Shown here in pieces: positions 1 through 64,000 of a DNA stretch of 64,000 nt. The first letter of the stretch is position 1. Each line of letters starts with the position of its first letter. The stretch spans positions 1,743,720-1,807,719 of the forward strand of contig NZ_QXHD01000004.1 in assembly GCF_011009555.1 (NCBI RefSeq), read 5' to 3'. A model generated the notes under the pieces. That model did not search any database and was not told where the DNA came from. It saw nothing but the letters and a program-made list of their open reading frames with translations. Source of the DNA: Adonisia turfae CCMR0081 (GTDB lineage Bacteria; Cyanobacteriota; Cyanobacteriia; Phormidesmidales; Phormidesmidaceae). A program made the position numbers and the translations under genes.

Positions 1-421
1 TCGGGATCTGTCGAATCAACGGTTGGATGCCATGGTGGCAGAGTTGGAGGAAGCAATGGATGCGATCGCCACCCAAACCCAAACCCAAATTCACATCAAG
101 CCACAACTCCGCAACGAACCCGTTCCCGTTAATTCCCACATTTACAATGCCATTGCCCAGGTGTGCGATGAACTACGGCTACCGGCTCAATCATTGCCCA
201 GCCGCGCCAGCCACGATGCCCAAATTATCGCTAGCATTACCGATATGGGTATGATTTTTGTCCCCAGCCAGAACGGCATCAGCCATTCTGAAACCGAGTA
301 CACAACGCCTGAACATTGCATTCAAGGCGCAAATATTTTATTACATACTTTGTTGAAGTTAGATCAACATTATCGTTGCCCAGAATATCCTCCAGCCATT
401 AGAACAGAATCTAAAGTTTAA
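1..421 (+). CDS. M20-family amidohydrolase (allantoate amidohydrolase / N-carbamoyl amino acid hydrolase-like), C-terminal part
   Basis: The reading frame is open from base 2 with no stop, so the gene begins before the window. Only about the last 139 residues are present. The segment SRASHDAQIIA followed by GMIFVPSQNGISHS is characteristic of the C-terminal catalytic lobe of zinc-dependent M20 hydrolases that split carbamoyl or ureido groups from amino acids. The His in SHDA and the ISHS motif belong to the substrate and metal site in that family. The substrate cannot be told from this fragment. The ABC importer that starts 189 bases downstream on the same strand may bring in its substrate, which is an inference from order only. 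The tail after LLKLDQ is poorly conserved and ends normally. Confidence 0.8.
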   Translation, partial: RDLSNQRLDAMVAELEEAMDAIATQTQTQIHIKPQLRNEPVPVNSHIYNAIAQVCDELRLPAQSLPSRASHDAQIIASITDMGMIFVPSQNGISHSETEYTTPEHCIQGANILLHTLLKLDQHYRCPEYPPAIRTESKV

Positions 422-609
422 TGGAACTTTCCACCTTCTGAAGGCAGCTATTGGTACGTTTTTACCCAGCTGTCTCCTAAGTTACATTCACTGTTGTCCC
501 ATGTTCACTGGTAACAGTTATTACTAACCTTCACGGCCCATAGTTGTATTCAGATTAAACATTTAGCTTCAATTTCGCACCCTTCTCATCCCTATAGGAG
601 ACATCCCCC

Positions 610-1800
610 ATGGCGGTTAGCGCTGATCGGCCCTCCCCGATAGCCCCTCAAGAGCAGCCTCCCAAACCCACCATAGTATCGACTGAAGCTGCAGCAGGTG
701 TTTCACTGCGCTCCGTCACCAAAAAATATGGCAATGTCATCGCCATTGAAAACATGACCCTGGATATCCCAGCAGGCATTTATTGCTGTTTGCTAGGACC
801 CAGCGGATGCGGTAAAACCACTGCCCTGAGGATGATTTCAGGCCATGAGTCAGTCACCAGTGGCCAGGTCTTGATTGGAGATCGCTGTGTCAATGATTTG
901 CCAGCCGCAAAACGGAACACTGCCATGATGTTCCAAAACTATGCCTTATTTCCCCATAAGACTGTCTGGCAAAACGTTGAGTTTGGCCTCAAAATGCAGC
1001 GTGTTCCTCTGACAGAGCGACGGGAACGTGTGGCAGAAATTTTAGAGTTGGTTGGTCTCAGTAATACCGCTAAACGCAAGCCTCATCAGCTAAGTGGTGG
1101 GCAGCAGCAACGCATTGCCCTGGCACGGGCCTTGGTCACCCGGCCCCAGGTATTGATGCTAGATGAGCCCCTCAGTGCCTTGGATGAAAACCTCCGAGTC
1201 CGGATGCGAGGAGAGCTCCGTAATATTCAAAAACAGTTCGGTCTCACATTTATTCAGGTAACTCACCATGTTGAAGAAGCCTTTTCCCTATCGGATCAAA
1301 TTGTGGTGATGAACCATGGTCATATTGATCAGGTGGCCACACCGACTGAGCTGTTCAATCAGCCCGCGTCTCGGTTTGTTGCTCGATTTATCGGCGACAA
1401 CAATATTTTCTCCGGTAAGGTATTAACCTCCACTGCCCAGGCCAATGGTAAGGATCTCATTCGCCTTGATGTTGAGGGCATAGGCTTACTGCACGCCATT
1501 GGTCACAGTAGTCAGCCTGGCACCAACGCCGCATGTTCTGTGCGCCCTGATCTTCTCACCCTAGGGAAGCCGGATTCTCCTACTGATTCTAAAACTCTTC
1601 CTACTAATACGCTGACCGCCCGCATCATCCAGGTGGAAATGACTGGTTTCGTCACCCGTGTCACCCTCATGGCAACCGCCACGGGCCAAACTCTACTGCA
1701 TACGCTACGGACAGTAGACTTTCAAAACCTTGCCCTGCAAGAAGGCCAGACTGTTTCACTCAAATGGTCGGCCAACGACTGTGTTTTCCTAGCTAATTAG
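610..1800 (+). CDS. ABC transporter ATP-binding protein, PotA/spermidine-putrescine type
   Basis: This is the cytoplasmic ATPase of a binding-protein-dependent importer. Walker A is GPSGCGKTT (about residues 58-66). The Q-loop lies in MMFQNYALFPH, the signature is LSGGQQQRIALARAL, Walker B is VLMLDEPLSALD, and the switch His is in QVTHHVEEA. The C-terminal 120 residues form the TOBE-like regulatory domain usual for the PotA/FbpC/opine class. At 396 residues it is slightly long because of a 30-residue Pro/Ala-rich N-terminal extension. ATG 610 is preceded by AGGAG. It is the first gene of a four-gene operon (ATPase, binding protein, permease, permease). The substrate may be a polyamine, opine or related small cation; the sequence does not decide. 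Confidence 0.9.
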   Translation: MAVSADRPSPIAPQEQPPKPTIVSTEAAAGVSLRSVTKKYGNVIAIENMTLDIPAGIYCCLLGPSGCGKTTALRMISGHESVTSGQVLIGDRCVNDLPAAKRNTAMMFQNYALFPHKTVWQNVEFGLKMQRVPLTERRERVAEILELVGLSNTAKRKPHQLSGGQQQRIALARALVTRPQVLMLDEPLSALDENLRVRMRGELRNIQKQFGLTFIQVTHHVEEAFSLSDQIVVMNHGHIDQVATPTELFNQPASRFVARFIGDNNIFSGKVLTSTAQANGKDLIRLDVEGIGLLHAIGHSSQPGTNAACSVRPDLLTLGKPDSPTDSKTLPTNTLTARIIQVEMTGFVTRVTLMATATGQTLLHTLRTVDFQNLALQEGQTVSLKWSANDCVFLAN

Positions 1801-1867
1801 ATGGGCATTCATCGCTGATCTAATCGAAGTCACAGAACTCACATGAATTTGTTTCTAGGACTAATCT

Positions 1868-3178
1868 ATGACTAAAATCACTCGTCGTAAGCTACTTTAC
1901 ACTGGTTTGGCCGCTGGGGCTGCCGTTGCGACCACACGATGCGCGTCCTCTGCACCAGAAGGCACCCCTAACAATCCGGCTCCCGGCCCTGAAGTCAACA
2001 CAAATCAAACTAAAGACGTCACCCTGCGCCTCATCGGTACTGGCGTTTCCCAGATCAACGAAATCCGCGATAAGGCCCAAGAGGACCTGGGCTTTAAGCT
2101 AGAAATGCGGGCTTTGAGTACTGAAGAAAACAACCAAATTGCCATCACCCAGCCCGATCAGTACGATATCTTTGACGGCGAATACTTTAGTTTGCCCCTA
2201 GTGGTTCCCTCCGGCAACCTGCAACCCATTGCCGTCTCTAAAATCAAAGATTGGGATAAGATCGTTCCCTTCTTCACCAGTGGCAAATTTGAAGGCATGC
2301 CGGTGGAAACGTCCCAGGGTACGGCTCCTTACAGAGTGATGTATCTGACTGGGGCAGATTCCAAAGAATTCTCAGCCACGCCCACAGATTTTGCCACCCT
2401 GATTCCCTTCCAGTACAATGCTGACACTCTGGGCTATCGTCCTGATCTTGTGGGTCGTAACATTGAAAGCTGGGGAGAACTCTTTAACGAGGAATTCAAG
2501 GGCAAGACCTCCATTCTGGATATTCCTCAGATCGGCATCATGGATGCGGCCATGGTGGCTGAAGCCCTGGGTCTGATGACCTTTGGTGACAAGGGCAACA
2601 TGACCAAAGCAGAAATTGATCAGATTACCGATATCCTCAAAGAACAAAAGGCCAAGGGGCAGTTCCGTGCCTTCTGGAAGACCTTTGATGAGTCAGTAAA
2701 CCTGATGTCCTCGGGTGAAGTTGTACTACAATCCATGTGGTCTCCTGCGGTGACTGCGGTGCAGGCGAAAGGCATTGAGTGCATCTACGCCCCCCTTAAA
2801 GAAGGCTATCGCGGCTGGGGTGGTGGCGTTGGCCTTTCCAAGAACCTCAGTGGCATCCAGCTAGATGCGGCCTACGAGTATATGAATTGGATGCTAGAGG
2901 GCTGGGTTGGTGCCTTCTTAGGTCGTCAGGGTTACTATAGCGCTGCACCAGAAAACGCTAAGAAGTATATGTCTGCTGAGGAGTGGGACTTCTGGTACGA
3001 GGGTAAGCCCGCCGCTGTGGATATGGTAGACCCCTTTGAGAAAACCCTAGCCAAGGCTGGGGCTGTTCGTGACGGTGGTGCCTTCAAGGATCGCTTTGGC
3101 AACATCGTCTGCTGGAACTCCACCATGGAAGAGAACACTTACCTCGTTCAAAAGTGGAACGAGTTTATTGCGTCGTAG
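1868..3178 (+). CDS. extracellular solute-binding protein, PotD-like, Tat-type signal
   Basis: This periplasmic substrate-binding component serves the importer encoded around it. The N-terminus has a twin-arginine signal (ITRRKLLYTG followed by an Ala-rich hydrophobic stretch), suggesting export in folded form. The mature part shows the class-D (spermidine/putrescine, PotD-like) layout, including the hinge region QPDQYDIFDGEYF, the strand IPFQYNADTLGYRPD, and the late GGGVGLSKN and AYEYMNWMLEG segments. Length (436 residues) is somewhat above PotD. It starts 67 bases after the ATPase gene, so it is probably co-transcribed. A Cys at the end of the signal region lacks a proper lipobox, so I do not call it a lipoprotein. 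Ligand unknown. Confidence 0.88.
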   Translation: MTKITRRKLLYTGLAAGAAVATTRCASSAPEGTPNNPAPGPEVNTNQTKDVTLRLIGTGVSQINEIRDKAQEDLGFKLEMRALSTEENNQIAITQPDQYDIFDGEYFSLPLVVPSGNLQPIAVSKIKDWDKIVPFFTSGKFEGMPVETSQGTAPYRVMYLTGADSKEFSATPTDFATLIPFQYNADTLGYRPDLVGRNIESWGELFNEEFKGKTSILDIPQIGIMDAAMVAEALGLMTFGDKGNMTKAEIDQITDILKEQKAKGQFRAFWKTFDESVNLMSSGEVVLQSMWSPAVTAVQAKGIECIYAPLKEGYRGWGGGVGLSKNLSGIQLDAAYEYMNWMLEGWVGAFLGRQGYYSAAPENAKKYMSAEEWDFWYEGKPAAVDMVDPFEKTLAKAGAVRDGGAFKDRFGNIVCWNSTMEENTYLVQKWNEFIAS

Positions 3179-3181
3179 TCG

Positions 3182-3263
3182 CCCTCACCCTAAATCCCTC
3201 TCCCCAGGGAGAGGGACTTTTAGTTCCCCTTCTCCCCAGGGAGAAGGGGGTAGGGGATGAGGG
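3182..3263. repeat. cyanobacterial C/T-rich double-hairpin interspersed repeat
   Basis: Two perfect or near-perfect hairpins follow each other (3196-3215 with CCCTCTCCC/GGGAGAGGG arms, 3226-3249 with CCCCTTCTCCC/GGGAGAAGGGG arms). An outer pair, CCCTCACCC and a degenerate GGGATGAGGG, brackets both. This type of element is common between genes in cyanobacterial genomes. It lies between the binding-protein and first permease genes and could lower expression of the distal genes or stabilise the upstream message. Confidence 0.75.
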
Positions 3264-3307
3264 CCAACGTCTGCCAGCCAACCTTTTATTCAAGGCCCTA
3301 TAGACCC

Positions 3308-4165
3308 ATGGCTAAAGCCTGGACTAACCTAAAACCCTATTTCCTCGCAACGCCCCAGGCGCTAGCGCTGGGGCTATTCTTAATTTTCCCCATACTACTC
3401 ATTGCGGTGGTCAGTTTCTGGGAGTTTAATGGCTACTCCATGACCCCCGCCTTTACCCTGGATAATTACATCGGCATTTTTACCTCCGATGTCACCCTTA
3501 AAACCTATTTCAACACCTTTAAATTTGTTGGGTTAACGTGGCTATTTACCTTGCTAATTGGCTACCCAGTGGCCTATTTTCTTTCATTTCACATTCCTAA
3601 ACTGCGATGGCAGGTATTGTTGTTTTTGGTCTGTACCATCCCGTTTTGGACCTCGAATATCATTCGTATGATTTCCTGGTTACCGCTGCTAGGAAGAGAG
3701 GGGCTGGTTAACCAATTACTTCTAGGGGCAGGCATCACCCAGGAGCCGCTGGAGTTTTTACTATACTCAGACTTTGCGGTGGTGCTGGGCATGGTGCACC
3801 TCTATGTGATTTTTATGATTGCCCCTATTTTCAATAGCCTGATGCGCATCGACCGCACCCTAATCACCGCTGCAGAAGACATGGGTGCATCGGGGTTTGA
3901 GGTTTTTAGGGAAGTGATTTTTCCCCTATCAGCACCGGGCATTGCCATTGGTTCGATTTTTATCGTCACGCTGGTGATGGGGGAGTTTGTCACGGTGCGG
4001 CTGATGGGTGGGGGGCAGGCAGCTTCCATTGGCAAGCTGATTCAAACTCAGATTGGCAGTTTGCAATATCCCCTAGCAGCCGCCAATGCCATTGTGCTAT
4101 TGGCCGTGACGTTACTAGTGGTCATTTCGATTTTGCGCCTTGTGGATATTAGAAAGGAATTATGA
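3308..4165 (+). CDS. ABC transporter permease, PotB-like
   Basis: Inner-membrane permease subunit with about six hydrophobic segments, the first at QALALGLFLIFPILLIAVVSFW. The cytoplasmic EAA loop is EDMGASGFEVFREVIFPLSAPGI, which contacts the ATPase in this transporter class. An upstream in-frame ATG at 3257 lies inside the hairpin repeat and would add an unlikely 17-residue leader, so I use ATG 3308, after which the MAKAWTNLKPYFLATP start resembles other permeases. The stop overlaps the start of the next permease by four bases (ATGA), showing translational coupling. Confidence 0.88.
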   Translation: MAKAWTNLKPYFLATPQALALGLFLIFPILLIAVVSFWEFNGYSMTPAFTLDNYIGIFTSDVTLKTYFNTFKFVGLTWLFTLLIGYPVAYFLSFHIPKLRWQVLLFLVCTIPFWTSNIIRMISWLPLLGREGLVNQLLLGAGITQEPLEFLLYSDFAVVLGMVHLYVIFMIAPIFNSLMRIDRTLITAAEDMGASGFEVFREVIFPLSAPGIAIGSIFIVTLVMGEFVTVRLMGGGQAASIGKLIQTQIGSLQYPLAAANAIVLLAVTLLVVISILRLVDIRKEL

Positions 4166-4974
4166 AAAAACGCTCTCTCTCTTTTTATCTGCTAGCTGCA
4201 TTTTTTGGGCTGTTTGTTCTCTTTCTTTATGGCCCGATGATTACCATCTTTATCTTGTCTCTCCAAGGGCCAGATGGGACACTCACCTTTCCTGTCCGCA
4301 GCTTTGGCTTCTACTGGCTTGGGCAGGTTTTCCAAGAGCAGCGAGTGGGTAACTTTGTGGAGCCATTTAAGCGATCGCTAGTGCTGGGCGGTTTGGTAAC
4401 CGCCTTAGTGGCTAGTATGGCCATTTCCGCAGCTATGGCCTTCCGACAACGGTTTCGGGGTGCAACTATACTGTTTTACTTGAGTATTGCCAGCCTAATT
4501 GTACCCAGCATTTTGGTTTCCCTGGGGCTGGGCGTCATGTTCCAAGTCATGGAGTGGCCCACCAGATGGTATAGCTCAGGTTTGGGAGCTCACCTGACCT
4601 GGACCTTGCCCATTGCATTTTTGATTATGTTGGGTATCTTTAATCGGTTTAATCCGTCCTATGAAGAAGCGGCCCGAGATCTAGGGGCCAGCGATGCCAA
4701 AACATTTTTGGAAATTGTCTTACCGCTGATTGCCCCTAGCCTCATCGGGGTGAGTTTATTAACCTTCACCCTTTCATACGATGAATTTACGCGTACATCG
4801 TTGGTGTCTGGACAGTACAATACATTGCCCTTGGAAATCTTTGGTATGACGACTAATGTTACGTCCCCGGCACTCTATGCATTGGGCACGTTGACCACTC
4901 TGTTTTCGTTTAGCTTAATTATAGTGGCCTATGTACTCTATAGACGTTTGTCAAAGCAACGTCTGTCAGAGTGA
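4162..4974 (+). CDS. ABC transporter permease, PotC-like
   Basis: Second membrane subunit of the importer. It begins with a basic residue cluster (MKKRSLSF) and has a first membrane helix immediately after, then about five more. Its EAA loop is EEAARDLGASDAKTFLEIVLPLIAPSLIG, the standard coupling-helix motif of the PotC family. Length (270 residues) is normal. It overlaps the preceding permease by four bases, so the two permeases form a coupled pair. It is the last gene of the operon; no clear terminator follows, and an IS982 relic begins within about ten bases of the stop. Confidence 0.88.
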   Translation: MKKRSLSFYLLAAFFGLFVLFLYGPMITIFILSLQGPDGTLTFPVRSFGFYWLGQVFQEQRVGNFVEPFKRSLVLGGLVTALVASMAISAAMAFRQRFRGATILFYLSIASLIVPSILVSLGLGVMFQVMEWPTRWYSSGLGAHLTWTLPIAFLIMLGIFNRFNPSYEEAARDLGASDAKTFLEIVLPLIAPSLIGVSLLTFTLSYDEFTRTSLVSGQYNTLPLEIFGMTTNVTSPALYALGTLTTLFSFSLIIVAYVLYRRLSKQRLSE

Positions 4975-4983
4975 AATGAGTAG

Positions 4984-5166
4984 CTTAGCCGAAAACCACC
5001 CGTCCCGGAGATGGCCAAACAGCTCATGGGGAAACTTTTTGGTGATAAAGGCTATGTGTCTCAGGCATTATTTGAAACCCTCTATCAGCAAGGGTTTACC
5101 TTGATTGCCATACGACGGAAAAACATGACCCATCGCTTAATGTCCCTTCTGGATAAAGTCCTCTGA
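4984..5166 (+). pseudogene. IS982-family transposase remnant (internal fragment)
   Basis: Reading from 4984 the frame gives PVPEMAKQLMGKLFGDKGY, then an ALFETLYQQG segment and RRKNMTHRLMSLLDKVLL before a stop at 5164-5166. The order VPxMAxxLxGKLFGDKGY followed by RKNM is that of the DDE domain of IS982 transposases. Only about 60 of some 290 residues remain, with no N-terminus and no clear terminal repeats, so it is a dead fragment. An imperfect inverted repeat at 5242-5266 (GAGACTCAT / ATGAGAGTCTC) lies downstream and might act as a weak terminator. Confidence 0.7.
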
Positions 5167-5356
5167 ACTCACGTTGCTTAGATTGTGAAATGCGCAGCCC
5201 AACAACACTTTAAGTGGTCGGAGCAGGCCTGGAGTTATTTGGAGACTCATCACAAATGAGAGTCTCTCTATTCTGATTAGATGACATGATGGTGCATAGT
5301 TGCGTTCTAGGCAATATCACGTACATGCCACTAGCTTAAAATATTCAGCAGATAAC

Positions 5357-5920
5357 TCAACGGCTATAAGTTGTACATCCCCAGTGTTCCAGTTTTGGCA
5401 TTTGGGGACCATGCCATCCTCGCTTTTTTAACTCTCTAGCAATAAATAAGTTTGTGATGCCATGACCCACCAGGACTACAGACCCAGTCTCATAAGATTT
5501 TTGTTCTAATAATTCAGTGGCTTTTCTAACTCGTTCTTTGTTATAGGTCTGAGATTGAGAGTGAGGAGAATAACCTAAACTCAATAGCAACCTATCAAGA
5601 AAAAGCCACATATGAAATGGTAACCGAATATTGAGCGGACACTCAAGCCAAAAGTCTACTTCACGAAAGATAGGATTCCTAATAGGGAGAATGGTAGGTT
5701 CAAGGATTTGAGCAGAGTGTATAGAACGAGGAAGATCGCTCGTGAACACTAGCTTTGCTGATTGAACTAGCGCTTGAATAGCTTCTGGAGGGAAAGAATC
5801 ACTTGCAATTCTGGCTGATTGATAATGACCAATGACCTGTGATAAATCGGAGCTATTGATCCATCCTTGTGGTGTAATTGCTGGTTTCCCATGCCTAATC
5901 AAGGTGATAGTTGTGCTCAT
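5357..5920 (-). CDS. histidine phosphatase (phosphoglycerate mutase-like) family protein
   Basis: The N-terminus ITLIRHGKP contains the RHG motif (Arg9, His10) of the histidine phosphatase superfamily, where the His becomes phosphorylated. The second catalytic His lies in VLVGHGITN near residue 150. A middle Arg/Ser patch (TSDLPRSIHSAQ) matches the phosphate pocket. At 187 residues it is a short single-domain member, cytoplasmic, with no signal peptide. The substrate cannot be inferred. It stands alone on the minus strand, with non-coding sequence on both sides. Confidence 0.8.
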   Translation of the reverse strand: MSTTITLIRHGKPAITPQGWINSSDLSQVIGHYQSARIASDSFPPEAIQALVQSAKLVFTSDLPRSIHSAQILEPTILPIRNPIFREVDFWLECPLNIRLPFHMWLFLDRLLLSLGYSPHSQSQTYNKERVRKATELLEQKSYETGSVVLVGHGITNLFIARELKKRGWHGPQMPKLEHWGCTTYSR

Positions 5921-6187
5921 TGCTTAGGATTCAAAAGTTCACTATCAAAGATGTGCTAGCTAACTATTATGCATGCGGAAAGCTTCTGGATAACACACCT
6001 ACAAGGACATTATCTAGAAGTGTTTTGCCCAATCCCCTGATTTACTAAATTAGGCAGCCATCGGCCAACCTACCATAGTGACCTAGTCAAACCCCATGCC
6101 AGTAATTCAATACTATCCATACAGAATTCATTCAGATCATTGCTCGATCTTGGAATTTGCGAGGGGGTAGACTGCAAGGGCTAGTTA

Positions 6188-6355
6188 ATGAGGTCAAGAA
6201 TGACTTTTTTAAAGTTGATATGTGCAGCGGGTAGTCTTGGATTCGGGATTATTGTATTGACGGAGGAATCCACTCCACCATCGGTTAAGTCAGCTATTTT
6301 AGTGTTGATTTCACTCCTCTTCTTGAGGCTTTATTGGCCAGCTAAGTTATCTTAG
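6188..6355 (+). CDS. possible small membrane protein (55 aa), unrecognised
   Basis: An ATG-initiated frame of 55 codons with an AAGGG about eight bases upstream. The product has two hydrophobic stretches (LICAAGSLGFGIIVL and SAILVLISLLFLRLYW) separated by a short polar loop, which would give a two-helix hairpin in the membrane. I do not recognise the family. It lies in an 800-base interval with no other convincing gene, and it could be chance. Conservation in relatives would decide. Confidence 0.3.
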   Translation: MRSRMTFLKLICAAGSLGFGIIVLTEESTPPSVKSAILVLISLLFLRLYWPAKLS

Positions 6356-6729
6356 GAGCACCGCACAAGTGATGTGAAATCGCCCTCTCAAGAACCAGCT
6401 TCGAGATAATTTGAGTAACGCCAGCAGCACGATCAACAGCCAATGTAGTAAGCCGTTTGAACACGTTACTGACGTTAGTAATGCGATTTGAGTTTTGAAG
6501 ATTACGCCGTAAAACCCCTTTCTAGCGAACTTTCATGATGGCAGGGGAGAGCGGCAGCGGTTGGTTCGAGATTTGAAAGACGTCTGTGGTGGCTACTTAC
6601 TGTTGGCGTTTTGCTGCTGCCTGCATATTTACTTGGAATCATTTTTAGCTGCTACATCCTTTTCAACCAGGTTTTCAACACGCTACCCTATTGGAGGGCA
6701 GCGTTTATCATAGTTCGCTAACCAGGGGA
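6356..6729. other. gap with one unexplained open frame on the minus strand
   Basis: No complete gene is visible. On the minus strand a frame is open between stops at 6522-6524 and 6342-6344. It reads as plausible protein (for example VFKRLTTLAVDRAAGVTQ and LVLERAISHHLC) but has no ATG. It may be a relic or a TTG-started small gene; I cannot assign it. Confidence 0.25.
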
Positions 6730-7116
6730 CTATGAGCGGTAAGCGATGACACGAATCTCCACTAATGCACCTTCAGTGATGAGTTCGGAAACACCAATAG
6801 CTGACCAAGCAGGATAAGGATCTTTCACATACTCATCCTTGACCTTCGTAAAGGTGTCAAAATATTTACGTAGAGAAACATGGTAGGTTGTCATTTCTAC
6901 AACATCATCGAAAGAAAGCGTGGCTTCTGTCAAGTATAGTAGAACCGTTTCAAAAGCCTCTCGGAACTGCGCCTCTGGGTCGCTTGAGATACTACGATCA
7001 GGACGTGTTCCTGTAGCACCTGAAAAGAATACGAACTTGTCAATTTTGACAGCAGGTGCGAAGTGCCAGTCGTTGTAATAATGAGAGAACTCTTTTGGAA
7101 TAATCGGCTTTTTCAT
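6730..7116 (-). CDS. Rid family (YjgF/YER057c/UK114) protein
   Basis: A 128-residue single-domain protein of the Rid superfamily. Well-characterised members hydrolyse reactive enamine/imine intermediates formed by PLP enzymes. Family-typical segments are FVFFSGATGTRPD near the start, AQFREAFETVLLYLTEA in the middle, WSAIGVSELITEGALVEIRVIA at the end. The catalytic Arg of RidA would lie in the EIRVIA segment (V-E-I-R), so activity is possible, although the family has many non-RidA subgroups. ATG 7116 is supported by a GA-rich stretch upstream. No partner gene is adjacent. Confidence 0.8.
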   Translation of the reverse strand: MKKPIIPKEFSHYYNDWHFAPAVKIDKFVFFSGATGTRPDRSISSDPEAQFREAFETVLLYLTEATLSFDDVVEMTTYHVSLRKYFDTFTKVKDEYVKDPYPAWSAIGVSELITEGALVEIRVIAYRS

Positions 7117-7256
7117 GTTTTACCTCTCGGAACTAAAGGGAAGGGTGGAATAAGTCCTTCAACCGAAGCCTATAAGCATTTACCCCCTACCCCTACCACG
7201 ATAGCCTTCCATCAGCCTGGGAATGCTAATGAAGTATGAAGTATGCGCTAGCACAC

Positions 7257-7288
7257 AACGCCCTTATCCGTTAGGGCGTTCTTTTTTT
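7257..7288 (+). terminator. Rho-independent terminator on the plus strand
   Basis: AACGCCCTTA and TTAGGGCGTT pair around a short loop, followed by CTTTTTTT. The T run lies on the plus-strand side. No plus-strand protein gene ends upstream, because the nearest gene (Rid protein) runs the other way. This suggests a short plus-strand transcript from about 7120-7260, possibly a small RNA. Confidence 0.6.
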
Positions 7289-8091
7289 GAAAAAAAATCC
7301 CTCAGCCATTACCAGCCAAGGGATATGAAAAAGTGCATTTAGATAGAGTCCGGTAGTCCCCCTTTTATCTTGTGTAATACATGAAATTGACTACCGAATG
7401 TCTTTAAAAGTTGCAAAAGAATGCTCAATGGATGGTATTGAGGGAGGTTAGCCGAGCTAGTGCTCGTAACCGTGCTGGTGACCGTTAACTTCTCTGTAAC
7501 GGCTTTAATAACAGGTTTAGCCCCGTACCGCTGGTAGTAGCCCAAACAGGAAACCCGCTAATAGTTCAATGGCACACATTAGCGGGTGATAACTTTATGT
7601 GACTCTCTGTGCTAACGAAAAGTTCAGGCTCATGCAGGTAAAAGTTCAGGTTTGTTCAGATCTAATAGGGTTGAGTGAGCTAATATTCAATATGCTGTGA
7701 TATTGATGTGACCGTGTTTTCAACAAACATTGATGTGCTCACATTCCAAAGGAAGATCCATATGAAACACCAAGTTTTTGCACTAAATTAGAGTTAGCCT
7801 TAATCCACTAAACCCTGATGCATTAATGAATAATCAGGGAATCGCATTTGCGACTAAGCCATAGTTGGTGCATGCTCTGGCCAAGATATGTATCAACTAT
7901 TTATTTAAGAGCATCAGGGTACCCCGCATATACCCAAAGAATTAGGGTGGGGTGAAGCGATCTTATTCTCCAGAAGTATTATTTATAGCTCAACTGTACC
8001 GTTAGCCTGTAGAAAGGTTGGGGCAATCTTATAAATGACTTTGTCAACAAGGCATTGAGTTTTGTGCAACACAACATCTAAAAGAAGGTCT
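7289..8091. other. long interval without a convincing gene
   Basis: About 800 bases. AAAAGTTCAGG occurs twice near 7618 and 7640, and ATTGATGTG occurs twice near 7703 and 7729. A minus-strand frame at 7339-7545 has low-complexity TVTSTVTSTSS and no family resemblance. I see no RNA gene or mobile-element ends here. Confidence 0.4.
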
Positions 8092-8337
8092 ATGAAGTAC
8101 ATATTGTGTACATTATTTTTGACATTGGGATTGGCAGTTTCACCTGCCACTGCTCAGGTAGAAATCATTGAAGAAGAGGTAATCCTGGAAGAATATGTCG
8201 AAGAAGAGGAAATCTATGAAGAGGTAATCCTGGAAGAATATGTCGAAGAAGAGGAAATCTATGAAGAGGAAATCATTGAAGAAGCAGTAATCCTGGAAGA
8301 AGAGCTGATACTTGAAGAAGAAGTATACGTTGAGTAA
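8092..8337 (+). CDS. small secreted Glu-rich repeat protein
   Basis: ATG 8092 is preceded by AGAAGG, so I prefer it to the upstream in-frame ATG at 8062. The product is 81 residues. A signal peptide (MKYILCTLFLTLGLAVSPATA) with a good AxA cleavage site is followed by about 60 residues that are nearly all Glu, Ile, Val, Leu and Tyr, with no Lys or Arg. The pattern EEVILEEYVEEEEIY repeats. Mature charge is strongly negative. I do not recognise a family. The alternation of acidic and beta-branched residues could support metal or Ca binding, or beta-sheet assembly outside the cytoplasm, which is inference. It stands alone, 230 bases before convergent genes. Confidence 0.7.
   Translation: MKYILCTLFLTLGLAVSPATAQVEIIEEEVILEEYVEEEEIYEEVILEEYVEEEEIYEEEIIEEAVILEEELILEEEVYVE
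8176..8265 (+). repeat. tandem 45-bp exact repeat (2 copies) inside the Glu-rich gene
   Basis: Bases 8176-8220 and 8221-8265 are identical, each encoding one 15-residue unit. Identity at the DNA level, including third positions, implies a recent duplication, so copy number may vary between strains. Confidence 0.9.
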
Positions 8338-8567
8338 TCAACCCTCTCTCTAGGGCGGCGATGGGTCTGTTGAGGGTAGATTTTACGCCGTCAGCATTAC
8401 CGAATACAACCACCTTTTTTACCAATATTTCTCCCTTTTCAGATCACCATCAATCCATTATGCCAACGGCAATTGCCAGGCTGCTACGCTAATGGCTGTT
8501 GTGATAAAGCACTGAACCATGAAAAAACTATAGATACATTAGATCAACTTTTTTCACTGGATGAGCT

Positions 8568-8975
8568 CTATTTATCTTGGTCCTTATCTGAAAGCGTGTA
8601 GTGAAAAACTTTTGAGATGATTGTCCACTGACCGTCTAAGTAAATGAGAGATAGCAGATCGATATAGTTTTTGGAGAACATAGAGCTGCGAACTTTCGCG
8701 ATCGCAGTTACTGCACCTGCAAACTCAATCGAATCAATGGAAAACCCATAGGGCTCACCATTATGTTCTGGTGAAACACGGGTTTCAACCATTGGTAAAT
8801 AGGTATCCATATCAAGATGTAACAGTTCTCCATCGGATGCTGTGAAATATTGTGCCCTGGGATGAAACACCTTTTTTAAGAGCGATACATCACATCGATA
8901 TAGACCGTCATAATACCGCTTGAGCAAGTCAATTACAGCATCATATTGTTGTTCTAGGATCAGCTCTGGGTTCAT
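8568..8975 (-). CDS. NTF2-like (SnoaL/lumazine-binding-type) protein
   Basis: A 135-residue protein of the NTF2-like fold. It begins with a helix (YDAVIDLLKRYYDGLYRCDVSLLKKVFHP), then RAQYFTASDGELLHL, and ends with LLSLIYLDGQWTIISKVFHY, as in small nuclear-transport-factor-2-like proteins of the putative lumazine-binding group. These form cone-shaped barrels that bind or convert small hydrophobic ligands. The ligand is unknown. It lies downstream of an ester-cyclase-like gene and a reductase on the same strand, which suggests a small enzyme set for one organic compound. Confidence 0.75.
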   Translation of the reverse strand: MNPELILEQQYDAVIDLLKRYYDGLYRCDVSLLKKVFHPRAQYFTASDGELLHLDMDTYLPMVETRVSPEHNGEPYGFSIDSIEFAGAVTAIAKVRSSMFSKNYIDLLSLIYLDGQWTIISKVFHYTLSDKDQDK

Positions 8976-9035
8976 AGTTGCCTCCTGTTTATAGTTACGG
9001 CTTGATATACGTTTGCGAGCTAAATCTATTGTGCT

Positions 9036-9452
9036 TTATGTGGGTAGAGAGAAAAAGCCAAGCTGTTGAAACATTGCCAACTGGTCTAAAATTTCCCATT
9101 CCTCGATAATTTTATCTGCCTTAAAACGGCTGAGAATCATGCCGTGGACGTTCACTGGTTTGCCAGTTGCAGGGATTCCCATCAGGTCGCCATTATGGGT
9201 TCCGGTTAACGTAAAGCAGGTCACAACCTTGTTCTTTTCAGTGGCCAAGTCATCAACCTGTATCTTCAGGTCAGGAAAGGCTGTGCGAAATGCTTCAATA
9301 AAGCCCTTTAACCCATCGGCTCCCTGGACCTCTTCACTGGGACTACCAAAGATATAGTCTGGATGAACAAACTCCTCTATAGCTGAGAAATTGCCTTTAT
9401 TGATCACCTCTTCAATGTAACGACGGATGATTGCTTGGTGAGTATCAGACAT
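9036..9452 (-). CDS. SnoaL-like ester cyclase family protein
   Basis: A 138-residue NTF2-fold protein. The order IIRRYIEEVINKGNFSAIEEFVHPDYIFGSP, FIEAFRTAFPDLKIQVDDL, VVTCFTLTGTHNGDLMGIPATGKPVNV and IIEEWEILDQLAMFQQLG is typical of the SnoaL/ester-cyclase group that is widespread in bacteria and mostly of unknown substrate. The start has an AGGAGAAT ribosome-binding stretch. It is the middle of three minus-strand genes (reductase, this, NTF2-like), with 210 bases separating it from the reductase, so a shared transcript is possible but not certain. Confidence 0.8.
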   Translation of the reverse strand: MSDTHQAIIRRYIEEVINKGNFSAIEEFVHPDYIFGSPSEEVQGADGLKGFIEAFRTAFPDLKIQVDDLATEKNKVVTCFTLTGTHNGDLMGIPATGKPVNVHGMILSRFKADKIIEEWEILDQLAMFQQLGFFSLPT

Positions 9453-9662
9453 AAAATTCTCCTCGATTAGGTGCCAATGTTGAAGCTGTCAGCCTGTTTA
9501 CTCGGACCCTTTAGCTGCGAACGTGGATAAGGTTTAGCTAAAGACATAGGGAAAGGGTGAATACAGCTGCTGCCAAAAAGGATGCTTCTGTCCGCACATG
9601 GTCCAATGTAGAATTCTGTAGGGGCAAGCCTTGTGCCTGCCCTAAGATAGCGAATGCGTTCT

Positions 9663-10292
9663 TCAGTAAGACAAACTTGGTGCTTGACGAAGATAGGTAT
9701 CATTGAACAGCTGCTTCAAAATAAAATCCGCCACATCCGCGCGAGTAATTTTCAATTTCGAAGTTTTATCGGTGCCTGGAAACCCATGGCGGTATTGTCC
9801 TGTTCGACCACCCTCAATCAATGCCCCAGGTCGAACAATGGTCCAATCCAGGTTGCTTTGTTGCACATAACTCTCCTGTAGCTCATGATCTGCAAACACA
9901 TGGCGCAGAATCAAGCCAAACATAATGTACTTCCAGAAGAAGTTTAGGCTACCCCAGCTATCTCCGGCACCAAGAGTGCTTTGACAGATAAATCGTCGTA
10001 CACCCGCGTGTTCCATGGCACGGATGATCTGCTGTGTTCCTGCTGAGCGAATATTACTTTTTAGCTGTTGACCAGACCCGAGGATACATACAACCGCCTC
10101 TTGACCTTGGACTGCCTGCTCTACCGATGGCAGATCCATCACATCTCCCTGAGCCACGTTAAGGTTGGGATGCTGAATATTCAACTTAGCAGGGGTCCGG
10201 ACAAAGGCTGTGACCCTATGCCCCTGGTCCAGTGCCTGTTCGACAACCTGACGCCCGGTACTGCCTGTAGCTCCGAAAATAACTAGTTTCAT
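9663..10292 (-). CDS. NAD(P)-binding atypical SDR / NmrA-like oxidoreductase
   Basis: The N-terminus MKLVIFGATGSTGRQVVEQAL carries the GxxGxxG dinucleotide-binding motif of atypical short-chain dehydrogenases. VTAFVRTP follows as the segment that reads the NADPH phosphate, then GDVMD. No YxxxK catalytic pair is evident, as usual for the NAD(P)H-binding (PF13460-type) group of redox sensors and flavin or biliverdin reductase-like enzymes. The length of 209 residues is normal. It diverges from an AraC regulator across a 200-base region holding a direct repeat, so it is the likely target of that regulator. Confidence 0.82.
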   Translation of the reverse strand: MKLVIFGATGSTGRQVVEQALDQGHRVTAFVRTPAKLNIQHPNLNVAQGDVMDLPSVEQAVQGQEAVVCILGSGQQLKSNIRSAGTQQIIRAMEHAGVRRFICQSTLGAGDSWGSLNFFWKYIMFGLILRHVFADHELQESYVQQSNLDWTIVRPGALIEGGRTGQYRHGFPGTDKTSKLKITRADVADFILKQLFNDTYLRQAPSLSY

Positions 10293-10356
10293 GGTGTTTG
10301 CTCCTAAGCAATGACACCCTTAGCTTAGGCAGGCGATTATTTCTGGGCTTTTTATT

Positions 10357-10395
10357 TCTTGCGGCCCTGTCACAATCTTGCGGGGAGTTGTCAAA
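10357..10395. promoter_or_regulatory. tandem direct repeat, candidate AraC-family operator
   Basis: TCTTGCGG....TGTCACAA (10357-10375) is followed at once by TCTTGCGG....TTGTCAAA (10376-10395). Two adjacent direct repeats with a 19-20-base period, placing both on one helix face, are the usual arrangement for an AraC-type dimer. The site lies between the reductase and AraC starts. Confidence 0.5.
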
Positions 10396-10490
10396 TGTGG
10401 ACATGAAACGCAGAAGAGGCAGAGAAAGGCTGAAATCTAAAGTATGTAAGCGAAGTTACCTGATTACAGTTAGATAACCGATATAATTAG

Positions 10491-11378
10491 GTGCTGACGT
10501 CATGGGCTGACTCCGTGCAAGAACCTGCTATACCATCGGTTCAAACAAGTTCTTCGTTCGACCAGACACAGGACGTGGAGCCTATTCGTATCACACAACT
10601 CCTAAATCCCCCTGGCGAAGGGCATTATCACTGTGGGACTAAACACACGCTGTTTATGTCCCTTGTGCCTCGGCCTATTTACTATTTGCAAGCACAAGAT
10701 GGCAAAACCCATACGGGATTGTACAAAAAAGGGGATATCTCTATTACTCCAGCGAGTACCCCATTTTTTGCTCGGTGGGAAGGAGATGAAAATTGTTTAC
10801 AGATTCAGCTGAGCGATGCCTTTGTGAAACGTATCGCTCAAGAGACGATTCAGCAGGATTGCGATCGCATCCTGCTTCTCCCCCAATTTCAAACCAATAA
10901 TCCCCAGCTTGAATCCATTGCCACCATGCTCCTCACCGAGTTCAAGCAAAACGCAACAGGCAACAGGCTATACCTGGATTCCCTAGCTAATGTTCTGGCG
11001 GTCAATTTACTCAGACAGCACACCACCACCAAAACATCAGTTCCCACCTATGGGGGTGGCTTACCCCAGTACCAACTGCAGCGAGTTTTGGACTATATCG
11101 ATGCCTATTTGGATCGCGAGATCAAACTGGCGGACCTGGCCCAGCTATTAGACATGAGCCAATTTCACTTCAGCCGCTTATTTAAACAGTCCATCGGCAT
11201 TTCTCCTCACCAATATCTGGTACAACAACGGGTAGAACGAGCTAAACAATTATTGAAACAAACAGACCGTCTCATCGTTGATATTGCCTTAGAGTGTGGA
11301 TTTAACAGCCACAGTCATTTAAGCAAGCAGTTTCGTCAAGTGACCGGCATGAGCCCCAAGGCGTTTAGGGCAAGCTAA
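10491..11378 (+). CDS. AraC family transcriptional regulator
   Basis: The C-terminal 100 residues contain two helix-turn-helix units typical of AraC/XylS. The first is around IKLADLAQLLDMSQFHFSRLFKQSIG, and the second around DIALECGFNSHSHLSKQFRQVTG with the terminal MSPKAFR. The N-terminal 180 residues form a cupin-like effector domain, with HYHCGTKHT near the start and ITPASTPFFARW. Only GTG starts are available: 10491 or the next in-frame GTG at 10515. A TATAAT at 10482-10487 sits too close for 10491 to be on a transcript from it, which favours the later start or another promoter. It probably controls the divergent reductase. Confidence 0.88.
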   Translation: MLTSWADSVQEPAIPSVQTSSSFDQTQDVEPIRITQLLNPPGEGHYHCGTKHTLFMSLVPRPIYYLQAQDGKTHTGLYKKGDISITPASTPFFARWEGDENCLQIQLSDAFVKRIAQETIQQDCDRILLLPQFQTNNPQLESIATMLLTEFKQNATGNRLYLDSLANVLAVNLLRQHTTTKTSVPTYGGGLPQYQLQRVLDYIDAYLDREIKLADLAQLLDMSQFHFSRLFKQSIGISPHQYLVQQRVERAKQLLKQTDRLIVDIALECGFNSHSHLSKQFRQVTGMSPKAFRAS

Positions 11379-11410
11379 TCATCAGACTCAGTGTCTTCAA
11401 ACATCTAACC

Positions 11411-11872
11411 TCAAAAATTTAATAATTTACGATAAACAATCTTGTCAGCGCCTGCTTCATAAAAGTCACGAATGCACGCTTCTTGCCCATAACCACACTT
11501 AAGATAAAACGCTCGTGTCCGTTCGAAGCTTGCTAATGTCTCCACCAATAATAAGTGCGCCCCCCGTGCCGCCAACGTTTCTTCAACATGGCGCACCATT
11601 GCTGTACCCCGCCCTTGCCCCTGTTGCTCGGGATGGACAGCGAGAAAGAGTAGATTCCAGGTCCCATTGGTCATCCGCTCAGGCGCACAGTAGGCCGCCG
11701 CCACTAGCCCGTCATCATCGTCCGTCAGCCAAAAATGATCGCCATTTTCACCGCTAAAGTAATCATTTAGGCTTGATTTCAGCTCCTTCAACTCCTCTGG
11801 TGAGAAGCCAATTGCCTCACTAGCTAAGGCAAGTAGCGCAGCCGTGTCATCGAGCGTAGTCGATCGAATCAT
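11411..11872 (-). CDS. GNAT family N-acetyltransferase
   Basis: A single acetyltransferase domain. The acetyl-CoA pyrophosphate loop is in VHPEQQGQGRGTAMVRHVEE (Q/R-x-x-G-x-G/A), with the typical C-terminal FYLKCGYGQEACIRDFY. It starts like many GNATs with MIRSTTLDDTAALLALASEAIGF. I use ATG 11872, because the longer frame from 11911 would read through the operator at 11877-11920. No ribosome-binding site is visible, so the message may be leaderless or nearly so. It diverges from a TetR gene with a shared palindromic operator, so expression is probably induced by a ligand of that regulator, perhaps the compound acetylated. Confidence 0.85.
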   Translation of the reverse strand: MIRSTTLDDTAALLALASEAIGFSPEELKELKSSLNDYFSGENGDHFWLTDDDDGLVAAAYCAPERMTNGTWNLLFLAVHPEQQGQGRGTAMVRHVEETLAARGAHLLLVETLASFERTRAFYLKCGYGQEACIRDFYEAGADKIVYRKLLNF

Positions 11873-11876
11873 TACA

Positions 11877-11920
11877 TCACAACAGTTGTTATATCGCTCA
11901 AAACATAACAACTGTTGTGA
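11877..11920. promoter_or_regulatory. paired palindromic operator between GNAT and TetR genes
   Basis: TCACAACAGTTGTTAT (11877-11892) and its exact reverse complement (11905-11920) face each other across 12 bases. Each half is itself a near-palindrome (ACAAC-A-GTTGT), so this looks like two operator dyads. It begins five bases upstream of the acetyltransferase ATG and ends 18 bases before the TetR start, a place where binding would block both genes. Confidence 0.75.
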
Positions 11921-11938
11921 TAACCTGTCAAGGTAGAG

Positions 11939-12535
11939 TTGCTAAACGCTATGGGTCATGAAGATCGCCGGATTGAGATTGCCAAAGCTGCATGGCAAGT
12001 GATTGTGCGGGAAGGGTTAGACCGGACGAGTATGCGTGCGATCGCACAGGAACTCGGCTCCTCAACCGGTGTGGTCACCCACTACTTTCGCAATAAGGAA
12101 GAGCTCACCCTATTTGCCCTAGAGCAAGTGGTGAAAGGCACCCTTGAGTATATGGAAACCCGTGCTACAGGGTTAGACGGAATCAGCAGATTAGAAGCAA
12201 TGCTTTTCTCGGCTCTACCTTTGGAGGTTAGTGATAGAGACGACTGGACAGTATGGATAGCATTTTTAGGCTATTCCATTGGTCGTGAACACCTGGTTCA
12301 GGCGCATCAAAAACGCTATAGCCAGATACAACAGGTGCTCAGAAAAGAGCTATCTGATTTGCAAACCGCCAAATTAATTCGAGCCGATCTTGATTTAGCA
12401 CTTGAAGCTAATGCTCTGATTGCCCTAGTCGATGGCATTGGCATCGGAGTCGTCATCAACCCTGATCAGTTCTCTATAGAGCAGCAAAAATATCTCATTC
12501 AGCAGCACATCCATGGTTTACAGATAACAGCCTGA
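11939..12535 (+). CDS. TetR/AcrR family transcriptional repressor (divergent from GNAT)
   Basis: The N-terminal helix-turn-helix is DRTSMRAIAQELGSSTGVVTHYFRNKEEL, including the typical HYFxNKEEL end of the TetR DNA-binding domain. The rest is a helical ligand-binding domain resembling BetI/AcrR-type members. TTG 11939 has AAGG five bases upstream, while ATG 11951 (MGHEDRR) has no ribosome-binding site at a normal distance; either is possible. The next gene downstream is convergent, and a hairpin separates the two. It likely represses itself and the acetyltransferase through the paired operator. Confidence 0.88.
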   Translation: MLNAMGHEDRRIEIAKAAWQVIVREGLDRTSMRAIAQELGSSTGVVTHYFRNKEELTLFALEQVVKGTLEYMETRATGLDGISRLEAMLFSALPLEVSDRDDWTVWIAFLGYSIGREHLVQAHQKRYSQIQQVLRKELSDLQTAKLIRADLDLALEANALIALVDGIGIGVVINPDQFSIEQQKYLIQQHIHGLQITA

Positions 12536-12569
12536 ACTGGGTTAAGTCGGGTCTAACAAATGTTGAATG

Positions 12570-12587
12570 CGCCTAAGGAGTTAGGCG
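12570..12587. terminator. hairpin between convergent TetR and oxidoreductase genes
   Basis: CGCCTAA-GGAG-TTAGGCG forms a seven-base-pair stem and includes the stop codon of the minus-strand gene. There is no T run on either side, so it is at best a weak bidirectional terminator. Confidence 0.4.
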
Positions 12588-13552
12588 TTGCTATGGGTAT
12601 CCCAAGTAATCACCACTTTCCCCTTAGCGTGCCCTTCCCCAAGATAGCAAAGGGCTGCTGCTGTTGCCTTCAATGGATAACATCGATCTATCACAGGGAC
12701 GACTTTGCCAGATTCAAGCAGTGCCCCAATAACGGACAGGTCCTTTTCCTCTATTTGCGCTACCCCCATAAATGAGAGTTTTCTACTGTCAACGTTGGAT
12801 AATATGGGTCCCACAAGCAATGCCTGCATAATTTGAGCCAGTGCTCCCCCAGCCGCAACATAGATGCCTTTAGGGCATAATGCCCGACGGTAATTAAAAA
12901 TCGAGTTATAGCCATTGACCGCAAAAATCAGGTCATACTGCTGCCCATGGGTGGTGAGATCGTCTTGTGTGTAATCGATAACGTGATCTGCGCCAATTGA
13001 ACGGGCAATATCAAGATTTCGGGTGCTACAGACAGCCGTTACCATTGTCCCAAAAGATTTAGCTAGCTGCACGGCAAATGACCCCACGCCCCCAGAGGCT
13101 CCATTGATGAGAACTTTTTGACCTGGGTGAATTCGACCTTGCAGCGCTTGCAGCGCTGTCAGAGCTGCAACAGGCGTAGCGGCTGCGGCCTCAAATGATA
13201 CGTTGGTTGGTTTCAGGACCAACTCATGTTCGTCAGCACAGGCATAGTCTGCGAATGAGCCTTTGGCGACTCCAAAAACCTCATCCCCTGGCTGAAACGT
13301 TGTTACGCGATTGCCCACAGCCTCAACCCGACCTGCTACATCCAGGCCCAGTGATATCTCTTTGGGCTTAAACAGTTCACCGTTGAGTAAACGGATCCCC
13401 ATGGCCCCTCTTAAACGATGCCAGTCTAAAGCATTGACAGATGCCGCATAAACCTTGACCAAAACCTGATGATCACTGGGTACCGGTTGCTCGGTCTCGA
13501 TCAGTTCAATGACATCCGGGGAGCCATATTTTGTGTACACAATCTTTTTCAT
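12581..13552 (-). CDS. NADPH:quinone oxidoreductase-like MDR family protein
   Basis: Medium-chain dehydrogenase/reductase without the catalytic zinc residues. Order: GroES-like N-terminus (VLVKVYAASVNALDWHRLRG), LGLDVAGRVEAVG, then the Rossmann motif GASGGVGSFAVQLAKSFG near the middle, and YDLIFAVNGYNSIF. This matches the quinone oxidoreductase/NAD(P)-dependent alcohol dehydrogenase group that reduces quinones or enones. ATG 13552 has AGAAGGAGA just upstream; the 27 extra codons of the longer frame are not credible. A perfect 10-base inverted repeat lies 65-103 bases upstream. It could detoxify reactive carbonyls, as the surrounding redox genes also suggest. Confidence 0.88.
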   Translation of the reverse strand: MKKIVYTKYGSPDVIELIETEQPVPSDHQVLVKVYAASVNALDWHRLRGAMGIRLLNGELFKPKEISLGLDVAGRVEAVGNRVTTFQPGDEVFGVAKGSFADYACADEHELVLKPTNVSFEAAAATPVAALTALQALQGRIHPGQKVLINGASGGVGSFAVQLAKSFGTMVTAVCSTRNLDIARSIGADHVIDYTQDDLTTHGQQYDLIFAVNGYNSIFNYRRALCPKGIYVAAGGALAQIMQALLVGPILSNVDSRKLSFMGVAQIEEKDLSVIGALLESGKVVPVIDRCYPLKATAAALCYLGEGHAKGKVVITWDTHSNA

Positions 13553-13616
13553 TGAGATCTCCTTCTGTTCAACATTTACCCCTTTAACCAACAATGAAAA
13601 CCAGAGCATTGTTTCA

Positions 13617-13655
13617 CGCATTCTGGAGGGCAAGACTCAAAGATCCCAGAATGCG
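13617..13655. promoter_or_regulatory. inverted repeat upstream of the quinone-oxidoreductase-like gene
   Basis: CGCATTCTGG (13617-13626) and CCAGAATGCG (13646-13655) are exact reverse complements spaced by 19 bases. The site lies between the starts of this gene and the 3' end of the LuxR gene, a suitable place for a repressor or activator. Confidence 0.45.
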
Positions 13656-13788
13656 GGGGGCTGAATAATTGAACTTCTTTTCTAAAAATGTCCTTATCAC
13701 CCACACAAGTAGCTTATGGGCAAGACGGGACAAGCGTCATACCACCCAGGTATTAATCGAGGAGTAATTACCAGGGGAAACCTGATTA

Positions 13789-16545
13789 CTATGTTGACGA
13801 CAAAATGCCGAAAACACGGGCTTTTGCAACGGCATCGGCTCGATGATGGGCATCGAGTTTGCCATAAATATTTCGCGTATGAACTTTCACTGTATTCACC
13901 GAAAGGCAGAGATTGGCTGCAATTTCCTGATTGGTCTGACCCTCGGCTATCAGGTGGAGCACTTCGATTTCTCGCTTACTCAAGGGTTCGAGCAAGGTGG
14001 TTGCTTGAGACTGTGTTGTGAATGATTTTTTAGGCCCTAATGCGTTCGGAGGAAATGTCGCTAACACGCGCTGCACATAATTAGGGTTTATTTTGTGAGA
14101 AAGAGCCCCATAGAGCAAACGGGCCATGGGCTGACCTTCATTGACAAAGATACGCAGGTAACCTTCAGTTTCTGCTAGTGTGAGCGCGCGTTCTAAAAAT
14201 TGGAGCGCACACGGGATGTTTTCTTGGGCTTCATTGATGAGTGCTTGTAAGACAACAATCTCAATCATGCTGCCTAATCTGCCGCCTGTTTCTGCCATCG
14301 AGTATAGTTGTTTCAGCAGTGATATTGCTGTTTGCAACGTTTCATCTGTCTGGTCATGTCTGTACTGAGCAATGAGCACTCTGGCAAATGTAATGTACTC
14401 AAATTCTTGCAAATAACTGAGCTCATTTTCAACAGATAAGCCTTGTCCACGCAGCCAACTGAGAGCTTCGGCCAGTCTATCTTGACGGAGCCATATCCGT
14501 GTCTTTAATGCGGCTACAGAACAAACATTAGGAACAGGACTTTTTTGGTATATCTGTTCTGCCTTGTCGAGTAACGTGAGGGCATCATCGAGGTCTCCCT
14601 GCTCGGCCTTTAATTGAGCCTGAACGAGATACAATCCATAGGGCCATTCCGGTAATGCCGCTTGCTTCCCAAGTACCAGACATTTTTGAAGCTGCTGTTG
14701 AGCAGCTTCTTCATTGCCCTGTTCATGGTAAAGCTTGCTCAACCCCAGATGTAAGTCAGTTGTGCCCACTGGTTCGCCCTGCGCTGTCGCAAACCGTAAG
14801 GCCTCTGTGTAGATCTTGCTTGCATCAAAGAGACGGCCCTGGGCGATCTTAATGCTGGCCAATGTATAGGAGCCACTGATGGCAAACAGTATATGTCCTG
14901 TGGTCCGTAAGCGTGCGATCGCATCAGTCATATACTGAGCCGCTGTCTCCAAATCTCCATTTCTCCAATAGGCCAAACCTAGCAGAGAGCTTGCCAGGCC
15001 AGCTATATAGTGATTTGTCTCAGTCAGCAGGCTGAGGGTTTTCCGGGCATATTTGATCGTGCCAGCATGATCACCAAGGGCTTGGGCATAAAATGCCCAG
15101 GCCAGGTCCAATAACTCTTGTGGTGACTGGACTATGCTCTCATCTTGACTGCTTAACGAGACCTCCAAAGAATCTCTGTTGTTGACTGCCAATAAACGAC
15201 TTGCATCCTTTAGTCGGCTCTCTGCAGCCTGCAACTGACCTGAAAAAAGCAACTCCCATGCCAGGCCAATGCTGAGCGTTGGCCGCGTTCGGACTAACTT
15301 ATCCGGCAAGGTCTGCACCCATTTTGTCCAGGTTGCATTCTGATAGTAGGAGCCAATATTCGCTGACCATTCCCATTCGATCAGATCCGCCGCCCGCTCA
15401 AACTGTCGCGCAGCAAGGGCATGGTGGATCGCATTGAGTCGCAAATTATTTTGCTCGTACCAGGCACAGGCCCTTAGATGTAGCTCGGCTACATTGCCCG
15501 GCTGAAGCTTAGCTAAGCGCGCCTGTAGAACATCCTTGAAAAGATGATGGTAGCGATACCACTGGCGTTTATCATCGAGCGGAATCAACAACAGATTTGT
15601 ACGTTCTAAAGAGTCTAAGATTGCTTGGCCTGATATGGAAGATTGTGGCACAACAGCATCACAAAGAGACCCACACAGTTGGTCAAGAATGGATGTGAAC
15701 AATAGAAAATTCTGGATGCGTTCAGGTTGTTTTTCCAGAATCTCTTCCACCAGATAATCTAGTATAAAGTAATGGCTACCGGAGAACGATTGGATAAAGT
15801 TGCTTGTGTCCCGATGGCCTTGTAAAGATATGGCTGCCAGGTGTAGTGCGGCAATCCAGCCTTCAGTGCGGGTTTCAAGTGCGGTCATATCGTCTGCCGA
15901 CAAGTTGAGCGCCATTACCCGGTTAAGAAATTCCGCCGTTTCGATTGGGGTGAAGCGCACATCAGATGCACGCAACTCAGTTAGTTGATCACGGGCACGC
16001 AGTCGTGCCAGGGGCAGTGGTGGGTCTTTGCGGGTGGCAATAACAAGGTGTATGGAGGATGGCGGCAGGTGATTGACCAAAAATTCTAGTGCCTGATCCA
16101 CCGGTGCAGATTTAATCAGGTGATAGTCATCCAGGACGAGGATAAAATTCTCAGAAACCGCTGTAATTTCATTGATCAATGTCGTTAGAATTGCATTGAT
16201 TGGAGGCAGTTGGGGGGAGTTTAGTGAACTTAAAATCCTCTCACCCAGTGGAGCCTCCCCCTCAACCTTGCTGAAGGTGAGCCTTTGCAAGGCAGACACA
16301 AGATAAACCAGAAAGCGAGTTGGATCATTATGCTCCTCATCCAGTGATAACCATGCCACCGGATGTTCACAGACCGCGACCCATTCGCTGAGTAACGTTG
16401 TTTTGCCAAAGCCAGCAGGGGCGGAGATGAGAGTGAGTTTTCTGTGTAACCCCCTATTTAACTGTTCAAGTAGCCGTGGACGCCGCACAGCATTGCGTCG
16501 TGGGGGTGGGATATATAGTTTGGTGGTTAAAATCGGCCTGTACAT
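13789..16545 (-). CDS. LuxR family ATP-dependent regulator, MalT-like
   Basis: Large STAND-type activator. The N-terminal NTPase starts after LTTKLYIPPPRRNAVRRPRLLEQL, with Walker A SAPAGFGKTTLL and Walker B FILVLDDYHLI; VDQALEFLVNHLPPSSIHLVIATRKDPPLPLARLRAR follows, as in MalT. A long helical TPR-like region fills the middle (about residues 400-800). The C-terminal LuxR HTH is LSKREIEVLHLIAEGQTNQEIAANLCLSVNTVKVHTRNIYGKLDA. ATG 16545 is preferred to a TTG eight codons upstream. Such proteins assemble when they bind a signal and ATP. The target is unknown; the quinone-oxidoreductase gene follows on the same strand. Confidence 0.9.
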   Translation of the reverse strand: MYRPILTTKLYIPPPRRNAVRRPRLLEQLNRGLHRKLTLISAPAGFGKTTLLSEWVAVCEHPVAWLSLDEEHNDPTRFLVYLVSALQRLTFSKVEGEAPLGERILSSLNSPQLPPINAILTTLINEITAVSENFILVLDDYHLIKSAPVDQALEFLVNHLPPSSIHLVIATRKDPPLPLARLRARDQLTELRASDVRFTPIETAEFLNRVMALNLSADDMTALETRTEGWIAALHLAAISLQGHRDTSNFIQSFSGSHYFILDYLVEEILEKQPERIQNFLLFTSILDQLCGSLCDAVVPQSSISGQAILDSLERTNLLLIPLDDKRQWYRYHHLFKDVLQARLAKLQPGNVAELHLRACAWYEQNNLRLNAIHHALAARQFERAADLIEWEWSANIGSYYQNATWTKWVQTLPDKLVRTRPTLSIGLAWELLFSGQLQAAESRLKDASRLLAVNNRDSLEVSLSSQDESIVQSPQELLDLAWAFYAQALGDHAGTIKYARKTLSLLTETNHYIAGLASSLLGLAYWRNGDLETAAQYMTDAIARLRTTGHILFAISGSYTLASIKIAQGRLFDASKIYTEALRFATAQGEPVGTTDLHLGLSKLYHEQGNEEAAQQQLQKCLVLGKQAALPEWPYGLYLVQAQLKAEQGDLDDALTLLDKAEQIYQKSPVPNVCSVAALKTRIWLRQDRLAEALSWLRGQGLSVENELSYLQEFEYITFARVLIAQYRHDQTDETLQTAISLLKQLYSMAETGGRLGSMIEIVVLQALINEAQENIPCALQFLERALTLAETEGYLRIFVNEGQPMARLLYGALSHKINPNYVQRVLATFPPNALGPKKSFTTQSQATTLLEPLSKREIEVLHLIAEGQTNQEIAANLCLSVNTVKVHTRNIYGKLDAHHRADAVAKARVFGILSST

Positions 16546-16709
16546 TATTAAATTATGTACATTACTCAAAAAATGATCCCGTGAATTTGATCCCGCTTCA
16601 ACGTGAGGGGAGTAGTGAGTCTACCGTACCCATCATCACTATCAAGCTCTTCCTTGTTTATGCCGCTCATCTGCTGGAACCCAGCCACGATTTGTTAAAC
16701 AGGGTGTTT

Positions 16710-17408
16710 CTAATCCAAGTATTGTTGAAGATAGCTGAGGGTAAGCAGCTTAGTTTCTGCCACCAGTTCTTGACGGAATTCCTGATCTCCACTGAGGGAA
16801 ATCCATAAAAGTTCAGTAATTGTTTTAGTAATAACCATAGCGATGCGCTCACATTTTGTTATTGATAAACTTGGCTTACGCGCATGGAAGAAGCGAGCGA
16901 GTTCATTGATTACCTGATATTCAAAGTCATCGATTTTTTCAATGGCAGACCAGGTGATGGTGTCTAAAAGCTGTTCAAAAATAGCGCGTGACCCCGGATA
17001 GTCTGTGTAGAACTGATCAAACACATCAATCATCCGATCAACATAGCTGCGTAACGTTAGGGTGACTGTGTCGGGGGTATGCAGATCGAGAAATCGCTGA
17101 TATTGCGTCTGCATATAGCGAATGGCCAGGGCCTTAAGAATAGCTTTTTTGTCGGGAAAGAATTGGTAAAGTGAGCCAACTGACACCTTGGCACGGGCTG
17201 CGATCGCACGCGTTGTCGTTGATTCATACCCAACCTCCAAAAATAGCTGCTCGGCAGCATCCAGAATGTGCTGGACTCGCTCCTGACTACGCGCCTGTTT
17301 AGGCTGTCGTCGCATCTTATTAAGTTTGGGTGAACTAGAGGAATCCGGTAGGGACATTGATTTTGGCTGTTGCTGATTGCGAAGACGGATCGACTGGGTA
17401 GCAGGCAT
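16710..17408 (-). CDS. TetR/AcrR family transcriptional regulator (divergent from amine oxidase)
   Basis: After a 30-residue polar N-terminal extension comes the TetR DNA-binding domain: RVQHILDAAEQLFLEVGYESTTTRAIAARAKVSVGSLYQFFPDKKAIL. The C-terminal ligand domain resembles the AcrR/TetR C-terminal type with an ARG-rich VINELARFFHARK segment. ATG 17408 is used; an internal Met at residue 18 or 32 could also start. It diverges from the amine oxidase gene; the 130-base region between them contains two similar dyads, so the regulator probably controls the amine oxidase and membrane protein pair. Confidence 0.88.
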   Translation of the reverse strand: MPATQSIRLRNQQQPKSMSLPDSSSSPKLNKMRRQPKQARSQERVQHILDAAEQLFLEVGYESTTTRAIAARAKVSVGSLYQFFPDKKAILKALAIRYMQTQYQRFLDLHTPDTVTLTLRSYVDRMIDVFDQFYTDYPGSRAIFEQLLDTITWSAIEKIDDFEYQVINELARFFHARKPSLSITKCERIAMVITKTITELLWISLSGDQEFRQELVAETKLLTLSYLQQYLD

Positions 17409-17476
17409 CTATCTATTCAAGATGAAATCATACCGAGGATCGACGGCAACTATTTTTTTGCTAGGTTGACAAAACA

Positions 17477-17515
17477 TGAATATTATTCGTATTTTTGAAA
17501 CATGAACATTGTTCA
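17477..17515. promoter_or_regulatory. two dyad sites, candidate TetR operator
   Basis: TGAATATTATTCG (17477-17489) and TGAACATTGTTCA (17503-17515) share the pattern TGAAY-ATT-RTTC and repeat with a 26-base period, both preceded by ACA. They lie between the divergent TetR and amine oxidase starts. Confidence 0.6.
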
Positions 17516-17545
17516 GTTTTCTGCTTCTTTGAAGGCCCATTTCCC

Positions 17546-18958
17546 ATGCGAACTATTACTCGGCGCATTCTGGTGTCCCTGCTAGCGGCTATTCCCTTCC
17601 TAAAAAAAACTCGTCAACCCATTGCTGCGCCAGCGTTGCCAGATCAAACCCACTATGACACCATCGTGATTGGTGCAGGGGCGGCAGGGTTAGCCGCCGC
17701 TCGGACATTGCAGGAGGCTAACCAGTCTGTACTCCTGCTTGAAGCTCGCGATCGCATCGGTGGCAGAGTCCATACAAATTACGATTTTGCCTCGCACCCC
17801 ATTGAATGCGGTGCGGAATACCTCCATGGTGACAACATTGTGACCTGGGACTGGGTGCGTCGCTACCGGCTAGGGACATTGCCCGTATTTGATGAATATC
17901 GACACCAGTTCATGTACGTCAACCAAAAGCTGCTCCCGTTTAGACGTTGGTCAGCCATTCCTGGCATGGAAGTGCTTGATTGGATGGATGACTCGCCCAT
18001 TGATACATTGATCACCTCATGGATTGATGCTGGCAAACCCGATGTCAGTCTGGCGCAGTTTCTCTTAGACGCTCAAGTCGAGCTGTCAACCGATGTGCGT
18101 CGCATCATGGACCATTTTTTCAGCGGTAGCTATGCAGCTAATCTCGATCAGCTGGGAATATATGGGTTAGCGGAGTTGACCTATGCCGGCGACGGCGATC
18201 GCTATTCTCGGCTAATCGAGGGATACTCCCATCTATTTGAGCAATTTGCAGCCGGACTCAAGATTCGCTATAAAACACCAGTCACACGCATTCACTGGCG
18301 TTCATCGGGGATAGAGATTCATACAGAAACCGGCAAAACTTACACCGCACAACAAATTGTGATCACACTGCCCCTGGCTCTATTGCAAGAGAATGCAGTG
18401 GAGTTTGAACCTGAGTTGCCCGATGCCAAACTCAATGCCATTCACGGCCTCGCTGCCGGACAGATTACCAAACTCATTCTGAAATTTGATCAGCCCTTCT
18501 GGTCTAGGGAATTAGAGTCTTGCCTGACCACACTGGATACTCAACTTTGGTGGAGACCGGGCTGGAAACGCCACCATGAGGCACCTGTTTTAACAGCCTT
18601 TACAGGCGCAACCGGAGCCAATAATCTGGGGCAGCTTGGACAAGCAGGCGCGGTTCAAGCAGGCTTACAAAATTTAGAACAGATGTTTGAGATGCCGTTG
18701 GCAGATCGATTAGTGGATGCGCTTTTTGTTGATTGGCAAGCAGATCCCTATGCCCGGATGGCCTATTCCTATGTTCCTGTAAATGGGGTGGGGTTGCGAT
18801 CGCAACTTGCCCAGCCAGTCAATCAGGTCCTTTTCTTTGCTGGCGAAGCAACCCATACAACCCGTGCAGCCACCGTCCACGGCGCGTTAGAAAGTGGTAT
18901 CCGGGCAGCTAATGAGATTCTATCTTTGAATACCAACGAAAATAAAAAAAAGAAATAG
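17546..18958 (+). CDS. flavin monoamine oxidase family protein, probably exported
   Basis: FAD-dependent amine oxidase. The dinucleotide-binding segment is DTIVIGAGAAGLAAARTL, then LLLEARDRIGGRVHTN, which is diagnostic of the monoamine/polyamine oxidase family, and the C-terminal FAD segment is LFFAGEATHTTRAATVHGALESGIRAA. ATG 17546 gives a twin-arginine-like leader (MRTITRRILVSLLAAIPFL), consistent with Tat export of a folded flavoprotein. The longer TTG-initiated frame would run through the operator. It would oxidise primary or secondary amines to aldehyde, ammonia and H2O2. The VC0807-like gene follows after 15 bases. Confidence 0.9.
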   Translation: MRTITRRILVSLLAAIPFLKKTRQPIAAPALPDQTHYDTIVIGAGAAGLAAARTLQEANQSVLLLEARDRIGGRVHTNYDFASHPIECGAEYLHGDNIVTWDWVRRYRLGTLPVFDEYRHQFMYVNQKLLPFRRWSAIPGMEVLDWMDDSPIDTLITSWIDAGKPDVSLAQFLLDAQVELSTDVRRIMDHFFSGSYAANLDQLGIYGLAELTYAGDGDRYSRLIEGYSHLFEQFAAGLKIRYKTPVTRIHWRSSGIEIHTETGKTYTAQQIVITLPLALLQENAVEFEPELPDAKLNAIHGLAAGQITKLILKFDQPFWSRELESCLTTLDTQLWWRPGWKRHHEAPVLTAFTGATGANNLGQLGQAGAVQAGLQNLEQMFEMPLADRLVDALFVDWQADPYARMAYSYVPVNGVGLRSQLAQPVNQVLFFAGEATHTTRAATVHGALESGIRAANEILSLNTNENKKKK

Positions 18959-18973
18959 GAGGACAACTAAACC

Positions 18974-19702
18974 ATGAACCGAAAACTAATACTCGATATC
19001 TTTATGGGATCTGTCATCCCTATCCTGGTCCTAAGCAGTCTGAATGAACAACTCGGAGCAGAAATGACCTATGTTGTTGCTGCCCTTGTTCCAGTAGGCT
19101 GGGTGTTTATTGATTTATTTTTTATCACTAAACGATTTAACTTTATTACCAGCTATATTGGCACGTTTGCGATTATTCGTGGTCTGCTAGCATTTTGGTT
19201 TGTCGATGGTATTCAGTTTGCCTTTAAAGATAGTGTTGGGTCTATCTTTCTGACCGTGGTATTTGGTGCTTCAATCATCATTCGCAAGCCGATCATCTAC
19301 TATTTTCTGATGCAAGGCTTTAGTCCGGAGTCGCCGGAGCAAGAAAAATCATTAAAAGCATTGCTTACAGAGTCAAGGGTCTATCGGTCACTTGTCAATG
19401 GCACAATAATTATCTTGATGGTTAATCTATGGACAGGTATTGCCAATTTCTCTCTCAATCTCCGGATTGTGGTAGCCGATTTTGGCACAGCTATGTTTAA
19501 TCAACAAGTGGCACAGGTGAATGCTATGACCCGCATCGCGCTGGCGATACCCGAGTTTATCGGATTTGTGATTGCTATTGTGGTGATCCGCCGGGCGATG
19601 TTTTACTATCTTCCTAAGGAGAATGGTAAAGAGCACAGTGAAAGTGATTTCTGGGATCTCTTACAACTACGCGAGGCTCAGAAGATCACGACAGACCCAT
19701 AA
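18974..19702 (+). CDS. VC0807-like integral membrane protein
   Basis: A 242-residue protein with about six membrane helices. The pattern LDIFMGSVIPILVLSSL, ALVPVGWVFIDLFFITKRFNFITSY, GASIIIRKPIIYYFLMQG and a C-terminal RIALAIPEFIGFVIAIVVIRRAM resembles the VC0807/intracellular-septation-like family of unknown function. AGGAGG lies right before the start and overlaps the end of the amine oxidase, so the two are one operon under the TetR at 16710-17408. Function is unknown; transport of the amine or product is possible but only inferred from context. Confidence 0.75.
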   Translation: MNRKLILDIFMGSVIPILVLSSLNEQLGAEMTYVVAALVPVGWVFIDLFFITKRFNFITSYIGTFAIIRGLLAFWFVDGIQFAFKDSVGSIFLTVVFGASIIIRKPIIYYFLMQGFSPESPEQEKSLKALLTESRVYRSLVNGTIIILMVNLWTGIANFSLNLRIVVADFGTAMFNQQVAQVNAMTRIALAIPEFIGFVIAIVVIRRAMFYYLPKENGKEHSESDFWDLLQLREAQKITTDP

Positions 19703-19880
19703 AATCTAAAATGAGGGACTAAGAACTGCTATTGGCGTTAAGTCAATCCTCCTACAAGAAAACGTGATATATGTCCTATGCGATTTATGAAGTTTGCTAC
19801 AAGCGTTCAGCAAGCCAAATTGCATAGGATGGGCATGTTCCAGCCAAAGAAACAAATTAGTGACTCATTGGAGCATCCCC

Positions 19881-20306
19881 ATGCAATTTCAAATTACTCG
19901 AAAACGAATTGTCAACACTGTGTTGATCGGCACTCTAGCCCTGGGTCTGGGGAATTTTAATGGTCAGCCTGCTACAGCCCAACTTGACCGCAGTACCTTT
20001 CGGGAAGTAGCGCAAGAGCTTGACTTAAGCCGCTCTCAGATGAGACAAGTGGGCGGTATTATGCGAGACTTAAACTCTGAACTCGAAGAAATCCTCACCC
20101 CTGGGCAACTTGAGACACTACAATCTGCACGGGAACAGCAGGAGTCTCAGGACCCTCAGGAACTACAGGAAGCCTTAAATTTAACAGATACTCAGTCGGA
20201 ACAGCTTGCTGTGGCCCATGCAGAGACGGTTGCTGAACTGCAAGAGGTTCTGACACCTGAACAGCTTGAAGGAATTATGGAAGTAACTGCCTTCAATCGG
20301 CTCTAA
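19881..20306 (+). CDS. periplasmic LTxxQ (Spy/CpxP-like) protein
   Basis: ATG 19881 has GGAG upstream and gives a clean signal peptide ending in ATA-Q; the upstream in-frame ATG at 19794 would bury it. The mature 110 residues are helical and contain LTxxQ-type motifs (LSRSQMRQV, LTPGQLETL, LTDTQSEQL, LTPEQLEGI), as in Spy/CpxP-like periplasmic chaperones or metal-stress sensors. A hairpin with a T run follows, so it is a single-gene unit upstream of the efflux operon. It may act with that operon in envelope stress, an inference from position. Confidence 0.65.
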   Translation: MQFQITRKRIVNTVLIGTLALGLGNFNGQPATAQLDRSTFREVAQELDLSRSQMRQVGGIMRDLNSELEEILTPGQLETLQSAREQQESQDPQELQEALNLTDTQSEQLAVAHAETVAELQEVLTPEQLEGIMEVTAFNRL

Positions 20307-20360
20307 AAGACCATCCTAGCTTATACTACATCACTAAACTCACACTTCACCACAGGGCTC

Positions 20361-20398
20361 CTCTTAAGCTGATTTAAGAGACTAAGGGGGGCTTTTTC
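20361..20398 (+). terminator. Rho-independent terminator after the LTxxQ gene
   Basis: CTCTTAA and TTAAGAG form the inner stem, extended by GGGCT / GGGGGGC pairing, followed by CTTTTTCT. It separates the LTxxQ gene from the efflux operon. Confidence 0.55.
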
Positions 20399-20445
20399 TC
20401 ATTGCTAATGATGCGTTCGACCTGAATCAAATATTCAGTCTTGCT

Positions 20446-21825
20446 ATGGATGATCACACTGACGCGACTAGTACACTAGCGATCGCAACCGAAGCACTCC
20501 ATGCCACATCCCCCATATCATCTGAGAAAAAAAGGCCTCGCCGTTGGTTTCTTTGGCTGAGGAGAGCACTGTTCCTCAGCTTACTGTTACGTCTGGGGGT
20601 GGGCATAGTATTACGCTTGCCATCTATGCCTCGCGGCCATAATCAGGCAGGGTCACTGGAATCGTTGACGGTACCGGTAACCCATGGGCCTCTAGCAGTG
20701 AGGATTGAGGGTAATGGCACGGTCATTTCAAAGGACACCGTGAACCTCAGCCCAAAAACAACGGGTCGTCTGGCCAATCTCGATGTCCAGCAGGGTGATC
20801 GCGTGGAGGCAGGTCAGGTGGTTGCCCGCATGGAAATCGGGAGTTTAGCCGCTGAGCTACAGCAACGAAAAGCACAGCTTGATCAGGCTCAAGCTGATTA
20901 TGCCAGAATTGTAGCCGGTAATCGAGAGGAAGATATCCTTCAGGCTGAAGCTCGTTTGGTGGCAGCCCAATCCCAGGTTGATCTGACGACAACTCGTCTG
21001 GAGCGGTTTGAGGATCTAGCCCGTCAGGGGGCGATTTCCCAAAATGATTTAGATCAGTATGTGAATGAAGCCCAAAGTGCTGTGGCAAATTTTAATGAAG
21101 TACAACAACAGCTTAAGGAAACCACCAACGGCTCGCGTCCCGAAGACATTGCAGCGGCAGCAGCCAATGTAGCAGCGGCTCAAGCGCAAATTGAGGTGAT
21201 TGAAACGGAATTGGCAGACGCGAATATCCTGGCCCCCTTTGCTGGGTATGTAACCCAAACCTATGCCACCATTGGCGCAATTGTCACACCTACCACCACC
21301 GCATCCGCCACCGCATCCGCCACCTCCAGTTCCATTTTGGCCTTATCCTCAGGTCTCGAAGTTGAGGTGGATATCTTAGAAGCCAACATTGGCCAAATTC
21401 AGGTGGGCCAATCAGTGGAGATTGTCGCAGAGGCATTTCCCAACCAGGTCTATACAGGTCGGGTACAACGGATTGCTCCAGAGGCGATTATTGAAAACAA
21501 TGTCACCACATTTCAGGTGGTTGTTGAGCTATTGACGGGCACTGACCAACTGCGATCGGGTATGACGGTGGATGCCACTTTTATGGGTGAGACCTTAACA
21601 GATGCTTTAATGGTGCCAACTGTTGCGATCGCCACCCAAGACGGACAGCTGGGCGTGCAAATGCCAGATAGTGAGGGCAATGCTGAGTTTCAACCGGTTA
21701 CTGTCGGTATCACCCAGGCAGGGAGTACTCAAATTGTTGAAGGCCTAGAAGCAGGGGAGCGAATTTTTCTGGAACTGCCACCGGAGGAACAACGCCCTGG
21801 TCAATCTGGTTTTCCTTTACCTTAG
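20446..21825 (+). CDS. efflux RND/ABC periplasmic adaptor, HlyD/MacA family
   Basis: Membrane-fusion protein for an efflux pump. A cytoplasmic tail is followed by a single helix (ALFLSLLLRLGVGIVLRL), the lipoyl/biotinyl-like half (VSPKTTGRLANLDVQQGDRVEAGQVVARM), a long coiled-coil hairpin (about residues 140-255), the second lipoyl half (DANILAPFAGYVTQTYATIGAIV) and a beta-barrel (VGQSVEIVAEAFPNQVYTGRVQRI). The 459 residues include a Thr/Ala/Ser-rich insert near residue 285. It forms an operon with the MacB-type permease and a LolD-type ATPase. An outer-membrane TolC-like partner is not in the window. The substrate is unknown. Confidence 0.9.
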   Translation: MDDHTDATSTLAIATEALHATSPISSEKKRPRRWFLWLRRALFLSLLLRLGVGIVLRLPSMPRGHNQAGSLESLTVPVTHGPLAVRIEGNGTVISKDTVNLSPKTTGRLANLDVQQGDRVEAGQVVARMEIGSLAAELQQRKAQLDQAQADYARIVAGNREEDILQAEARLVAAQSQVDLTTTRLERFEDLARQGAISQNDLDQYVNEAQSAVANFNEVQQQLKETTNGSRPEDIAAAAANVAAAQAQIEVIETELADANILAPFAGYVTQTYATIGAIVTPTTTASATASATSSSILALSSGLEVEVDILEANIGQIQVGQSVEIVAEAFPNQVYTGRVQRIAPEAIIENNVTTFQVVVELLTGTDQLRSGMTVDATFMGETLTDALMVPTVAIATQDGQLGVQMPDSEGNAEFQPVTVGITQAGSTQIVEGLEAGERIFLELPPEEQRPGQSGFPLP

Positions 21826-21865
21826 CTGGTGACAAATTCAATTCACTCTCACACCTTTGAAACCA

Positions 21866-23095
21866 ATGGGACTTAATGTTCTTGAAAATGCCAAGATGGC
21901 CTTTAAGACCCTGGCGGCCAACAAACTGCAAAGTGGTCTTACCATGCTAGGTATTATCATCGGCAACGCCTCTGTTATTGCCATGGTGGCAGCCGGAGAA
22001 GCGGCCCAAGGGTTTGTCACGGCACAGTTTGAATCCTTAGGCACCAATCTGTTGTTTATTACCCCTGGTGATGCCCAGCGGGGGCCGCTTGCCGGTACAA
22101 CTCAGGCAGATACCCTGACGCTGGCGGATGCTGAGGCGATTACTCAAGAAGTATTGGCTGTTAGTGCGATCGCACCTCAAAAAAATACGCGGTTACGCAT
22201 TACCCAGGGGGCCGCCGAGACCCAGGCCAATGTGACAGGAACTACACCAGACTACCAGGTTGTGCGAGATATCCAGATCGCCCAAGGACAGTTCTTGAAT
22301 CCCATTGATGTCCAAACTAATTTACGGGTCGCTGTTCTCGGTAGTGAAACCGCTCGCACATTATTTGGAAATCAAGATCCGGTCGGTCGCAAAATTCGCA
22401 TTAGTAACCTGAGCTTTACGGTTAGCGGCGTTGTGGAAGAGCGCGGTTCTTCATTTGGCCAAAACCAGGATGAGCTAGTCTACATCCCAATCAATGTGAT
22501 GGTGAGCCAGTTGACAGGGCAAGAGACCGGCAAGATTAGCCCAACGGTGCAGGTGATTTCAATTTCTCTGGAAAGCCCAGACACAACTAATGCAGCCGTT
22601 TATCAAATTAGAAATTTGTTGCGTCTGCGCCACAACATTTTGCAAGGAGACGACGACTTTGCAGTACAAAGCCAGCAGGAATTGTTGGAGAGGTCTAGCA
22701 GCATCACAGATATTCTGGTGCTAGTGCTGGGGTTTACTGCCGGTATCTCCTTGTTAGTCGGGGGCATTGGCATCATGAATATCATGTTGGTTTCGGTGAC
22801 AGAACGCACGGGGGAAATTGGTCTCCGTAAGGCAATCGGGGCCACTGGGACAGATATTCTGGCCCAGTTCACCATTGAGGCTGTTATCCTGGCGGCAACG
22901 GGCGGCATGATTGGTATTGGTGTGGGGCTTCTTGGAGTGGTGGGTCTGACATTGTTTAGCCCCTTGGAGGCTGGGGTCAGCCTGAACGCTGTGATAGTTT
23001 CGTTTACCGTGTCGGGCAGTATTGGTTTGATTTTTGGCATTGCGCCTGCCCAGAGAGCGGCAAATCTTGATCCGATTGTGGCCCTGCGGAGTTAG
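21866..23095 (+). CDS. ABC transporter permease, MacB-like (FtsX domain)
   Basis: It has the MacB/FtsX topology: one N-terminal helix after MGLNVLENAKMAFKTLAANKLQSGLTMLGIIIGNASVI, a periplasmic MacB_PCD domain of about 230 residues, and three C-terminal helices (ILVLVLGFTAGISLLVGGIGIMNIMLVSV, then VTERTGEIGLRKAIGA). The motif TEIGxRKAxGA is conserved in this family. ATG 21866 is preferred to a TTG three codons upstream. Unlike E. coli MacB the ATPase is a separate gene, as is usual in cyanobacteria and Gram-positives. Confidence 0.9.
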   Translation: MGLNVLENAKMAFKTLAANKLQSGLTMLGIIIGNASVIAMVAAGEAAQGFVTAQFESLGTNLLFITPGDAQRGPLAGTTQADTLTLADAEAITQEVLAVSAIAPQKNTRLRITQGAAETQANVTGTTPDYQVVRDIQIAQGQFLNPIDVQTNLRVAVLGSETARTLFGNQDPVGRKIRISNLSFTVSGVVEERGSSFGQNQDELVYIPINVMVSQLTGQETGKISPTVQVISISLESPDTTNAAVYQIRNLLRLRHNILQGDDDFAVQSQQELLERSSSITDILVLVLGFTAGISLLVGGIGIMNIMLVSVTERTGEIGLRKAIGATGTDILAQFTIEAVILAATGGMIGIGVGLLGVVGLTLFSPLEAGVSLNAVIVSFTVSGSIGLIFGIAPAQRAANLDPIVALRS

Positions 23096-23108
23096 AACAA
23101 CACATGCT

Positions 23109-23843
23109 ATGAGCCATCTTATTCAACTGCAAAACCTATCTAAAACCTACGGCATAGGCGATCTCCAGGTGTATGCCTTGAAGGCTGTTGATCTGACCAT
23201 AAATTCAGGAGACTATTGCACCATTATGGGGCCATCTGGCTCGGGAAAGTCAACGATGATGAATATGATTGGTTGTCTTGATCGTCCTACCCAGGGGGAC
23301 TATTGGCTGGATGGTGTGAAGATCTCACAACTAACTGCTAAGCAATTGGCTGGCATTCGTAATCGTAAAATTGGTTTTATTTTTCAACAGTTTCATTTGC
23401 TCCATCAGCTGACAGCCGTAGAAAATGTTGTTCTGCCCATGGTCTATGCGGGGGTGCCTGCTGGCGAACGGGAGTCACGGGCCATTGCGGCATTGCAGCG
23501 GGTGGGTCTAGGGGACAGGCTAGGCAATCGGCCTAATCAACTCTCTGGCGGACAACAGCAACGAGTAGCGATCGCACGGGCCATCGTCAATCAACCCAAA
23601 TTGCTCCTGGCCGATGAACCGACGGGGGCTCTGGACTCTCAGATGAGCCAGGAAATCATGGATATCTTTGCCGAGCTGAACCAGCAGGGCATGACCCTGG
23701 TGATGGTCACCCATGATCCGGAAGTCGCCCAGCGCTGTCGACGTACCATCACCTTTCGGGATGGGAGTGTTTTACAGGACTCGCACCACCAACCATCTCG
23801 CTCTATTCCCAGTGATTTAGCCCCAGGGCCATCTAATACCTAA
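23109..23843 (+). CDS. ABC transporter ATP-binding protein, LolD/MacB type
   Basis: ATPase of the efflux operon. Walker A is GPSGSGKSTMMN, the Q-loop is FIFQQFHLLHQLTAVENV, the signature is LSGGQQQRVAIARAI, Walker B is LLLADEPTGALDS, and the switch His is in VMVTHDPEVAQRC. This ATPase class drives lipoprotein or macrolide export together with FtsX-type permeases. ATG 23109 sits 13 bases after the permease stop; the longer frame from 23034 overlaps it. It completes the adaptor-permease-ATPase trio. Confidence 0.92.
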   Translation: MSHLIQLQNLSKTYGIGDLQVYALKAVDLTINSGDYCTIMGPSGSGKSTMMNMIGCLDRPTQGDYWLDGVKISQLTAKQLAGIRNRKIGFIFQQFHLLHQLTAVENVVLPMVYAGVPAGERESRAIAALQRVGLGDRLGNRPNQLSGGQQQRVAIARAIVNQPKLLLADEPTGALDSQMSQEIMDIFAELNQQGMTLVMVTHDPEVAQRCRRTITFRDGSVLQDSHHQPSRSIPSDLAPGPSNT

Positions 23844-23895
23844 GTCGAACTTTTAAAGACAGTCTCTGGGCAAACGCATCTTCATTGAGGCTCAA

Positions 23896-24226
23896 GTGGC
23901 GGGGAATATGACCTGTACGCTGGCCTACCTCGAATTTTTGCAATCTCAGTTTCCAGACCAATGCTTGATTGTGTTGTGGCATGGTGCCAGTTACTATTGG
24001 GGGGTATGGGCAATGAGCTCAATTCAAGTCTGCCAGCCCCCAATAGCGGATTCATTTCATTCGCTTTGCCCCCAATGGTCCAAATCAAAATCCGAGTCAA
24101 CACATGTGGTTGTAGGCAAAGACTTGGGTCAGACATATAGCTGAATTGAAACCTCCATTTACAGTGCTTAATGCCCTTTCTGGATATTTTTGTGCACCCG
24201 AAATCTTTGATTTTCCGAACATGTAA
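23896..24226 (+). pseudogene. IS630-family transposase remnant
   Basis: Two pieces in different frames resemble the C-terminal half of IS630 DDE transposases. The first is LAYLEFLQSQFPDQ followed by IVLWHGASYYWG (about 23917-24004). The second is FAPNGPNQNP, then WL-stop-AKTW, and EIFDFPNM before a stop at 24224-24226, in the frame of 24065. Frameshift and in-frame stop show that it is decayed. It ends about 60 bases before the next gene, so it marks past insertion near the glutathione-type ligase pair. Confidence 0.65.
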
Positions 24227-24284
24227 ATATACGAGATATTATCACCAACCAACTAGGTAGAGGCTATACAGAAGACGTGTAAAA

Positions 24285-25823
24285 ATGACAAGTGTAATTT
24301 ATCTCGAAGAAAACGGCCCATGGTTATCTAGTTTGGGCGATGTTTATGAGTTTTATGAACAATCTTTATCTAGCAATACGGTTAGTCCACAAACCTATGG
24401 TTTTGAGGTAGAGTTCTACGCTTTACAACAGCAAAGCGATTATGCAGGACATCTGGCTAATGTCGCTCAAGTTCAGCGTGTATTAGATGATTTAAAGGTT
24501 TCGAATACGGATTCCAGCGATGCTGTTTATACACTAGACCTGGCTCAACAATTAGAATTTGCCTCTGCCCCCCGCGATTCTATCACTGCGCTCTATCAGC
24601 ATGGTCAAGAAGCCGAGCAATTACTGCAAAAAACAACTGAGCGTCATGGCCTTAGACCATCAGCATTATCTGTTCACCCTAGCGCCAATTGGTCTGATCC
24701 AGACTACATTAACCATATTGATCAAGAGCTAATTTCTGATGAACGCACCCAACTAGTCATTCCATGCTTTCAGCGTAGCATCGACAGTGCAAAACAACCG
24801 TACTCTGCCCATGATCTTTTGGCAACCTGCGGTATCCATACCACATTTGCGATTCACAACAAAATAGTACTCGAAGAAACACTAACCCTTGTTGGTGCAG
24901 TAACCTCACTCATTGCTGCGGCCAATCATGCTAGTCCGTTTTCCTATTTTGAGAATGCACAAAATTCTGTCCGTGAACTCTTATGGGATGCAAGCCTCAC
25001 TCGCAGTGATAACCGTTTTGGTTTGCCACCGCAGCTTTCTGGTGCAGTGACCCTCGATGATGTCATCACACATATCATCAATCAACCGATGTGGTATGGC
25101 ATTGACCAATACAATAATCTTCATGAGATTGCTAAACCAGTTACATTTGCCGATCTCATACGAACTGGCGGCATACATCTTGACGATACGTTTATTGCAC
25201 CAACATTAGAGCAATATATCAATCATTCCCGCACCTGTTATAACAGTTACCGTGTGAAACCAACCTTTGCTGCTGATGGCATGATGTGTCTCACGGAGTT
25301 CCGAATTCCCGACGGTGGTGGTATGGGCAAAGCTGTCATGAATGTGGCGCTTATTCATGGCTTGACCCATAGTGCCGAAGCCCGTGGCCAATTCCGTCAG
25401 ATTTTAGAGCGTTATGGTTTGCTTGATGTTACAGATAGTAAACAAGATGCGTATGAACGCAATAAGATTTTGCAGCAGAACTTATTAAAAAATAGTCTCT
25501 ACGGAACAACTTTACCCTACAGAGGAGAAACTGCCATCACAGTTTGGCAAGAAATTATTGATTTGGCCTGTCATGAATTATCTGCTAAAGAAGATACACC
25601 AGAAATTCAACAAGTTTTGAACAAACTACAGGCAACAACCTATGTGAGTGAAGCAGAACAGCATCGTAAGTCCTTACAACGACTCGATATCGATCCGCAA
25701 CAGCTTAGTAAACCGCACTATGCCGACAAGTTAGATCTGTTAACGGGCTATGCCCAGTTTGGGGAATACTACGAACTACCGCCTGCTCGTGTACTCTATC
25801 ATCGGGCCGGGGACGGGCGGTAA
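24285..25823 (+). CDS. glutamate-cysteine ligase-like enzyme (GCS2/carboxylate-amine ligase fold), divergent
   Basis: A 512-residue enzyme. The N-terminal YGFEVEFYAL (residues 38-46) matches the first metal/substrate strand of plant/bacterial-type glutamate-cysteine ligases (GxEVE). In the middle, CGIHTTFAIHNK and LIAAANHASPF correspond to the metal-binding and helix segments of that fold, and MCLTEFRIPDGGG provides a C-terminal Glu/Arg strand. It should catalyse ATP-dependent peptide bond formation on a carboxyl group, probably of Glu. It is longer than the usual cyanobacterial GshA (about 380 residues) and lacks easy resemblance elsewhere, so the amine partner may not be Cys. Its downstream neighbour is GshB-like, ten bases away. 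Confidence 0.7.
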   Translation: MTSVIYLEENGPWLSSLGDVYEFYEQSLSSNTVSPQTYGFEVEFYALQQQSDYAGHLANVAQVQRVLDDLKVSNTDSSDAVYTLDLAQQLEFASAPRDSITALYQHGQEAEQLLQKTTERHGLRPSALSVHPSANWSDPDYINHIDQELISDERTQLVIPCFQRSIDSAKQPYSAHDLLATCGIHTTFAIHNKIVLEETLTLVGAVTSLIAAANHASPFSYFENAQNSVRELLWDASLTRSDNRFGLPPQLSGAVTLDDVITHIINQPMWYGIDQYNNLHEIAKPVTFADLIRTGGIHLDDTFIAPTLEQYINHSRTCYNSYRVKPTFAADGMMCLTEFRIPDGGGMGKAVMNVALIHGLTHSAEARGQFRQILERYGLLDVTDSKQDAYERNKILQQNLLKNSLYGTTLPYRGETAITVWQEIIDLACHELSAKEDTPEIQQVLNKLQATTYVSEAEQHRKSLQRLDIDPQQLSKPHYADKLDLLTGYAQFGEYYELPPARVLYHRAGDGR

Positions 25824-25832
25824 TGGTTTTCT

Positions 25833-27056
25833 ATGACCCACAAAGTCTTTATCTTTGATTCCATGATGCAGAAAAATGTGTTATTCATCACTGACCCTAT
25901 TGATTCCTTAGAGCCAGGGCACGATACCTCATTGGGTTTGATGGAAGCTGCCATTAAACATGGCGATCGAGTTTTTGTCACCACCCCTAAAGACTTCGTG
26001 ATTAACTCCGACAGCCATGTTGGTAATATATATGCCGCTGTTCGAGAAGTCACTAGCTTTGCGCAACAGCAACATCCAACCGAAAATAAAAGGGTCTCAG
26101 CACCTGTTACTAATGGCACTGTTGTCAATATGACACTTAATTACCCACCTGGAAGCAGCGCAGGTAAAAATTCTATTGCGGCACCAGTTGCGGTTTTGCA
26201 GCGGCAGGATGACCGTAGTGACTGGTCAACCCAGCAAATTGCCACCAGGCTACATCCCAAGATTTGTGTCCTCAATGGTGGTGAAGCCACTTTAAGCACA
26301 GAAGACAAAATTGCAATCGTCACAGATTTTCCAGATCTTTGCCCACCCAGTATGATCACTGCCGACGCAGATAAACTGATTGGGTTTGCAGAGCACATGA
26401 AGTATGAAGGTGATCAAAAACTGGTGCTTAAGGCGACCCAGAGTTATGGTGGCAACGATGTTAAAATCATTCAATTAACAGATGTAAATTGGCAGCAGCA
26501 AATACGAGACTATACGCAGGAAAAAAACGCAACTAAACGTCCTATGATTGTTGCCCAAAAATTTCTGTCCGATGTTAAGAATGGCGATATGCGTATTTTC
26601 TATATCAATGGTAAACCCATTGCCGCTGTAAATCGTGTCCCCTCCCATGAAGAAACCCTAGCAAATATGGCTCAAGGCGGCATTGGCATTGCTGTTCCGC
26701 TGAGAAATATCTCACCAACTACTATGGCAGCCGTGCATCAGGTTGTTGACTGGGGTAAAAGACAAGGGATTGTTATTGTTGGCGTTGATGTAATTGGGCA
26801 GGACAGACCCTATATTACTGAGCTTAACCCAGGTTCGCCAACCGGACTGATTGAAGCTCAGGAACAGTTGGGCCAAGATGTATGTAGTGAAGCTTGGGTT
26901 GCGGTCAAAGAAGCTATTCATGAGCATCAAATAGCCCATGGAAATCTTTTATCCTTACACTGGCAGTTTATCTCAGAGCTATTTCAGCATCCAGGGTCCT
27001 ACCTTGCTAACGTTGCTGCGTTAGCACAGCGATGGCTTATTACAAGGTTCTCTTAG
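25833..27056 (+). CDS. glutathione synthetase-like ATP-grasp enzyme, divergent
   Basis: 407 residues with clear GshB similarity. The N-terminal VLFITDPIDSLEPGHDTSLGLMEAAIKHGDRVFV matches the GshB substrate domain. Residues about 70-120 form an insert not usual in GshB. The ATP-grasp part shows KLVLKATQSYGGNDV, VAQKFLSDVKNGDMRIFYINGKPIAAVNRVP and YITELNPGSPTGLIEAQEQLG, with the family's ELN metal ligand. GshB normally joins gamma-Glu-Cys and Gly. Because the gene forms a two-gene unit with a divergent ligase, I infer a dedicated dipeptide/tripeptide pathway, perhaps a thiol other than glutathione. Whether it is the only GshB of the genome cannot be seen here. Confidence 0.78.
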   Translation: MTHKVFIFDSMMQKNVLFITDPIDSLEPGHDTSLGLMEAAIKHGDRVFVTTPKDFVINSDSHVGNIYAAVREVTSFAQQQHPTENKRVSAPVTNGTVVNMTLNYPPGSSAGKNSIAAPVAVLQRQDDRSDWSTQQIATRLHPKICVLNGGEATLSTEDKIAIVTDFPDLCPPSMITADADKLIGFAEHMKYEGDQKLVLKATQSYGGNDVKIIQLTDVNWQQQIRDYTQEKNATKRPMIVAQKFLSDVKNGDMRIFYINGKPIAAVNRVPSHEETLANMAQGGIGIAVPLRNISPTTMAAVHQVVDWGKRQGIVIVGVDVIGQDRPYITELNPGSPTGLIEAQEQLGQDVCSEAWVAVKEAIHEHQIAHGNLLSLHWQFISELFQHPGSYLANVAALAQRWLITRFS

Positions 27057-27193
27057 ACGTTTGCTAGCTTTTAAATCTTTAAAGAAATCACATGAAAAGG
27101 TAGACGTATACCTTATATGAACACCGTTTCACCCATAATCATTGGTGCGCTCTGCTCGGTTGATTGTCACTAGTGCCCATGGGATGAGAGTGT

Positions 27194-29629
27194 TTATGTA
27201 CAAGCAATAATTTGTGCTAGATAACTTTCTACCTTTGTCGCTGGCAAGGGTTTAGAAAATAGATATCCCTGGCCTGCATCACATCCCAGTTCATGTAATT
27301 CAGTCAGCTGCTCATGGGCTTCAACCCCTTCGGCAATGGTGTTAAACCCTAATGCTTTAGCCAGGTTTACAATCGCACTCGTAATTCTAAAATTGCGATC
27401 GCTATTATTTAACCCATCGACAAAAGAACGATCGATCTTAATTGTTGAGATCGGAAATTGCTGCAAATATCGCAGAGAGGAAAACCCAGTGCCGAAGTCA
27501 TCAAGACTCAGTTCAATACCTCGATTACAAATCAACTTCATAATTTCAGTAGCCGCTTGGGTATTTTGAATGAGACTACTTTCAGTAATTTCTAATTTGA
27601 GACATTGTGGATCCAATTGAGTCTCTGTCAGGATAGTATCAAGGGTGTAAATTAGAGACGGATTCCGAAACTGTTGACCAGACAGATTAACACTTAAGTA
27701 TACATCCATCGTCACCTTTCCCTTGGCTTGCCAGGTTTTTAACTGCTTGCAAGCATTTCGTAAAACCCATTCATCTATGACATTAATTTGTCCTGTTTCT
27801 TCAGCAATGGGGATGAATTCAGAGGCTGGGATAAGACCTTGGTCTGGGTGATGCCAGCGCAATAGAACCTCAAATCCTTTCAGTTGATGGGGAGGATTAA
27901 GATTGACCAGGGGTTGATAATACAAGCAAAACTCTTGTGTTTTTATGGCTTTTCGCAACGCTGTTTCGATTTCTACTAAACGCAGGGTTTGAAGATACAT
28001 CGTTTGATCAAAGATGGCGTAGCTTGATTTTCCCTGGCTTTTAGCCCGATACATAGCAATGTCGGCATCGCGGATAATGTCATCAACCGATTGATACGAT
28101 AAATTGGAAAAAACAACACCAATACTAGCACTGGTAAAGATTTCCCGAGCCCCCAATTGAAAAGATTTTTGTAACTCCTTTTGTAGGCGATATACCGTCT
28201 TTAAAGCATCATTCAGATGATCTAGTTTCTCTAGCAGAATCAGAAACTCATCACCCCCCAAGCGCGCCACGCCATCTATCCCTCTGACTACCGCCTTCAG
28301 CCTTTGGGAGACCTGAATCAGTAGCTGGTCACCCACCAGATGCCCAAGGCTATCATTGATATACTTAAAGTTATCGAGATCCACAAACAGAACCGCAAAA
28401 TGTTCATGGGGCTGCCGTTTCTGGTGCTCGATGGCAAGTTCCAGGCGGTTTAAACAACAGACTCGGTTATCCAAGCCAGTTAAACTGTCGTGTAATGTTT
28501 CGTAAGTTAAACGGGCTGCAGACGCCTTGCGTTGAGTAATATCGCGCCCACTACCGTACAATAAATTCTCTTGGGGGAATGGCACTAGATTCCAGGCTAT
28601 CCAATGATAAGTTCCATCTTTTGATCGCACTTGAAATTCCAGCCCATTGATGTCTTGTCCCTGGGCTAGGGTATCCTGTAAATCCTGTTTACTATGCTGA
28701 TCTTCGGGAAGCATGAATTGCCAGAAAGACTGGCCTAACAAATCATCAGCGGCATAACCCAATGTAGCCAACCAGGAAGGATTGATGCGCTTAAATACAC
28801 CGTCTGCGTCTGCAATAAATAATAAATCAATCGCAAGGTTGAAAAAACGATCGCGTTCTAGCTCAGCTTGCTTACGTTCGGTAATATCATGAATCATGCC
28901 AAATCGTAGGGTTTGTTGTTGCGCTTTGACCCACGACTCAGACAGTAACACGGTTCGATCTAGCCCTATGGAAGATTCCAGGGACAGCTCAGTTTTGAAT
29001 GTAGAGTTTTTTTGTGTTTGACGGTTTTGGTTTCCCTGGGATAACAATTGTTGCAATATTGGAGATTGCAGTGGGTCTAGTGGTTGTCCCAATGTTGGTT
29101 TAGCTGGGTGGGTGCAAAGTTGTCTGAGGGATTGATTTAAAAACAGTAACGCTCCCTCTTCAGTCGCCATATATACACCATCATGAATACTCTGAAGCAC
29201 ATGGGTTAATAAGCATATTTCCGCTGCCGCTTGAGTGCGTTCTATCGCATGCAAGATTGAACGTTCCAGGAGTGGGCCGGTCAACAGGTTACCTTTAACT
29301 AAATAGTCTGAGGCTCCCATCGCCATACATTGACGATCGATATCGTAGTTGCTTAACCCTGTCAAAAGGATCACTGGCTTACGTAGACCAGATTCTACAG
29401 CGGCTTGCAATAGCTCTAAGCCAGTTTTTGCCCCTAAACGATAGTCCAATAAATAAACATCATAAAAATCAGCATGTAGGGCCTCAAGGCCAGCTTGAAA
29501 AGTATTTACCCAGTTCAACTCAAAGGATGCTTGTTCTGAGTCTTGTAATAAGTCTCGGGTAACAATATAATCATCTTCATCGTCGTCGATTAGTAAGACT
29601 TGGTATGACAAATCACTCATTGTTATCAT
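27194..29629 (-). CDS. response regulator REC-PAS-PAS-GGDEF-EAL (c-di-GMP turnover)
   Basis: 811 residues. An N-terminal receiver has the acidic cluster DDDEDD and phosphoacceptor Asp62 in VYLLDYRLG. One PAS-like region (about 140-255) and a second PAS with PAC (about 260-375) follow. GGDEF is intact (RLGGDEFLILLEK), predicting diguanylate cyclase activity. The EAL domain begins FEVLLRWHHPDQG, so the signature is EVL with the catalytic Glu kept, and it retains LSVNLSGQQF, KLEITES, LDDFGTGFSSL and EGVEAH. Both activities are therefore possible. ATG 29620 is an alternative start. It is the last gene of the kinase-receiver operon and the likely output. Confidence 0.92.
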   Translation of the reverse strand: MITMSDLSYQVLLIDDDEDDYIVTRDLLQDSEQASFELNWVNTFQAGLEALHADFYDVYLLDYRLGAKTGLELLQAAVESGLRKPVILLTGLSNYDIDRQCMAMGASDYLVKGNLLTGPLLERSILHAIERTQAAAEICLLTHVLQSIHDGVYMATEEGALLFLNQSLRQLCTHPAKPTLGQPLDPLQSPILQQLLSQGNQNRQTQKNSTFKTELSLESSIGLDRTVLLSESWVKAQQQTLRFGMIHDITERKQAELERDRFFNLAIDLLFIADADGVFKRINPSWLATLGYAADDLLGQSFWQFMLPEDQHSKQDLQDTLAQGQDINGLEFQVRSKDGTYHWIAWNLVPFPQENLLYGSGRDITQRKASAARLTYETLHDSLTGLDNRVCCLNRLELAIEHQKRQPHEHFAVLFVDLDNFKYINDSLGHLVGDQLLIQVSQRLKAVVRGIDGVARLGGDEFLILLEKLDHLNDALKTVYRLQKELQKSFQLGAREIFTSASIGVVFSNLSYQSVDDIIRDADIAMYRAKSQGKSSYAIFDQTMYLQTLRLVEIETALRKAIKTQEFCLYYQPLVNLNPPHQLKGFEVLLRWHHPDQGLIPASEFIPIAEETGQINVIDEWVLRNACKQLKTWQAKGKVTMDVYLSVNLSGQQFRNPSLIYTLDTILTETQLDPQCLKLEITESSLIQNTQAATEIMKLICNRGIELSLDDFGTGFSSLRYLQQFPISTIKIDRSFVDGLNNSDRNFRITSAIVNLAKALGFNTIAEGVEAHEQLTELHELGCDAGQGYLFSKPLPATKVESYLAQIIACT

Positions 29630-29783
29630 TTTCCTAAGATCCGTGACGATAAGAGTTGAGTCTTTAAGATGGATAACCTTTGATAGGAAACCTTTCAGTA
29701 CTTTAGATTTCTAGCGCTCTTAAGAGGTTGCAAAGCTGAATGCATAAGGTATAAAAACGTTGACATGTACTTCAAAGAGTGTC

Positions 29784-30257
29784 TTAAGGCCTTGATGCTG
29801 AGCTGACCTCATCTGGCAAATGTACAATTTGAAACCAGTATGTACCAAGGGTTTTCATGATATCAACCATGGATTGAAAGCCCACAGGTTTAGTAATAAA
29901 TGAGTTAGCACCCAAATCATAGGTTTTTAAGATATCTTCTTCGGCTTTAGATGTGGTTAATACTACGACTGGAATACTGCGTAGTACAGGATCCTTCTTA
30001 ATCTCTTCCAGGGCTTCACGACCATCTTTGCGAGGCATATTCAGGTCCAATAAAATTAACGTGGGACGGGGTGCAACATCAGGGTCACTGTAGTTTCCTC
30101 GTTGATATAGATAATCCATCAGGTCTTCCCCATCTTCAACGAAATACAGCTCGTTAGCAACTCGATTTTCGGCTAAGGCTTCCTGGGTAAAAAGGCGATC
30201 GTCCTCATCGTCGTCGGCCATTAAAATAATCGCAGGTTTACTCCGTTGTTGAGACAT
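29784..30257 (-). CDS. Rcp1-like single-domain response regulator
   Basis: A 157-residue stand-alone receiver with no output domain. It shows ADDDEDDR (acidic pocket), the phosphoacceptor Asp71 in LILLDLNMPRKDGREAL, Thr/Ser in VVVLTTSKAEEDI and the Lys of FITKPV. The KDGREAL segment and the long insert before beta-3 are typical of the Rcp1 family that partners cyanobacterial phytochrome-type kinases. Its start overlaps the 3' end of the upstream kinase by 20 bases, so the two are translationally coupled. It would shuttle phosphoryl groups between the kinase and a further target, possibly the neighbouring REC-GGDEF-EAL protein. Confidence 0.93.
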   Translation of the reverse strand: MSQQRSKPAIILMADDDEDDRLFTQEALAENRVANELYFVEDGEDLMDYLYQRGNYSDPDVAPRPTLILLDLNMPRKDGREALEEIKKDPVLRSIPVVVLTTSKAEEDILKTYDLGANSFITKPVGFQSMVDIMKTLGTYWFQIVHLPDEVSSASRP

Positions 30258-33200
30258 TCTCCTCTCCTTGGGAATGATGAACTGGTAAGGTGGCGATAAA
30301 TGTGGCTCCTTCTCCAGGCTGACTTTCTGCCCGGAGTATTCCCCCGTGACGGTGAATCACCTTACGACAAATTGCTAAACCAATACCACTGCCCTCATAG
30401 GCTTTGCGTCCGTGAAGGCGCTGAAATGGCTGAAAAATGCGATCGCAATACTTAACATCAAAACCTATTCCATTGTCGATTACTCGTAATTCACAAAATT
30501 CTTTTCCTCCCGTAAAATAACTCCGCATCCTCACATGAACCTGGGGTACTACATTTGGTTTATGAAACTTGAGGGCATTCCCGACAAGATTTTGAAAGAC
30601 CTGTTGCATTTGCATGCGGTCAGCATCAATGATCGGTAACGGCTCCACATCTACGGTAGCCCCAGTTTGCTCAATGCGAACCTCTAAATCCGATAAAACC
30701 CCTGCCATAACTTGTGATAAGTCTGTGGGGGTAAAGGGTTTAGCCTGCGTTGTCACCCTCGAAAAGCTAAGCAAATCATTAATCAGCGCCTGGGCACGCA
30801 CTGCCGCATTTAGCATTCGTGCCAAATAGTCTTGCCCTTTCTCAGAAAGCCGATCTTGACAGGTATGGCTTAAGCGATCGCCAAAGACTTGTACTTTCCG
30901 CAGAGGTTCCTGGAGATCATGGGAAGCCACATAGGCAAAATCCTGAAGTTCTTGGTTACTTTCCCCTAGGCGTTGGGTGGTAAGTTGCAACGCCTGAATC
31001 ACTTGCTGACGCCTTTTGACTTCGGCCTTAAGTTGATCCTCTGCCGCCTTACGGGCCGAAATATCTCGCATAATTTTTGAGCCCCCAATCACCTGGCCAG
31101 TTCGATCCCTTAGGGGGGAAATGGTCAGCGACACGTCTAAAAGCGTACCGTTTTTATGACGACGAACCGTTTCAAAATGGTCAATGCTCTTGCCCTGAGT
31201 GATCTGTGCAAGAATATAAACTTCTTCAGAAATCCGATCATTTGGGAAAAGCATGGTGATCGGTTGTCCGATTGCTTCTGATGCTGAATACCCCAGAAGT
31301 TTTTCTGCTCCTACATTCCAACTGGTAATGGAACAATTGAGATCCTTGGTAATGATGGCGTCTTCGGTAGACTCCACCACCGCAGCCAGCAACCGAGCCG
31401 TTTGTAGCGATCGATAATGCTGCATTGTGTGCCAGACCAGATTGGAAATCAACTGCACCGTCTCAACATCCATATCGGTGTAGCTGCTGTCCTTGTTGCC
31501 AACTCCTGTGAGCATCACGACTTTGCCATTTTCAATGACAGGAATACTCAGGAGGCAACTAAGGTGCTCATGATTTTGCAATAATCCTTGTGTTTGAAGA
31601 AAGTCTTGTTCTTGTCGAGCGGGACCACAGGCATAATTGCAAATTATAGACTTGCGCTGATGTAGAACATCAGCCAAAATCCCCGCCTGATTAATTGGCA
31701 GACCAGCCTTAGCGACGGTATTACCAAAGTCAGTTAAGGTTTGCTGCCCCCCACCCATCAATTCAAAGGTTGCTTGATCCTCATAGACAAGATAAAGGAA
31801 TGCGACCTGACTACCCGTCAGGTTTTTGGCAATATCCTGGGCCTGTTGTATAAATTCATGTTCATTCAATTGCTCAGCTAGTTGAGATAGCTCTAGCAAA
31901 GCCTCCGCCCGACATGTCTGGTGGGTCAGGGCTAACTCAGCTGCATGGATTTCTGAGATATCTCGCACGCTGACGACAGCCCCGGTAATCGTTCCATCTA
32001 CTTCGTGATAAGGGGCATAGGTAACATCCAGATACTGCTGTTGCTGTCGCTCATCAGGCAGGGAAAATAGACTTTGGTAGTGAACTGTTTCCCCTGCAAA
32101 GGTGCGATCAAGATTAGGTTTAATAGTTTGCAAAAATACGCCCTCGCCCAGAAGCTCTGCTACGGAATGACCAATAATCTCGGCTTTGGATTTACCAAAT
32201 TTTTGAGCATAGGCATCATTGACCATGGAATAGATATAATGGCAATCCACAAATGACATATGGTCGGGTGTAGTACACACCGCACGCTCATAGAGACGCA
32301 GCATTTCTTCCGTTTGTTTGCGAGCCGTGATATCTTCTATCACCTCAATAAAATAATCCGGCTCACCATTCTGAAGCCTTACCAAGGAAACCGTCACATG
32401 GGCCCACATAAGAGTTCCATTCTTTCGGATATAGCGTTTTTCCATGGAGAAGGTCTGAATCTGATTTGTAAGAACCTGCTGTGTATAGTTCAGGTCATGC
32501 TCCACATCCTCATCCTCTAGGTAGGTAATGTCTTGAAACGTAAGGTTTAAAAGTTCTTGTTGTGAATAGCCAAGAATTTCACAGTAGCGCTGATTAAGAC
32601 GAATAAATTGCCTGGTGATAGCAAGATGTGCAATGCCTACCGCCGCTTGCTCAAACGTGTTTCGAAACAAGGCTTCTTTTTGCGCAACTTCATCTGTAGC
32701 AGCTTTCAGTCGAAGTTCTGTTTGTTTACGCTCGGTAATATTAGTCAGACATCCTATATAGCCGATCACTTCATGGGCGTGATCGAACTCTGGGACCGCT
32801 TTTTCATATACCCAAGTCACTGGGCCTGATGGATTTCCAAATCGATATTCCACTTGAAAGGGAAGATTCTGGCTAGTAGCGTTATGCCATTCTGCCAAAA
32901 TAACGTCTCGATCCTCTGGATAGATAGCCTGAATCCATCCTGCTCCTAACATTTTCTCCGAGGGCAACCGAGCAATCTCGCATAAATGTTTGTTGACATA
33001 AATACAACTTCCCTCAGTATTTGCCCGAAAAATGCCTACGGGAGCCGTAGCCGCAAGGCTAGCAAAGCGTTCTTCACTCGCCATCAACTGGTGTTCGGCC
33101 TGTTTACGATCGGTGATGTCGTAGTTTGTCCCAATCATACGAATAGGGGTTCCCTCGTCATCCCGTTGCACCAGGCCATCCGCTTTCATATAGCGAATTA

Positions 33201-33915
33201 CGCCATCGGCATGAACTACCCGAAATTCAATGTCATAGACGGCTTCATTGCGTAAAGCACGCTGTATAGCAGCTTCTGCATGCGGTCGATCCTCTGGATG
33301 AACACGCTTTGCCCAGGCTGAGTAATCTCGCTCAAACGCTTCCGGTGTAGTGCCATAGAGTTCATAGAACCGACTATCCCAGATCAATTTATTGTGAGTG
33401 ATGTTCCAATCCCAAATACCAATGCCCACTGCCTCCAGCGCTAAGTCTAGCCGGGTCGATAATTCTCGTAGCTCTACTTCAGCTTGTCTACGCTCAGCGA
33501 TTTCCTGTTCCAATTGTTGATTTAAGGCTTCTAGCTTAGCTGGGGTACGTAAGTCTAGAGCTTTAGGTAGCATGGGGATGAGGGCAATCGCAGTATACGT
33601 AGAAATACCGGCTGTCACCGCTTTAAGAACACCAGAAACCCAATAGTCTGAATGCCATAGGGTCCAGACCTCAACTAAATGTGTGGTGCCACATAAAAAA
33701 ATACATGCTGCAAAAAGCAGAAATATTTTATAAAAGGGGATACTCTCACGCTTTTTCAGGAAACAGATTAAGGTGATGGCAATAGAATAGTAAGCCAGCC
33801 CAATGAAAGTGTCTGATACTAAATGTAAGCCAACTAGACTGGGCCTCCACCCATAGCAGTAGCCATGGGGCATATATTGGCTAAGCCATGAAATACTCAA
33901 CATTTTGGAGAACAA
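30238..33915 (-). CDS. ethylene-receptor-like multi-PAS/GAF histidine kinase
   Basis: 1225 residues. The N-terminal 130 hold three membrane helices that match the ethylene-binding domain of plant ETR1 and cyanobacterial Etr1. Numbered against ETR1, Asp25, Tyr32, Ile35, Ile62, Cys65 and His69 correspond to Asp35, Tyr42, Ile45, Ile72, Cys75 and His79 with one constant offset; only Pro36 is changed (Ala46). Cys and His hold the Cu(I) cofactor in ETR1. Then come four PAS domains (about 150-660), a GAF (about 690-840), a fifth PAS (about 845-960), HisKA with the phospho-acceptor His999 in VASHDLQEPLRK, and a HATPase with NALKF, DNGIG and GSGIGLAI. It heads an operon with an Rcp1-like receiver and a c-di-GMP enzyme. 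Ethylene binding is inferred, not shown. Confidence 0.9.
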   Translation of the reverse strand: MFSKMLSISWLSQYMPHGYCYGWRPSLVGLHLVSDTFIGLAYYSIAITLICFLKKRESIPFYKIFLLFAACIFLCGTTHLVEVWTLWHSDYWVSGVLKAVTAGISTYTAIALIPMLPKALDLRTPAKLEALNQQLEQEIAERRQAEVELRELSTRLDLALEAVGIGIWDWNITHNKLIWDSRFYELYGTTPEAFERDYSAWAKRVHPEDRPHAEAAIQRALRNEAVYDIEFRVVHADGVIRYMKADGLVQRDDEGTPIRMIGTNYDITDRKQAEHQLMASEERFASLAATAPVGIFRANTEGSCIYVNKHLCEIARLPSEKMLGAGWIQAIYPEDRDVILAEWHNATSQNLPFQVEYRFGNPSGPVTWVYEKAVPEFDHAHEVIGYIGCLTNITERKQTELRLKAATDEVAQKEALFRNTFEQAAVGIAHLAITRQFIRLNQRYCEILGYSQQELLNLTFQDITYLEDEDVEHDLNYTQQVLTNQIQTFSMEKRYIRKNGTLMWAHVTVSLVRLQNGEPDYFIEVIEDITARKQTEEMLRLYERAVCTTPDHMSFVDCHYIYSMVNDAYAQKFGKSKAEIIGHSVAELLGEGVFLQTIKPNLDRTFAGETVHYQSLFSLPDERQQQQYLDVTYAPYHEVDGTITGAVVSVRDISEIHAAELALTHQTCRAEALLELSQLAEQLNEHEFIQQAQDIAKNLTGSQVAFLYLVYEDQATFELMGGGQQTLTDFGNTVAKAGLPINQAGILADVLHQRKSIICNYACGPARQEQDFLQTQGLLQNHEHLSCLLSIPVIENGKVVMLTGVGNKDSSYTDMDVETVQLISNLVWHTMQHYRSLQTARLLAAVVESTEDAIITKDLNCSITSWNVGAEKLLGYSASEAIGQPITMLFPNDRISEEVYILAQITQGKSIDHFETVRRHKNGTLLDVSLTISPLRDRTGQVIGGSKIMRDISARKAAEDQLKAEVKRRQQVIQALQLTTQRLGESNQELQDFAYVASHDLQEPLRKVQVFGDRLSHTCQDRLSEKGQDYLARMLNAAVRAQALINDLLSFSRVTTQAKPFTPTDLSQVMAGVLSDLEVRIEQTGATVDVEPLPIIDADRMQMQQVFQNLVGNALKFHKPNVVPQVHVRMRSYFTGGKEFCELRVIDNGIGFDVKYCDRIFQPFQRLHGRKAYEGSGIGLAICRKVIHRHGGILRAESQPGEGATFIATLPVHHSQGEENVSTTE

Positions 33916-34396
33916 CCCTTGACTTTCTCAAATTGAACTCAATACGCTCCTAATTATTAATTTATTTTGATTAATATTCCCATCTTCAGACAGCCTAAAC
34001 TTGTCTATACCAATCTCATAACACGTCAACTTTTCCGCTAAAAAGCCAGAATTAGCCACCTTTTCAGCCTTCCAAGAAAGCATTGCCTACCCTTGCAAGG
34101 AATTAAAATAAATTCACAAAAGGATTTTATTCGTCTTATTCGTTTGTGGAGAAGATTCAATGCCTTTGGCGTGTATACTTTTGAGGGTGAGAAAGAACAT
34201 AAATCTGTTGCTGCCCTTCAAGAACAAAACGTTGAATACTTGATGAGATTGGCACTTATACCCTTTAGGTTGATTACATTCAAGAAGCTTAGTAACTATG
34301 GTCGTAGTGTGAGTCATGCACCGCTTACCCTCTTTGGTAGGTGCTAAACCCATCATTTGATGAGACTATGATCTGAAAAGTTAAAGGAGGAATCTG
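33916..34396. other. interval upstream of the kinase and methyltransferase genes
   Basis: It holds the promoter regions of two divergent genes. Two overlapping frames on opposite strands (34093-34347 plus, 34114-34356 minus) are open but neither resembles a known protein, so I do not call a gene. A strong AAAGGAGG lies just upstream of 34397. Confidence 0.4.
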
Positions 34397-35128
34397 ATGG
34401 ATTACTTTCTCCAGATCTATGGAACCTTGCCGCGAGCTGGCCCTGGCTCCAACGAGCTGACTCGGAGAGCCTTCGAAATGATGTCGAATCTCCCTGAGTC
34501 AGCTAAAATCCTGGACGTTGGTTGTGGCCCTGGTATGCAGACAGTCGAGCTTTTGCGTATCACATCGGGTACAGTTGTCGCCCTTGACCTCCTCCCAGAA
34601 ATGATTGCCCAAGTAAGAGCTAGAGCTGAAAATGCTGGGGTCTCTGATCGCCTCGAAACATTAGAGCAGAGTATGACGGAGATGGCTTTCCCAGAGTCGA
34701 GCTTTGATGTTGTTTGGTTTGAGGGCTCGATCTATTTCTTAGGTTTCGAAACGGGCCTCAAGAAAGTTAAAAATTTCCTTAAACCAGGTGGCTACGTAGC
34801 GGTCAGCGAGGTGGTGTGGTTAAAACCTAACCCCCCGGCTGAGGCAGTTGAATTCTGGAAAGAGTATCCCGAGATTGATACTGTAGCTGCGAAACTTGAC
34901 GTTATTAAGCGCATTGGCTACGAGTCCGTCGGACATTTTGTATTGCCAGCTACCGCATGGACTGAGCATTACTACAACCCAATGGAGGAGCGCATCGCTG
35001 ATAAAACAGCAGAGTGGAGTGGCATACCGGAGGCAGAGGCTGTCCTGAAAGAGGCGAGAAACGAGATCGCAACCTTCCGCAAGTACTCTGACTACTTCAG
35101 CTATGCATTCTTCGTCATGCGCAACTGA
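34397..35128 (+). CDS. class I SAM-dependent methyltransferase
   Basis: 243 residues. Motif I is AKILDVGCGPGMQTVELL (SAM-binding glycine loop), motif II acidic residue is in VVALDLLPEM, then MAFPESSFDVVWFEGSIYFLG (motif post-I/II) and FLKPGGYVAVSEVVWL (motif III). This is the ubiE/methyltransferase-11 fold acting on small molecules. AAAGGAGG upstream makes ATG 34397 certain. The acceptor is unknown. It is alone on its strand, followed by a repeat region and then a two-component pair. Confidence 0.88.
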   Translation: MDYFLQIYGTLPRAGPGSNELTRRAFEMMSNLPESAKILDVGCGPGMQTVELLRITSGTVVALDLLPEMIAQVRARAENAGVSDRLETLEQSMTEMAFPESSFDVVWFEGSIYFLGFETGLKKVKNFLKPGGYVAVSEVVWLKPNPPAEAVEFWKEYPEIDTVAAKLDVIKRIGYESVGHFVLPATAWTEHYYNPMEERIADKTAEWSGIPEAEAVLKEARNEIATFRKYSDYFSYAFFVMRN

Positions 35129-35280
35129 GTGCATGTCTTACCAGGACTATTGTCCTACCGAAAGTCCCATAGAATTAGGACTTAAGTGACTGGGCGGCTC
35201 AATTTCGCAATGGTAAATTAGGGATTATTTCAAGCAATGCCCTAGGTTCAAGATGCTCTAACCCAAGGTTTCCCTTGACT

Positions 35281-35454
35281 AAGGCTACCGTGTATATACA
35301 TCTCGGAAGTGAGCTCAAAATCCTGCATTACCCCCCTTAATCCCCCCTTAGTAAGGGGGGAAACTCCAGTTCTCCCCCTTACTAAGGGGGAGTTAGAGGG
35401 GGTAGTGCAACAAAAAACGCTAGTTTCCAGTACTTGTGTGTACACCGTAGCCTT
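35281..35454. repeat. MITE-like inverted-repeat element (174 bp)
   Basis: The first and last 20 bases are reverse complements with three mismatches (AAGGCTAC..GTGTA at one end). The motif CCTTGACTAAGG occurs at both ends (35273-35284 and 35451-35462). Inside lie C-rich and G-rich arms around TAAGGGGG/CCCCCTTA that can fold on themselves. The element carries no gene. It looks like a miniature inverted-repeat transposable element, or a composite of the cyanobacterial CCCCTTA repeat family. The chance frame across it translates to PPLVRGETPVLPLTKGELEG, a familiar false ORF of this repeat. Confidence 0.55.
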
Positions 35455-35561
35455 GACTAAGGGGAACCGCAACTGTCGTCATCAGGCAACGTCGCATAGA
35501 GCTGTATACAGGCTAGCCTGAACCCTAGAGAGAACCCCTTTGTGTTAAGAGTTGAAGCCTA

Positions 35562-36878
35562 ATGGTCCTAAATCCACCCTCCCGACTGTTCCCAGATCTC
35601 ACAGTCACCAGACCCTTACGCATACTGCTGCATATTGAGTGGATTTTGCTCAGTATGGGTGTGCTGGTTAGCATTACGGCCATGGTTTTCCATCGGACAT
35701 TTCAGGTTACCTGGCTAGAACTGCTCTTGTTTGGTTTGATTGGCGTCATGGGGCTTTATTTACCGCTGACTCAGTGCCGGGCCAAGATTCTTTATACCGC
35801 AATCGAGCTTAGCCTCTTCGGTATTTTGGTTCTGCGTTGTTTTGATAATCCTTTGATGGTCAGGATTATCCCACTGCTGGGATTGGTCATTATCATCCGT
35901 AGTTGTCAAATCTTTCACACACGAGGGCGACTCGTAGTGGCCGGCATTACGTTTAGCTCACATTTATTTTTATCATTAACTTTGGGTCAGACGGCCATGA
36001 GCCGAAATCTATCCCGACTGATGTCAACCCCTGAGGCATGGCAGGTAAGCGTGTTTCAGACCAATGCCATTATTCTCTTTACCCTGGCGCTACTGTTTGT
36101 TTTTTTACTGGTGGATGCTTTGCTCAGTCTTCATAGGAATCAACAGAAACTGGAGAGCGCCCATGGTCAATTACAACAATATGCGCTACAGGTGGAAGGC
36201 CAGGCCGCATTACAAGAACGTAATCGCATCGCCCGCGAAATTCATGACTCCCTCGGACATTCCCTGACCGCTCAAACTATTTTGCTAGAAAATGTCCTCC
36301 TCTTTTGGGGACAAGATAATGGACGGGCAAAATCCTATCTGCTTGAAGCTAAAGATTCATCTTATCAGGCGCTCAAAGAGGTTTCACGGGCTGTTGCGGC
36401 TCTGCGCGACTCTCCTCAAACGGATAAATCTTTGCAGGTGGCGATTACCGAATTGGTTAATAAGGTCTGTCAATCCACACCGATAACGCCAGCGTGTGAG
36501 ATTAATATTACGGCACCGCTGTCCGATGAGCTGAGTCTGACCGCCTACCGGATTGTGCAGGAAGCCCTCACCAATGTGGTGAAACACGCCCAAGCCACAC
36601 AGCTATCTGTGCAGCTATCGACTAAACCACAGAGTCTCTATGTAGAAGTGTTGGATAATGGCAAAGGGTTTGATCCTAGCAAAAATACGACCGGATTTGG
36701 CTTACGGGGCATGAAAGAACGTGCGATCGCACTTAGTGGAACCTGCCAAATCTGGAGTGCATCAGGGACTGGCTGTCGCATCAGCGTAGTTTTGCCTCTT
36801 CCTCAGACTCTAGAGTCTCCTCTACCTCTACCAAATTCGAATTCAGTATCGGTGACAGGTGACCAGAACTTTATATGA
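35562..36878 (+). CDS. NarL-type sensor histidine kinase (HisKA_3)
   Basis: 438 residues. About six hydrophobic segments fill the first 190 residues, followed by a short coiled coil and the HisKA_3 dimerisation helix ERNRIAREIHDSLGHSLTAQ with phospho-His228. The ATPase part shows AYRIVQEALTNVVKHA (N box), VLDNGKGF (G1) and GLRGMKERA (G2), as in the NarX/DesK class. The partner response regulator follows 38 bases after the stop. The sensing mode is unknown; the membrane core resembles DesK-type sensors of membrane state, which is an inference. Confidence 0.92.
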   Translation: MVLNPPSRLFPDLTVTRPLRILLHIEWILLSMGVLVSITAMVFHRTFQVTWLELLLFGLIGVMGLYLPLTQCRAKILYTAIELSLFGILVLRCFDNPLMVRIIPLLGLVIIIRSCQIFHTRGRLVVAGITFSSHLFLSLTLGQTAMSRNLSRLMSTPEAWQVSVFQTNAIILFTLALLFVFLLVDALLSLHRNQQKLESAHGQLQQYALQVEGQAALQERNRIAREIHDSLGHSLTAQTILLENVLLFWGQDNGRAKSYLLEAKDSSYQALKEVSRAVAALRDSPQTDKSLQVAITELVNKVCQSTPITPACEINITAPLSDELSLTAYRIVQEALTNVVKHAQATQLSVQLSTKPQSLYVEVLDNGKGFDPSKNTTGFGLRGMKERAIALSGTCQIWSASGTGCRISVVLPLPQTLESPLPLPNSNSVSVTGDQNFI

Positions 36879-36916
36879 GAGATTGATGAATGGGGAGATC
36901 TAAGGAGGTCAAGAGG

Positions 36917-37597
36917 ATGATTCGTGTCTTACTGGTGGATGACCAACCCATTATTCGACAAGGTTTGGCCAATCTGTTGGAAAATCAACCTGATTTACAG
37001 GTAGTTGGCGACGCAGCCAATGGTCAACAGGCGATTGATCACGTCTCAACACTCTATGGCACCCCCAATCAACCTGATGTAATTTTGATGGATGTGCGGA
37101 TGCCGGTGGTGGATGGTGTTGCGGCAACAAAACAGATCTGTGCCGACTTTCCAGCGGTAAACATTTTAGTGCTCACCACATTTGACGATAGTGACTATGT
37201 CCAGCAAGCTATGGGTTGGGGGGCTAAAGGCTATTTGCTTAAGCAAACCCCTATTCAGGACTTGGTGATGGCTATTCGAGCTGTCTATCAAGGTTATACC
37301 CACATGGGACCTGGTCTTTTTGAAAAGACGTTAGGCGCTTCTCAAGCACCAGGAGCACCTCTTGTTCATGCTGAAACTGCACTTCCTGAAAAATTGAGAT
37401 CGCTATCCCCCCGCGAACAAGAGGTGCTCCAATTGATTGTTACAGGACTCAATAACCGCGAAATTGGAGAAAACCTTTTTATCTCTGAGCGCACCGTTCG
37501 GAACCATGTCACCAGCATTTTGAGCCAACTCCAACTGCGCGATCGCACACAAGCAGCTTTGTACGCCAGTCAATTTTGGCCCCAGAGTATGCGCTAA
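36917..37597 (+). CDS. NarL/FixJ family response regulator
   Basis: 226 residues. The receiver domain has VDDQP, phosphoacceptor Asp59 in VILMDVRMPVVDG, Thr in VLVLTTFDD and Lys in GYLLKQT. The C-terminal LuxR helix-turn-helix is LSPREQEVLQLIVTGLNNREIGENLFISERTVRNHVTSILSQLQLRDRTQAALYA. ATG 36917 has AAGGAGG nine bases upstream, so the nine-codon longer frame is rejected. It is the cognate partner of the kinase at 35562-36878. Target genes are not apparent. Confidence 0.93.
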   Translation: MIRVLLVDDQPIIRQGLANLLENQPDLQVVGDAANGQQAIDHVSTLYGTPNQPDVILMDVRMPVVDGVAATKQICADFPAVNILVLTTFDDSDYVQQAMGWGAKGYLLKQTPIQDLVMAIRAVYQGYTHMGPGLFEKTLGASQAPGAPLVHAETALPEKLRSLSPREQEVLQLIVTGLNNREIGENLFISERTVRNHVTSILSQLQLRDRTQAALYASQFWPQSMR

Positions 37598-37701
37598 ACC
37601 TATACAGCCTTAAAAGCTACTTCATGATTGATTTAAAGAAGGACTATAGAAAAAGAAAGATTAGAGTCAAGGCACACCAAAAATAATATGAGTACATTCC
37701 G

Positions 37702-38565
37702 TTAATTCAAATCCCAATTTGATATATCCAAACTGTATTCAGTTTCTAAGCGATGACTATCGTCCTTTAGCATCGCCCGAATGAAATCTTTTTGCGCATC
37801 TGTTAAAGGGGGGACTTTACCCTGATCCTGATTCATCAGTGGCCTCGCTAGCACATTACGGGCATTGTTCTTGATTGAGTCAGGGAATATATTTTTGAGC
37901 GGATTTAAATATTTGGCCTCCCTTAAGTAATGCCAAATTGTGTCAGTCCTGTAGGAGTTTTTGGAATTATGTATTTTTCCAAGGGAAAATTCGAATGATG
38001 GTTCTATCTCCAAAAAGGGACAGATTTTACATTTCAAAGTCATAGAAATAACGTCTTTCTTTAGTTCATCTGTTTTTAGTAAAAGTATTTGCTCCCTTGA
38101 AAAGTTGCGTGTAAAAGCATCAACTATTGCTGCATAGCTAACAGATTCAATTACATTTAACGGCAAACTGTTTGGTGTTTCTTTTGCCAAATGTTTAGCA
38201 TACCAGCCTTGATAAATACCCTGCTTCCTCATAGATTCAATTTTTTGGACAGGGTCTCTCAAGATATAAATAAACTTATACCTGATGTCCACTGTTTTCA
38301 TGCGCTGAATAACTTTTCTGACATTATTCAGAGAACGAGTGTAATTTGGTGAGGCTTCTAATGCTGTTAAATGTTTGTTTAAATCCCACGCATATAGGTT
38401 CTCGTAGTAGTCAATACCTTTGCCCCACTTACCGTCTTTTAAGAAGAAGTCAGTTTCTTTCATCTTCGACTTTGATACCTGTGGATGCTGAGATAGATAA
38501 TTAAATAAACTGCTTGTGCCGCCTTTTTGAGTACCAATAATTATACTGATTTTACTGAATTTCAT
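37702..38565 (-). CDS. sulfotransferase family protein
   Basis: 287 residues. IIIGTQKGGTSSLFNYLSQHP is the 5'-phosphosulfate-binding loop for PAPS, and the 3'-phosphate-binding strand is YKFIYILRDPVQKIESMRKQG. The middle EASPNYTR and DELKKDV match bacterial and heparan-type sulfotransferases. It would transfer sulfate from PAPS to a hydroxyl or amine of a sugar, lipid or other acceptor. Base composition is AT-richer than its neighbours, which suggests transfer. It is isolated, with no glycan genes adjacent; another sulfotransferase lies at 62093. Confidence 0.85.
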   Translation of the reverse strand: MKFSKISIIIGTQKGGTSSLFNYLSQHPQVSKSKMKETDFFLKDGKWGKGIDYYENLYAWDLNKHLTALEASPNYTRSLNNVRKVIQRMKTVDIRYKFIYILRDPVQKIESMRKQGIYQGWYAKHLAKETPNSLPLNVIESVSYAAIVDAFTRNFSREQILLLKTDELKKDVISMTLKCKICPFLEIEPSFEFSLGKIHNSKNSYRTDTIWHYLREAKYLNPLKNIFPDSIKNNARNVLARPLMNQDQGKVPPLTDAQKDFIRAMLKDDSHRLETEYSLDISNWDLN

Positions 38566-38675
38566 ACTAGGGCTCGATATTGAGTTTGCAGGTTATAGGG
38601 GGATGCTCACTTTCCAGAGGAAGAAGATCTCTGACGGCGCTATCCCTTAATAATTCTAAGGAAATAAAATAAATT

Positions 38676-38696
38676 AACGTCCAAATTTTGGACGTT
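38676..38696. promoter_or_regulatory. 21-base palindrome between genes
   Basis: Arms AACGTCCAAA and TTTGGACGTT are perfect reverse complements around one base. It lies 110 bases upstream of the sulfotransferase start (minus strand) and could be an operator or, with flanking A/T, a weak terminator. The rest of 38566-39066 holds nothing I recognise. Confidence 0.4.
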
Positions 38697-39066
38697 ATGG
38701 ATGGCTTGCTCCTAAGTGGAACTTACTGGCCTCCTGATCACTGGCATCATCTGTCGCACGAGCAATACATATGTCTTGTGGATACCGTACTGTGTCTAAG
38801 CATGTCGTCATCGTTGATGAAAATTGGCTTCTAACCTCAGCAGCCTAACCTGTACTCACTCAATGGGCCACTCGCTCACGTCCTGCCTTCACACTCAGCA
38901 CTTTGTGCCAGTAGCCTGTCCACTGGCACAAAGTGCGATCCTGGCCTCGATCAAATGCCAGGTGATAGGGCAGCGGTTGCATTGATGAGTCGCCTCAAAT
39001 CGCCTCTGATTCCTAACCAGTAGCATTCTTCTTGAAACCTGCCTGTTTTTATAAACGGTTTTGCAA

Positions 39067-40350
39067 TTAAGCCTTACGGAGCCGTTTACGGTGGTTACCG
39101 GTGGGAGACTTTTTACCCTGGGCAGGACGTGCTTGAGTGTTGGATGAATTGTAATTTCTCCGACGTGACTTAGAGCGTTGACGCTTTGGTTGCTCTCCCT
39201 GATGATTAGGGGCAGCCGTTGGTTCATAACCGGGAAGGACAGACTGAGTGAGTTTGCGCTTGAGTAACTTTTCAATTCTCTTTAACAGAGATTGTTCATC
39301 ATTGGAAACTAGCGAAATGGCTTGGCCTTCATTACCAGCCCGGCCAGTCCGACCAATCCGGTGTACATAGTCTTCCGGCACATTGGGTAATTCAAAATTG
39401 ACGACGTGGGGAAGCTGGTCAATGTCTAACCCCCGTGAGGCAACATCGGTTGCAACCAGCACTCGCACCTTACTTTGCTTAAAGTCTCGCAAGGCACGGG
39501 TACGAGCGGCCTGACTTTTGTTGCCGTGAATGGCAGCTGTTTTCAAGCCATCTTTAGCCAATTGTTCGGCCAGACGATTGGCACCATGTTTGGTACGGGT
39601 GAAGACAAGCACCTGTTGCCAATTGTTAAAGCCAATTAAATATGACAGGAGTTCTCGCTTACGCGTGCGATCAACGGGATATACGAGTTGTTCAACTTGT
39701 TCAGCCGCCGTGTTACGGGGGGCAACTTCAATCTGCACTGGATTGTGTAACAGCGTGCTTGCTAGTTTCCGGATAGCCTTTGAAAATGTGGCGGAAAACA
39801 TCAGGGTCTGCCGCGATGCAGGCAGTTGTGCCAAAACCTTGCGAATGTCATGGATGAACCCCATGTCCAACATGCGATCGCACTCATCCAGCACCAGCAT
39901 CTCGATCTGAGATAGATCAATTGTATGTTGACTAACATGGTCCAGCAAGCGACCTGGAGTTGCGACCACAATGTCACTCCCCTGCTTCAACGCTTTAATT
40001 TGGCGCACAATGCCGACGCCACCAAACACCACCACTGATTTAATGGGCAGGTATTTGCCGTAAGTATTGACACTATTGTTAACTTGAGCGGCCAATTCAC
40101 GGGTGGGAGTCAAGATTAGAGCCCGTGGGGCTCGTTGCGTTTTGGTAGGGGGATTGCTGCTGAGGCGTTGCAGCAAGGGTAAGGTAAACCCTGCTGTTTT
40201 CCCCGTACCCGTCTGAGCACTGGCAAAAATGTCATTTCCTTGCAAAATGGGAGGAATTGCCTGCTCCTGAATCGGAGTTGCTGCTGTGTAGCCTTCCTCA
40301 GCCACAGCACGTAGGAGTTGGGCCGTAAGACCTAGCGTCTCAAATGTCAT
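39067..40350 (-). CDS. rhlE: DEAD-box RNA helicase, RhlE type
   Basis: 427 residues with all core motifs. [31 protein letters not shown] (Q motif), [12 protein letters not shown] (I), PTRELAAQ (Ia), [22 protein letters not shown] (II, DECD), [10 protein letters not shown] (III), [24 protein letters not shown] (V) and [14 protein letters not shown] (VI). The C-terminal 60 residues are basic and low-complexity, as in RhlE. It unwinds RNA in ribosome biogenesis and cold acclimation. Motif II reads DECD instead of DEAD, a variant also seen in other RhlE-like proteins. A 600-base plain region lies upstream and may include a long leader, as for cold-induced helicases. Confidence 0.92.
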
Positions 40351-40982
40351 GGGTTTTTAGTAGCTCCTAAATGCGCCCCTAACCCAAATGCAATGCTGGG
40401 ACCAGTCTTAAGAGCAATAAACGTATGGTTGCGTTGGATGACTTGGGTCAACAAGTACCAAGGCTGCAACAATAGACCGGAACTAAGTTGCAGTTTATTA
40501 CCCTAACACACACTGGATGCTTAGATAGATGTTTCAAAGGGCATAGCCCTCATTACGCAATGGAGTTAATGGCAACCGCGATCCGCGGCTTTGGCTGGTC
40601 TAGAGCTCTTGGTTACGATGCTGGCTTTCTTGCTTGCTGGTTTGCAGAGCTATGTGTACGCGTTGCAGCCCTAATCTACGCAAAAGACTACAGATACCTG
40701 TCATGTCAGCTTTGAAAGCTTTAGCAATTTGGATGACAGTGGCTTTCGTGAGCCGATCCAAGCAAATTGTTATAGCGTCTATCCATCACTTTTATAAATT
40801 TGTTTTGAGGATTGATGCAATCTCAACCATTAATCTCTGACGACTTCGATCTCCTTTTATATATTCAAGATTTGCAGACCAATTTAGGATATCTATCATA
40901 GTTTCTCTTAATTGAGCTGAATGCAACTCGTTGGTTGTTACAACTGCCATGAAGTATTGGGTGGCTGATGCGCAATTAGAAC
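40351..40982. other. long interval, no convincing gene
   Basis: About 630 bases upstream of the helicase. A minus-strand frame at 40600-40761 starts with TTG and gives LDRLTKATVIQIAKAFKADM and LRRLGLQR, which resembles a short HTH segment but has no good start; it may be a relic. I see no RNA gene or repeat. Confidence 0.3.
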
Positions 40983-41471
40983 TTATCTTATAAAAAGCAA
41001 CAGATCAAACTCTTGGCGGATATCCAAAAGAGAACGATCAAGCAACGGCTCAAACTCAAGAAATGGCAGTAGTTTTGGGCGGTTGCGAGTTTTAAACCAA
41101 ATTGGAATTAATTCTAAAAGTACCCCAGGAAGCACCCTCAAAATTGCTCCGTACAGCCACAGCGAGCCCTTGCCTCTGATCATATCTTCATACATCACAT
41201 CAACGGCAGGGGAGTTTTTCATCTTTAAGTACACCTGAAACGTACATTCACTCGTCCACCAAAATAGCGGCAGAATTTTTAGCTCATCGTACATTCCTGT
41301 ATCACAACCGTAAATCACATGCCCTACATCGTGCGATCTCAAAATTTTGCCGAAGTCTGAAGGTTGTGTCGCTGGATCAGTAACGTGTGGATTGAGAGCA
41401 TAGTACTCCGCTAGACCTGCTCGTAAGGTTTGAGTACTGTGCTTGTCCATGTAAAGAGGTTTTTGGGGCAT
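40983..41471 (-). CDS. COQ4-like protein
   Basis: 162 residues. The motif HDVGHVIYGCDTGMYDE fits the COQ4 signature HDxxH-x11-E (His47, Asp48, His51, Glu63), which binds a divalent metal in mitochondrial COQ4 of ubiquinone synthesis. Cyanobacteria make plastoquinone, so a role with a quinone or another lipid is inferred, not known. Hydrophobic helices follow (FQVYLKMKN, LYGAILRVLPGVLLELIPIWF), as in the lipid-binding COQ4 fold. It is divergent from a TetR gene with a 28-base operator between, only four bases from its own start, so expression is tightly repressible. Confidence 0.65.
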   Translation of the reverse strand: MPQKPLYMDKHSTQTLRAGLAEYYALNPHVTDPATQPSDFGKILRSHDVGHVIYGCDTGMYDELKILPLFWWTSECTFQVYLKMKNSPAVDVMYEDMIRGKGSLWLYGAILRVLPGVLLELIPIWFKTRNRPKLLPFLEFEPLLDRSLLDIRQEFDLLLFIR

Positions 41472-41474
41472 AGC

Positions 41475-41502
41475 ATTTACGATACGGTACGGTATCGTAA
41501 AT
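41475..41502. promoter_or_regulatory. 28-base palindromic operator overlapping two promoters
   Basis: ATTTACGATAC and GTATCGTAAAT are exact reverse complements around GGTACG. TATAAT at 41503-41508 lies eight bases before the TetR ATG (leaderless-like). The dyad begins four bases upstream of the COQ4-like ATG. TetR binding here would shut both genes. Confidence 0.75.
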
Positions 41503-41515
41503 TATAATAGCATCT

Positions 41516-42091
41516 ATGAACGATACCAAAAAAAAATCTCCCGGAAGACCTCGTAGCGCAGCCTCTCACCAGGCAATGCTGAAAGCCGCGCTAGGTTTGT
41601 TGTCAGAAGTCGGCTTTGAAGCGATGAGTATTGAGGCGATCGCCTCTCGTGCTGGAGTTGGCAAGACCACCATCTACCGGCGTTATAGCAGTAAAGATGA
41701 ACTAGTTGCTGATGCAATTGAAAGCATTAGGGAAGAGGTGTTAATTCCTGATACAGGAAACCTTTGGAGTGATATAGATGCACTTATTGAAAATGCAGCA
41801 CAAATAACCCTTACTCCAATTGGGCGGCAGGCTGTTGCCATGATTATCAGTAGTGCATCAAGCAATCCTGGGTTTGCTCAAGTTTATTGGGAGAAGTATC
41901 TACAACCCCGTAGACAAGCCTTCGACATTGTCATCGAACGGGCAAAAGCAAAAAACGAAATTTCAACAGACTTAGATTCAGGTTTGGTTTTCGACACAAT
42001 GAGCGGCATCATGCTCTATACATTGATCTTCCCGCCGACAGAATCTTGGAAAGTCTATATCCGTCGTGCCCTAAGTTTACTTCTCAAATGA
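41516..42091 (+). CDS. TetR/AcrR family regulator (divergent from COQ4-like gene)
   Basis: 191 residues. The DNA-binding domain is AMLKAALGLLSEVGFEAMSIEAIASRAGVGKTTIYRRYSSKDELVADAI, with the typical TTIYRRYxSKxEL end. The C-terminal domain resembles TetR_C_11/AefR-type ligand domains (ARQAF..., IPGMMLYTL-like segment). The start is unambiguous because the operator and a TATAAT lie immediately upstream. It probably represses itself and the COQ4-like gene. Its inducer is unknown. Confidence 0.9.
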   Translation: MNDTKKKSPGRPRSAASHQAMLKAALGLLSEVGFEAMSIEAIASRAGVGKTTIYRRYSSKDELVADAIESIREEVLIPDTGNLWSDIDALIENAAQITLTPIGRQAVAMIISSASSNPGFAQVYWEKYLQPRRQAFDIVIERAKAKNEISTDLDSGLVFDTMSGIMLYTLIFPPTESWKVYIRRALSLLLK

Positions 42092-42257
42092 ACTTCAACT
42101 GAATTGGCTCCAATTGCTCACAAACAACCTTTAGGTCACTATCTCCGCATAATTAAACCGTAGCAAAGTTTACGAGTTACATAACCCCATACATCGCTTT
42201 TGCCCGCTTAGCCAGTTCGTCTCAGCGAGTTGTGAGCCAGCCGAACCCGCTTGCCCA

Positions 42258-43466
42258 TTACTCACTCGGTAAGGAGGCAATGAAGTCAGCAACCAAGTTT
42301 ATGAGCTGTTTTTCAGATTTCCAAGCCTTGGCATTATGTTCCAAGAAGAAGGGATCACCGGTCACAACAATCACCATATTAAACTTATCCAAAACCGCGA
42401 TGACCTGTCCGCCATGGCCCAAAGCCGCATGATAGTGATGTTCACCTGATTGTATAGCCCACCACTGGTATCCGTATCCTGTCCTATTGACGTTGCGGCC
42501 TTCCTTGGGCCATCCAACAGATGGATTTTGGGTATAGTTCTGTAGGGAATCGTGCACCCATTCAGAAGAAATAACCTGCTTTCCATCAAAAATGCCATCA
42601 TTTAGGTAGAGCAACCCAAACTTAGCCGCATCACGCGCAGTCATATGCATCGTGCCGGTACCCATTGGGTATCTATCATCGGAGGCTGTTGTATACCATT
42701 CACCCAACTCAGCTCCTAGAGGAGTAAATAGTTGTTCCTCTGCAAAGGTTCTGAGATCTGTGCCGCAAGCTCGGTCAACGATAACACCAAGATAGTGCGA
42801 GGAGAGATTACTGTAATGGAATTCTGTGCCTGGATCGTTAATGAGAGGGACGTGAACCATCAAGCCAAGAAAGTCTCCCGCGACGAAAACCTCCCAGAGA
42901 TCCCTATCGGATTCCTCCCAGGGATAACCGGAGCGCATCTGTAGGAGATGACGAATAGTGATCTCCTGCTTTCTTGGATCTTTGATCAGGTTAACGTATT
43001 CCGGAAAGTAGGCTAAAAACGGTTGATCTAGACTGGGTAGGCAACCCTGCTCGAAGGCAATACCCACAAGGGCAGAGGTAAAGCTCTTACCCACCGACTG
43101 TAGATTTGACTTTAGGTAAATGGAGCCATCATTGAAATATTTCTCGGCAACCAGGTAGCTGTTCTTGACGATCAGTAGGCTATAGATGGAATTCAGTTTG
43201 GCAGAATCATAATACAGCTCTGCCACCGTATCGGCATCGAGTCCTTCTGCTTCCGGTGAGGAGACTTCCCAGTCATCGCCAGCTAAGGGAATGTAGTTCA
43301 GAGCGGCGAGATCCTTGGACGACGGACCGCAACCGAAAAGGGTGGTTAGGATCAGGGCTGAACTGGTGAATATGAAGGAATGATTCTGATGGTGATGAGA
43401 TTTTCTCAGCACCCGCTGCAGAAACTTCTGCATCATATTAATCCACTGTCGGTGGTCAGTGTTCAT
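42258..43466 (-). CDS. serine hydrolase of the beta-lactamase/class C esterase family, lipoprotein
   Basis: About 400 residues. A signal peptide ends in LILTTLFGCG, a lipobox-type cleavage before Cys, so it is a membrane-anchored lipoprotein. The catalytic SxxK is SVGKSF, the tyrosine motif is HYSNLSS (Y-S-N), and the third motif is the HGGQ near the C-terminus. This is the set of the penicillin-binding-protein-like serine hydrolases (6-aminohexanoate dimer hydrolase/EstB-like), most of which are esterases rather than lactamases. ATG 43466 is used; 43436 is an alternative. It is followed upstream by the carboxymuconolactone decarboxylase gene in the same direction with a 34-base gap, so they may be co-transcribed. 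Confidence 0.85.
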   Translation of the reverse strand: MNTDHRQWINMMQKFLQRVLRKSHHHQNHSFIFTSSALILTTLFGCGPSSKDLAALNYIPLAGDDWEVSSPEAEGLDADTVAELYYDSAKLNSIYSLLIVKNSYLVAEKYFNDGSIYLKSNLQSVGKSFTSALVGIAFEQGCLPSLDQPFLAYFPEYVNLIKDPRKQEITIRHLLQMRSGYPWEESDRDLWEVFVAGDFLGLMVHVPLINDPGTEFHYSNLSSHYLGVIVDRACGTDLRTFAEEQLFTPLGAELGEWYTTASDDRYPMGTGTMHMTARDAAKFGLLYLNDGIFDGKQVISSEWVHDSLQNYTQNPSVGWPKEGRNVNRTGYGYQWWAIQSGEHHYHAALGHGGQVIAVLDKFNMVIVVTGDPFFLEHNAKAWKSEKQLINLVADFIASLPSE

Positions 43467-43500
43467 AGGCGTTATGGGGGACGAGCATAGCAAAGTAGCT

Positions 43501-44388
43501 CTACCCTACGTTGGCAAATACCTCTCGTGCAGTTGTGATACCGTTGAGAGCCGCAGGAAAGCCTGCATACACAGCCATTTGTTGGATCACCTCAACGATC
43601 TCCTCTCGTGATGCCCCGACATTAAGGGACGCATTGATATGCACGTTTAGCTGAGGTTGTGCTGTACCTAAAGCGGTCAAGAGGGCAACAGTGGCCAGTT
43701 CTTTTGAGCGAAGATCCAGGTCTGGACGGGCAATAATATCGCCATATGAAAATTCGATGATGAACCGAGCAAGATCTGGAGCGATATCCTGTAAGCTTTG
43801 CACAACGTCAGCTCCCGAACCGGCACTCACTTGCTCAAGCGTTTGTAGTCCTCGTTCATACCGATCATTCCCAGTAGGGCTAGAACTGGGCGTGAAGGCA
43901 ACTCCGCGTTCTTGAAAGACCTCTCGGGCAGAAAAGACACCATTGAGTGCTGCTGGAAATCCAGCATAGACAGTGCTCAGCAAAATTGATTCAATCACTT
44001 GGGGTGGTGAACAGCCGACATTAAGGCATCCGTTGATATGATACTTAAGTTGCGGCTGTGCATTTCCTAGAGCAGTAAGCGCCGCGACGGTTGAGAGCTG
44101 GCGAGTCTGTAGGTCGAGTGCATCTCGTGACATGACATCTCCGTATGCAAACTCTACAGTGAATCGCGCAAGGTCAGGGGCTATATCGCTAAGGCGATTG
44201 ATTGGTCCATCATAGTTTTCGCCCCCGACTTGTCTCAGGACTTCAATGCCAACATTGTATCGATCTGACCATTCGTTTATCTGACCCGTTGTATTCAATG
44301 TGGAATTCGCTGTTCCATATTCTGTAAGTGTGACAAGAAGTACCATCAAAACGATCAAACTAACTTTGAGATAACGACCTGTGAGCAT
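43501..44388 (-). CDS. tandem carboxymuconolactone decarboxylase (CMD) domain protein, exported
   Basis: ATG 44388 has AAAGGAGG four bases upstream. The leader (LKVSLIVLMVLLVTLTEYGTA) is a signal peptide or anchor. Two CMD domains follow, each about 110 residues with the shared pattern APDLARF..EF(A/S)YGD, LxTVAxLTALG.AQPQL, HIN..LNVG and VYAGFPAALNG. The first carries two extra Cys around HINGCLNVGCS, the second does not. CMD proteins include gamma-carboxymuconolactone decarboxylase and AhpD-like peroxidase partners, but export is unusual for either, so the function is open. It lies next to a serine hydrolase lipoprotein gene. Confidence 0.8.
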   Translation of the reverse strand: MLTGRYLKVSLIVLMVLLVTLTEYGTANSTLNTTGQINEWSDRYNVGIEVLRQVGGENYDGPINRLSDIAPDLARFTVEFAYGDVMSRDALDLQTRQLSTVAALTALGNAQPQLKYHINGCLNVGCSPPQVIESILLSTVYAGFPAALNGVFSAREVFQERGVAFTPSSSPTGNDRYERGLQTLEQVSAGSGADVVQSLQDIAPDLARFIIEFSYGDIIARPDLDLRSKELATVALLTALGTAQPQLNVHINASLNVGASREEIVEVIQQMAVYAGFPAALNGITTAREVFANVG

Positions 44389-44548
44389 ACGGCCTCCTTT
44401 GGTTTTACTCATGGAACTAGACTGATGTATGAGGTTCTAGCGACTGGAGATGCATCACGATGTCATGCGCCCGATACCAGCTTTGATTTGATTGAATTGG
44501 CCAGAAGGCATTTGAAGTGGTCCCTAGTTAAGGCCCCTATATCATGAT

Positions 44549-44602
44549 CAGTGATTGTTCGATTTGATGAGAATAATCACTGGTGACTCAGCAACAGTGA
44601 TT
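44549..44602. promoter_or_regulatory. three CAGTGATT/AATCACTG half-sites upstream of the CMD gene
   Basis: CAGTGATT at 44549-44556, AATCACTG at 44575-44582 and CAGTGATT at 44595-44602. The last two form an inverted repeat with a 12-base loop. They lie 160-215 bases upstream of the CMD start, a plausible regulator site. Confidence 0.35.
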
Positions 44603-45090
44603 TAAGATTGAAAGACGGAGATATTGAACCTGTAGTTTGGGCTACTGGTTGGATAGCCTGTTCCTATTCCATAGCTATACCCTAGAAGTTAGAGCACGCT
44701 CTAAGTCAAGTCGTTTTTGCGATCGTAATAAATCCTGTTACAAATTACCTGTTCTTACTAGGAGGACTGACCTCGTTCAAAGTGGATTCGCTTGCAATGA
44801 TCCAAAAGCCGCTACACTTCCCAATATAACTAGAACAGAGATAATAATATACGCTTTTAATGAACCAACTGTTTCTTTCATCACCCTATCTCCATCAAAA
44901 CAACTGATTCACGGCTATCTCGTTTCAGTCAAAGCTTGGTTCAGATGTCAGCAGTGGGCACGAATTTTTCGGGACGGTCAACCACAAGATGAGAGATTTG
45001 TGGTGACAAACAATGAGAGACTCCCTGAAAAAATATGCCGACACCCACTTGACCCGCTCACGGTTTCATAGTTGATGAATTCGGGGCTGC
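44603..45090. other. gap with an unrecognised open frame (44637-45071, plus strand)
   Basis: A 144-codon frame starting with TTG is open here. The product resembles no family I know, lacks a ribosome-binding site and has an odd mix of Arg, Ser and Cys. It may be decayed sequence. Nothing else is visible. Confidence 0.25.
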
Positions 45091-45570
45091 CTAGAGCCAG
45101 CGACGTACAGATTCCTTGTAGTCGAGATATTCGCTACCGAACTTGCCCTCAAGGTAAGCCTCCTCAGGACGAATGGCCGTGATCTGGACGATTAGACAAG
45201 AAAACGCTACCAGCAGCACAACCCAGAGGTTGCCCAGGCCAATACCGATGGCAATCTGGAGTAGTGCTAAGCTCAGGTACATCGGATTACGCGTAAACCG
45301 GTAGACGCCCGTCTGAACGATCTCCGGTGTGGCAATCCACGGTTCGGGGTTCTGCCCTGTGGCCCAAAAGAGCTTCAATGCCCCGGCCACTAGTACAATG
45401 CTCGGCACGGCAATCGCCAAGGCGATCGCAAGTCGAATACTAGCACTGAATGCGAAGGGCAACGGCCAGATGAATTCATTCAGCGCGATGCCTACAACCC
45501 CTACCACCAGATGCAAGAGTGGTGGCGGCACCAGCACCGCAGCACCATCGGTTGTTTCATTGTTGTTCAT
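45091..45570 (-). CDS. isoprenylcysteine carboxyl methyltransferase-like membrane protein
   Basis: About 159 residues with four membrane segments. The C-terminal region TGVYRFTRNPMYLSLALLQIAIGIGLGNLWV, then IRPEEAYLEGKFGSEYLDYKESVRRWL, is the signature of the ICMT/phospholipid methyltransferase group, where RNPMY and the EEAYLxxxFGxEY motif bind SAM and the acceptor. Acceptors in bacteria are mostly unknown, including lipids and small thiols. ATG 45570 is used (a GTG twelve codons upstream is possible). It precedes no obvious partner; RidA lies upstream on the same strand across 140 bases. Confidence 0.85.
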   Translation of the reverse strand: MNNNETTDGAAVLVPPPLLHLVVGVVGIALNEFIWPLPFAFSASIRLAIALAIAVPSIVLVAGALKLFWATGQNPEPWIATPEIVQTGVYRFTRNPMYLSLALLQIAIGIGLGNLWVVLLVAFSCLIVQITAIRPEEAYLEGKFGSEYLDYKESVRRWL

Positions 45571-45713
45571 CGTCTTATCGTTTTCTCCTGAGCCTACGAG
45601 CACCACCTAACTATATAGTTATTCAATATATGTATTCAACGTCATATCTGACAGATCAGATCCAATTTTCCAGAATAGTATCAGATAGCATTACAGACCG
45701 ATTCTCCACTTAC

Positions 45714-46112
45714 CTATCTGACGCTGGCTATTGCCTCAACCTCAACCAGTGTTGATGGTGATGCGAGGGAAGCTACACCGATACCGGTCACCGATGGGCG
45801 AGACTTGCCTAAGAAGTCAGAAAGAATAGGGGCAACAGTTTCCATATGTTCTCCAAGTTCACCTCGGATATATACGCGAACTTGCAATAGTTGTTCAACC
45901 GATGAACCAGCTGCTGTTAGAGCAATTTTAAGGTTTTCAAGTGCCTTTCTCATTTGGCCTTCGATCGAGTTCTCTGTGGTCTCATATTGATGATTCCAAT
46001 CAACCTGACCAGATACGAAAACTAGTCCCAAGTCTGTCTCGACAGTAGCCTGAGACATGCCAAATGCAGCACCATCATACAGTTCCTCTGGATTGATTAG
46101 TTTTTTGCTCAT
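45714..46112 (-). CDS. RidA family protein
   Basis: 132 residues of the YjgF/YER057c/UK114 family. Segments include GMSQATVETDLGLVFVSGQVDWN, QMRKALENLKIALTAAGSSVEQLLQVRVYI and the C-terminal VTGIGVASLASPSTLVEVEAIASV. In RidA an active-site Arg lies near the strand VRVYIRG; one Arg there is retained, whereas the C-terminal Glu of LVEVEAIA is normal, so deaminase activity is uncertain. AGGAGG precedes ATG 46112. It is a paralogue of, but clearly distinct from, the Rid protein at 6730-7116. Confidence 0.85.
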   Translation of the reverse strand: MSKKLINPEELYDGAAFGMSQATVETDLGLVFVSGQVDWNHQYETTENSIEGQMRKALENLKIALTAAGSSVEQLLQVRVYIRGELGEHMETVAPILSDFLGKSRPSVTGIGVASLASPSTLVEVEAIASVR

Positions 46113-46241
46113 GTTGTCCTCCTAATTGATTCGAGTAATCTCTAGCAGCTATACTAATCCATAGAAACAGTTCTCAACTGAGTAATAGACTCTCTTAGCT
46201 ATCTGCTCCCATGCAATACTAGCCTATGATTACCATGGTGA

Positions 46242-46460
46242 ATGCTTTCTAGACACAAAAAGATTATTGCAACCATAGGCTATATCCTTAAACAATATAA
46301 TAAATTATCTGTTTCGGGCAAGGCTAAACTCTCTTATTACTCATTTCAAATAGGTTCAGGCCATAATCAGAGAGATTTAGCTAAGTGTGAGAAATACGCA
46401 AGCCATTATTGGAAGATGCTTCTACAGTCAAAAGAGGCTATTTATCCCTATATTGGTTGA
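46242..46460 (+). CDS. possible small protein (72 aa), unrecognised
   Basis: ATG-initiated frame of 72 codons, rich in Lys, Tyr and Ser (for example KLSYYSFQIGSGHNQRD). No ribosome-binding site is clear and the family is not recognisable. It could be chance in a 370-base gap between minus-strand genes. Confidence 0.2.
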   Translation: MLSRHKKIIATIGYILKQYNKLSVSGKAKLSYYSFQIGSGHNQRDLAKCEKYASHYWKMLLQSKEAIYPYIG

Positions 46461-46486
46461 TGACTTAATTAGCATCGAAGAGAGGC

Positions 46487-47932
46487 TTAACGGGGGTAGT
46501 CACCGGCGCGAAAGAGAGCTAAAAAGATACGCTTAAGCCTGATTATCCAGGGTGGTGCGGGCTTTACTCGCTTTAGTGGTGGCGTTTGCCAGGTGCCATT
46601 AATCGCATCTTGTTGCGGTAAGTAAAGCCGCAAGGTTATGAAGAAGCCCTTATTTGGTGCAGGCAGCCAATTTTTCTTCTTTTTTTCTTCAGTGGGTTGA
46701 GCATGCTGGATATAAAGCGTCAGTCCCCCGTCTTCGTCGAGAACGAGTTCGTTGTTGTCCAACATCGTTGAGTTAATAAGATAGCGATTGAGGTCGTTCT
46801 CGACGAGGAGCTGCTCAGGAAGGTTATACATGGTTGCCGACCAGAAAGCGTCAGCCGGTGGCAATTCACCTGGCTCGAAGCGTAGTGTATAACGGACATC
46901 ACCTGAGGCGTTTAATTCGTTGCCGTCTGAATCGTTATAGTAGGAGGGATACATGGCCTCCTCAATGGAATTTCCCCAAATACCACGAATCGCGCCAGCC
47001 ATGCGATATAGATAAATGTTACCGGTTGCCGTCAAGTGTTCACGGGTGCCAAATAGGTCGGCGGCGGTGACGTCTTGAGTGGCAAGTTTAGTCTTCTTCA
47101 GCTCCAGATAAGTCTCCCAACCGTCTTTTATGCCTTGTTCGATGGCCTGTTTCAATTTCTCAGAGAGTTCTGTTGGATTAAAGATCAGACCAGGTCCAAT
47201 GTTTAGCTTAGCGAAGCGTGTCATCAATTCTGTTTCCGATTCGTGTGTTGAACAAAATGTCGTGAGCAGGAAGTTCAACAGGCGAAATATTCTGGGTGAC
47301 GTTTCGCCCTCGTCAAGCCTTACAGGTCTCGGGTATTTCACCGCTGGTATTTTTGCTGGTGGTTCCGTATTTGTAAACTGGCTCAGCGGCTGAACCTTAT
47401 ACCCGTTCTCAATGATGTTTTTGACATTCTCTAAGTCATCTGAGTCGAAAAGCTGGGTGCGGTACAAGGCTAGGGCAAGACTGGTTTCGCTACGGATAAC
47501 GGCGGTGATTCCAGCCGGTGTCTGCCCCGTCCAGTCAGGCCCTACCAGCAAGTACTTGCCTCCGCCATTGCCCGTCGTTCGAGTACCAACGTATTCGAAA
47601 TTGTGAGTGTAAGTATCAATGAGTTGGATAGAGTAGTATCGTTTAGGGTCTATAGGTGGCACCGTCAAAACTAAAGGTTCCGCCCGAAGATCTGCGCCAA
47701 CCACACAGTAAGGTGTATCCGCGTTCGGTGTCTGGACTGTTGTATCCGATGGTGTGAACAGTCGTGCTTCGCCAAGCAATTTATTCAAGGGTCCCTTGTA
47801 TTCAGCATTATTGGGCCAAAGAAAGAACGCAAAAAGTATCCGATAACTGTCCACCATTGGATACGCGTAAATGAACGCATCTTTTGCGATCAATCGGGCT
47901 TCTTGTAGAGTCAGTGTAGACGAACTAATCAT
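46487..47932 (-). CDS. DUF1254/DUF1214 domain-containing protein
   Basis: 481 residues. The N-terminal half (EARLIAKDAFIYAYPMVDSYRIL, LFTPSDTTVQTPNADTPYCVVGADLRAEPLVLTVPPIDPKRYYSIQLIDTYTHNFEYVG) is DUF1254; the C-terminal half ending PEQLLVENDLNRYLIN, DGGLTLYIQH and PNKGFFITLRLYLPQ is DUF1214. The pair occurs in many bacteria with no established reaction. Most relatives carry a signal peptide; this one does not show one, so it may be cytoplasmic. It stands near RidA and the ICMT-like gene in a block of possible detoxification genes. Confidence 0.85.
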   Translation of the reverse strand: MISSSTLTLQEARLIAKDAFIYAYPMVDSYRILFAFFLWPNNAEYKGPLNKLLGEARLFTPSDTTVQTPNADTPYCVVGADLRAEPLVLTVPPIDPKRYYSIQLIDTYTHNFEYVGTRTTGNGGGKYLLVGPDWTGQTPAGITAVIRSETSLALALYRTQLFDSDDLENVKNIIENGYKVQPLSQFTNTEPPAKIPAVKYPRPVRLDEGETSPRIFRLLNFLLTTFCSTHESETELMTRFAKLNIGPGLIFNPTELSEKLKQAIEQGIKDGWETYLELKKTKLATQDVTAADLFGTREHLTATGNIYLYRMAGAIRGIWGNSIEEAMYPSYYNDSDGNELNASGDVRYTLRFEPGELPPADAFWSATMYNLPEQLLVENDLNRYLINSTMLDNNELVLDEDGGLTLYIQHAQPTEEKKKKNWLPAPNKGFFITLRLYLPQQDAINGTWQTPPLKRVKPAPPWIIRLKRIFLALFRAGDYPR

Positions 47933-48151
47933 TCTAAATTTTCCTTTATGTGGTATTCAATGAACATAGAAAACTGATGGTGAAGCTGAGTTGCAACCAG
48001 TAATTCTATGATTCATATCCAATTTATGAAAATTGCCCACTTCTGCGAAGTATCAGATGTAATACAGAGCTAGGAAGATTTTCATGCAGCAACAATGACT
48101 TTTTGCATTTATGCATAAAGTTGATATCTGTTGACCCATGGTTCACTCAAA

Positions 48152-48331
48152 CTAGAGGGTTAAGGAATGCACCACCCACCAGTTTTCTTTCCAGGTGAAG
48201 CCCTTTACCCCGTCACCGAGAGATTGCGTCATTGTCATGTCAAATCCCTCGGCAATTACCTCAGAGGTTGGGTCGGATGGCTCCTCTGAAGATCGACTCG
48301 TTCGTTTGTAATTAGCTGGGCCATGGAGGGG
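48152..48331 (-). pseudogene. possible coding remnant without a start codon
   Basis: On the minus strand a frame opens after a stop at 48332-48334 and ends at 48152. It reads PLHGPANYKRTS, EEPSDPTSEVIAEGFDMTMT, then LGDGVKGFTWKENWWVVHS. It looks like a real protein tail, but there is no ATG near the beginning. I do not recognise the family. The rest of 47933-48434 holds nothing I can name. Confidence 0.3.
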
Positions 48332-48434
48332 CTACTCGTGAAAGGGAGTCGCTGTTTTTTCTAATTCTTTATTCTTATAAGCTATTTCAGCGAAACATAA
48401 GAAGGTAAACTTTTAGGACCTTACAAAACCACCG

Positions 48435-48989
48435 ATGCCCTCAGACATTATTCTTATTGGCCCCCAAGGGGTTGGCAAATCGACTGTTGGAGAATTATTA
48501 GCACAACAATTAGATCTGCCACAATGTTCCATGGATGAACATCGATGGAACTATTACACCGAAATTGGCTATGATGACACCATCGCCAAACAAAAGCGGG
48601 AAACGGAAGGAGCTTGGGGCATTATTCGCTATTGGAAGCCATTTGAGGCCTATGCGGTGGAGAGGTTACTGTCAGAGCATACAAACTGTGTGATTGATTT
48701 TGGTGCAGGTCATTCCGTCTATGATGATCCGCTGCTGTTTCAACGGGTAAAACGAGCGTTAGCCCCCTATCCTAATGTTGTTCTTTTAATGCCATCACCG
48801 GATTTAGAAGAATCGCTCGATATTTTGAATACGCGTAACCACAAACTGCCAGAGGATATTCGCAGGACTAATGAACATTTTGTTAAACATCCTTCAAATT
48901 GCACTCTGGCTAAATTCACGGTGTATACAAAGGCTAAAACACCAGCAGAAACCTGTCATGAGGTGTTGCAAGTGGTGAATGTCTCATGA
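48435..48989 (+). CDS. P-loop kinase, shikimate-kinase-like
   Basis: 184 residues. The N-terminal IILIGPQGVGKSTVGELLAQQL is a Walker A of the shikimate kinase/adenylate-kinase-like family, then DFGAGHSVYDDPLLFQRVKR (a lid or substrate strand) and VVLLMPSPDLEESLDIL. It lacks the SKI-specific GGG motif and the Arg lid in obvious form, so it is probably not AroK but a small-molecule or RNA-repair kinase of unknown acceptor. Its last six bases overlap the 3' end of the flavoprotein gene on the opposite strand. Confidence 0.7.
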   Translation: MPSDIILIGPQGVGKSTVGELLAQQLDLPQCSMDEHRWNYYTEIGYDDTIAKQKRETEGAWGIIRYWKPFEAYAVERLLSEHTNCVIDFGAGHSVYDDPLLFQRVKRALAPYPNVVLLMPSPDLEESLDILNTRNHKLPEDIRRTNEHFVKHPSNCTLAKFTVYTKAKTPAETCHEVLQVVNVS

Positions 48990-50225
48990 GCAACGATGCA
49001 GACCCACTTGTTTAATGAGTGCAGGCACAATGCGATCGCAACACAATTTGCCACCAAACAAATTTCGGGCCACTGGCCCCACCTGTAATGCCGCCCATGG
49101 TCCCATTAGAAACAAATCGCATCCCGGCCATCGCAGATGTTTATCCAAAACAGGTACCCCATTGACTATCTCTACCGGATAGCGAGCCATCACATCTTTG
49201 AGTAACGGCTGATTTGCAACATCAAGCTGGTTGCCAGTTGCCAGCCAAATGCGATCAATCGACTGATGATTTAAACAATCATGCACCGCGTAATTCTGAC
49301 AGTGCACTTGCCAGGCATTCCCCGTCCAAGCCAACTCTTTCACCTGACAATGTTCGTACAATGTCACCTTATCCTCACGGGACAAACGCCTGAGCTTGGT
49401 CAACATATCGGGCGTTAAGGAACCACCGTCTCGCGCTTGTTGAATCATCTGACTGCGCTGATGCCAGTCAGTTTCCGCATGAAATCCCTTGAGATATTTT
49501 GGTCCGAGCCAGCCAGGAGCAGCATCAAAAATCTTTTCTTGAAATCTGCGGCGAGCCATTAACAACACCCTGGCCCCTCGCTTCACTGCCCCTATGGCCA
49601 GGTGGCCACTGGTGAGCCCGCTGCCCACAATCAAAACAGTTTCTCCTTGTAGTGACGGTAAATTACGAAGATCCACCGCTGTACTATGGCATAGACGACC
49701 CGGTGGGGCATCCACTGAAACTGCCCAGTCGGGTAACTTGGGTATGGCATTACCCACCGCTAGCACCACCCGTCGAGCGATCACCTTTTGCCCATTGTCT
49801 AACGTTAGTGCAAACCGTCTTCTCTGGTAGATAAGCTCCGTCACCTGTGCTGGTAAAACCCGATCTCGTAATTGCCAGCCCTCAATCACCCTCTCACAAA
49901 AGTCTCGAAACAGAGATGTCCCTGGACGATTGTAGGGGTTGTGCAGTTCCAGATAACGCCGGTCTGCAAAATTCAACAATGCTTGGGGTTTAGGGTCTGG
50001 ATGGTGAACGGCAGGAGAGCGCAAATGGGGAATTTCTTGAGCCGCAAATTGTCGATGCCACTGGGTCAACCACTGACCGCTGGGGTCAAAAACCTGAAAC
50101 CGCGATCGCATCGTTTTTTTCTTTTGCAACAAGTGGGTTACCAGGGTTAACGCCTGAGGTCCAGCTCCAATGATGGCAATGTCCAAAGGCTTATGAATAG
50201 ATAATGGATTCAAATGACTACTCAA
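48984..50225 (-). CDS. FAD/NAD(P)-binding protein related to N-hydroxylating monooxygenases
   Basis: 413 residues. The N-terminal IAIIGAGPQALTLVTHLL is the FAD dinucleotide motif, and the second one LIVGSGLTSGHLAIGAVKRG would bind NADPH. RVVLAVGNAIPKLPDW and IWLATGNQLDV are typical of the FAD-binding class that includes lysine/ornithine N-monooxygenases and related siderophore enzymes. No ATG is available; TTG 50225 has GGAGG five bases upstream, so it is the best start. It diverges from znuA around two Fur/Zur-type boxes, so it is likely a metal-starvation gene. It may serve siderophore-like or zincophore-like synthesis, or another redox role. Confidence 0.8.
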   Translation of the reverse strand: MSSHLNPLSIHKPLDIAIIGAGPQALTLVTHLLQKKKTMRSRFQVFDPSGQWLTQWHRQFAAQEIPHLRSPAVHHPDPKPQALLNFADRRYLELHNPYNRPGTSLFRDFCERVIEGWQLRDRVLPAQVTELIYQRRRFALTLDNGQKVIARRVVLAVGNAIPKLPDWAVSVDAPPGRLCHSTAVDLRNLPSLQGETVLIVGSGLTSGHLAIGAVKRGARVLLMARRRFQEKIFDAAPGWLGPKYLKGFHAETDWHQRSQMIQQARDGGSLTPDMLTKLRRLSREDKVTLYEHCQVKELAWTGNAWQVHCQNYAVHDCLNHQSIDRIWLATGNQLDVANQPLLKDVMARYPVEIVNGVPVLDKHLRWPGCDLFLMGPWAALQVGPVARNLFGGKLCCDRIVPALIKQVGLHRCS

Positions 50226-50257
50226 CGGTCCTCCGGCTCAATATTTTAAATACTATG

Positions 50258-50274
50258 AGAATGATTATCATTCT
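50258..50274. promoter_or_regulatory. Fur/Zur-type box near the flavoprotein gene
   Basis: AGAATGATTATCATTCT is a palindrome around a central T, matching the AATGAT-N-ATCATT core of Fur and Zur operators. It lies 33 bases upstream of the TTG start on the minus strand. The neighbouring zinc-uptake gene favours Zur. Confidence 0.75.
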
Positions 50275-50419
50275 TTCAAATTATTTTTGTTTATAGTCAA
50301 AGAAAAATAATCTTTTTTAACCCTCACAAAGAGTTTTGGCAGTATGCCTTGCACCAGGGGCACTCTCCTCTCTTGGATTGACAGATAGATGGAGACGCTT
50401 TAGCATTCTTTTGATATGA

Positions 50420-50434
50420 AAATGATTATCATTT
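50420..50434. promoter_or_regulatory. Fur/Zur-type box upstream of znuA
   Basis: AAATGATTATCATTT has the same core as the box at 50258-50274. It lies just inside an ATG frame starting at 50416, which shows that this frame start is wrong and the real znuA start is downstream. Confidence 0.75.
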
Positions 50435-50487
50435 CTTTGAAAGACGCATCGCAAAATTACCAGTATCAGGTTTCAGGAATCCTAAAA

Positions 50488-51663
50488 ATGTTGAGCAATC
50501 ATCAGGTTTTGAGTTCTAACAAGCGAGGTTCTGGCCTGCTACGTATCAGCAAACTGGGTTGGATAGCCTCCGTATCTATGCTGGTGGGGCTAGTGGGCTG
50601 TGCCCAACCGGCTACACAGAATGACACGGCTGCTTCAGGCGATAACACAACCACAGCAGTTAATTTGCCTCAGGTGGTCGCCACCACCAGTGTGCTGTGT
50701 GACCTAACTCAACAGATTGCTCAAGACACCGTCGCCCTCACCTGCTTAATGGAGCCCGGGCAGGACCCCCATACCTACGCCGCCGCCCCTTCCGATCGCA
50801 AAGCCATTGATGAAGCTGACCTGGTACTTTACGACGGTTATGGGTTTGCCCCTCAACTCATTGCCATGGTCGAAGCCAGCACGAATACGGCCCCCAAGGT
50901 AGCGGTTTATGAACAGGCAGTCCCCAATCCCCTCCTGGCTGATCCCCATGACCATGACCATGGCCATGGCAAAGAAGACCATGGTGAAGAGACCCATGCA
51001 GACCATGGCGAAGAAAACCATGACCATGAGGCCCATGCAGACCATGGCGAAGAAAATCATGGCCATGAGACCCATGCAGAGGGAACAGACAAAGAAGAAC
51101 TCGTTGCGGATCCTCACATTTGGCATAATGCGCTCAACACCAGCAATATCACCGAAGTCATTGCAGATCAGCTGCAACAGATTAATCCTGACCAGGCGGA
51201 TCTCTACGGCCAAAACGCAGCACTGCTCACGACTCAGTTTGCGGAGCTACATACCTGGATAGAGGCCCAAGTCACCACCATTCCCGCCAGCAATCGTAAG
51301 CTGGTGACCACCCATGAAGCCTTTAACTATTTTGCCGATGCCTACGGTTTAGAGCTTGAAGCGGCCCTGAGTGGCATCAATACCGAAACATCTCCCTCGG
51401 CTTCACGGGTGGCCGACCTGGTGGATGACGTAAAAACCTTAGGTGTCCCTGCCATTTTTGCGGAAACCACCTCTAATACCCAGCTGATTGAGACCCTGGC
51501 AAAAAATGCAAATGTTAAGGTGGCCCCTAATCCGCTCTTTGTGGAAGGACCTGGCGGACCAGGTACCCGTGCAGAGACCATGCAAGCGATGTTAGTCTCC
51601 AACACCTGCACGGTGGTCAATGCCCTGGGAGGCACCTGTGTTGAGGCTGATGCCCCTCTGTAA
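50488..51663 (+). CDS. znuA: zinc ABC transporter substrate-binding protein ZnuA
   Basis: Cluster A-I metal-binding protein. A lipobox-type leader ends in LVGLVGC. VVATTSVLCDLTQQIAQDTVALTCLMEPGQDPHTYAAAPSDRKAIDEADLVLYDGYGF is the family opening, with the first His ligand in DPHTY. An insert of about 55 residues has 14 His among Asp/Glu, the histidine-rich loop of ZnuA proteins. Then ADPHIWHN, THEAFNYFADAYGL and a late IFAETTSN. The loop has a 39-base direct repeat (50998-51036 and 51037-51075). ATG 50488 lies after the Zur-type box; ATG at 50416 would be within it. It has no permease or ATPase gene next to it, so ZnuBC must be elsewhere. Confidence 0.92.
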   Translation: MLSNHQVLSSNKRGSGLLRISKLGWIASVSMLVGLVGCAQPATQNDTAASGDNTTTAVNLPQVVATTSVLCDLTQQIAQDTVALTCLMEPGQDPHTYAAAPSDRKAIDEADLVLYDGYGFAPQLIAMVEASTNTAPKVAVYEQAVPNPLLADPHDHDHGHGKEDHGEETHADHGEENHDHEAHADHGEENHGHETHAEGTDKEELVADPHIWHNALNTSNITEVIADQLQQINPDQADLYGQNAALLTTQFAELHTWIEAQVTTIPASNRKLVTTHEAFNYFADAYGLELEAALSGINTETSPSASRVADLVDDVKTLGVPAIFAETTSNTQLIETLAKNANVKVAPNPLFVEGPGGPGTRAETMQAMLVSNTCTVVNALGGTCVEADAPL

Positions 51664-51735
51664 GTCTCCTGTATCCCCCTTTAGGGACCCCCCTTGTAGG
51701 GACCCTGTAGAGCCACCTGTAGGGACTATCCGTGA

Positions 51736-52026
51736 CTATTGATAATATCTCTCTTCCAGCCAGACCCGGACCTCTGTTTCTGATAACCCGGCTATTTTGT
51801 GTTGAGTGCTCGGGTCATAGATGCTGTAAGAGATTTGGCCCCTGCGATCGCATTGTTTGTGAATCATGGGTTCAGACGATCCTGTCATTAACTTCAAAAC
51901 AGATGTCCAGACCTCTTTTGGCATTGACGTGAGACAACGCCCTAATTCTCCGGTTAAGGACCACCGGGGTGGCTGTTTTTGTAGAAAAACAAAATGGGGC
52001 TCAGATAAACGACGCTGAAACTTCAT
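51736..52026 (-). CDS. hypothetical 96-aa protein, divergent from MocR
   Basis: ATG 52026 gives a soluble protein of 96 residues without signal peptide or membrane helix. LTGELGRCLTSMPKEVWTSVLKLMTG, then RGQISYSIYDPSTQHKIAGLSETEVRVWLEERYY looks like a genuine small domain. I do not know the family. It diverges from the MocR regulator across a region with nested inverted repeats, so it may be the regulated gene. A longer frame from 52071 is possible. Confidence 0.5.
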   Translation of the reverse strand: MKFQRRLSEPHFVFLQKQPPRWSLTGELGRCLTSMPKEVWTSVLKLMTGSSEPMIHKQCDRRGQISYSIYDPSTQHKIAGLSETEVRVWLEERYYQ

Positions 52027-52097
52027 GGGACAGACCTCCATTCCCGGTGAACACCCCCTTAAATAGGGCATGGCTATATTTTTGCGAAAAACATCTG

Positions 52098-52184
52098 ACC
52101 AGAACAGACTCAGTTGAGCTAAATTGTTATGGGTACAGTTCCAATAAGGTAAACTGTTCTGGTTTTTTGACGCTTAACTGTACC
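52098..52184. promoter_or_regulatory. nested inverted repeats upstream of the MocR gene
   Basis: ACCAGAACAG (52098-52107) pairs with CTGTTCTGGT (52154-52163), and GGTACAGTT (52132-52140) pairs with AACTGTACC (52176-52184). ACTGT / ACAGT cores recur in all four. This is a plausible regulatory site for the MocR protein, between the divergent genes. Confidence 0.55.
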
Positions 52185-52211
52185 GGTGCCCACAAAGACA
52201 GAGCCATAGCC

Positions 52212-53699
52212 ATGTCCACCAGCCCTATTCCCCAACTGTCTCCGCTACAAACCTCTACTGACCAAACCCTCTATGAACAGGTGGCTGAGCGTATTCAGGC
52301 CCTGATCCGTGAGGGTACCCTGGAACCAGGGGATCGACTGCCATCGGTACGCCAACTCAAGCAGCAGCTATCGGTCAGCATGTCTACGGTGCTGGAAGCC
52401 TATCGCTTACTGGAAGATCGGGGCTTTATTATGGCTCGCCCCCAGTCAGGGTATTACGTCAAGACCACGGCACTGGCGCTTCCTAACGAACCCTCCCAAT
52501 CTATGCCCACCCCCCAGGTGCGCCCCGTTGATATTTCCCTCATGCTGCGGCTGCTAAGGATGGACCTTTCCCCCGAGACCATCCACCTGGGGGCAGCCGT
52601 TCCTGGGTTGGAGCACTTTCCCATTAATACGCTCAACCGATTAATGGGGCAGGTGATGCGAAACAATCCGATGGCGGTGCATACCTATAAAACGGTGCCA
52701 GGGTGCGAACCTTTGCGGCGAGAAGTGGCCAAACGCATGCTGAATGCGGGCTGTTCCATTACGCCGGATCAGATTGTGGTAACGGCAGGAGCCACAGAAG
52801 CCTGTTATATCGCCCTGCGTACCGTGACCCAGCCCGGAGATACGGTGGTGATTGAGTCTCCGGCATACTACGCGGTCCTCGAAGCCATGAACTCCCTGGG
52901 TTTAAATGTCCTGGAGCTGCCCACCCACCCACGGGACGGGATTTCCCTAAGTGCCCTACAGTCTGCATTGGAAAATCAACCGGTGGCGGCCTGCATGTTG
53001 GTATCGAATTTTAGTAATCCCATTGGTAGCTGTATGGGCGATCGCAAAAAGAAAGCCCTGGTGGATCTGCTTAACCAGCATGACGTGCCCCTGATCGACG
53101 ACGATGTCTATGGCGATCTCAATTTTGAGGGCAGTCGTCCCAAGGCCATCAAAGCATTTGACACCGAAGGCCGGGTGATTTACTGCTCATCGGTCAGTAA
53201 AACCCTATCTCCAGGGTTACGGGTAGGCTGGTGTATTCCAGGTCGCTATCAACAACAGGTAGAGCATCTGAAAGTTGTCGTTAGCCACATGACGGCGACA
53301 GCCCCACAGCTGGCCGTGGCAGCATTCTTTGCCAATGGTGGTTACGATCGCCACCTGCGCAATTTACGCCGTGCCTATCAACAACAAATGAACCGCATGC
53401 TCCAGGCGATTCTAGATTATTTCCCGGCTGAGACCCGGGTTACTCGTCCCTCGGGAGGCCATGTTCTTTGGGTTGAAATTCCCGGTGGTTTTGACGCGCT
53501 AGAGTTGTTTGAAGACGCCATTCAACATCACATTAGTATTGCCCCTGGCCCCATGTTTTCGGCCTCCAACGGCTATCGCAACTGTTTTCGTTTGAATACG
53601 GGGTTACCTTGGTCGGATGCCATTGACCAGGGGATGAAAACGTTAGGAGATTTGGCAAAGAGACAACTGGCCCGCAAAATTTTAGCCAGCTCACTATAG
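52212..53699 (+). CDS. MocR-type regulator: GntR HTH fused to PLP aminotransferase domain
   Basis: 495 residues. The N-terminal GntR winged helix is LYEQVAERIQALIREGTLEPGDRLPSVRQLKQQLSVSMSTVLEAYRLLEDRGFI. The rest is a class I aminotransferase fold with TAGATEACYIALRTV, SNPIGSCM, DDDVYGDL and the PLP lysine in SSVSKTLSPGLRVGW. MocR regulators sense PLP or amino-acid adducts and control genes of vitamin B6, GABA, taurine or ectoine metabolism. ATG 52212 is preferred; the longer open frame lacks domain similarity. Divergent repeats suggest it controls itself and the small gene at 51736. Confidence 0.9.
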   Translation: MSTSPIPQLSPLQTSTDQTLYEQVAERIQALIREGTLEPGDRLPSVRQLKQQLSVSMSTVLEAYRLLEDRGFIMARPQSGYYVKTTALALPNEPSQSMPTPQVRPVDISLMLRLLRMDLSPETIHLGAAVPGLEHFPINTLNRLMGQVMRNNPMAVHTYKTVPGCEPLRREVAKRMLNAGCSITPDQIVVTAGATEACYIALRTVTQPGDTVVIESPAYYAVLEAMNSLGLNVLELPTHPRDGISLSALQSALENQPVAACMLVSNFSNPIGSCMGDRKKKALVDLLNQHDVPLIDDDVYGDLNFEGSRPKAIKAFDTEGRVIYCSSVSKTLSPGLRVGWCIPGRYQQQVEHLKVVVSHMTATAPQLAVAAFFANGGYDRHLRNLRRAYQQQMNRMLQAILDYFPAETRVTRPSGGHVLWVEIPGGFDALELFEDAIQHHISIAPGPMFSASNGYRNCFRLNTGLPWSDAIDQGMKTLGDLAKRQLARKILASSL

Positions 53700-53791
53700 C
53701 CATGATGGCCAGACTGAAAAACTCATACCTGGTAGCCAGATAGGTTTCCAGATAGGTTTTAATTCTTCACCCATATTCACGCCCCATCGCT

Positions 53792-54739
53792 ATGCTGAAG
53801 AAGAATCTTATGGGGGCTGTGATGGAATGGACCGATATAACGCGACTTAACAGTCTCATTAAAGCTACGGAAGCTGATGGCACCAAGCTTGAAGAGATCG
53901 GGGTTTCTGGTGAAGGTCGACCGCTGTATGGCATTACCATCGGCGATAGTTCTGCCCCCTACACTGTTGTTATCATAGCTGGCTGCCATGCCAATGAAAT
54001 TATTGGCCCATTGGCGGCTGTATCACTGCTGCACCGTCTCACTCAGCAGCCATTGCCAACGGTGAAATTTGGCATTGTGCCGGTTGCAGATCCAGATTCT
54101 CTAAGTCGCAACGCCAGTGAGCTACCGTCAAAACCCACATTATGCGATCTCCTCCGATTAAACCACTGTCGCGATTTAGAAGGATATTTCATAACAGATA
54201 CCTATCCTGAGTGCATTGCCATCCGTCAATGGCTACAGCGGTTTGCCCGCATAGATGCCTACTTTTCTCTGCACTCAGCTGGGGTGATCTCACCAGGCCT
54301 CTTTTTTTACATCGGTCAGGGTGTCAATCCGAGCTACATAGAGCCTGTGGCAAACTCCATTGCCACGGTGTTGCCCAAGGATCTACCACTATTATCCCAT
54401 GACCCCACAGGACTCTCTCAAGTAGCTTTCTCTCCCGGTTTTTTCGAGCTATCCATTGCCAATAGCAATGGGGAAAACCGAAAATCTCCCGGCAGTTCAC
54501 TGGCTTTTGTTGATCAACATTTTCAGCCCCAGTTTATGGGGGCAACAGAACTGCCTTTAGCCGTATGTCCTGCATTAAAAAATGGCTCTCTCTTAGCCAT
54601 TGAACAATACAATCGTGAGTTCCAACAAACTGGTCTTGCACAGTATCCATTTCGAGAAATTGACTTAACTATGCAACTATCCATCATGCAGGCATTTATA
54701 GTTTCTGTTGCCCAATGCGTTACTGTTATTCATACCTAA
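53792..54739 (+). CDS. M14 peptidase-like (succinylglutamate desuccinylase/aspartoacylase type) protein
   Basis: About 315 residues. GCHANEIIG provides the HxxE zinc ligands (His66, Glu69) and the third ligand His161 lies in FSLHSAG, the pattern of M14 carboxypeptidase-related deacylases. A later PGFFELSIANSNGE may carry the catalytic Glu. It would cleave an acyl or peptide bond of a small amino-acid derivative. Starts at 53792, 53810 or 53822 (MEWTDITRLN) are possible; the latter resembles family starts. It follows the MocR gene by 92 bases, so it might be a target of that regulator. Confidence 0.72.
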   Translation: MLKKNLMGAVMEWTDITRLNSLIKATEADGTKLEEIGVSGEGRPLYGITIGDSSAPYTVVIIAGCHANEIIGPLAAVSLLHRLTQQPLPTVKFGIVPVADPDSLSRNASELPSKPTLCDLLRLNHCRDLEGYFITDTYPECIAIRQWLQRFARIDAYFSLHSAGVISPGLFFYIGQGVNPSYIEPVANSIATVLPKDLPLLSHDPTGLSQVAFSPGFFELSIANSNGENRKSPGSSLAFVDQHFQPQFMGATELPLAVCPALKNGSLLAIEQYNREFQQTGLAQYPFREIDLTMQLSIMQAFIVSVAQCVTVIHT

Positions 54740-55416
54740 GCCATGAAAATCGCAACAGCATTGGTTTCAGGCATCCTAAAGAGGCGTTACAACAAAATCA
54801 TCCCAAACTGATGAAGCGGTTTTGTGGAGAGTGAGGTTTGTAGAGTCATGATAAAACAACGCATTATCGCTGTGATGGCCGCTTTGTCCCATCACAAGGG
54901 TATCCCTATTTAGAAAAGCGGAGGTCCTCTCTGGTAACGATTGGGATCACCCCAGCGATCGCAATCCAGTCGCTGCATTGTTCACAGATTATGCATAAAG
55001 TCCCTTACCCCTGTGAGGCTTAACCCCTCATACTAGAGATCTATACTTAATAACTAGTTCTTTTTGAAAAATTAAATTATCATTCAGTGCTGGTTTAATT
55101 TCGGTGCGATCGCATCCATAGGATACGATCGTTGGAAACACTAGCTTAAAATTTGTCATAGAGGGGGCAAAGTGCCCTAAAGCATGATGCTATATGGGCT
55201 GTACAGATCAGCTAGACCTATGGATAGTGAATAAGGCTACAATTATTGATTGGCATAGGTTTCAACGGTTTTCTGTATCAAAAATACACATTGAATCACA
55301 AAATAGAACGCAAATGGCCTGATATATTAGTGGCTTCCTAATGTCCAACCATTGTTAATAGGAGAGACATCCACTGATAGTGATTTTCTATACTTTTGAT
55401 TAATGGTGGTGGCCCT
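54740..55416. other. long intergenic region
   Basis: About 680 bases between the M14 gene and the AAA gene. I see no gene, repeat or RNA. It contains scattered A/T-rich runs and a HIP1-like site, so it may hold promoters only. Confidence 0.4.
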
Positions 55417-56739
55417 ATGTCCCCTGAAGATGCCATCACGCTAGTTGATAAACTCCTTTCACCGTATCGGCTGACGGCTATTCAAGAAGTCGTTTTTCGG
55501 CGATGCTGGCAAGGTTCAACCTATGCGCAAATTGCAGCTAGTGAGGGCTACGATGCTGACTATGTTCGCGTTACAGGCTCACGGCTGTGGCAAAAGATCT
55601 CCCAAGTACTGGGAGAGCGAGTAACAAAAAAGAATATTCATGCAGTGCTGCGTCAGCAAGCCTATCAGCTGCATCAGCCCAATACACCAGGGCCATGGTG
55701 GCCTGGTGCCGATCAATCAGACACCACCTTCCCCGGCAGCCCACTTCCCCTCGGGTCTCCGCTCTACATCGAACGGCCTCCAGTAGAGCAGCAGGCCATG
55801 GGGGAGTTGATCAAGCCAGGTGCGCTGCTAAGAATTCGTGCGCCGGAACGTTGGGGTAAAACATCCCTGGTGAATCGCCTGGTCGCCCAAGCTCAAACCT
55901 TAAACTTCAGAGTTGTACGGCTTAACTTCCGCCAGGCTGATAGCTGTGTCTTGGCCAATTTTGATAAATTTCTACGCTGGTTTTGCGCCAATATTACCCA
56001 GCAGCTGAAGTTCACAGCCCAGCTGGATGATGTATGGAATGTCGACTTAGGCAGTAAGGTCAGTTGTACTAACTATATGCAGAGCAGCATTTTAAATCCG
56101 CTGCAGCAGCCACTGTTACTGGTGATTGATGATCTCCAGGCAGTCTTTGAGCACCCGGCCATGGCCCAAGAATTTTTGCCCATGTTGCGGGTGTGGCACG
56201 AAGAAGCCAAAAATCTCACCGAATGGGGGTACTTACGCCTCCTGGTGGCCTATGCCACAGAAGCATACATTCCGTTACAAATTCACCAATCTCCGTTTAA
56301 TGTGGGGTTGCCCCTGCGGCTACCTGCCTTTACTCTGGAGCAAACCCAACAGCTGTCTCTGCGTTATCGCATTGAATGGGACGATAGTTTAATCTCACTT
56401 CATACGTTGGTTGAAGGACATCCCTATCTAATTCATTTGGCGCTGTATAACCTGAGCGTACACAAGATGGAACTAAAGCAGCTGATTGATGAAGCCCCTC
56501 AGCAAAGTGGCATTTATAGCGATCACCTGCGTAGCTATCTGGCAATCTTTGAAGCGGAACCTAACCTGGCCCGTACCTTTTACAAGGTAATTGAACAAGA
56601 TACGGCCACAGAACTTGAACCAATGACCGCCTATCGCCTGGAAAGTATGGGGTTGGTTACCTTAGCAGGCAATAGGGCAACCGCTAGCTGTAGCCTCTAC
56701 AGACAATACTTTGGCGGACGCTTAAGCGTCGATGCTTAA
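55417..56739 (+). CDS. HTH plus AAA-like ATPase, vMAP-type
   Basis: 440 residues. The N-terminal 80 residues (AITLVDKLLSPYRLTAIQEVVFRRCWQGSTYAQIAASEGYDADYVRVTGSRLWQKISQVLG) resemble the helix-turn-helix found at the start of cyanobacterial vWA-MoxR-associated and AAA-like proteins. The AAA_35-type domain follows, with a Walker A variant RAPERWGKTSLVNRL, Walker B LLLVIDDLQAVF and a middle LPAFTLEQTQQLSLRYRIEW. ATG 55417 is used in place of an upstream TTG. It is four bases into the convergent receiver gene. Related proteins occur in cyanobacterial signalling and conflict systems; the role here is unknown. Confidence 0.75.
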   Translation: MSPEDAITLVDKLLSPYRLTAIQEVVFRRCWQGSTYAQIAASEGYDADYVRVTGSRLWQKISQVLGERVTKKNIHAVLRQQAYQLHQPNTPGPWWPGADQSDTTFPGSPLPLGSPLYIERPPVEQQAMGELIKPGALLRIRAPERWGKTSLVNRLVAQAQTLNFRVVRLNFRQADSCVLANFDKFLRWFCANITQQLKFTAQLDDVWNVDLGSKVSCTNYMQSSILNPLQQPLLLVIDDLQAVFEHPAMAQEFLPMLRVWHEEAKNLTEWGYLRLLVAYATEAYIPLQIHQSPFNVGLPLRLPAFTLEQTQQLSLRYRIEWDDSLISLHTLVEGHPYLIHLALYNLSVHKMELKQLIDEAPQQSGIYSDHLRSYLAIFEAEPNLARTFYKVIEQDTATELEPMTAYRLESMGLVTLAGNRATASCSLYRQYFGGRLSVDA

Positions 56740-57122
56740 ACATCACCCCAGGCTGAGCCGACGACGCTGTCTGACAAGAGGGCAGACAGAGGACGTAGGA
56801 CCTGAATATTCGCAAACACGTCCTCAGCGGTGTAGGGAGAATAGAGGTAGGCATCAGCGCTCCCTTGGCCGAGCATACGGTCGGCACACACAATAACGGG
56901 TACGTTGTCTAACAATGAACTATGCTTGATGCGATCGCAAACCAGTTCAGCCGTGGCCACTGAGGGCTCAATAATAATTAACTCAGGTGAAATAAAGCTC
57001 AGCAGAGATAGCAAAGCCTCATTTTCATCGACCTGAAAAACGGATAGTCCATGCCAATGCAACAAATCGGCTAGCAGTGTTTGAGACTGAGCAGTACTTC
57101 CAACAATTGCAATAGCCTTCAT
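56736..57122 (-). CDS. degenerate response-regulator receiver
   Basis: 128 residues with a receiver-like fold: alternating strands and helices, AIAIVGSTAQSQTLLADLLHWHGLSVFQV, then ELIIIEPS. The phosphoacceptor Asp is replaced by Glu52, and the N-terminal acidic pair is absent (VGSTAQ), so it cannot be phosphorylated normally. Glu can mimic the phosphorylated form, so it may be locked on or act as a protein-interaction module. Its 3' end overlaps the AAA gene by four bases (convergent). Confidence 0.65.
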   Translation of the reverse strand: MKAIAIVGSTAQSQTLLADLLHWHGLSVFQVDENEALLSLLSFISPELIIIEPSVATAELVCDRIKHSSLLDNVPVIVCADRMLGQGSADAYLYSPYTAEDVFANIQVLRPLSALLSDSVVGSAWGDV

Positions 57123-57467
57123 AACCTTATCTCCTATGATCCTGCAAATCGCGTAGTAATACGGATGGCGATATCTGGACGGCTCTGGGAACGTGGCCAG
57201 AAAGTCTTACGAAATAAACCGAAATTGAACAAGCACAAAAAACAAAAACTGTTGAGCATAGGCCCCCTTTAGAGACCTTTGCCCAGCATTAATGTAAATA
57301 TTATTATTGCTCTAACTGACTACAGACGTGGACGCAACTAGCCTTCGGTCAGTCGAAATTGAATAGACTAGATTGCTATGAAAGCAATTTAAGGGAAAAC
57401 ACGGAAGATGTGTAAGGTGAAAAAAGTAATTTAAAAGAACTTTCTCTTAGTCTTCCTAGATACCCTC
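57123..57467. other. intergenic region between receiver and WD40 genes
   Basis: About 345 bases upstream of the receiver and downstream of the WD40 gene. It should include the receiver promoter. I see no gene or structured RNA. Confidence 0.4.
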
Positions 57468-60400
57468 CTAAATCCCCCCGCTACATAGCTGACGATCCGC
57501 ATCAGACAGGTTATCTCCATGGGCGAGGTAATTGTCGAGCCAACGACAGCCATCCTCTAGCAATTGTTCAAAGCTACGGCTATCCTGCCAATCCCACAGG
57601 ATGATTCTCCGATCATGACCGCTAGACAGCAGCGTTTGACCGTCAGCACTGAAAGCGACCCCCCAAGTAGAACCGTTGTGGCCATACAGGGTTGTTACAA
57701 GGGTACCGTCCTGTCGCCAGATACGTACAGTCCGATCGTAGCTGCTGGATGCCAGCAGCTTGCCATCCGGGCTAAAAGCTACACTGTGAACCCTGGCCCG
57801 ATGACCGTCTAGGGTGGTGATCAGACGCCCTGAAGTCGACCAAATTTTGATCGTATGGTCAGCGCTAGCAGTCGCAATCAGCTGGCTATCAGGGCTGACG
57901 GCCACTCCCCAAATGGGGGCTCGATGGCCATGGATACTTCTCAGCAGTTGCCCTTGCCGACTCCAAATTTTGATGGTGTGATCCCACCCTGCTGACACTA
58001 GATAACTGCCGTCAGGACTATAAGCAACGCCATAGACCCGATCTTGATGACCCCGTAACGTGCGCAAAAGTTCTCCATCCAGCGTCCATAGCTTAATGGT
58101 TTGGTCCCAACTGGCCGATGCCACTTCATCGCCCTCGGGGCTAAACGCGACTCCCCAAACCCGATCTTGGTGACCTCGCAACGTTTGTAATGGGTCTCCT
58201 TTAGCAGTCCACAGCTTGACAGTTTGGTCCCAGCTAGCAGAAGCAAGCGTTTGACCATCGGGGCTAAAGGCCACTTGCCAGATCCGGTCAGTATGGCCCT
58301 CTAGTGTAGATTTAAAGTTACCTTGCCAGCTCCAAAGCCGAATAGTCTTATCCCAGCTACCGGCAGCAATCGTCTGTTGACTGATGGCTAGATTGGTAGC
58401 CGGTCCCTGGTACCCATGCAGGGTTTGCGGAATTTTATCTAAGCGCCATAGCCTGACGGTTGCATCATCGCTGCTGGAGGCTAAGACGTTTCCAGTGGGG
58501 CTAAAATCTATGCCCCACGTGCCAGAGTCATGGCCATTTAGAGTAGTTACCAGAGTGCCACTACTGGTCCATAATTTAACGGTGTTGTCGAGGCTAGTCG
58601 AAGCAAGTTGACGACCGTCAGGGCTAAATTTCACATGCCAGACACGGTCCTGATGCCCGTCCAGGGTAATGGTTGAGCTCTTGCCAGACTCTCCCTTTTT
58701 AAGACTGCCATCGGGGTTAACGTGCCACAGTTTAATGGTCCGATCATCACTGGCAGAGGCTAAGACACGACCGCTGGGGTTAAAGGCCAGGCCATATACC
58801 GGGGCTTGATGTTCTTTGAATTCGTTTAATAACTGTCCGCTGGTGGCATCCCACAATTTAATGGTGTTGTCTTCACTGGCGGTGGCCAAAATGAGACCGT
58901 CCGGGCTAATGGCAGCCTGCGTGACCCTAGCGTTATGGGCGGGAATATCTAGCAACAACTTGCCCGTCCGATCCCAAAATCTTAGGTGACCATCGTCACT
59001 ACCGGTCACCAACGTTTGGCTATCCAAGGATATATCAACATCATTGACTCGTCCCTCATGCCCCGTTAACGTCACAGGGGGCGCAACCACAGAGAGAATG
59101 TCACTATCATCGCTGATGGGCCAAATTTTTGCGGTGTTATCGGCACTGGCTGACACCAAATATTCATTGTCAGGACTAAAGGCCACATCCCACACAGCAT
59201 TGGTATGTCCGCTCAGGGTGGTAATCAGCTGACCATTGGCACGCCATAGCTTGAGGGTATTATCCCAGCTAGCTGAGGCTAAATAGTTACCATCTGGGCT
59301 AAAGGTTACCCCATACACAGGTGCACCATGGCCCCGCAGCTGGTTAGCTTCGGTAATACTTTGAAGAGTGCGGCGGAGAGTTTGTTCTACCTGTTGTTTC
59401 ACATCGGGTGCAGGCACCGGTAAGCGTTGTAGCTGTTGAGCAGCTCGCACCGCTTCTAGCAAAGATTTCAGACGATTATTCTGGTTAAACAGGGCGTCAG
59501 AGTAATAGCTAATGGACAAGGCCTGATTGTTTTCGTTATCTTGCCGAGTTAGCATGGTTTGGCGAGACTGGCGATAGGCCAACATGGCAATACTCGTAAT
59601 GCTGAGAAACGCCACTCCCATACCCACCAGTAGAAACCGCTGTAGGGTGACATTGCGCTGCTGCGCCTCCAGGCGAGCTTCCAACTCCTTTAGTCTCTCG
59701 GATTCTAATGCCTGTTGTACCTCTTGCCGATCAACGGCAACACTGTCTGCTAAAAATTTATAGTCCAGGTCGCTGAGCTGTTGTTCCTTGGCCCAGACCT
59801 GGGCTTCAGTGAGAGACTGCCCGCGCAACAATCGGGAACGATCTTGTTGACCCGAGTTAACCCAGGCTTCGAATGCTTGGGAATAGGGACGTAAACGTAC
59901 CAAATGGTAGTCTACCCATTGGGTGTTAAACACCTCTGAATAAATTCGATTACGAATACTGAGGTGACCTGATTGTTTGACCACCAGGCCTGAGAGTAAC
60001 AGTTCTTCTTGGAGGTGATTGTCTTCTAAAGATAGGGTTTGACCGGATAACAGTTTTTTGTAACGCCCCAGTAGTCGACTAATCAGCTGCGGGTGAGCCA
60101 GTAACCGATCCTGGATAATGCGCAAATGGGGGGGTTCATCTTGGGATTCCCAGTTTTTGATCAGCTGCGATCGCACTAAACCATCCACCCAAGCCTGTTC
60201 AACATATATCTCTGTGCGGGGGGCCAGTTTAGCAACTACCAACTGGCACAGCTTCTGCGTCAGGAAAGGCTGACCATTGGTCCAAGCTAAAATGTGCTCC
60301 AGGGTCTCAGTGGCATTCTCCACCGTTGGTTTTAACCAGTAACTAAGGGATATGGCCTCTGCAGTGGTAAACCCACTCAGCTCGATGGCTGTACCAATGT

Positions 60401-61004
60401 TAAATGGGGTGCGGTTAGGATTTTGGCAAAGGTCGGTGGGCGTTGCCACACCAAATAGGGCAAACGTGAGGCGACGGTACTCTGGGCTATCGACTCGCTG
60501 GTTATAGCAATAGCGAATCAGGGCAAACAGATCGTCAGCCGCAAACGGCAGTCCCAATACGCTATCAATTTCATCGATAAAAATAACAATCCGTTTCGCC
60601 GCAAGCTGCCGCAAAATCACATCCTTTAAAAAGTGATCCAATCGCTGCACGGCAGAAAGACCATCCCCCTGCTGCCACCACTCTTGGAAATCACCGTTTA
60701 ATTGCAAGCTGCGCCATAGCTCTGCCGCAATTCCCATGTACCACTTTTCAGCAGTAACATTGTCACTACCCAGGTTGGTCAGGTCAATAGATGCACAACA
60801 AACACCGTCTTGCTCCAGGCGATATTTTGTTCTCACCCGCAAGCTCGATTTACCAATTTGTCGCGTATTAAATACATAGCAAAACTCACCTTGTCCTAGA
60901 CTTGCGTATAGGTGATCATCCGCCTGTCGTTTAATATACGTAGGTGCCTGGGGATGAAGACTACCGCCAACTTGGTAAAAAGATAAGGATGTGGTGGTGG
61001 CCAT
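57468..61004 (-). CDS. AAA-like ATPase with 14 WD40 repeats
   Basis: 1178 residues. The first 300 residues are the AAA_35-type domain (SLSFYQVGGSLHPQAPTYIKRQADDHLYASLGQGEFCYVFNTRQIGKSSLRVRTKYRL), with a Walker A variant RQIGKSSL and Walker B IVIFIDEIDSV. A membrane helix (FLLVGMGVAFLSITSIAMLAY, about 440-460) follows, then a coiled stretch. From about residue 570, 14 WD40 units run to residue 1140, with SASWDNTLKLW-type ends. One (LHGYQGPATNLAIS) is degenerate. Fourteen repeats would make two seven-bladed propellers. Such proteins are large cyanobacterial regulators of unknown signal. The HTH/AAA gene is nearby but on the opposite strand. Confidence 0.88.
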   Translation of the reverse strand: MATTTSLSFYQVGGSLHPQAPTYIKRQADDHLYASLGQGEFCYVFNTRQIGKSSLRVRTKYRLEQDGVCCASIDLTNLGSDNVTAEKWYMGIAAELWRSLQLNGDFQEWWQQGDGLSAVQRLDHFLKDVILRQLAAKRIVIFIDEIDSVLGLPFAADDLFALIRYCYNQRVDSPEYRRLTFALFGVATPTDLCQNPNRTPFNIGTAIELSGFTTAEAISLSYWLKPTVENATETLEHILAWTNGQPFLTQKLCQLVVAKLAPRTEIYVEQAWVDGLVRSQLIKNWESQDEPPHLRIIQDRLLAHPQLISRLLGRYKKLLSGQTLSLEDNHLQEELLLSGLVVKQSGHLSIRNRIYSEVFNTQWVDYHLVRLRPYSQAFEAWVNSGQQDRSRLLRGQSLTEAQVWAKEQQLSDLDYKFLADSVAVDRQEVQQALESERLKELEARLEAQQRNVTLQRFLLVGMGVAFLSITSIAMLAYRQSRQTMLTRQDNENNQALSISYYSDALFNQNNRLKSLLEAVRAAQQLQRLPVPAPDVKQQVEQTLRRTLQSITEANQLRGHGAPVYGVTFSPDGNYLASASWDNTLKLWRANGQLITTLSGHTNAVWDVAFSPDNEYLVSASADNTAKIWPISDDSDILSVVAPPVTLTGHEGRVNDVDISLDSQTLVTGSDDGHLRFWDRTGKLLLDIPAHNARVTQAAISPDGLILATASEDNTIKLWDATSGQLLNEFKEHQAPVYGLAFNPSGRVLASASDDRTIKLWHVNPDGSLKKGESGKSSTITLDGHQDRVWHVKFSPDGRQLASTSLDNTVKLWTSSGTLVTTLNGHDSGTWGIDFSPTGNVLASSSDDATVRLWRLDKIPQTLHGYQGPATNLAISQQTIAAGSWDKTIRLWSWQGNFKSTLEGHTDRIWQVAFSPDGQTLASASWDQTVKLWTAKGDPLQTLRGHQDRVWGVAFSPEGDEVASASWDQTIKLWTLDGELLRTLRGHQDRVYGVAYSPDGSYLVSAGWDHTIKIWSRQGQLLRSIHGHRAPIWGVAVSPDSQLIATASADHTIKIWSTSGRLITTLDGHRARVHSVAFSPDGKLLASSSYDRTVRIWRQDGTLVTTLYGHNGSTWGVAFSADGQTLLSSGHDRRIILWDWQDSRSFEQLLEDGCRWLDNYLAHGDNLSDADRQLCSGGI

Positions 61005-61018
61005 AGGAGTTGCGTAAT

Positions 61019-61966
61019 TTATTCAAGCACTAGCTTAGCAATGGGGGGGGTGGACTTTTGCTTGCGAAAGTTAACAGCCTGTTGGAGTAGTTGCCAGGCT
61101 TTAGGGGAAAAAATGGCAGGAATGCCAAAACTTAGGGCGCTAGGGATTTGTTTTTGTTTGAGGGCGACGATCATCCAGTGCAGGCTGAGGTATTGCCGAA
61201 TCGTCTTCAATGTCGGCAGCTTGTCTTGATGTTTGGGGCTAACGTGCTGGTAGATGCGTTCTTTAATCAGGACATTAGTGTCGAGACGACGCTGAAGCGT
61301 GATTTTTTGGTCGTAGCCCCCTGGCCATACAGTACGGTAAGTCAGGCATTTATTGATAAATAGGGCATCGCCGTAGTCGGCAACACGAATCCAGGAGTCA
61401 ATATCATCAAAGCCGGTCATGCCCAGGTCCCAGCCGCCCGATTTCATAAAGGCATCGCGGCGCACGGCCACCTGAATGGGGGTGCCGAAGGGGACTACCT
61501 CTAAAAACATGCCGTAGTGGATGTCTACCTGGGGAATATAAAATGCCTGACCTGGACCGGTCACAGGGGTGCGACTCAGTTCTTGCCCCTCGCCATTCAC
61601 CTGGGCCGCCTGACAGGAACAAATCACCGCTTCAGGACGTTGCTGAATCGCCCTGATCAGTTCTTCAATACAGTTGGGGGCCAAATAGTCATCGTCATCC
61701 ACCAGCTTAATCCAGGTGCCCATGGCTCGCTCTACACCTGCATTGACAGCCCCGGAGTGGTTGGCATTGGTAGGATTTCGATGGTAAAGTACCTGATCGC
61801 CCAGGCTTTCGACGTACGCCTGGGTACCGTCAGTGGAGGCGTTATCGACCACGATCACCTGACATGGCACGGTTTGGTCAAGCGCGGTTGCGATCGCACG
61901 TTTCAACAGCTCCACCCGGTTATAGGTCGTAATCACAATACTGAACGATAGCGATTCTGAATCCAT
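61019..61966 (-). CDS. family 2 glycosyltransferase
   Basis: About 315 residues. The N-terminal FSIVITTYNRVELLKRAIATAL is the GT-A start, followed by VIVVDNASTDGTQAYV, VDDDDYLAPNCIEELI (DxD-like, DDDD) and a middle FDDIDSWIRVAD (ED-type motif). The fold is that of inverting family GT2 enzymes that add sugars to polysaccharide or cell-surface glycans. ATG 61966 is preferred to a frame 32 codons longer. It lies just downstream (14 bases) of the WD40 gene on the same strand, but no glycan cluster surrounds it. A sulfotransferase diverges upstream. Confidence 0.88.
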   Translation of the reverse strand: MDSESLSFSIVITTYNRVELLKRAIATALDQTVPCQVIVVDNASTDGTQAYVESLGDQVLYHRNPTNANHSGAVNAGVERAMGTWIKLVDDDDYLAPNCIEELIRAIQQRPEAVICSCQAAQVNGEGQELSRTPVTGPGQAFYIPQVDIHYGMFLEVVPFGTPIQVAVRRDAFMKSGGWDLGMTGFDDIDSWIRVADYGDALFINKCLTYRTVWPGGYDQKITLQRRLDTNVLIKERIYQHVSPKHQDKLPTLKTIRQYLSLHWMIVALKQKQIPSALSFGIPAIFSPKAWQLLQQAVNFRKQKSTPPIAKLVLE

Positions 61967-62092
61967 GATTCCTGGTCTCTTTCGGCGCTCTTCGCTATTG
62001 TGCCAAATCTGAGGGGAAATGGGCTTACTAGATTTAGATAGGCATTGGCCACCTTTTCCCATAAATGCCTATGGGCTGATACGAATACCCTA

Positions 62093-62971
62093 ATGAATCT
62101 TGCTAGCAGTCAAATTTTAGCCAATACGTTCAGGGCTAATGTTGCCGATAGAGAAATAGATATCCGCCTTAGTCTTAGTCTTAAAAGAGAGTTTTGGGTC
62201 TCTAAGGCCAATGCTGTTTTACCAGCCAGTAGAAAACGTTGTTTTCATGCTTACTGTATTGGTACGCCAAGGAGCGGTACCCATTCCATAGCCCACATGT
62301 TTCAGCATCACTATGGTGCGTTACATGAGCCCCATGCGTATTATGCAATCTACCATTTACTCAAATGGGAAACGGGCCAGTATTCCTATGCTGACATTCA
62401 AAGTGTGCTCAAGTGGCGTGACAAAAAAATGTCTTTGGAGCTGGAAGCTGCCCATTATCTACATCATGTAGCTGATGTGTTGGCCAAAAGCTTTCCACAG
62501 GCCAAGTTTATTTTTACCGTTAGGGACCCCCTCAGCTGGCTAGAATCAGAAATTAATCGTAATTATGGTAGTCGTCATAAACCGTTTTGGAGGGAATTAG
62601 AAGATTATCGCTATGGTCGCTACAGGCATCCATTTACAAAATATGACGCGGCCCTAGGGCAAGCAGGACTTTATCCTGTTGCTAGCTATTTATCCTATTG
62701 GAGAGACCACAATCAATTTGTCATCAACTCAGTGCCTAAACAGCAGCTTTTAACGTTGAAAACAAAAGAAATTCGTTCAAAAATTGAAGAGATTTCCAGT
62801 TTCCTTGGTATAGATCCTGATACTATTAATATTCAGAAAGCCCATGCCGATAAACGAAAGAAAAAATTAAAGTTAATTGAGCTGGTGGATCCAACCTATC
62901 TCTACCAGCAGCTAGAAAAACTCTGTTCTGACCTGATCGATGCAAGATTTCCTACACTAAAGCGCACTTAG
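62093..62971 (+). CDS. sulfotransferase family protein
   Basis: About 292 residues. CFHAYCIGTPRSGTHSIAHMFQHHY is the PAPS 5'-phosphosulfate loop (GTPRSGT), and FIFTVRDPLSWLESEINRNYG provides the 3'-phosphate strand. A His/Arg region (HHVADVLAKSFPQAK) follows. It would sulfate a glycan, lipid or secondary metabolite. ATG 62093 is chosen over a TTG sixteen codons upstream. It is divergent from the glycosyltransferase, so both may act on one sulfated glycan, an inference only. Confidence 0.82.
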   Translation: MNLASSQILANTFRANVADREIDIRLSLSLKREFWVSKANAVLPASRKRCFHAYCIGTPRSGTHSIAHMFQHHYGALHEPHAYYAIYHLLKWETGQYSYADIQSVLKWRDKKMSLELEAAHYLHHVADVLAKSFPQAKFIFTVRDPLSWLESEINRNYGSRHKPFWRELEDYRYGRYRHPFTKYDAALGQAGLYPVASYLSYWRDHNQFVINSVPKQQLLTLKTKEIRSKIEEISSFLGIDPDTINIQKAHADKRKKKLKLIELVDPTYLYQQLEKLCSDLIDARFPTLKRT

Positions 62972-62998
62972 TCTTAGTCATTGCGTAAATAAGCTTGA

Positions 62999-63763
62999 TC
63001 AAACGCAGTTGATGGATACACCACCATCTACCAGCATGGCTGACCCCGTGGTGAAACTAGCAGCATCTGACGCCAGATAGAGAGCTGAAGCTGCTATTTC
63101 ATGGGGTGTTGCCATGCGCTTCAGTGCATGGAGATTTTGTACAAAGGCTAAGGCCTCTGGCGTATTGGCAAAATCACGTCCCATGGGTGTATCGGTGCCC
63201 CCTGGCAGTAAAGCATTGACCCGAATTTGTTGCTTGCCGTATTCAACAGCGAGCACCTTCGTAAGACCAATCAAACCTGCCTTACTTGCTGCGTAGGCTG
63301 CCATTCCCGGCATGCCTACAGTGTAGCCAACAAAGGTTGAGGTAAAGATCAAAGAACCGCCACCGCGATTGACCATGGCCGGTAACTGGTATTTTGCCCC
63401 TAAGTATGAACTGGTCAGGTTAGTGGCAAGGATATTGTTCCAATCATCAAGGGATAGATCAGTTACAGCGCCAGGTATGCCGGTAATCCCTGCATTGTTA
63501 AATGCGATGTCTAGCCCTCCGAATTCTTTTAGTGCTAGCGTCACTAGAGCTTTAGCAAATTCCTCATCTTTCACATCTCCTGCCAAAGCAACTGCCTGTC
63601 CACCCGAGTGACCAATAAAATCAACCAACTCATCGAGCTTATCCTGCCGTCTTGCTGCAACAACAACTGCAGCTCCTGCTTTAGCAAAAAGTTTGGCAGT
63701 TGCGTAGCCAATACCAGCACTAGCACCTGTCACAATGGCAACCTTGTTAGAAAGCACATTCAT
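62999..63763 (-). CDS. classical short-chain dehydrogenase/reductase
   Basis: 254 residues. The cofactor motif is VTGASAGIGYATAKLF, then ARRQDKLDEL (NADP-specific Arg region), NNAG, the catalytic Ser in FTSTFVG and YAASK (YxxxK) as catalytic Tyr/Lys. C-terminal VDGGVSINCV is normal. Closest type is glucose/3-ketoacyl reductase-like SDR; the substrate is unknown. Its 5' region is bounded by a small gap before the VOC gene on the same strand. Confidence 0.9.
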   Translation of the reverse strand: MNVLSNKVAIVTGASAGIGYATAKLFAKAGAAVVVAARRQDKLDELVDFIGHSGGQAVALAGDVKDEEFAKALVTLALKEFGGLDIAFNNAGITGIPGAVTDLSLDDWNNILATNLTSSYLGAKYQLPAMVNRGGGSLIFTSTFVGYTVGMPGMAAYAASKAGLIGLTKVLAVEYGKQQIRVNALLPGGTDTPMGRDFANTPEALAFVQNLHALKRMATPHEIAASALYLASDAASFTTGSAMLVDGGVSINCV

Positions 63764-63906
63764 GATGTCGTCCGTATTGATTAAACGATACAGACATCAT
63801 TTTCAAACGTCAGACAGTCATCAACAATCCAAATCTTGCTATCTTGCCACTGAGCCATAAGGTATGAATTCTCGCGATAGATAGTATTTCTTAATCACCC
63901 ACGTGA

Positions 63907-64000
63907 TCACCCATTGTTTGAGTGTAAAGCAATCAAATTTCCCTCGGTATCTTCGAATTCAGCCACCCACCCCAACTCCCCAATCGATGTTTTGGGATAC
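63907..64000 (-). CDS. VOC (glyoxalase/bleomycin resistance) family protein, C-terminal fragment
   Basis: The minus-strand frame runs off the window end. Its last residues YPKTSIGELGWVAEFEDTEG then NLIALHSNNG are typical of the end of VOC proteins, where the Glu of VAEFEDTEGN binds the metal. The rest lies outside the window. It is upstream of the SDR on the same strand. Confidence 0.72.
   Translation of the reverse strand, partial: YPKTSIGELGWVAEFEDTEGNLIALHSNNG

Follow-up and report, generated by a model that had tools for sequence, protein, structure and literature searches.

Plant ETR1 and tomato NR (ETR3) possess an ethylene-binding membrane domain with a Cu(I) site, for which Asp25, Cys65 and His69 are given as the copper ligands (PMC12643061). 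Seven required residues were identified by alanine-scanning in AtETR1 (PMC11819568), and P36 is listed among those essential for ethylene binding (PMC6586836). As the set stems from alanine-scanning, Ala is presumably the very replacement that was assayed at position 36 of AtETR1. In tomato ETR3, the exchange Pro36Leu is the ethylene-insensitive Never-ripe variant (PMC6727826). Among bacteria, AzoEtr1 of Azospirillum brasilense is an ETR1_N kinase with a lone receiver encoded after it, it binds ethylene in assays, and the mutants D35A and C75A have been made; in the same organism c-di-GMP is lowered by ethylene, and the available text of the source names no GGDEF-EAL gene adjacent to AzoEtr1 (PMC11819568). 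GeiEtr2 of Geitlerinema sp. PCC 7105 is described as a cyanobacterial receptor with PAS and GAF domains, all seven residues and a C-terminal receiver, grouped together with a gene that encodes a diguanylate cyclase domain (PMC6682694). SynEtr1/UirS (slr1212) of Synechocystis, likewise an ETR1_N histidine kinase, carries a cyanobacteriochrome and signals to slr1213, which acts on transcription (PMC6682694).

The kinase described here is encoded within a stretch of 64,000 nucleotides of Adonisia turfae CCMR0081 (the window). It shares the type of membrane domain with the plant receptors, and in place of NR's change from Pro36 to Leu it carries Ala at this position plus a change of Phe61 to Cys (ETR1 numbering). 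With AzoEtr1 it has in common the lone receiver gene and D35, Y42, I45, I72, C75 and H79 at identical numbers, whereas AzoEtr1 has Pro46 in an open frame of 525 aa and the window kinase Ala46 in a longer frame, with a GGDEF-EAL gene nearby. PAS and GAF domains and a nearby gene of c-di-GMP turnover are features also of GeiEtr2, from which the incomplete residue set and the missing C-terminal receiver distinguish it; in contrast to SynEtr1/UirS it combines five PAS domains and one GAF domain with an adjacent c-di-GMP enzyme. The kinase of Leptolyngbya sp. PCC 7375 (NZ_JH993797.1) agrees in architecture and three-gene unit and is 95% identical, but has Pro36, Phe61 and Trp12 where the window kinase has Ala36, Cys61 and Gly12. 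These two kinases of the same operon, differing at Pro36 and Phe61, form a natural matched pair, with which two questions become directly testable: the need of non-plant receptors for Pro36 in ethylene binding, and a possible action of bacterial ethylene receptors via c-di-GMP. An effect of ethylene on c-di-GMP is already known from A. brasilense.

We see an even chance that the window encodes an ethylene-receptor-type kinase whose ethylene binding is weakened or altered and whose c-di-GMP output is intact. Its ancestor would have been a usual Cu(I)-dependent ethylene receptor, the pocket of which was altered recently in the window species by the exchanges P36A and F61C. The PAS and GAF modules would then provide most of the remaining input, and phosphate may be passed to the lone receiver, to that of the GGDEF-EAL protein or to both, thereby setting the c-di-GMP level. 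The observed basis of this reading consists of the sequence, the gene order, the polarity of the changes and their rarity. With a pocket altered at two highly conserved positions and a seemingly intact wiring to an enzyme of c-di-GMP, a biofilm signal, the locus offers a natural test of pocket requirements.

The kinase gene and its operon

The gene for the ETR1_N-PAS4-GAF-PAS-HisKA-HATPase_c sensor kinase lies at 30238..33915, the exact coordinates of the first-pass annotation, but on the minus strand, and encodes 1225 aa if read from a TTG codon or 1221 aa if the ATG at 33903 is the start. Met5, specified by this ATG, is common to the window kinase and three orthologs, and Leptothoe kymatousa has Ser at the position of the TTG codon, which points to 33903 as the probable start. 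The offset to ETR1 numbering is ten from the TTG codon and would probably be six from the ATG.

The ETR1_N membrane domain comprises residues 15-122 (33550..33873, minus strand) according to Pfam and the AlphaFold2 model. Its Pfam match over residues 27-122 (E 8.6e-36, 122.5 bits vs a cut-off of 27) and the kinase motifs bear out the earlier assignment to the ethylene receptor family. The model, with a mean pLDDT of 89.1 over residues 5-150, contains three long helices in this domain, which are taken as transmembrane. Residues 156-960 (31036..33450, minus strand, boundaries approximate) harbor the five PAS domains and one GAF domain already proposed from the sequence: Pfam matched PAS models (PAS_4, five stretches) and GAF_2, and the profile annotation of the PCC 7375 ortholog reads ETR-PAS-PAS-PAS-PAS-GAF-PAS-HisKA-HATP. 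The Pfam matches of the GAF domain are GAF_2/GAF only; the SynEtr1/UirS type is marked by a cyanobacteriochrome, a bilin-binding GAF. HisKA and HATPase_c, both matched by Pfam, complete the histidine kinase (residues 990-1212; 30280..30948, minus strand) with the phospho-acceptor His999 in HDLQEP and the catalytic motifs NALKF, DNGIGF and GSGIGLAI. Among solved structures the best sequence match had an E of 0.82 and no fold match reached E 0.001 or better; in the search for viral homologs the pattern matched 19 stretches, none of which encoded a relative.

The gene of a single-domain response regulator of 157 aa (29784..30257, minus strand) shares 20 nt with the 3' end of the kinase gene and is preceded by the Shine-Dalgarno-like GGAGAGGAG. 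After a gap of 154 nt follows the gene of an RR-PAS-PAS-GGDEF-EAL protein of 811 aa (27194..29629, minus strand), in which the RxxD site and the GGDEF, EVLLRW, DDFGTG and EGVE motifs are intact. The three-gene unit recurs in PCC 7375 with 95, 99 and 98% identity and in L. kymatousa with 75, 84 and 81%; in a metagenome-assembled genome (MAG) the contig of the ortholog ends behind the receiver. To the extent that gene order is informative, this confirms the operon with a c-di-GMP enzyme suggested in the first-pass annotation, whereas the volatile or redox input proposed there is putative. Promoter-like sites numbered 17 vs 13.8 (sd 3.0) in shuffles and terminator-like ones 5 vs 6.8, and these counts carry no weight in the reading.

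Neither the domain nor this coupling is confined to the window: ETR1_N occurs in 208 of the 388 genomes of the class, and c-di-GMP genes accompany 22 of the 159 complete ETR reading frames with room downstream. An enrichment relative to the remaining kinases at these loci was not significant (22/159 vs 2/46, p 0.12), the control not being independent, since both of its cases lie inside ETR operons (loci L040 and L275).

Pocket residues and the two substitutions

D35, Y42, I45, A46, I72, C75 and H79 of the window kinase correspond to D25, Y32, I35, P36, I62, C65 and H69 of ETR1. The constant offset of ten from the TTG start, noted earlier for Asp, Tyr, Ile, Ile, Cys and His, was confirmed, including the Cys/His pair, and shifts past the loop behind helix 2. 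Six of the seven ETR1-required residues are therefore kept and the copper ligands Asp25 (codon 33811..33813), Cys65 (33691..33693) and His69 (33679..33681, all minus strand) are all present, which suggests that copper is probably still bound by the domain. Window Lys98, which we take to be the equivalent of ETR1 Lys91, is retained as well.

The description of a single substituted residue stood for the seven-residue set, in which Pro36 to Ala is the sole deviation, and missed the rarer exchange of Phe61 to Cys. Ala46 is encoded by GCC (33778..33780) and Cys71, the counterpart of Phe61, by TGT (33703..33705, both minus strand), where the three closest orthologs (PCC 7375, L. kymatousa and the MAG) have CCC and TTT, i.e., Pro36 and Phe61. 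Both changes are thus derived, and they appear to be recent in the window species. Phe61 is found in 248 of 252 domains and Cys61 in the window alone (1/252). In the reading given above, high-affinity ethylene binding would most likely be weakened or lost.

In helix 2 the new cysteine creates the spacing Cys61-x3-Cys65-x3-His69 (i, i+4, i+8), and the three residues (67, 71 and 75 of the AlphaFold2 model) fall into one confident helix, 58-81. A Cys-x3-Cys copper site has a precedent in Sco1. It is conceivable, though unlikely, that Cys61, Cys65 and His69 bind Cu(I) as a Cys2His site, or that the thiols react to oxidants, so that copper or redox state would be sensed and ethylene not; the uniqueness of Cys61 fits such a rewired site, yet it also means that the residue is known from one genome only, where it arose by a single T-to-G change. 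The change of CCC to GCC is likewise one of a single base and the species is represented by one genome, for which reason an error in the sequence at either codon or both, or a polymorphism among strains, has to be weighed. We regard this as very improbable, as no stop interrupts the 1225 codons of the reading frame, constraint acts on the rest of the gene (dN/dS 0.17 vs PCC 7375) and Ala36 is independently present elsewhere.

Compared with PCC 7375, the sensor domain showed eight replacing and six silent codon changes and the rest of the gene 45 and 74 (p 0.25). Relaxed selection on the whole domain is hence unsupported, and that the domain does not change demonstrably faster speaks against weakened binding. 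Derived changes in ETR1_N number two in the window and two in PCC 7375.

Distribution and history of Pro36 replacements

The 252 domains compared stem from relatives in the window's family, which are over-sampled, from the 30 loci of the best class matches, from 80 named contigs nearest to the query, from 60 class regions outside this family, one per genome, from the better-scoring part among the matches listed, from 10 of 18 plasmid records, and from 20 regions picked as divergent-looking or as members of the Ala36 clade of the family. Excluded were three matches shorter than 85 aa from the set and three distant rows from the tree. Pro36 is present in 214 of the 252 domains and in 62/62 of the class sample, a figure which, being taken among the better-scoring matches listed, under-samples divergent members and represents no random draw. 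Of the seven residues it is most often replaced, by Ala (29), Ser (6) or Thr (3) and never by Leu; ten changes between Pro36 and other residues are needed on the tree, and Ala36 arose independently elsewhere in it.

The other six residues are retained in 30 of the 38 domains without Pro36. They are invariant in one clade of 14 Ala36 domains, in spite of a pairwise identity of 81% on average and 63% at minimum, which argues that Ala36 is compatible with a selected pocket; both observations run counter to weakened binding. The window may encode a fully working ethylene receptor that tolerates Ala36 and Cys61, with c-di-GMP under the control of ethylene as in the Pro36 relatives, a reading we consider possible, if doubtful. 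Beside the fixation of Ala36 in this clade, the small size of all replacements, the retained copper ligands and Lys91 equivalent and the conserved operon are in line with it. Against it stand the inclusion of P36 among the residues that AtETR1 requires to bind ethylene (PMC6586836), the presence of Pro36 in every domain of the class sample, drawn among the better-scoring matches listed, and the additional change at Phe61, unique among the 252.

Cys65 is lost in four domains, all of them without Pro36 (4/38 vs 0/214; naive Fisher p 4.5e-4), but these losses represent three events, with which the association cannot become significant once relatedness is counted. For two of the three, the nearest relatives lack Pro36 and have Cys65 (branch support 39 and 84), which suggests that the Pro36 replacement probably preceded the loss of Cys65. 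A wider proposal, that P36A and F61C turned the window kinase into a Cys2His Cu(I) or thiol-redox sensor driving the c-di-GMP operon, and that replacing Pro36 is the usual first step of cyanobacterial receptors away from ethylene, appears improbable to us. One sister receptor from another genome of the genus (L040; SH-aLRT 89, long branch) carries A36 and G65 and, with Cys65 lost, still heads HK, RR and RR-PAS-GGDEF-EAL genes.

The kinase and its three-gene unit

The kinase ORF lies on the minus strand at 30238-33915, exactly as located in the first-pass annotation. Its product matches the Pfam models ETR1_N (residues 27-122), several PAS, GAF_2, HisKA and HATPase_c and carries the kinase motifs HDLQEP, NALKF, DNGIGF and GSGIGLAI. 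Translation probably starts at the ATG at 33903 rather than at the TTG from which residues are counted here, since Met5 is common to the window kinase and its three orthologs (Leptolyngbya sp. PCC 7375, Leptothoe kymatousa and one Leptolyngbyaceae MAG) and in one of them Ser replaces the TTG codon. The proposed operon with a c-di-GMP enzyme agrees with the gene order: a lone receiver with phospho-acceptor motif (29784-30257, minus strand) overlaps the kinase stop by 20 nt and is followed after 154 nt by an RR-PAS-PAS-GGDEF-EAL gene (27194-29629, minus strand) with RxxD, GGDEF and EAL-type motifs. Beyond the latter and convergent with it, the plus strand encodes a GCS2-like glutamate-cysteine ligase and then a glutathione synthetase-like protein (24285-27056); a HisKA_3 kinase with a LuxR-type response regulator is found at 35562-37597 (plus strand).

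Ethylene-site residues

Six of the seven ethylene-site residues are kept as had been claimed: D35, Y42, I45, I72, C75 and H79 correspond to ETR1 D25, Y32, I35, I62, C65 and H69, the alignment holding at the Cys/His pair, and A46 occupies the position of P36. Lys98 and Ser105, which we take to be Lys91 and Ser98 of ETR1, are also retained. Across the relatives, Asn25 is paired with Arg in the column assumed to be Lys91 in 5/9 domains and Asp25 in 11/221 (kinship ignored), so that positions 25 and 91 may covary. The ethylene-site residue numbers are the same in AzoEtr1 of A. brasilense, for which D35A and C75A mutants were constructed (PMC11819568, excerpt).

The description as a single substituted site holds among these seven residues, but overlooked a change of Phe61 to Cys. 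Phe occupies position 61 in 248 of 252 domains; two others have Ile, one has Leu, and the window alone has Cys (codon TGT; TTT in the orthologs). The AlphaFold2 model places Cys61, Cys65 and His69 at i, i+4 and i+8 on the second long helix, predicted with high confidence (residues 58-81 of the model, which has a mean pLDDT of 89.1). Position 12 is unusual as well, with Gly in the window, Trp in PCC 7375 and Leu in 225/234 domains.

A second ETR1_N protein of the same genome (730 aa; G000:C11:1026026-1026322, L045:4899-7088, plus strand) comprises a kinase and a receiver, plus a GAF match that does not reach the Pfam cut-off. Since it has Asn25, with Pro36, and the window kinase has Ala36, neither copy holds all seven residues; one copy of PCC 7375 does.

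Replacement of Pro36 and its possible consequences

Position 36 is Pro in 214, Ala in 29, Ser in six and Thr in three of 252 distinct ETR1_N domains. By source (234 domains, overlapping groups), Pro36 occurs in 62/62 domains of the class sample (the better-scoring among the matches listed), 30/30 best class matches, 76/81 in named contigs, 10/10 in plasmid loci and 47/66 in the window's family and relatives. Given these shares, receptors without Pro36 seem uncommon in the class, as far as its better-scoring listed matches represent it, and clustered in the family. Ten changes between Pro and non-Pro are needed on a 249-row tree, which is weakly supported and built from a short alignment, and nine on a 167-row tree. 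Judged by codons, the window's Ala36 is a separate event, because it reads GCC where all three orthologs have CCC.

The other six residues are intact in 30/38 non-Pro36 domains. Cys65 is lost in four domains, all without Pro36 (4/38 vs 0/214; p 4.5e-4, kinship ignored); these represent three events on the tree, too few for tree-aware paired tests to reach significance. In two events Pro36 was probably replaced first, because the nearest relatives lack Pro36 and have Cys65 (support 39 and 84). The third is L040, a locus of another genome of the genus, placed on a long branch as sister to the window's group with SH-aLRT 89. Its ETR1_N kinase has Ala36 and Gly65 and heads an operon (L040:1034-7420, minus strand) that also encodes a second PAS kinase, a receiver and an RR-PAS-GGDEF-EAL protein. 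Apparently the copper site was lost and the c-di-GMP output genes were kept; as a kinase without Cys65 still heads a c-di-GMP gene, the output seems to have outlasted the copper site in the window/L040 lineage.

In the likeliest account, the window kinase would be a membrane sensor that binds copper but whose binding of ethylene is weakened or altered; by phosphorylating one receiver or both it would shift the balance between GGDEF and EAL activities. Anatomy, conservation and polarity of changes are observed; copper binding, affinity loss, phosphotransfer and output are inferred. Affinity loss is argued from AtETR1 mutagenesis as restated elsewhere, with P36 named in the set (PMC6586836) and seven residues required (PMC11819568, PMC6682694), and from Never-ripe, a Pro36Leu change (PMC6727826; all excerpts). 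Against it counts one Ala36 clade of 14 domains in which the six other residues are invariant (chance 0.017 with invariant columns placed randomly); that the window domain binds ethylene similarly to its Pro36 ortholog is rather unlikely. Bacterial ethylene receptors and the variety of their outputs are already known. Among the matches listed, seemingly no literature combined P36A, ETR1 and ethylene binding, and no title or abstract opening had natural Pro36 replacement as its topic, with coverage reaching little of the subscription literature.

Coupling to c-di-GMP among ETR proteins

Downstream sequence of 1500 bases or more was available for 159 complete ETR ORFs, of which eight carry a GGDEF/EAL fusion and 14 have such a gene within the next three genes; the link occurs in 7/56 of the class sample. 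At other kinases of the same loci it was found in 2/46, both inside ETR operons, a difference from ETR ORFs that is not significant. In the literature, a gene for a diguanylate cyclase is grouped with that of GeiEtr2 (PMC6682694), and in A. brasilense c-di-GMP falls with ethylene (PMC11819568; both excerpts).

Three proteins of about 300 aa (L284:902-1816 and L285:923-1816, plus strand; L286:901-1866, minus strand) join ETR1_N directly to a GGDEF domain that carries its motif, with no kinase, and are possibly one-protein ethylene-to-c-di-GMP sensors. Further candidates, by frame length alone, occur in other family genomes among the matches listed. In ETR1_N-PAS proteins of eight loci (L127, L137, L162, L172, L046, L279, L247, L282) a GGDEF or GGDEF-EAL end replaces the kinase. 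Distant relatives with Asn25 and Cys65/His69-like residues (L101:987-5330 and L288:327-2345, minus strand; L289:959-2920, plus strand) possibly form a sister family of ETR1_N; L289 continues into PAS and L288 into GGDEF.
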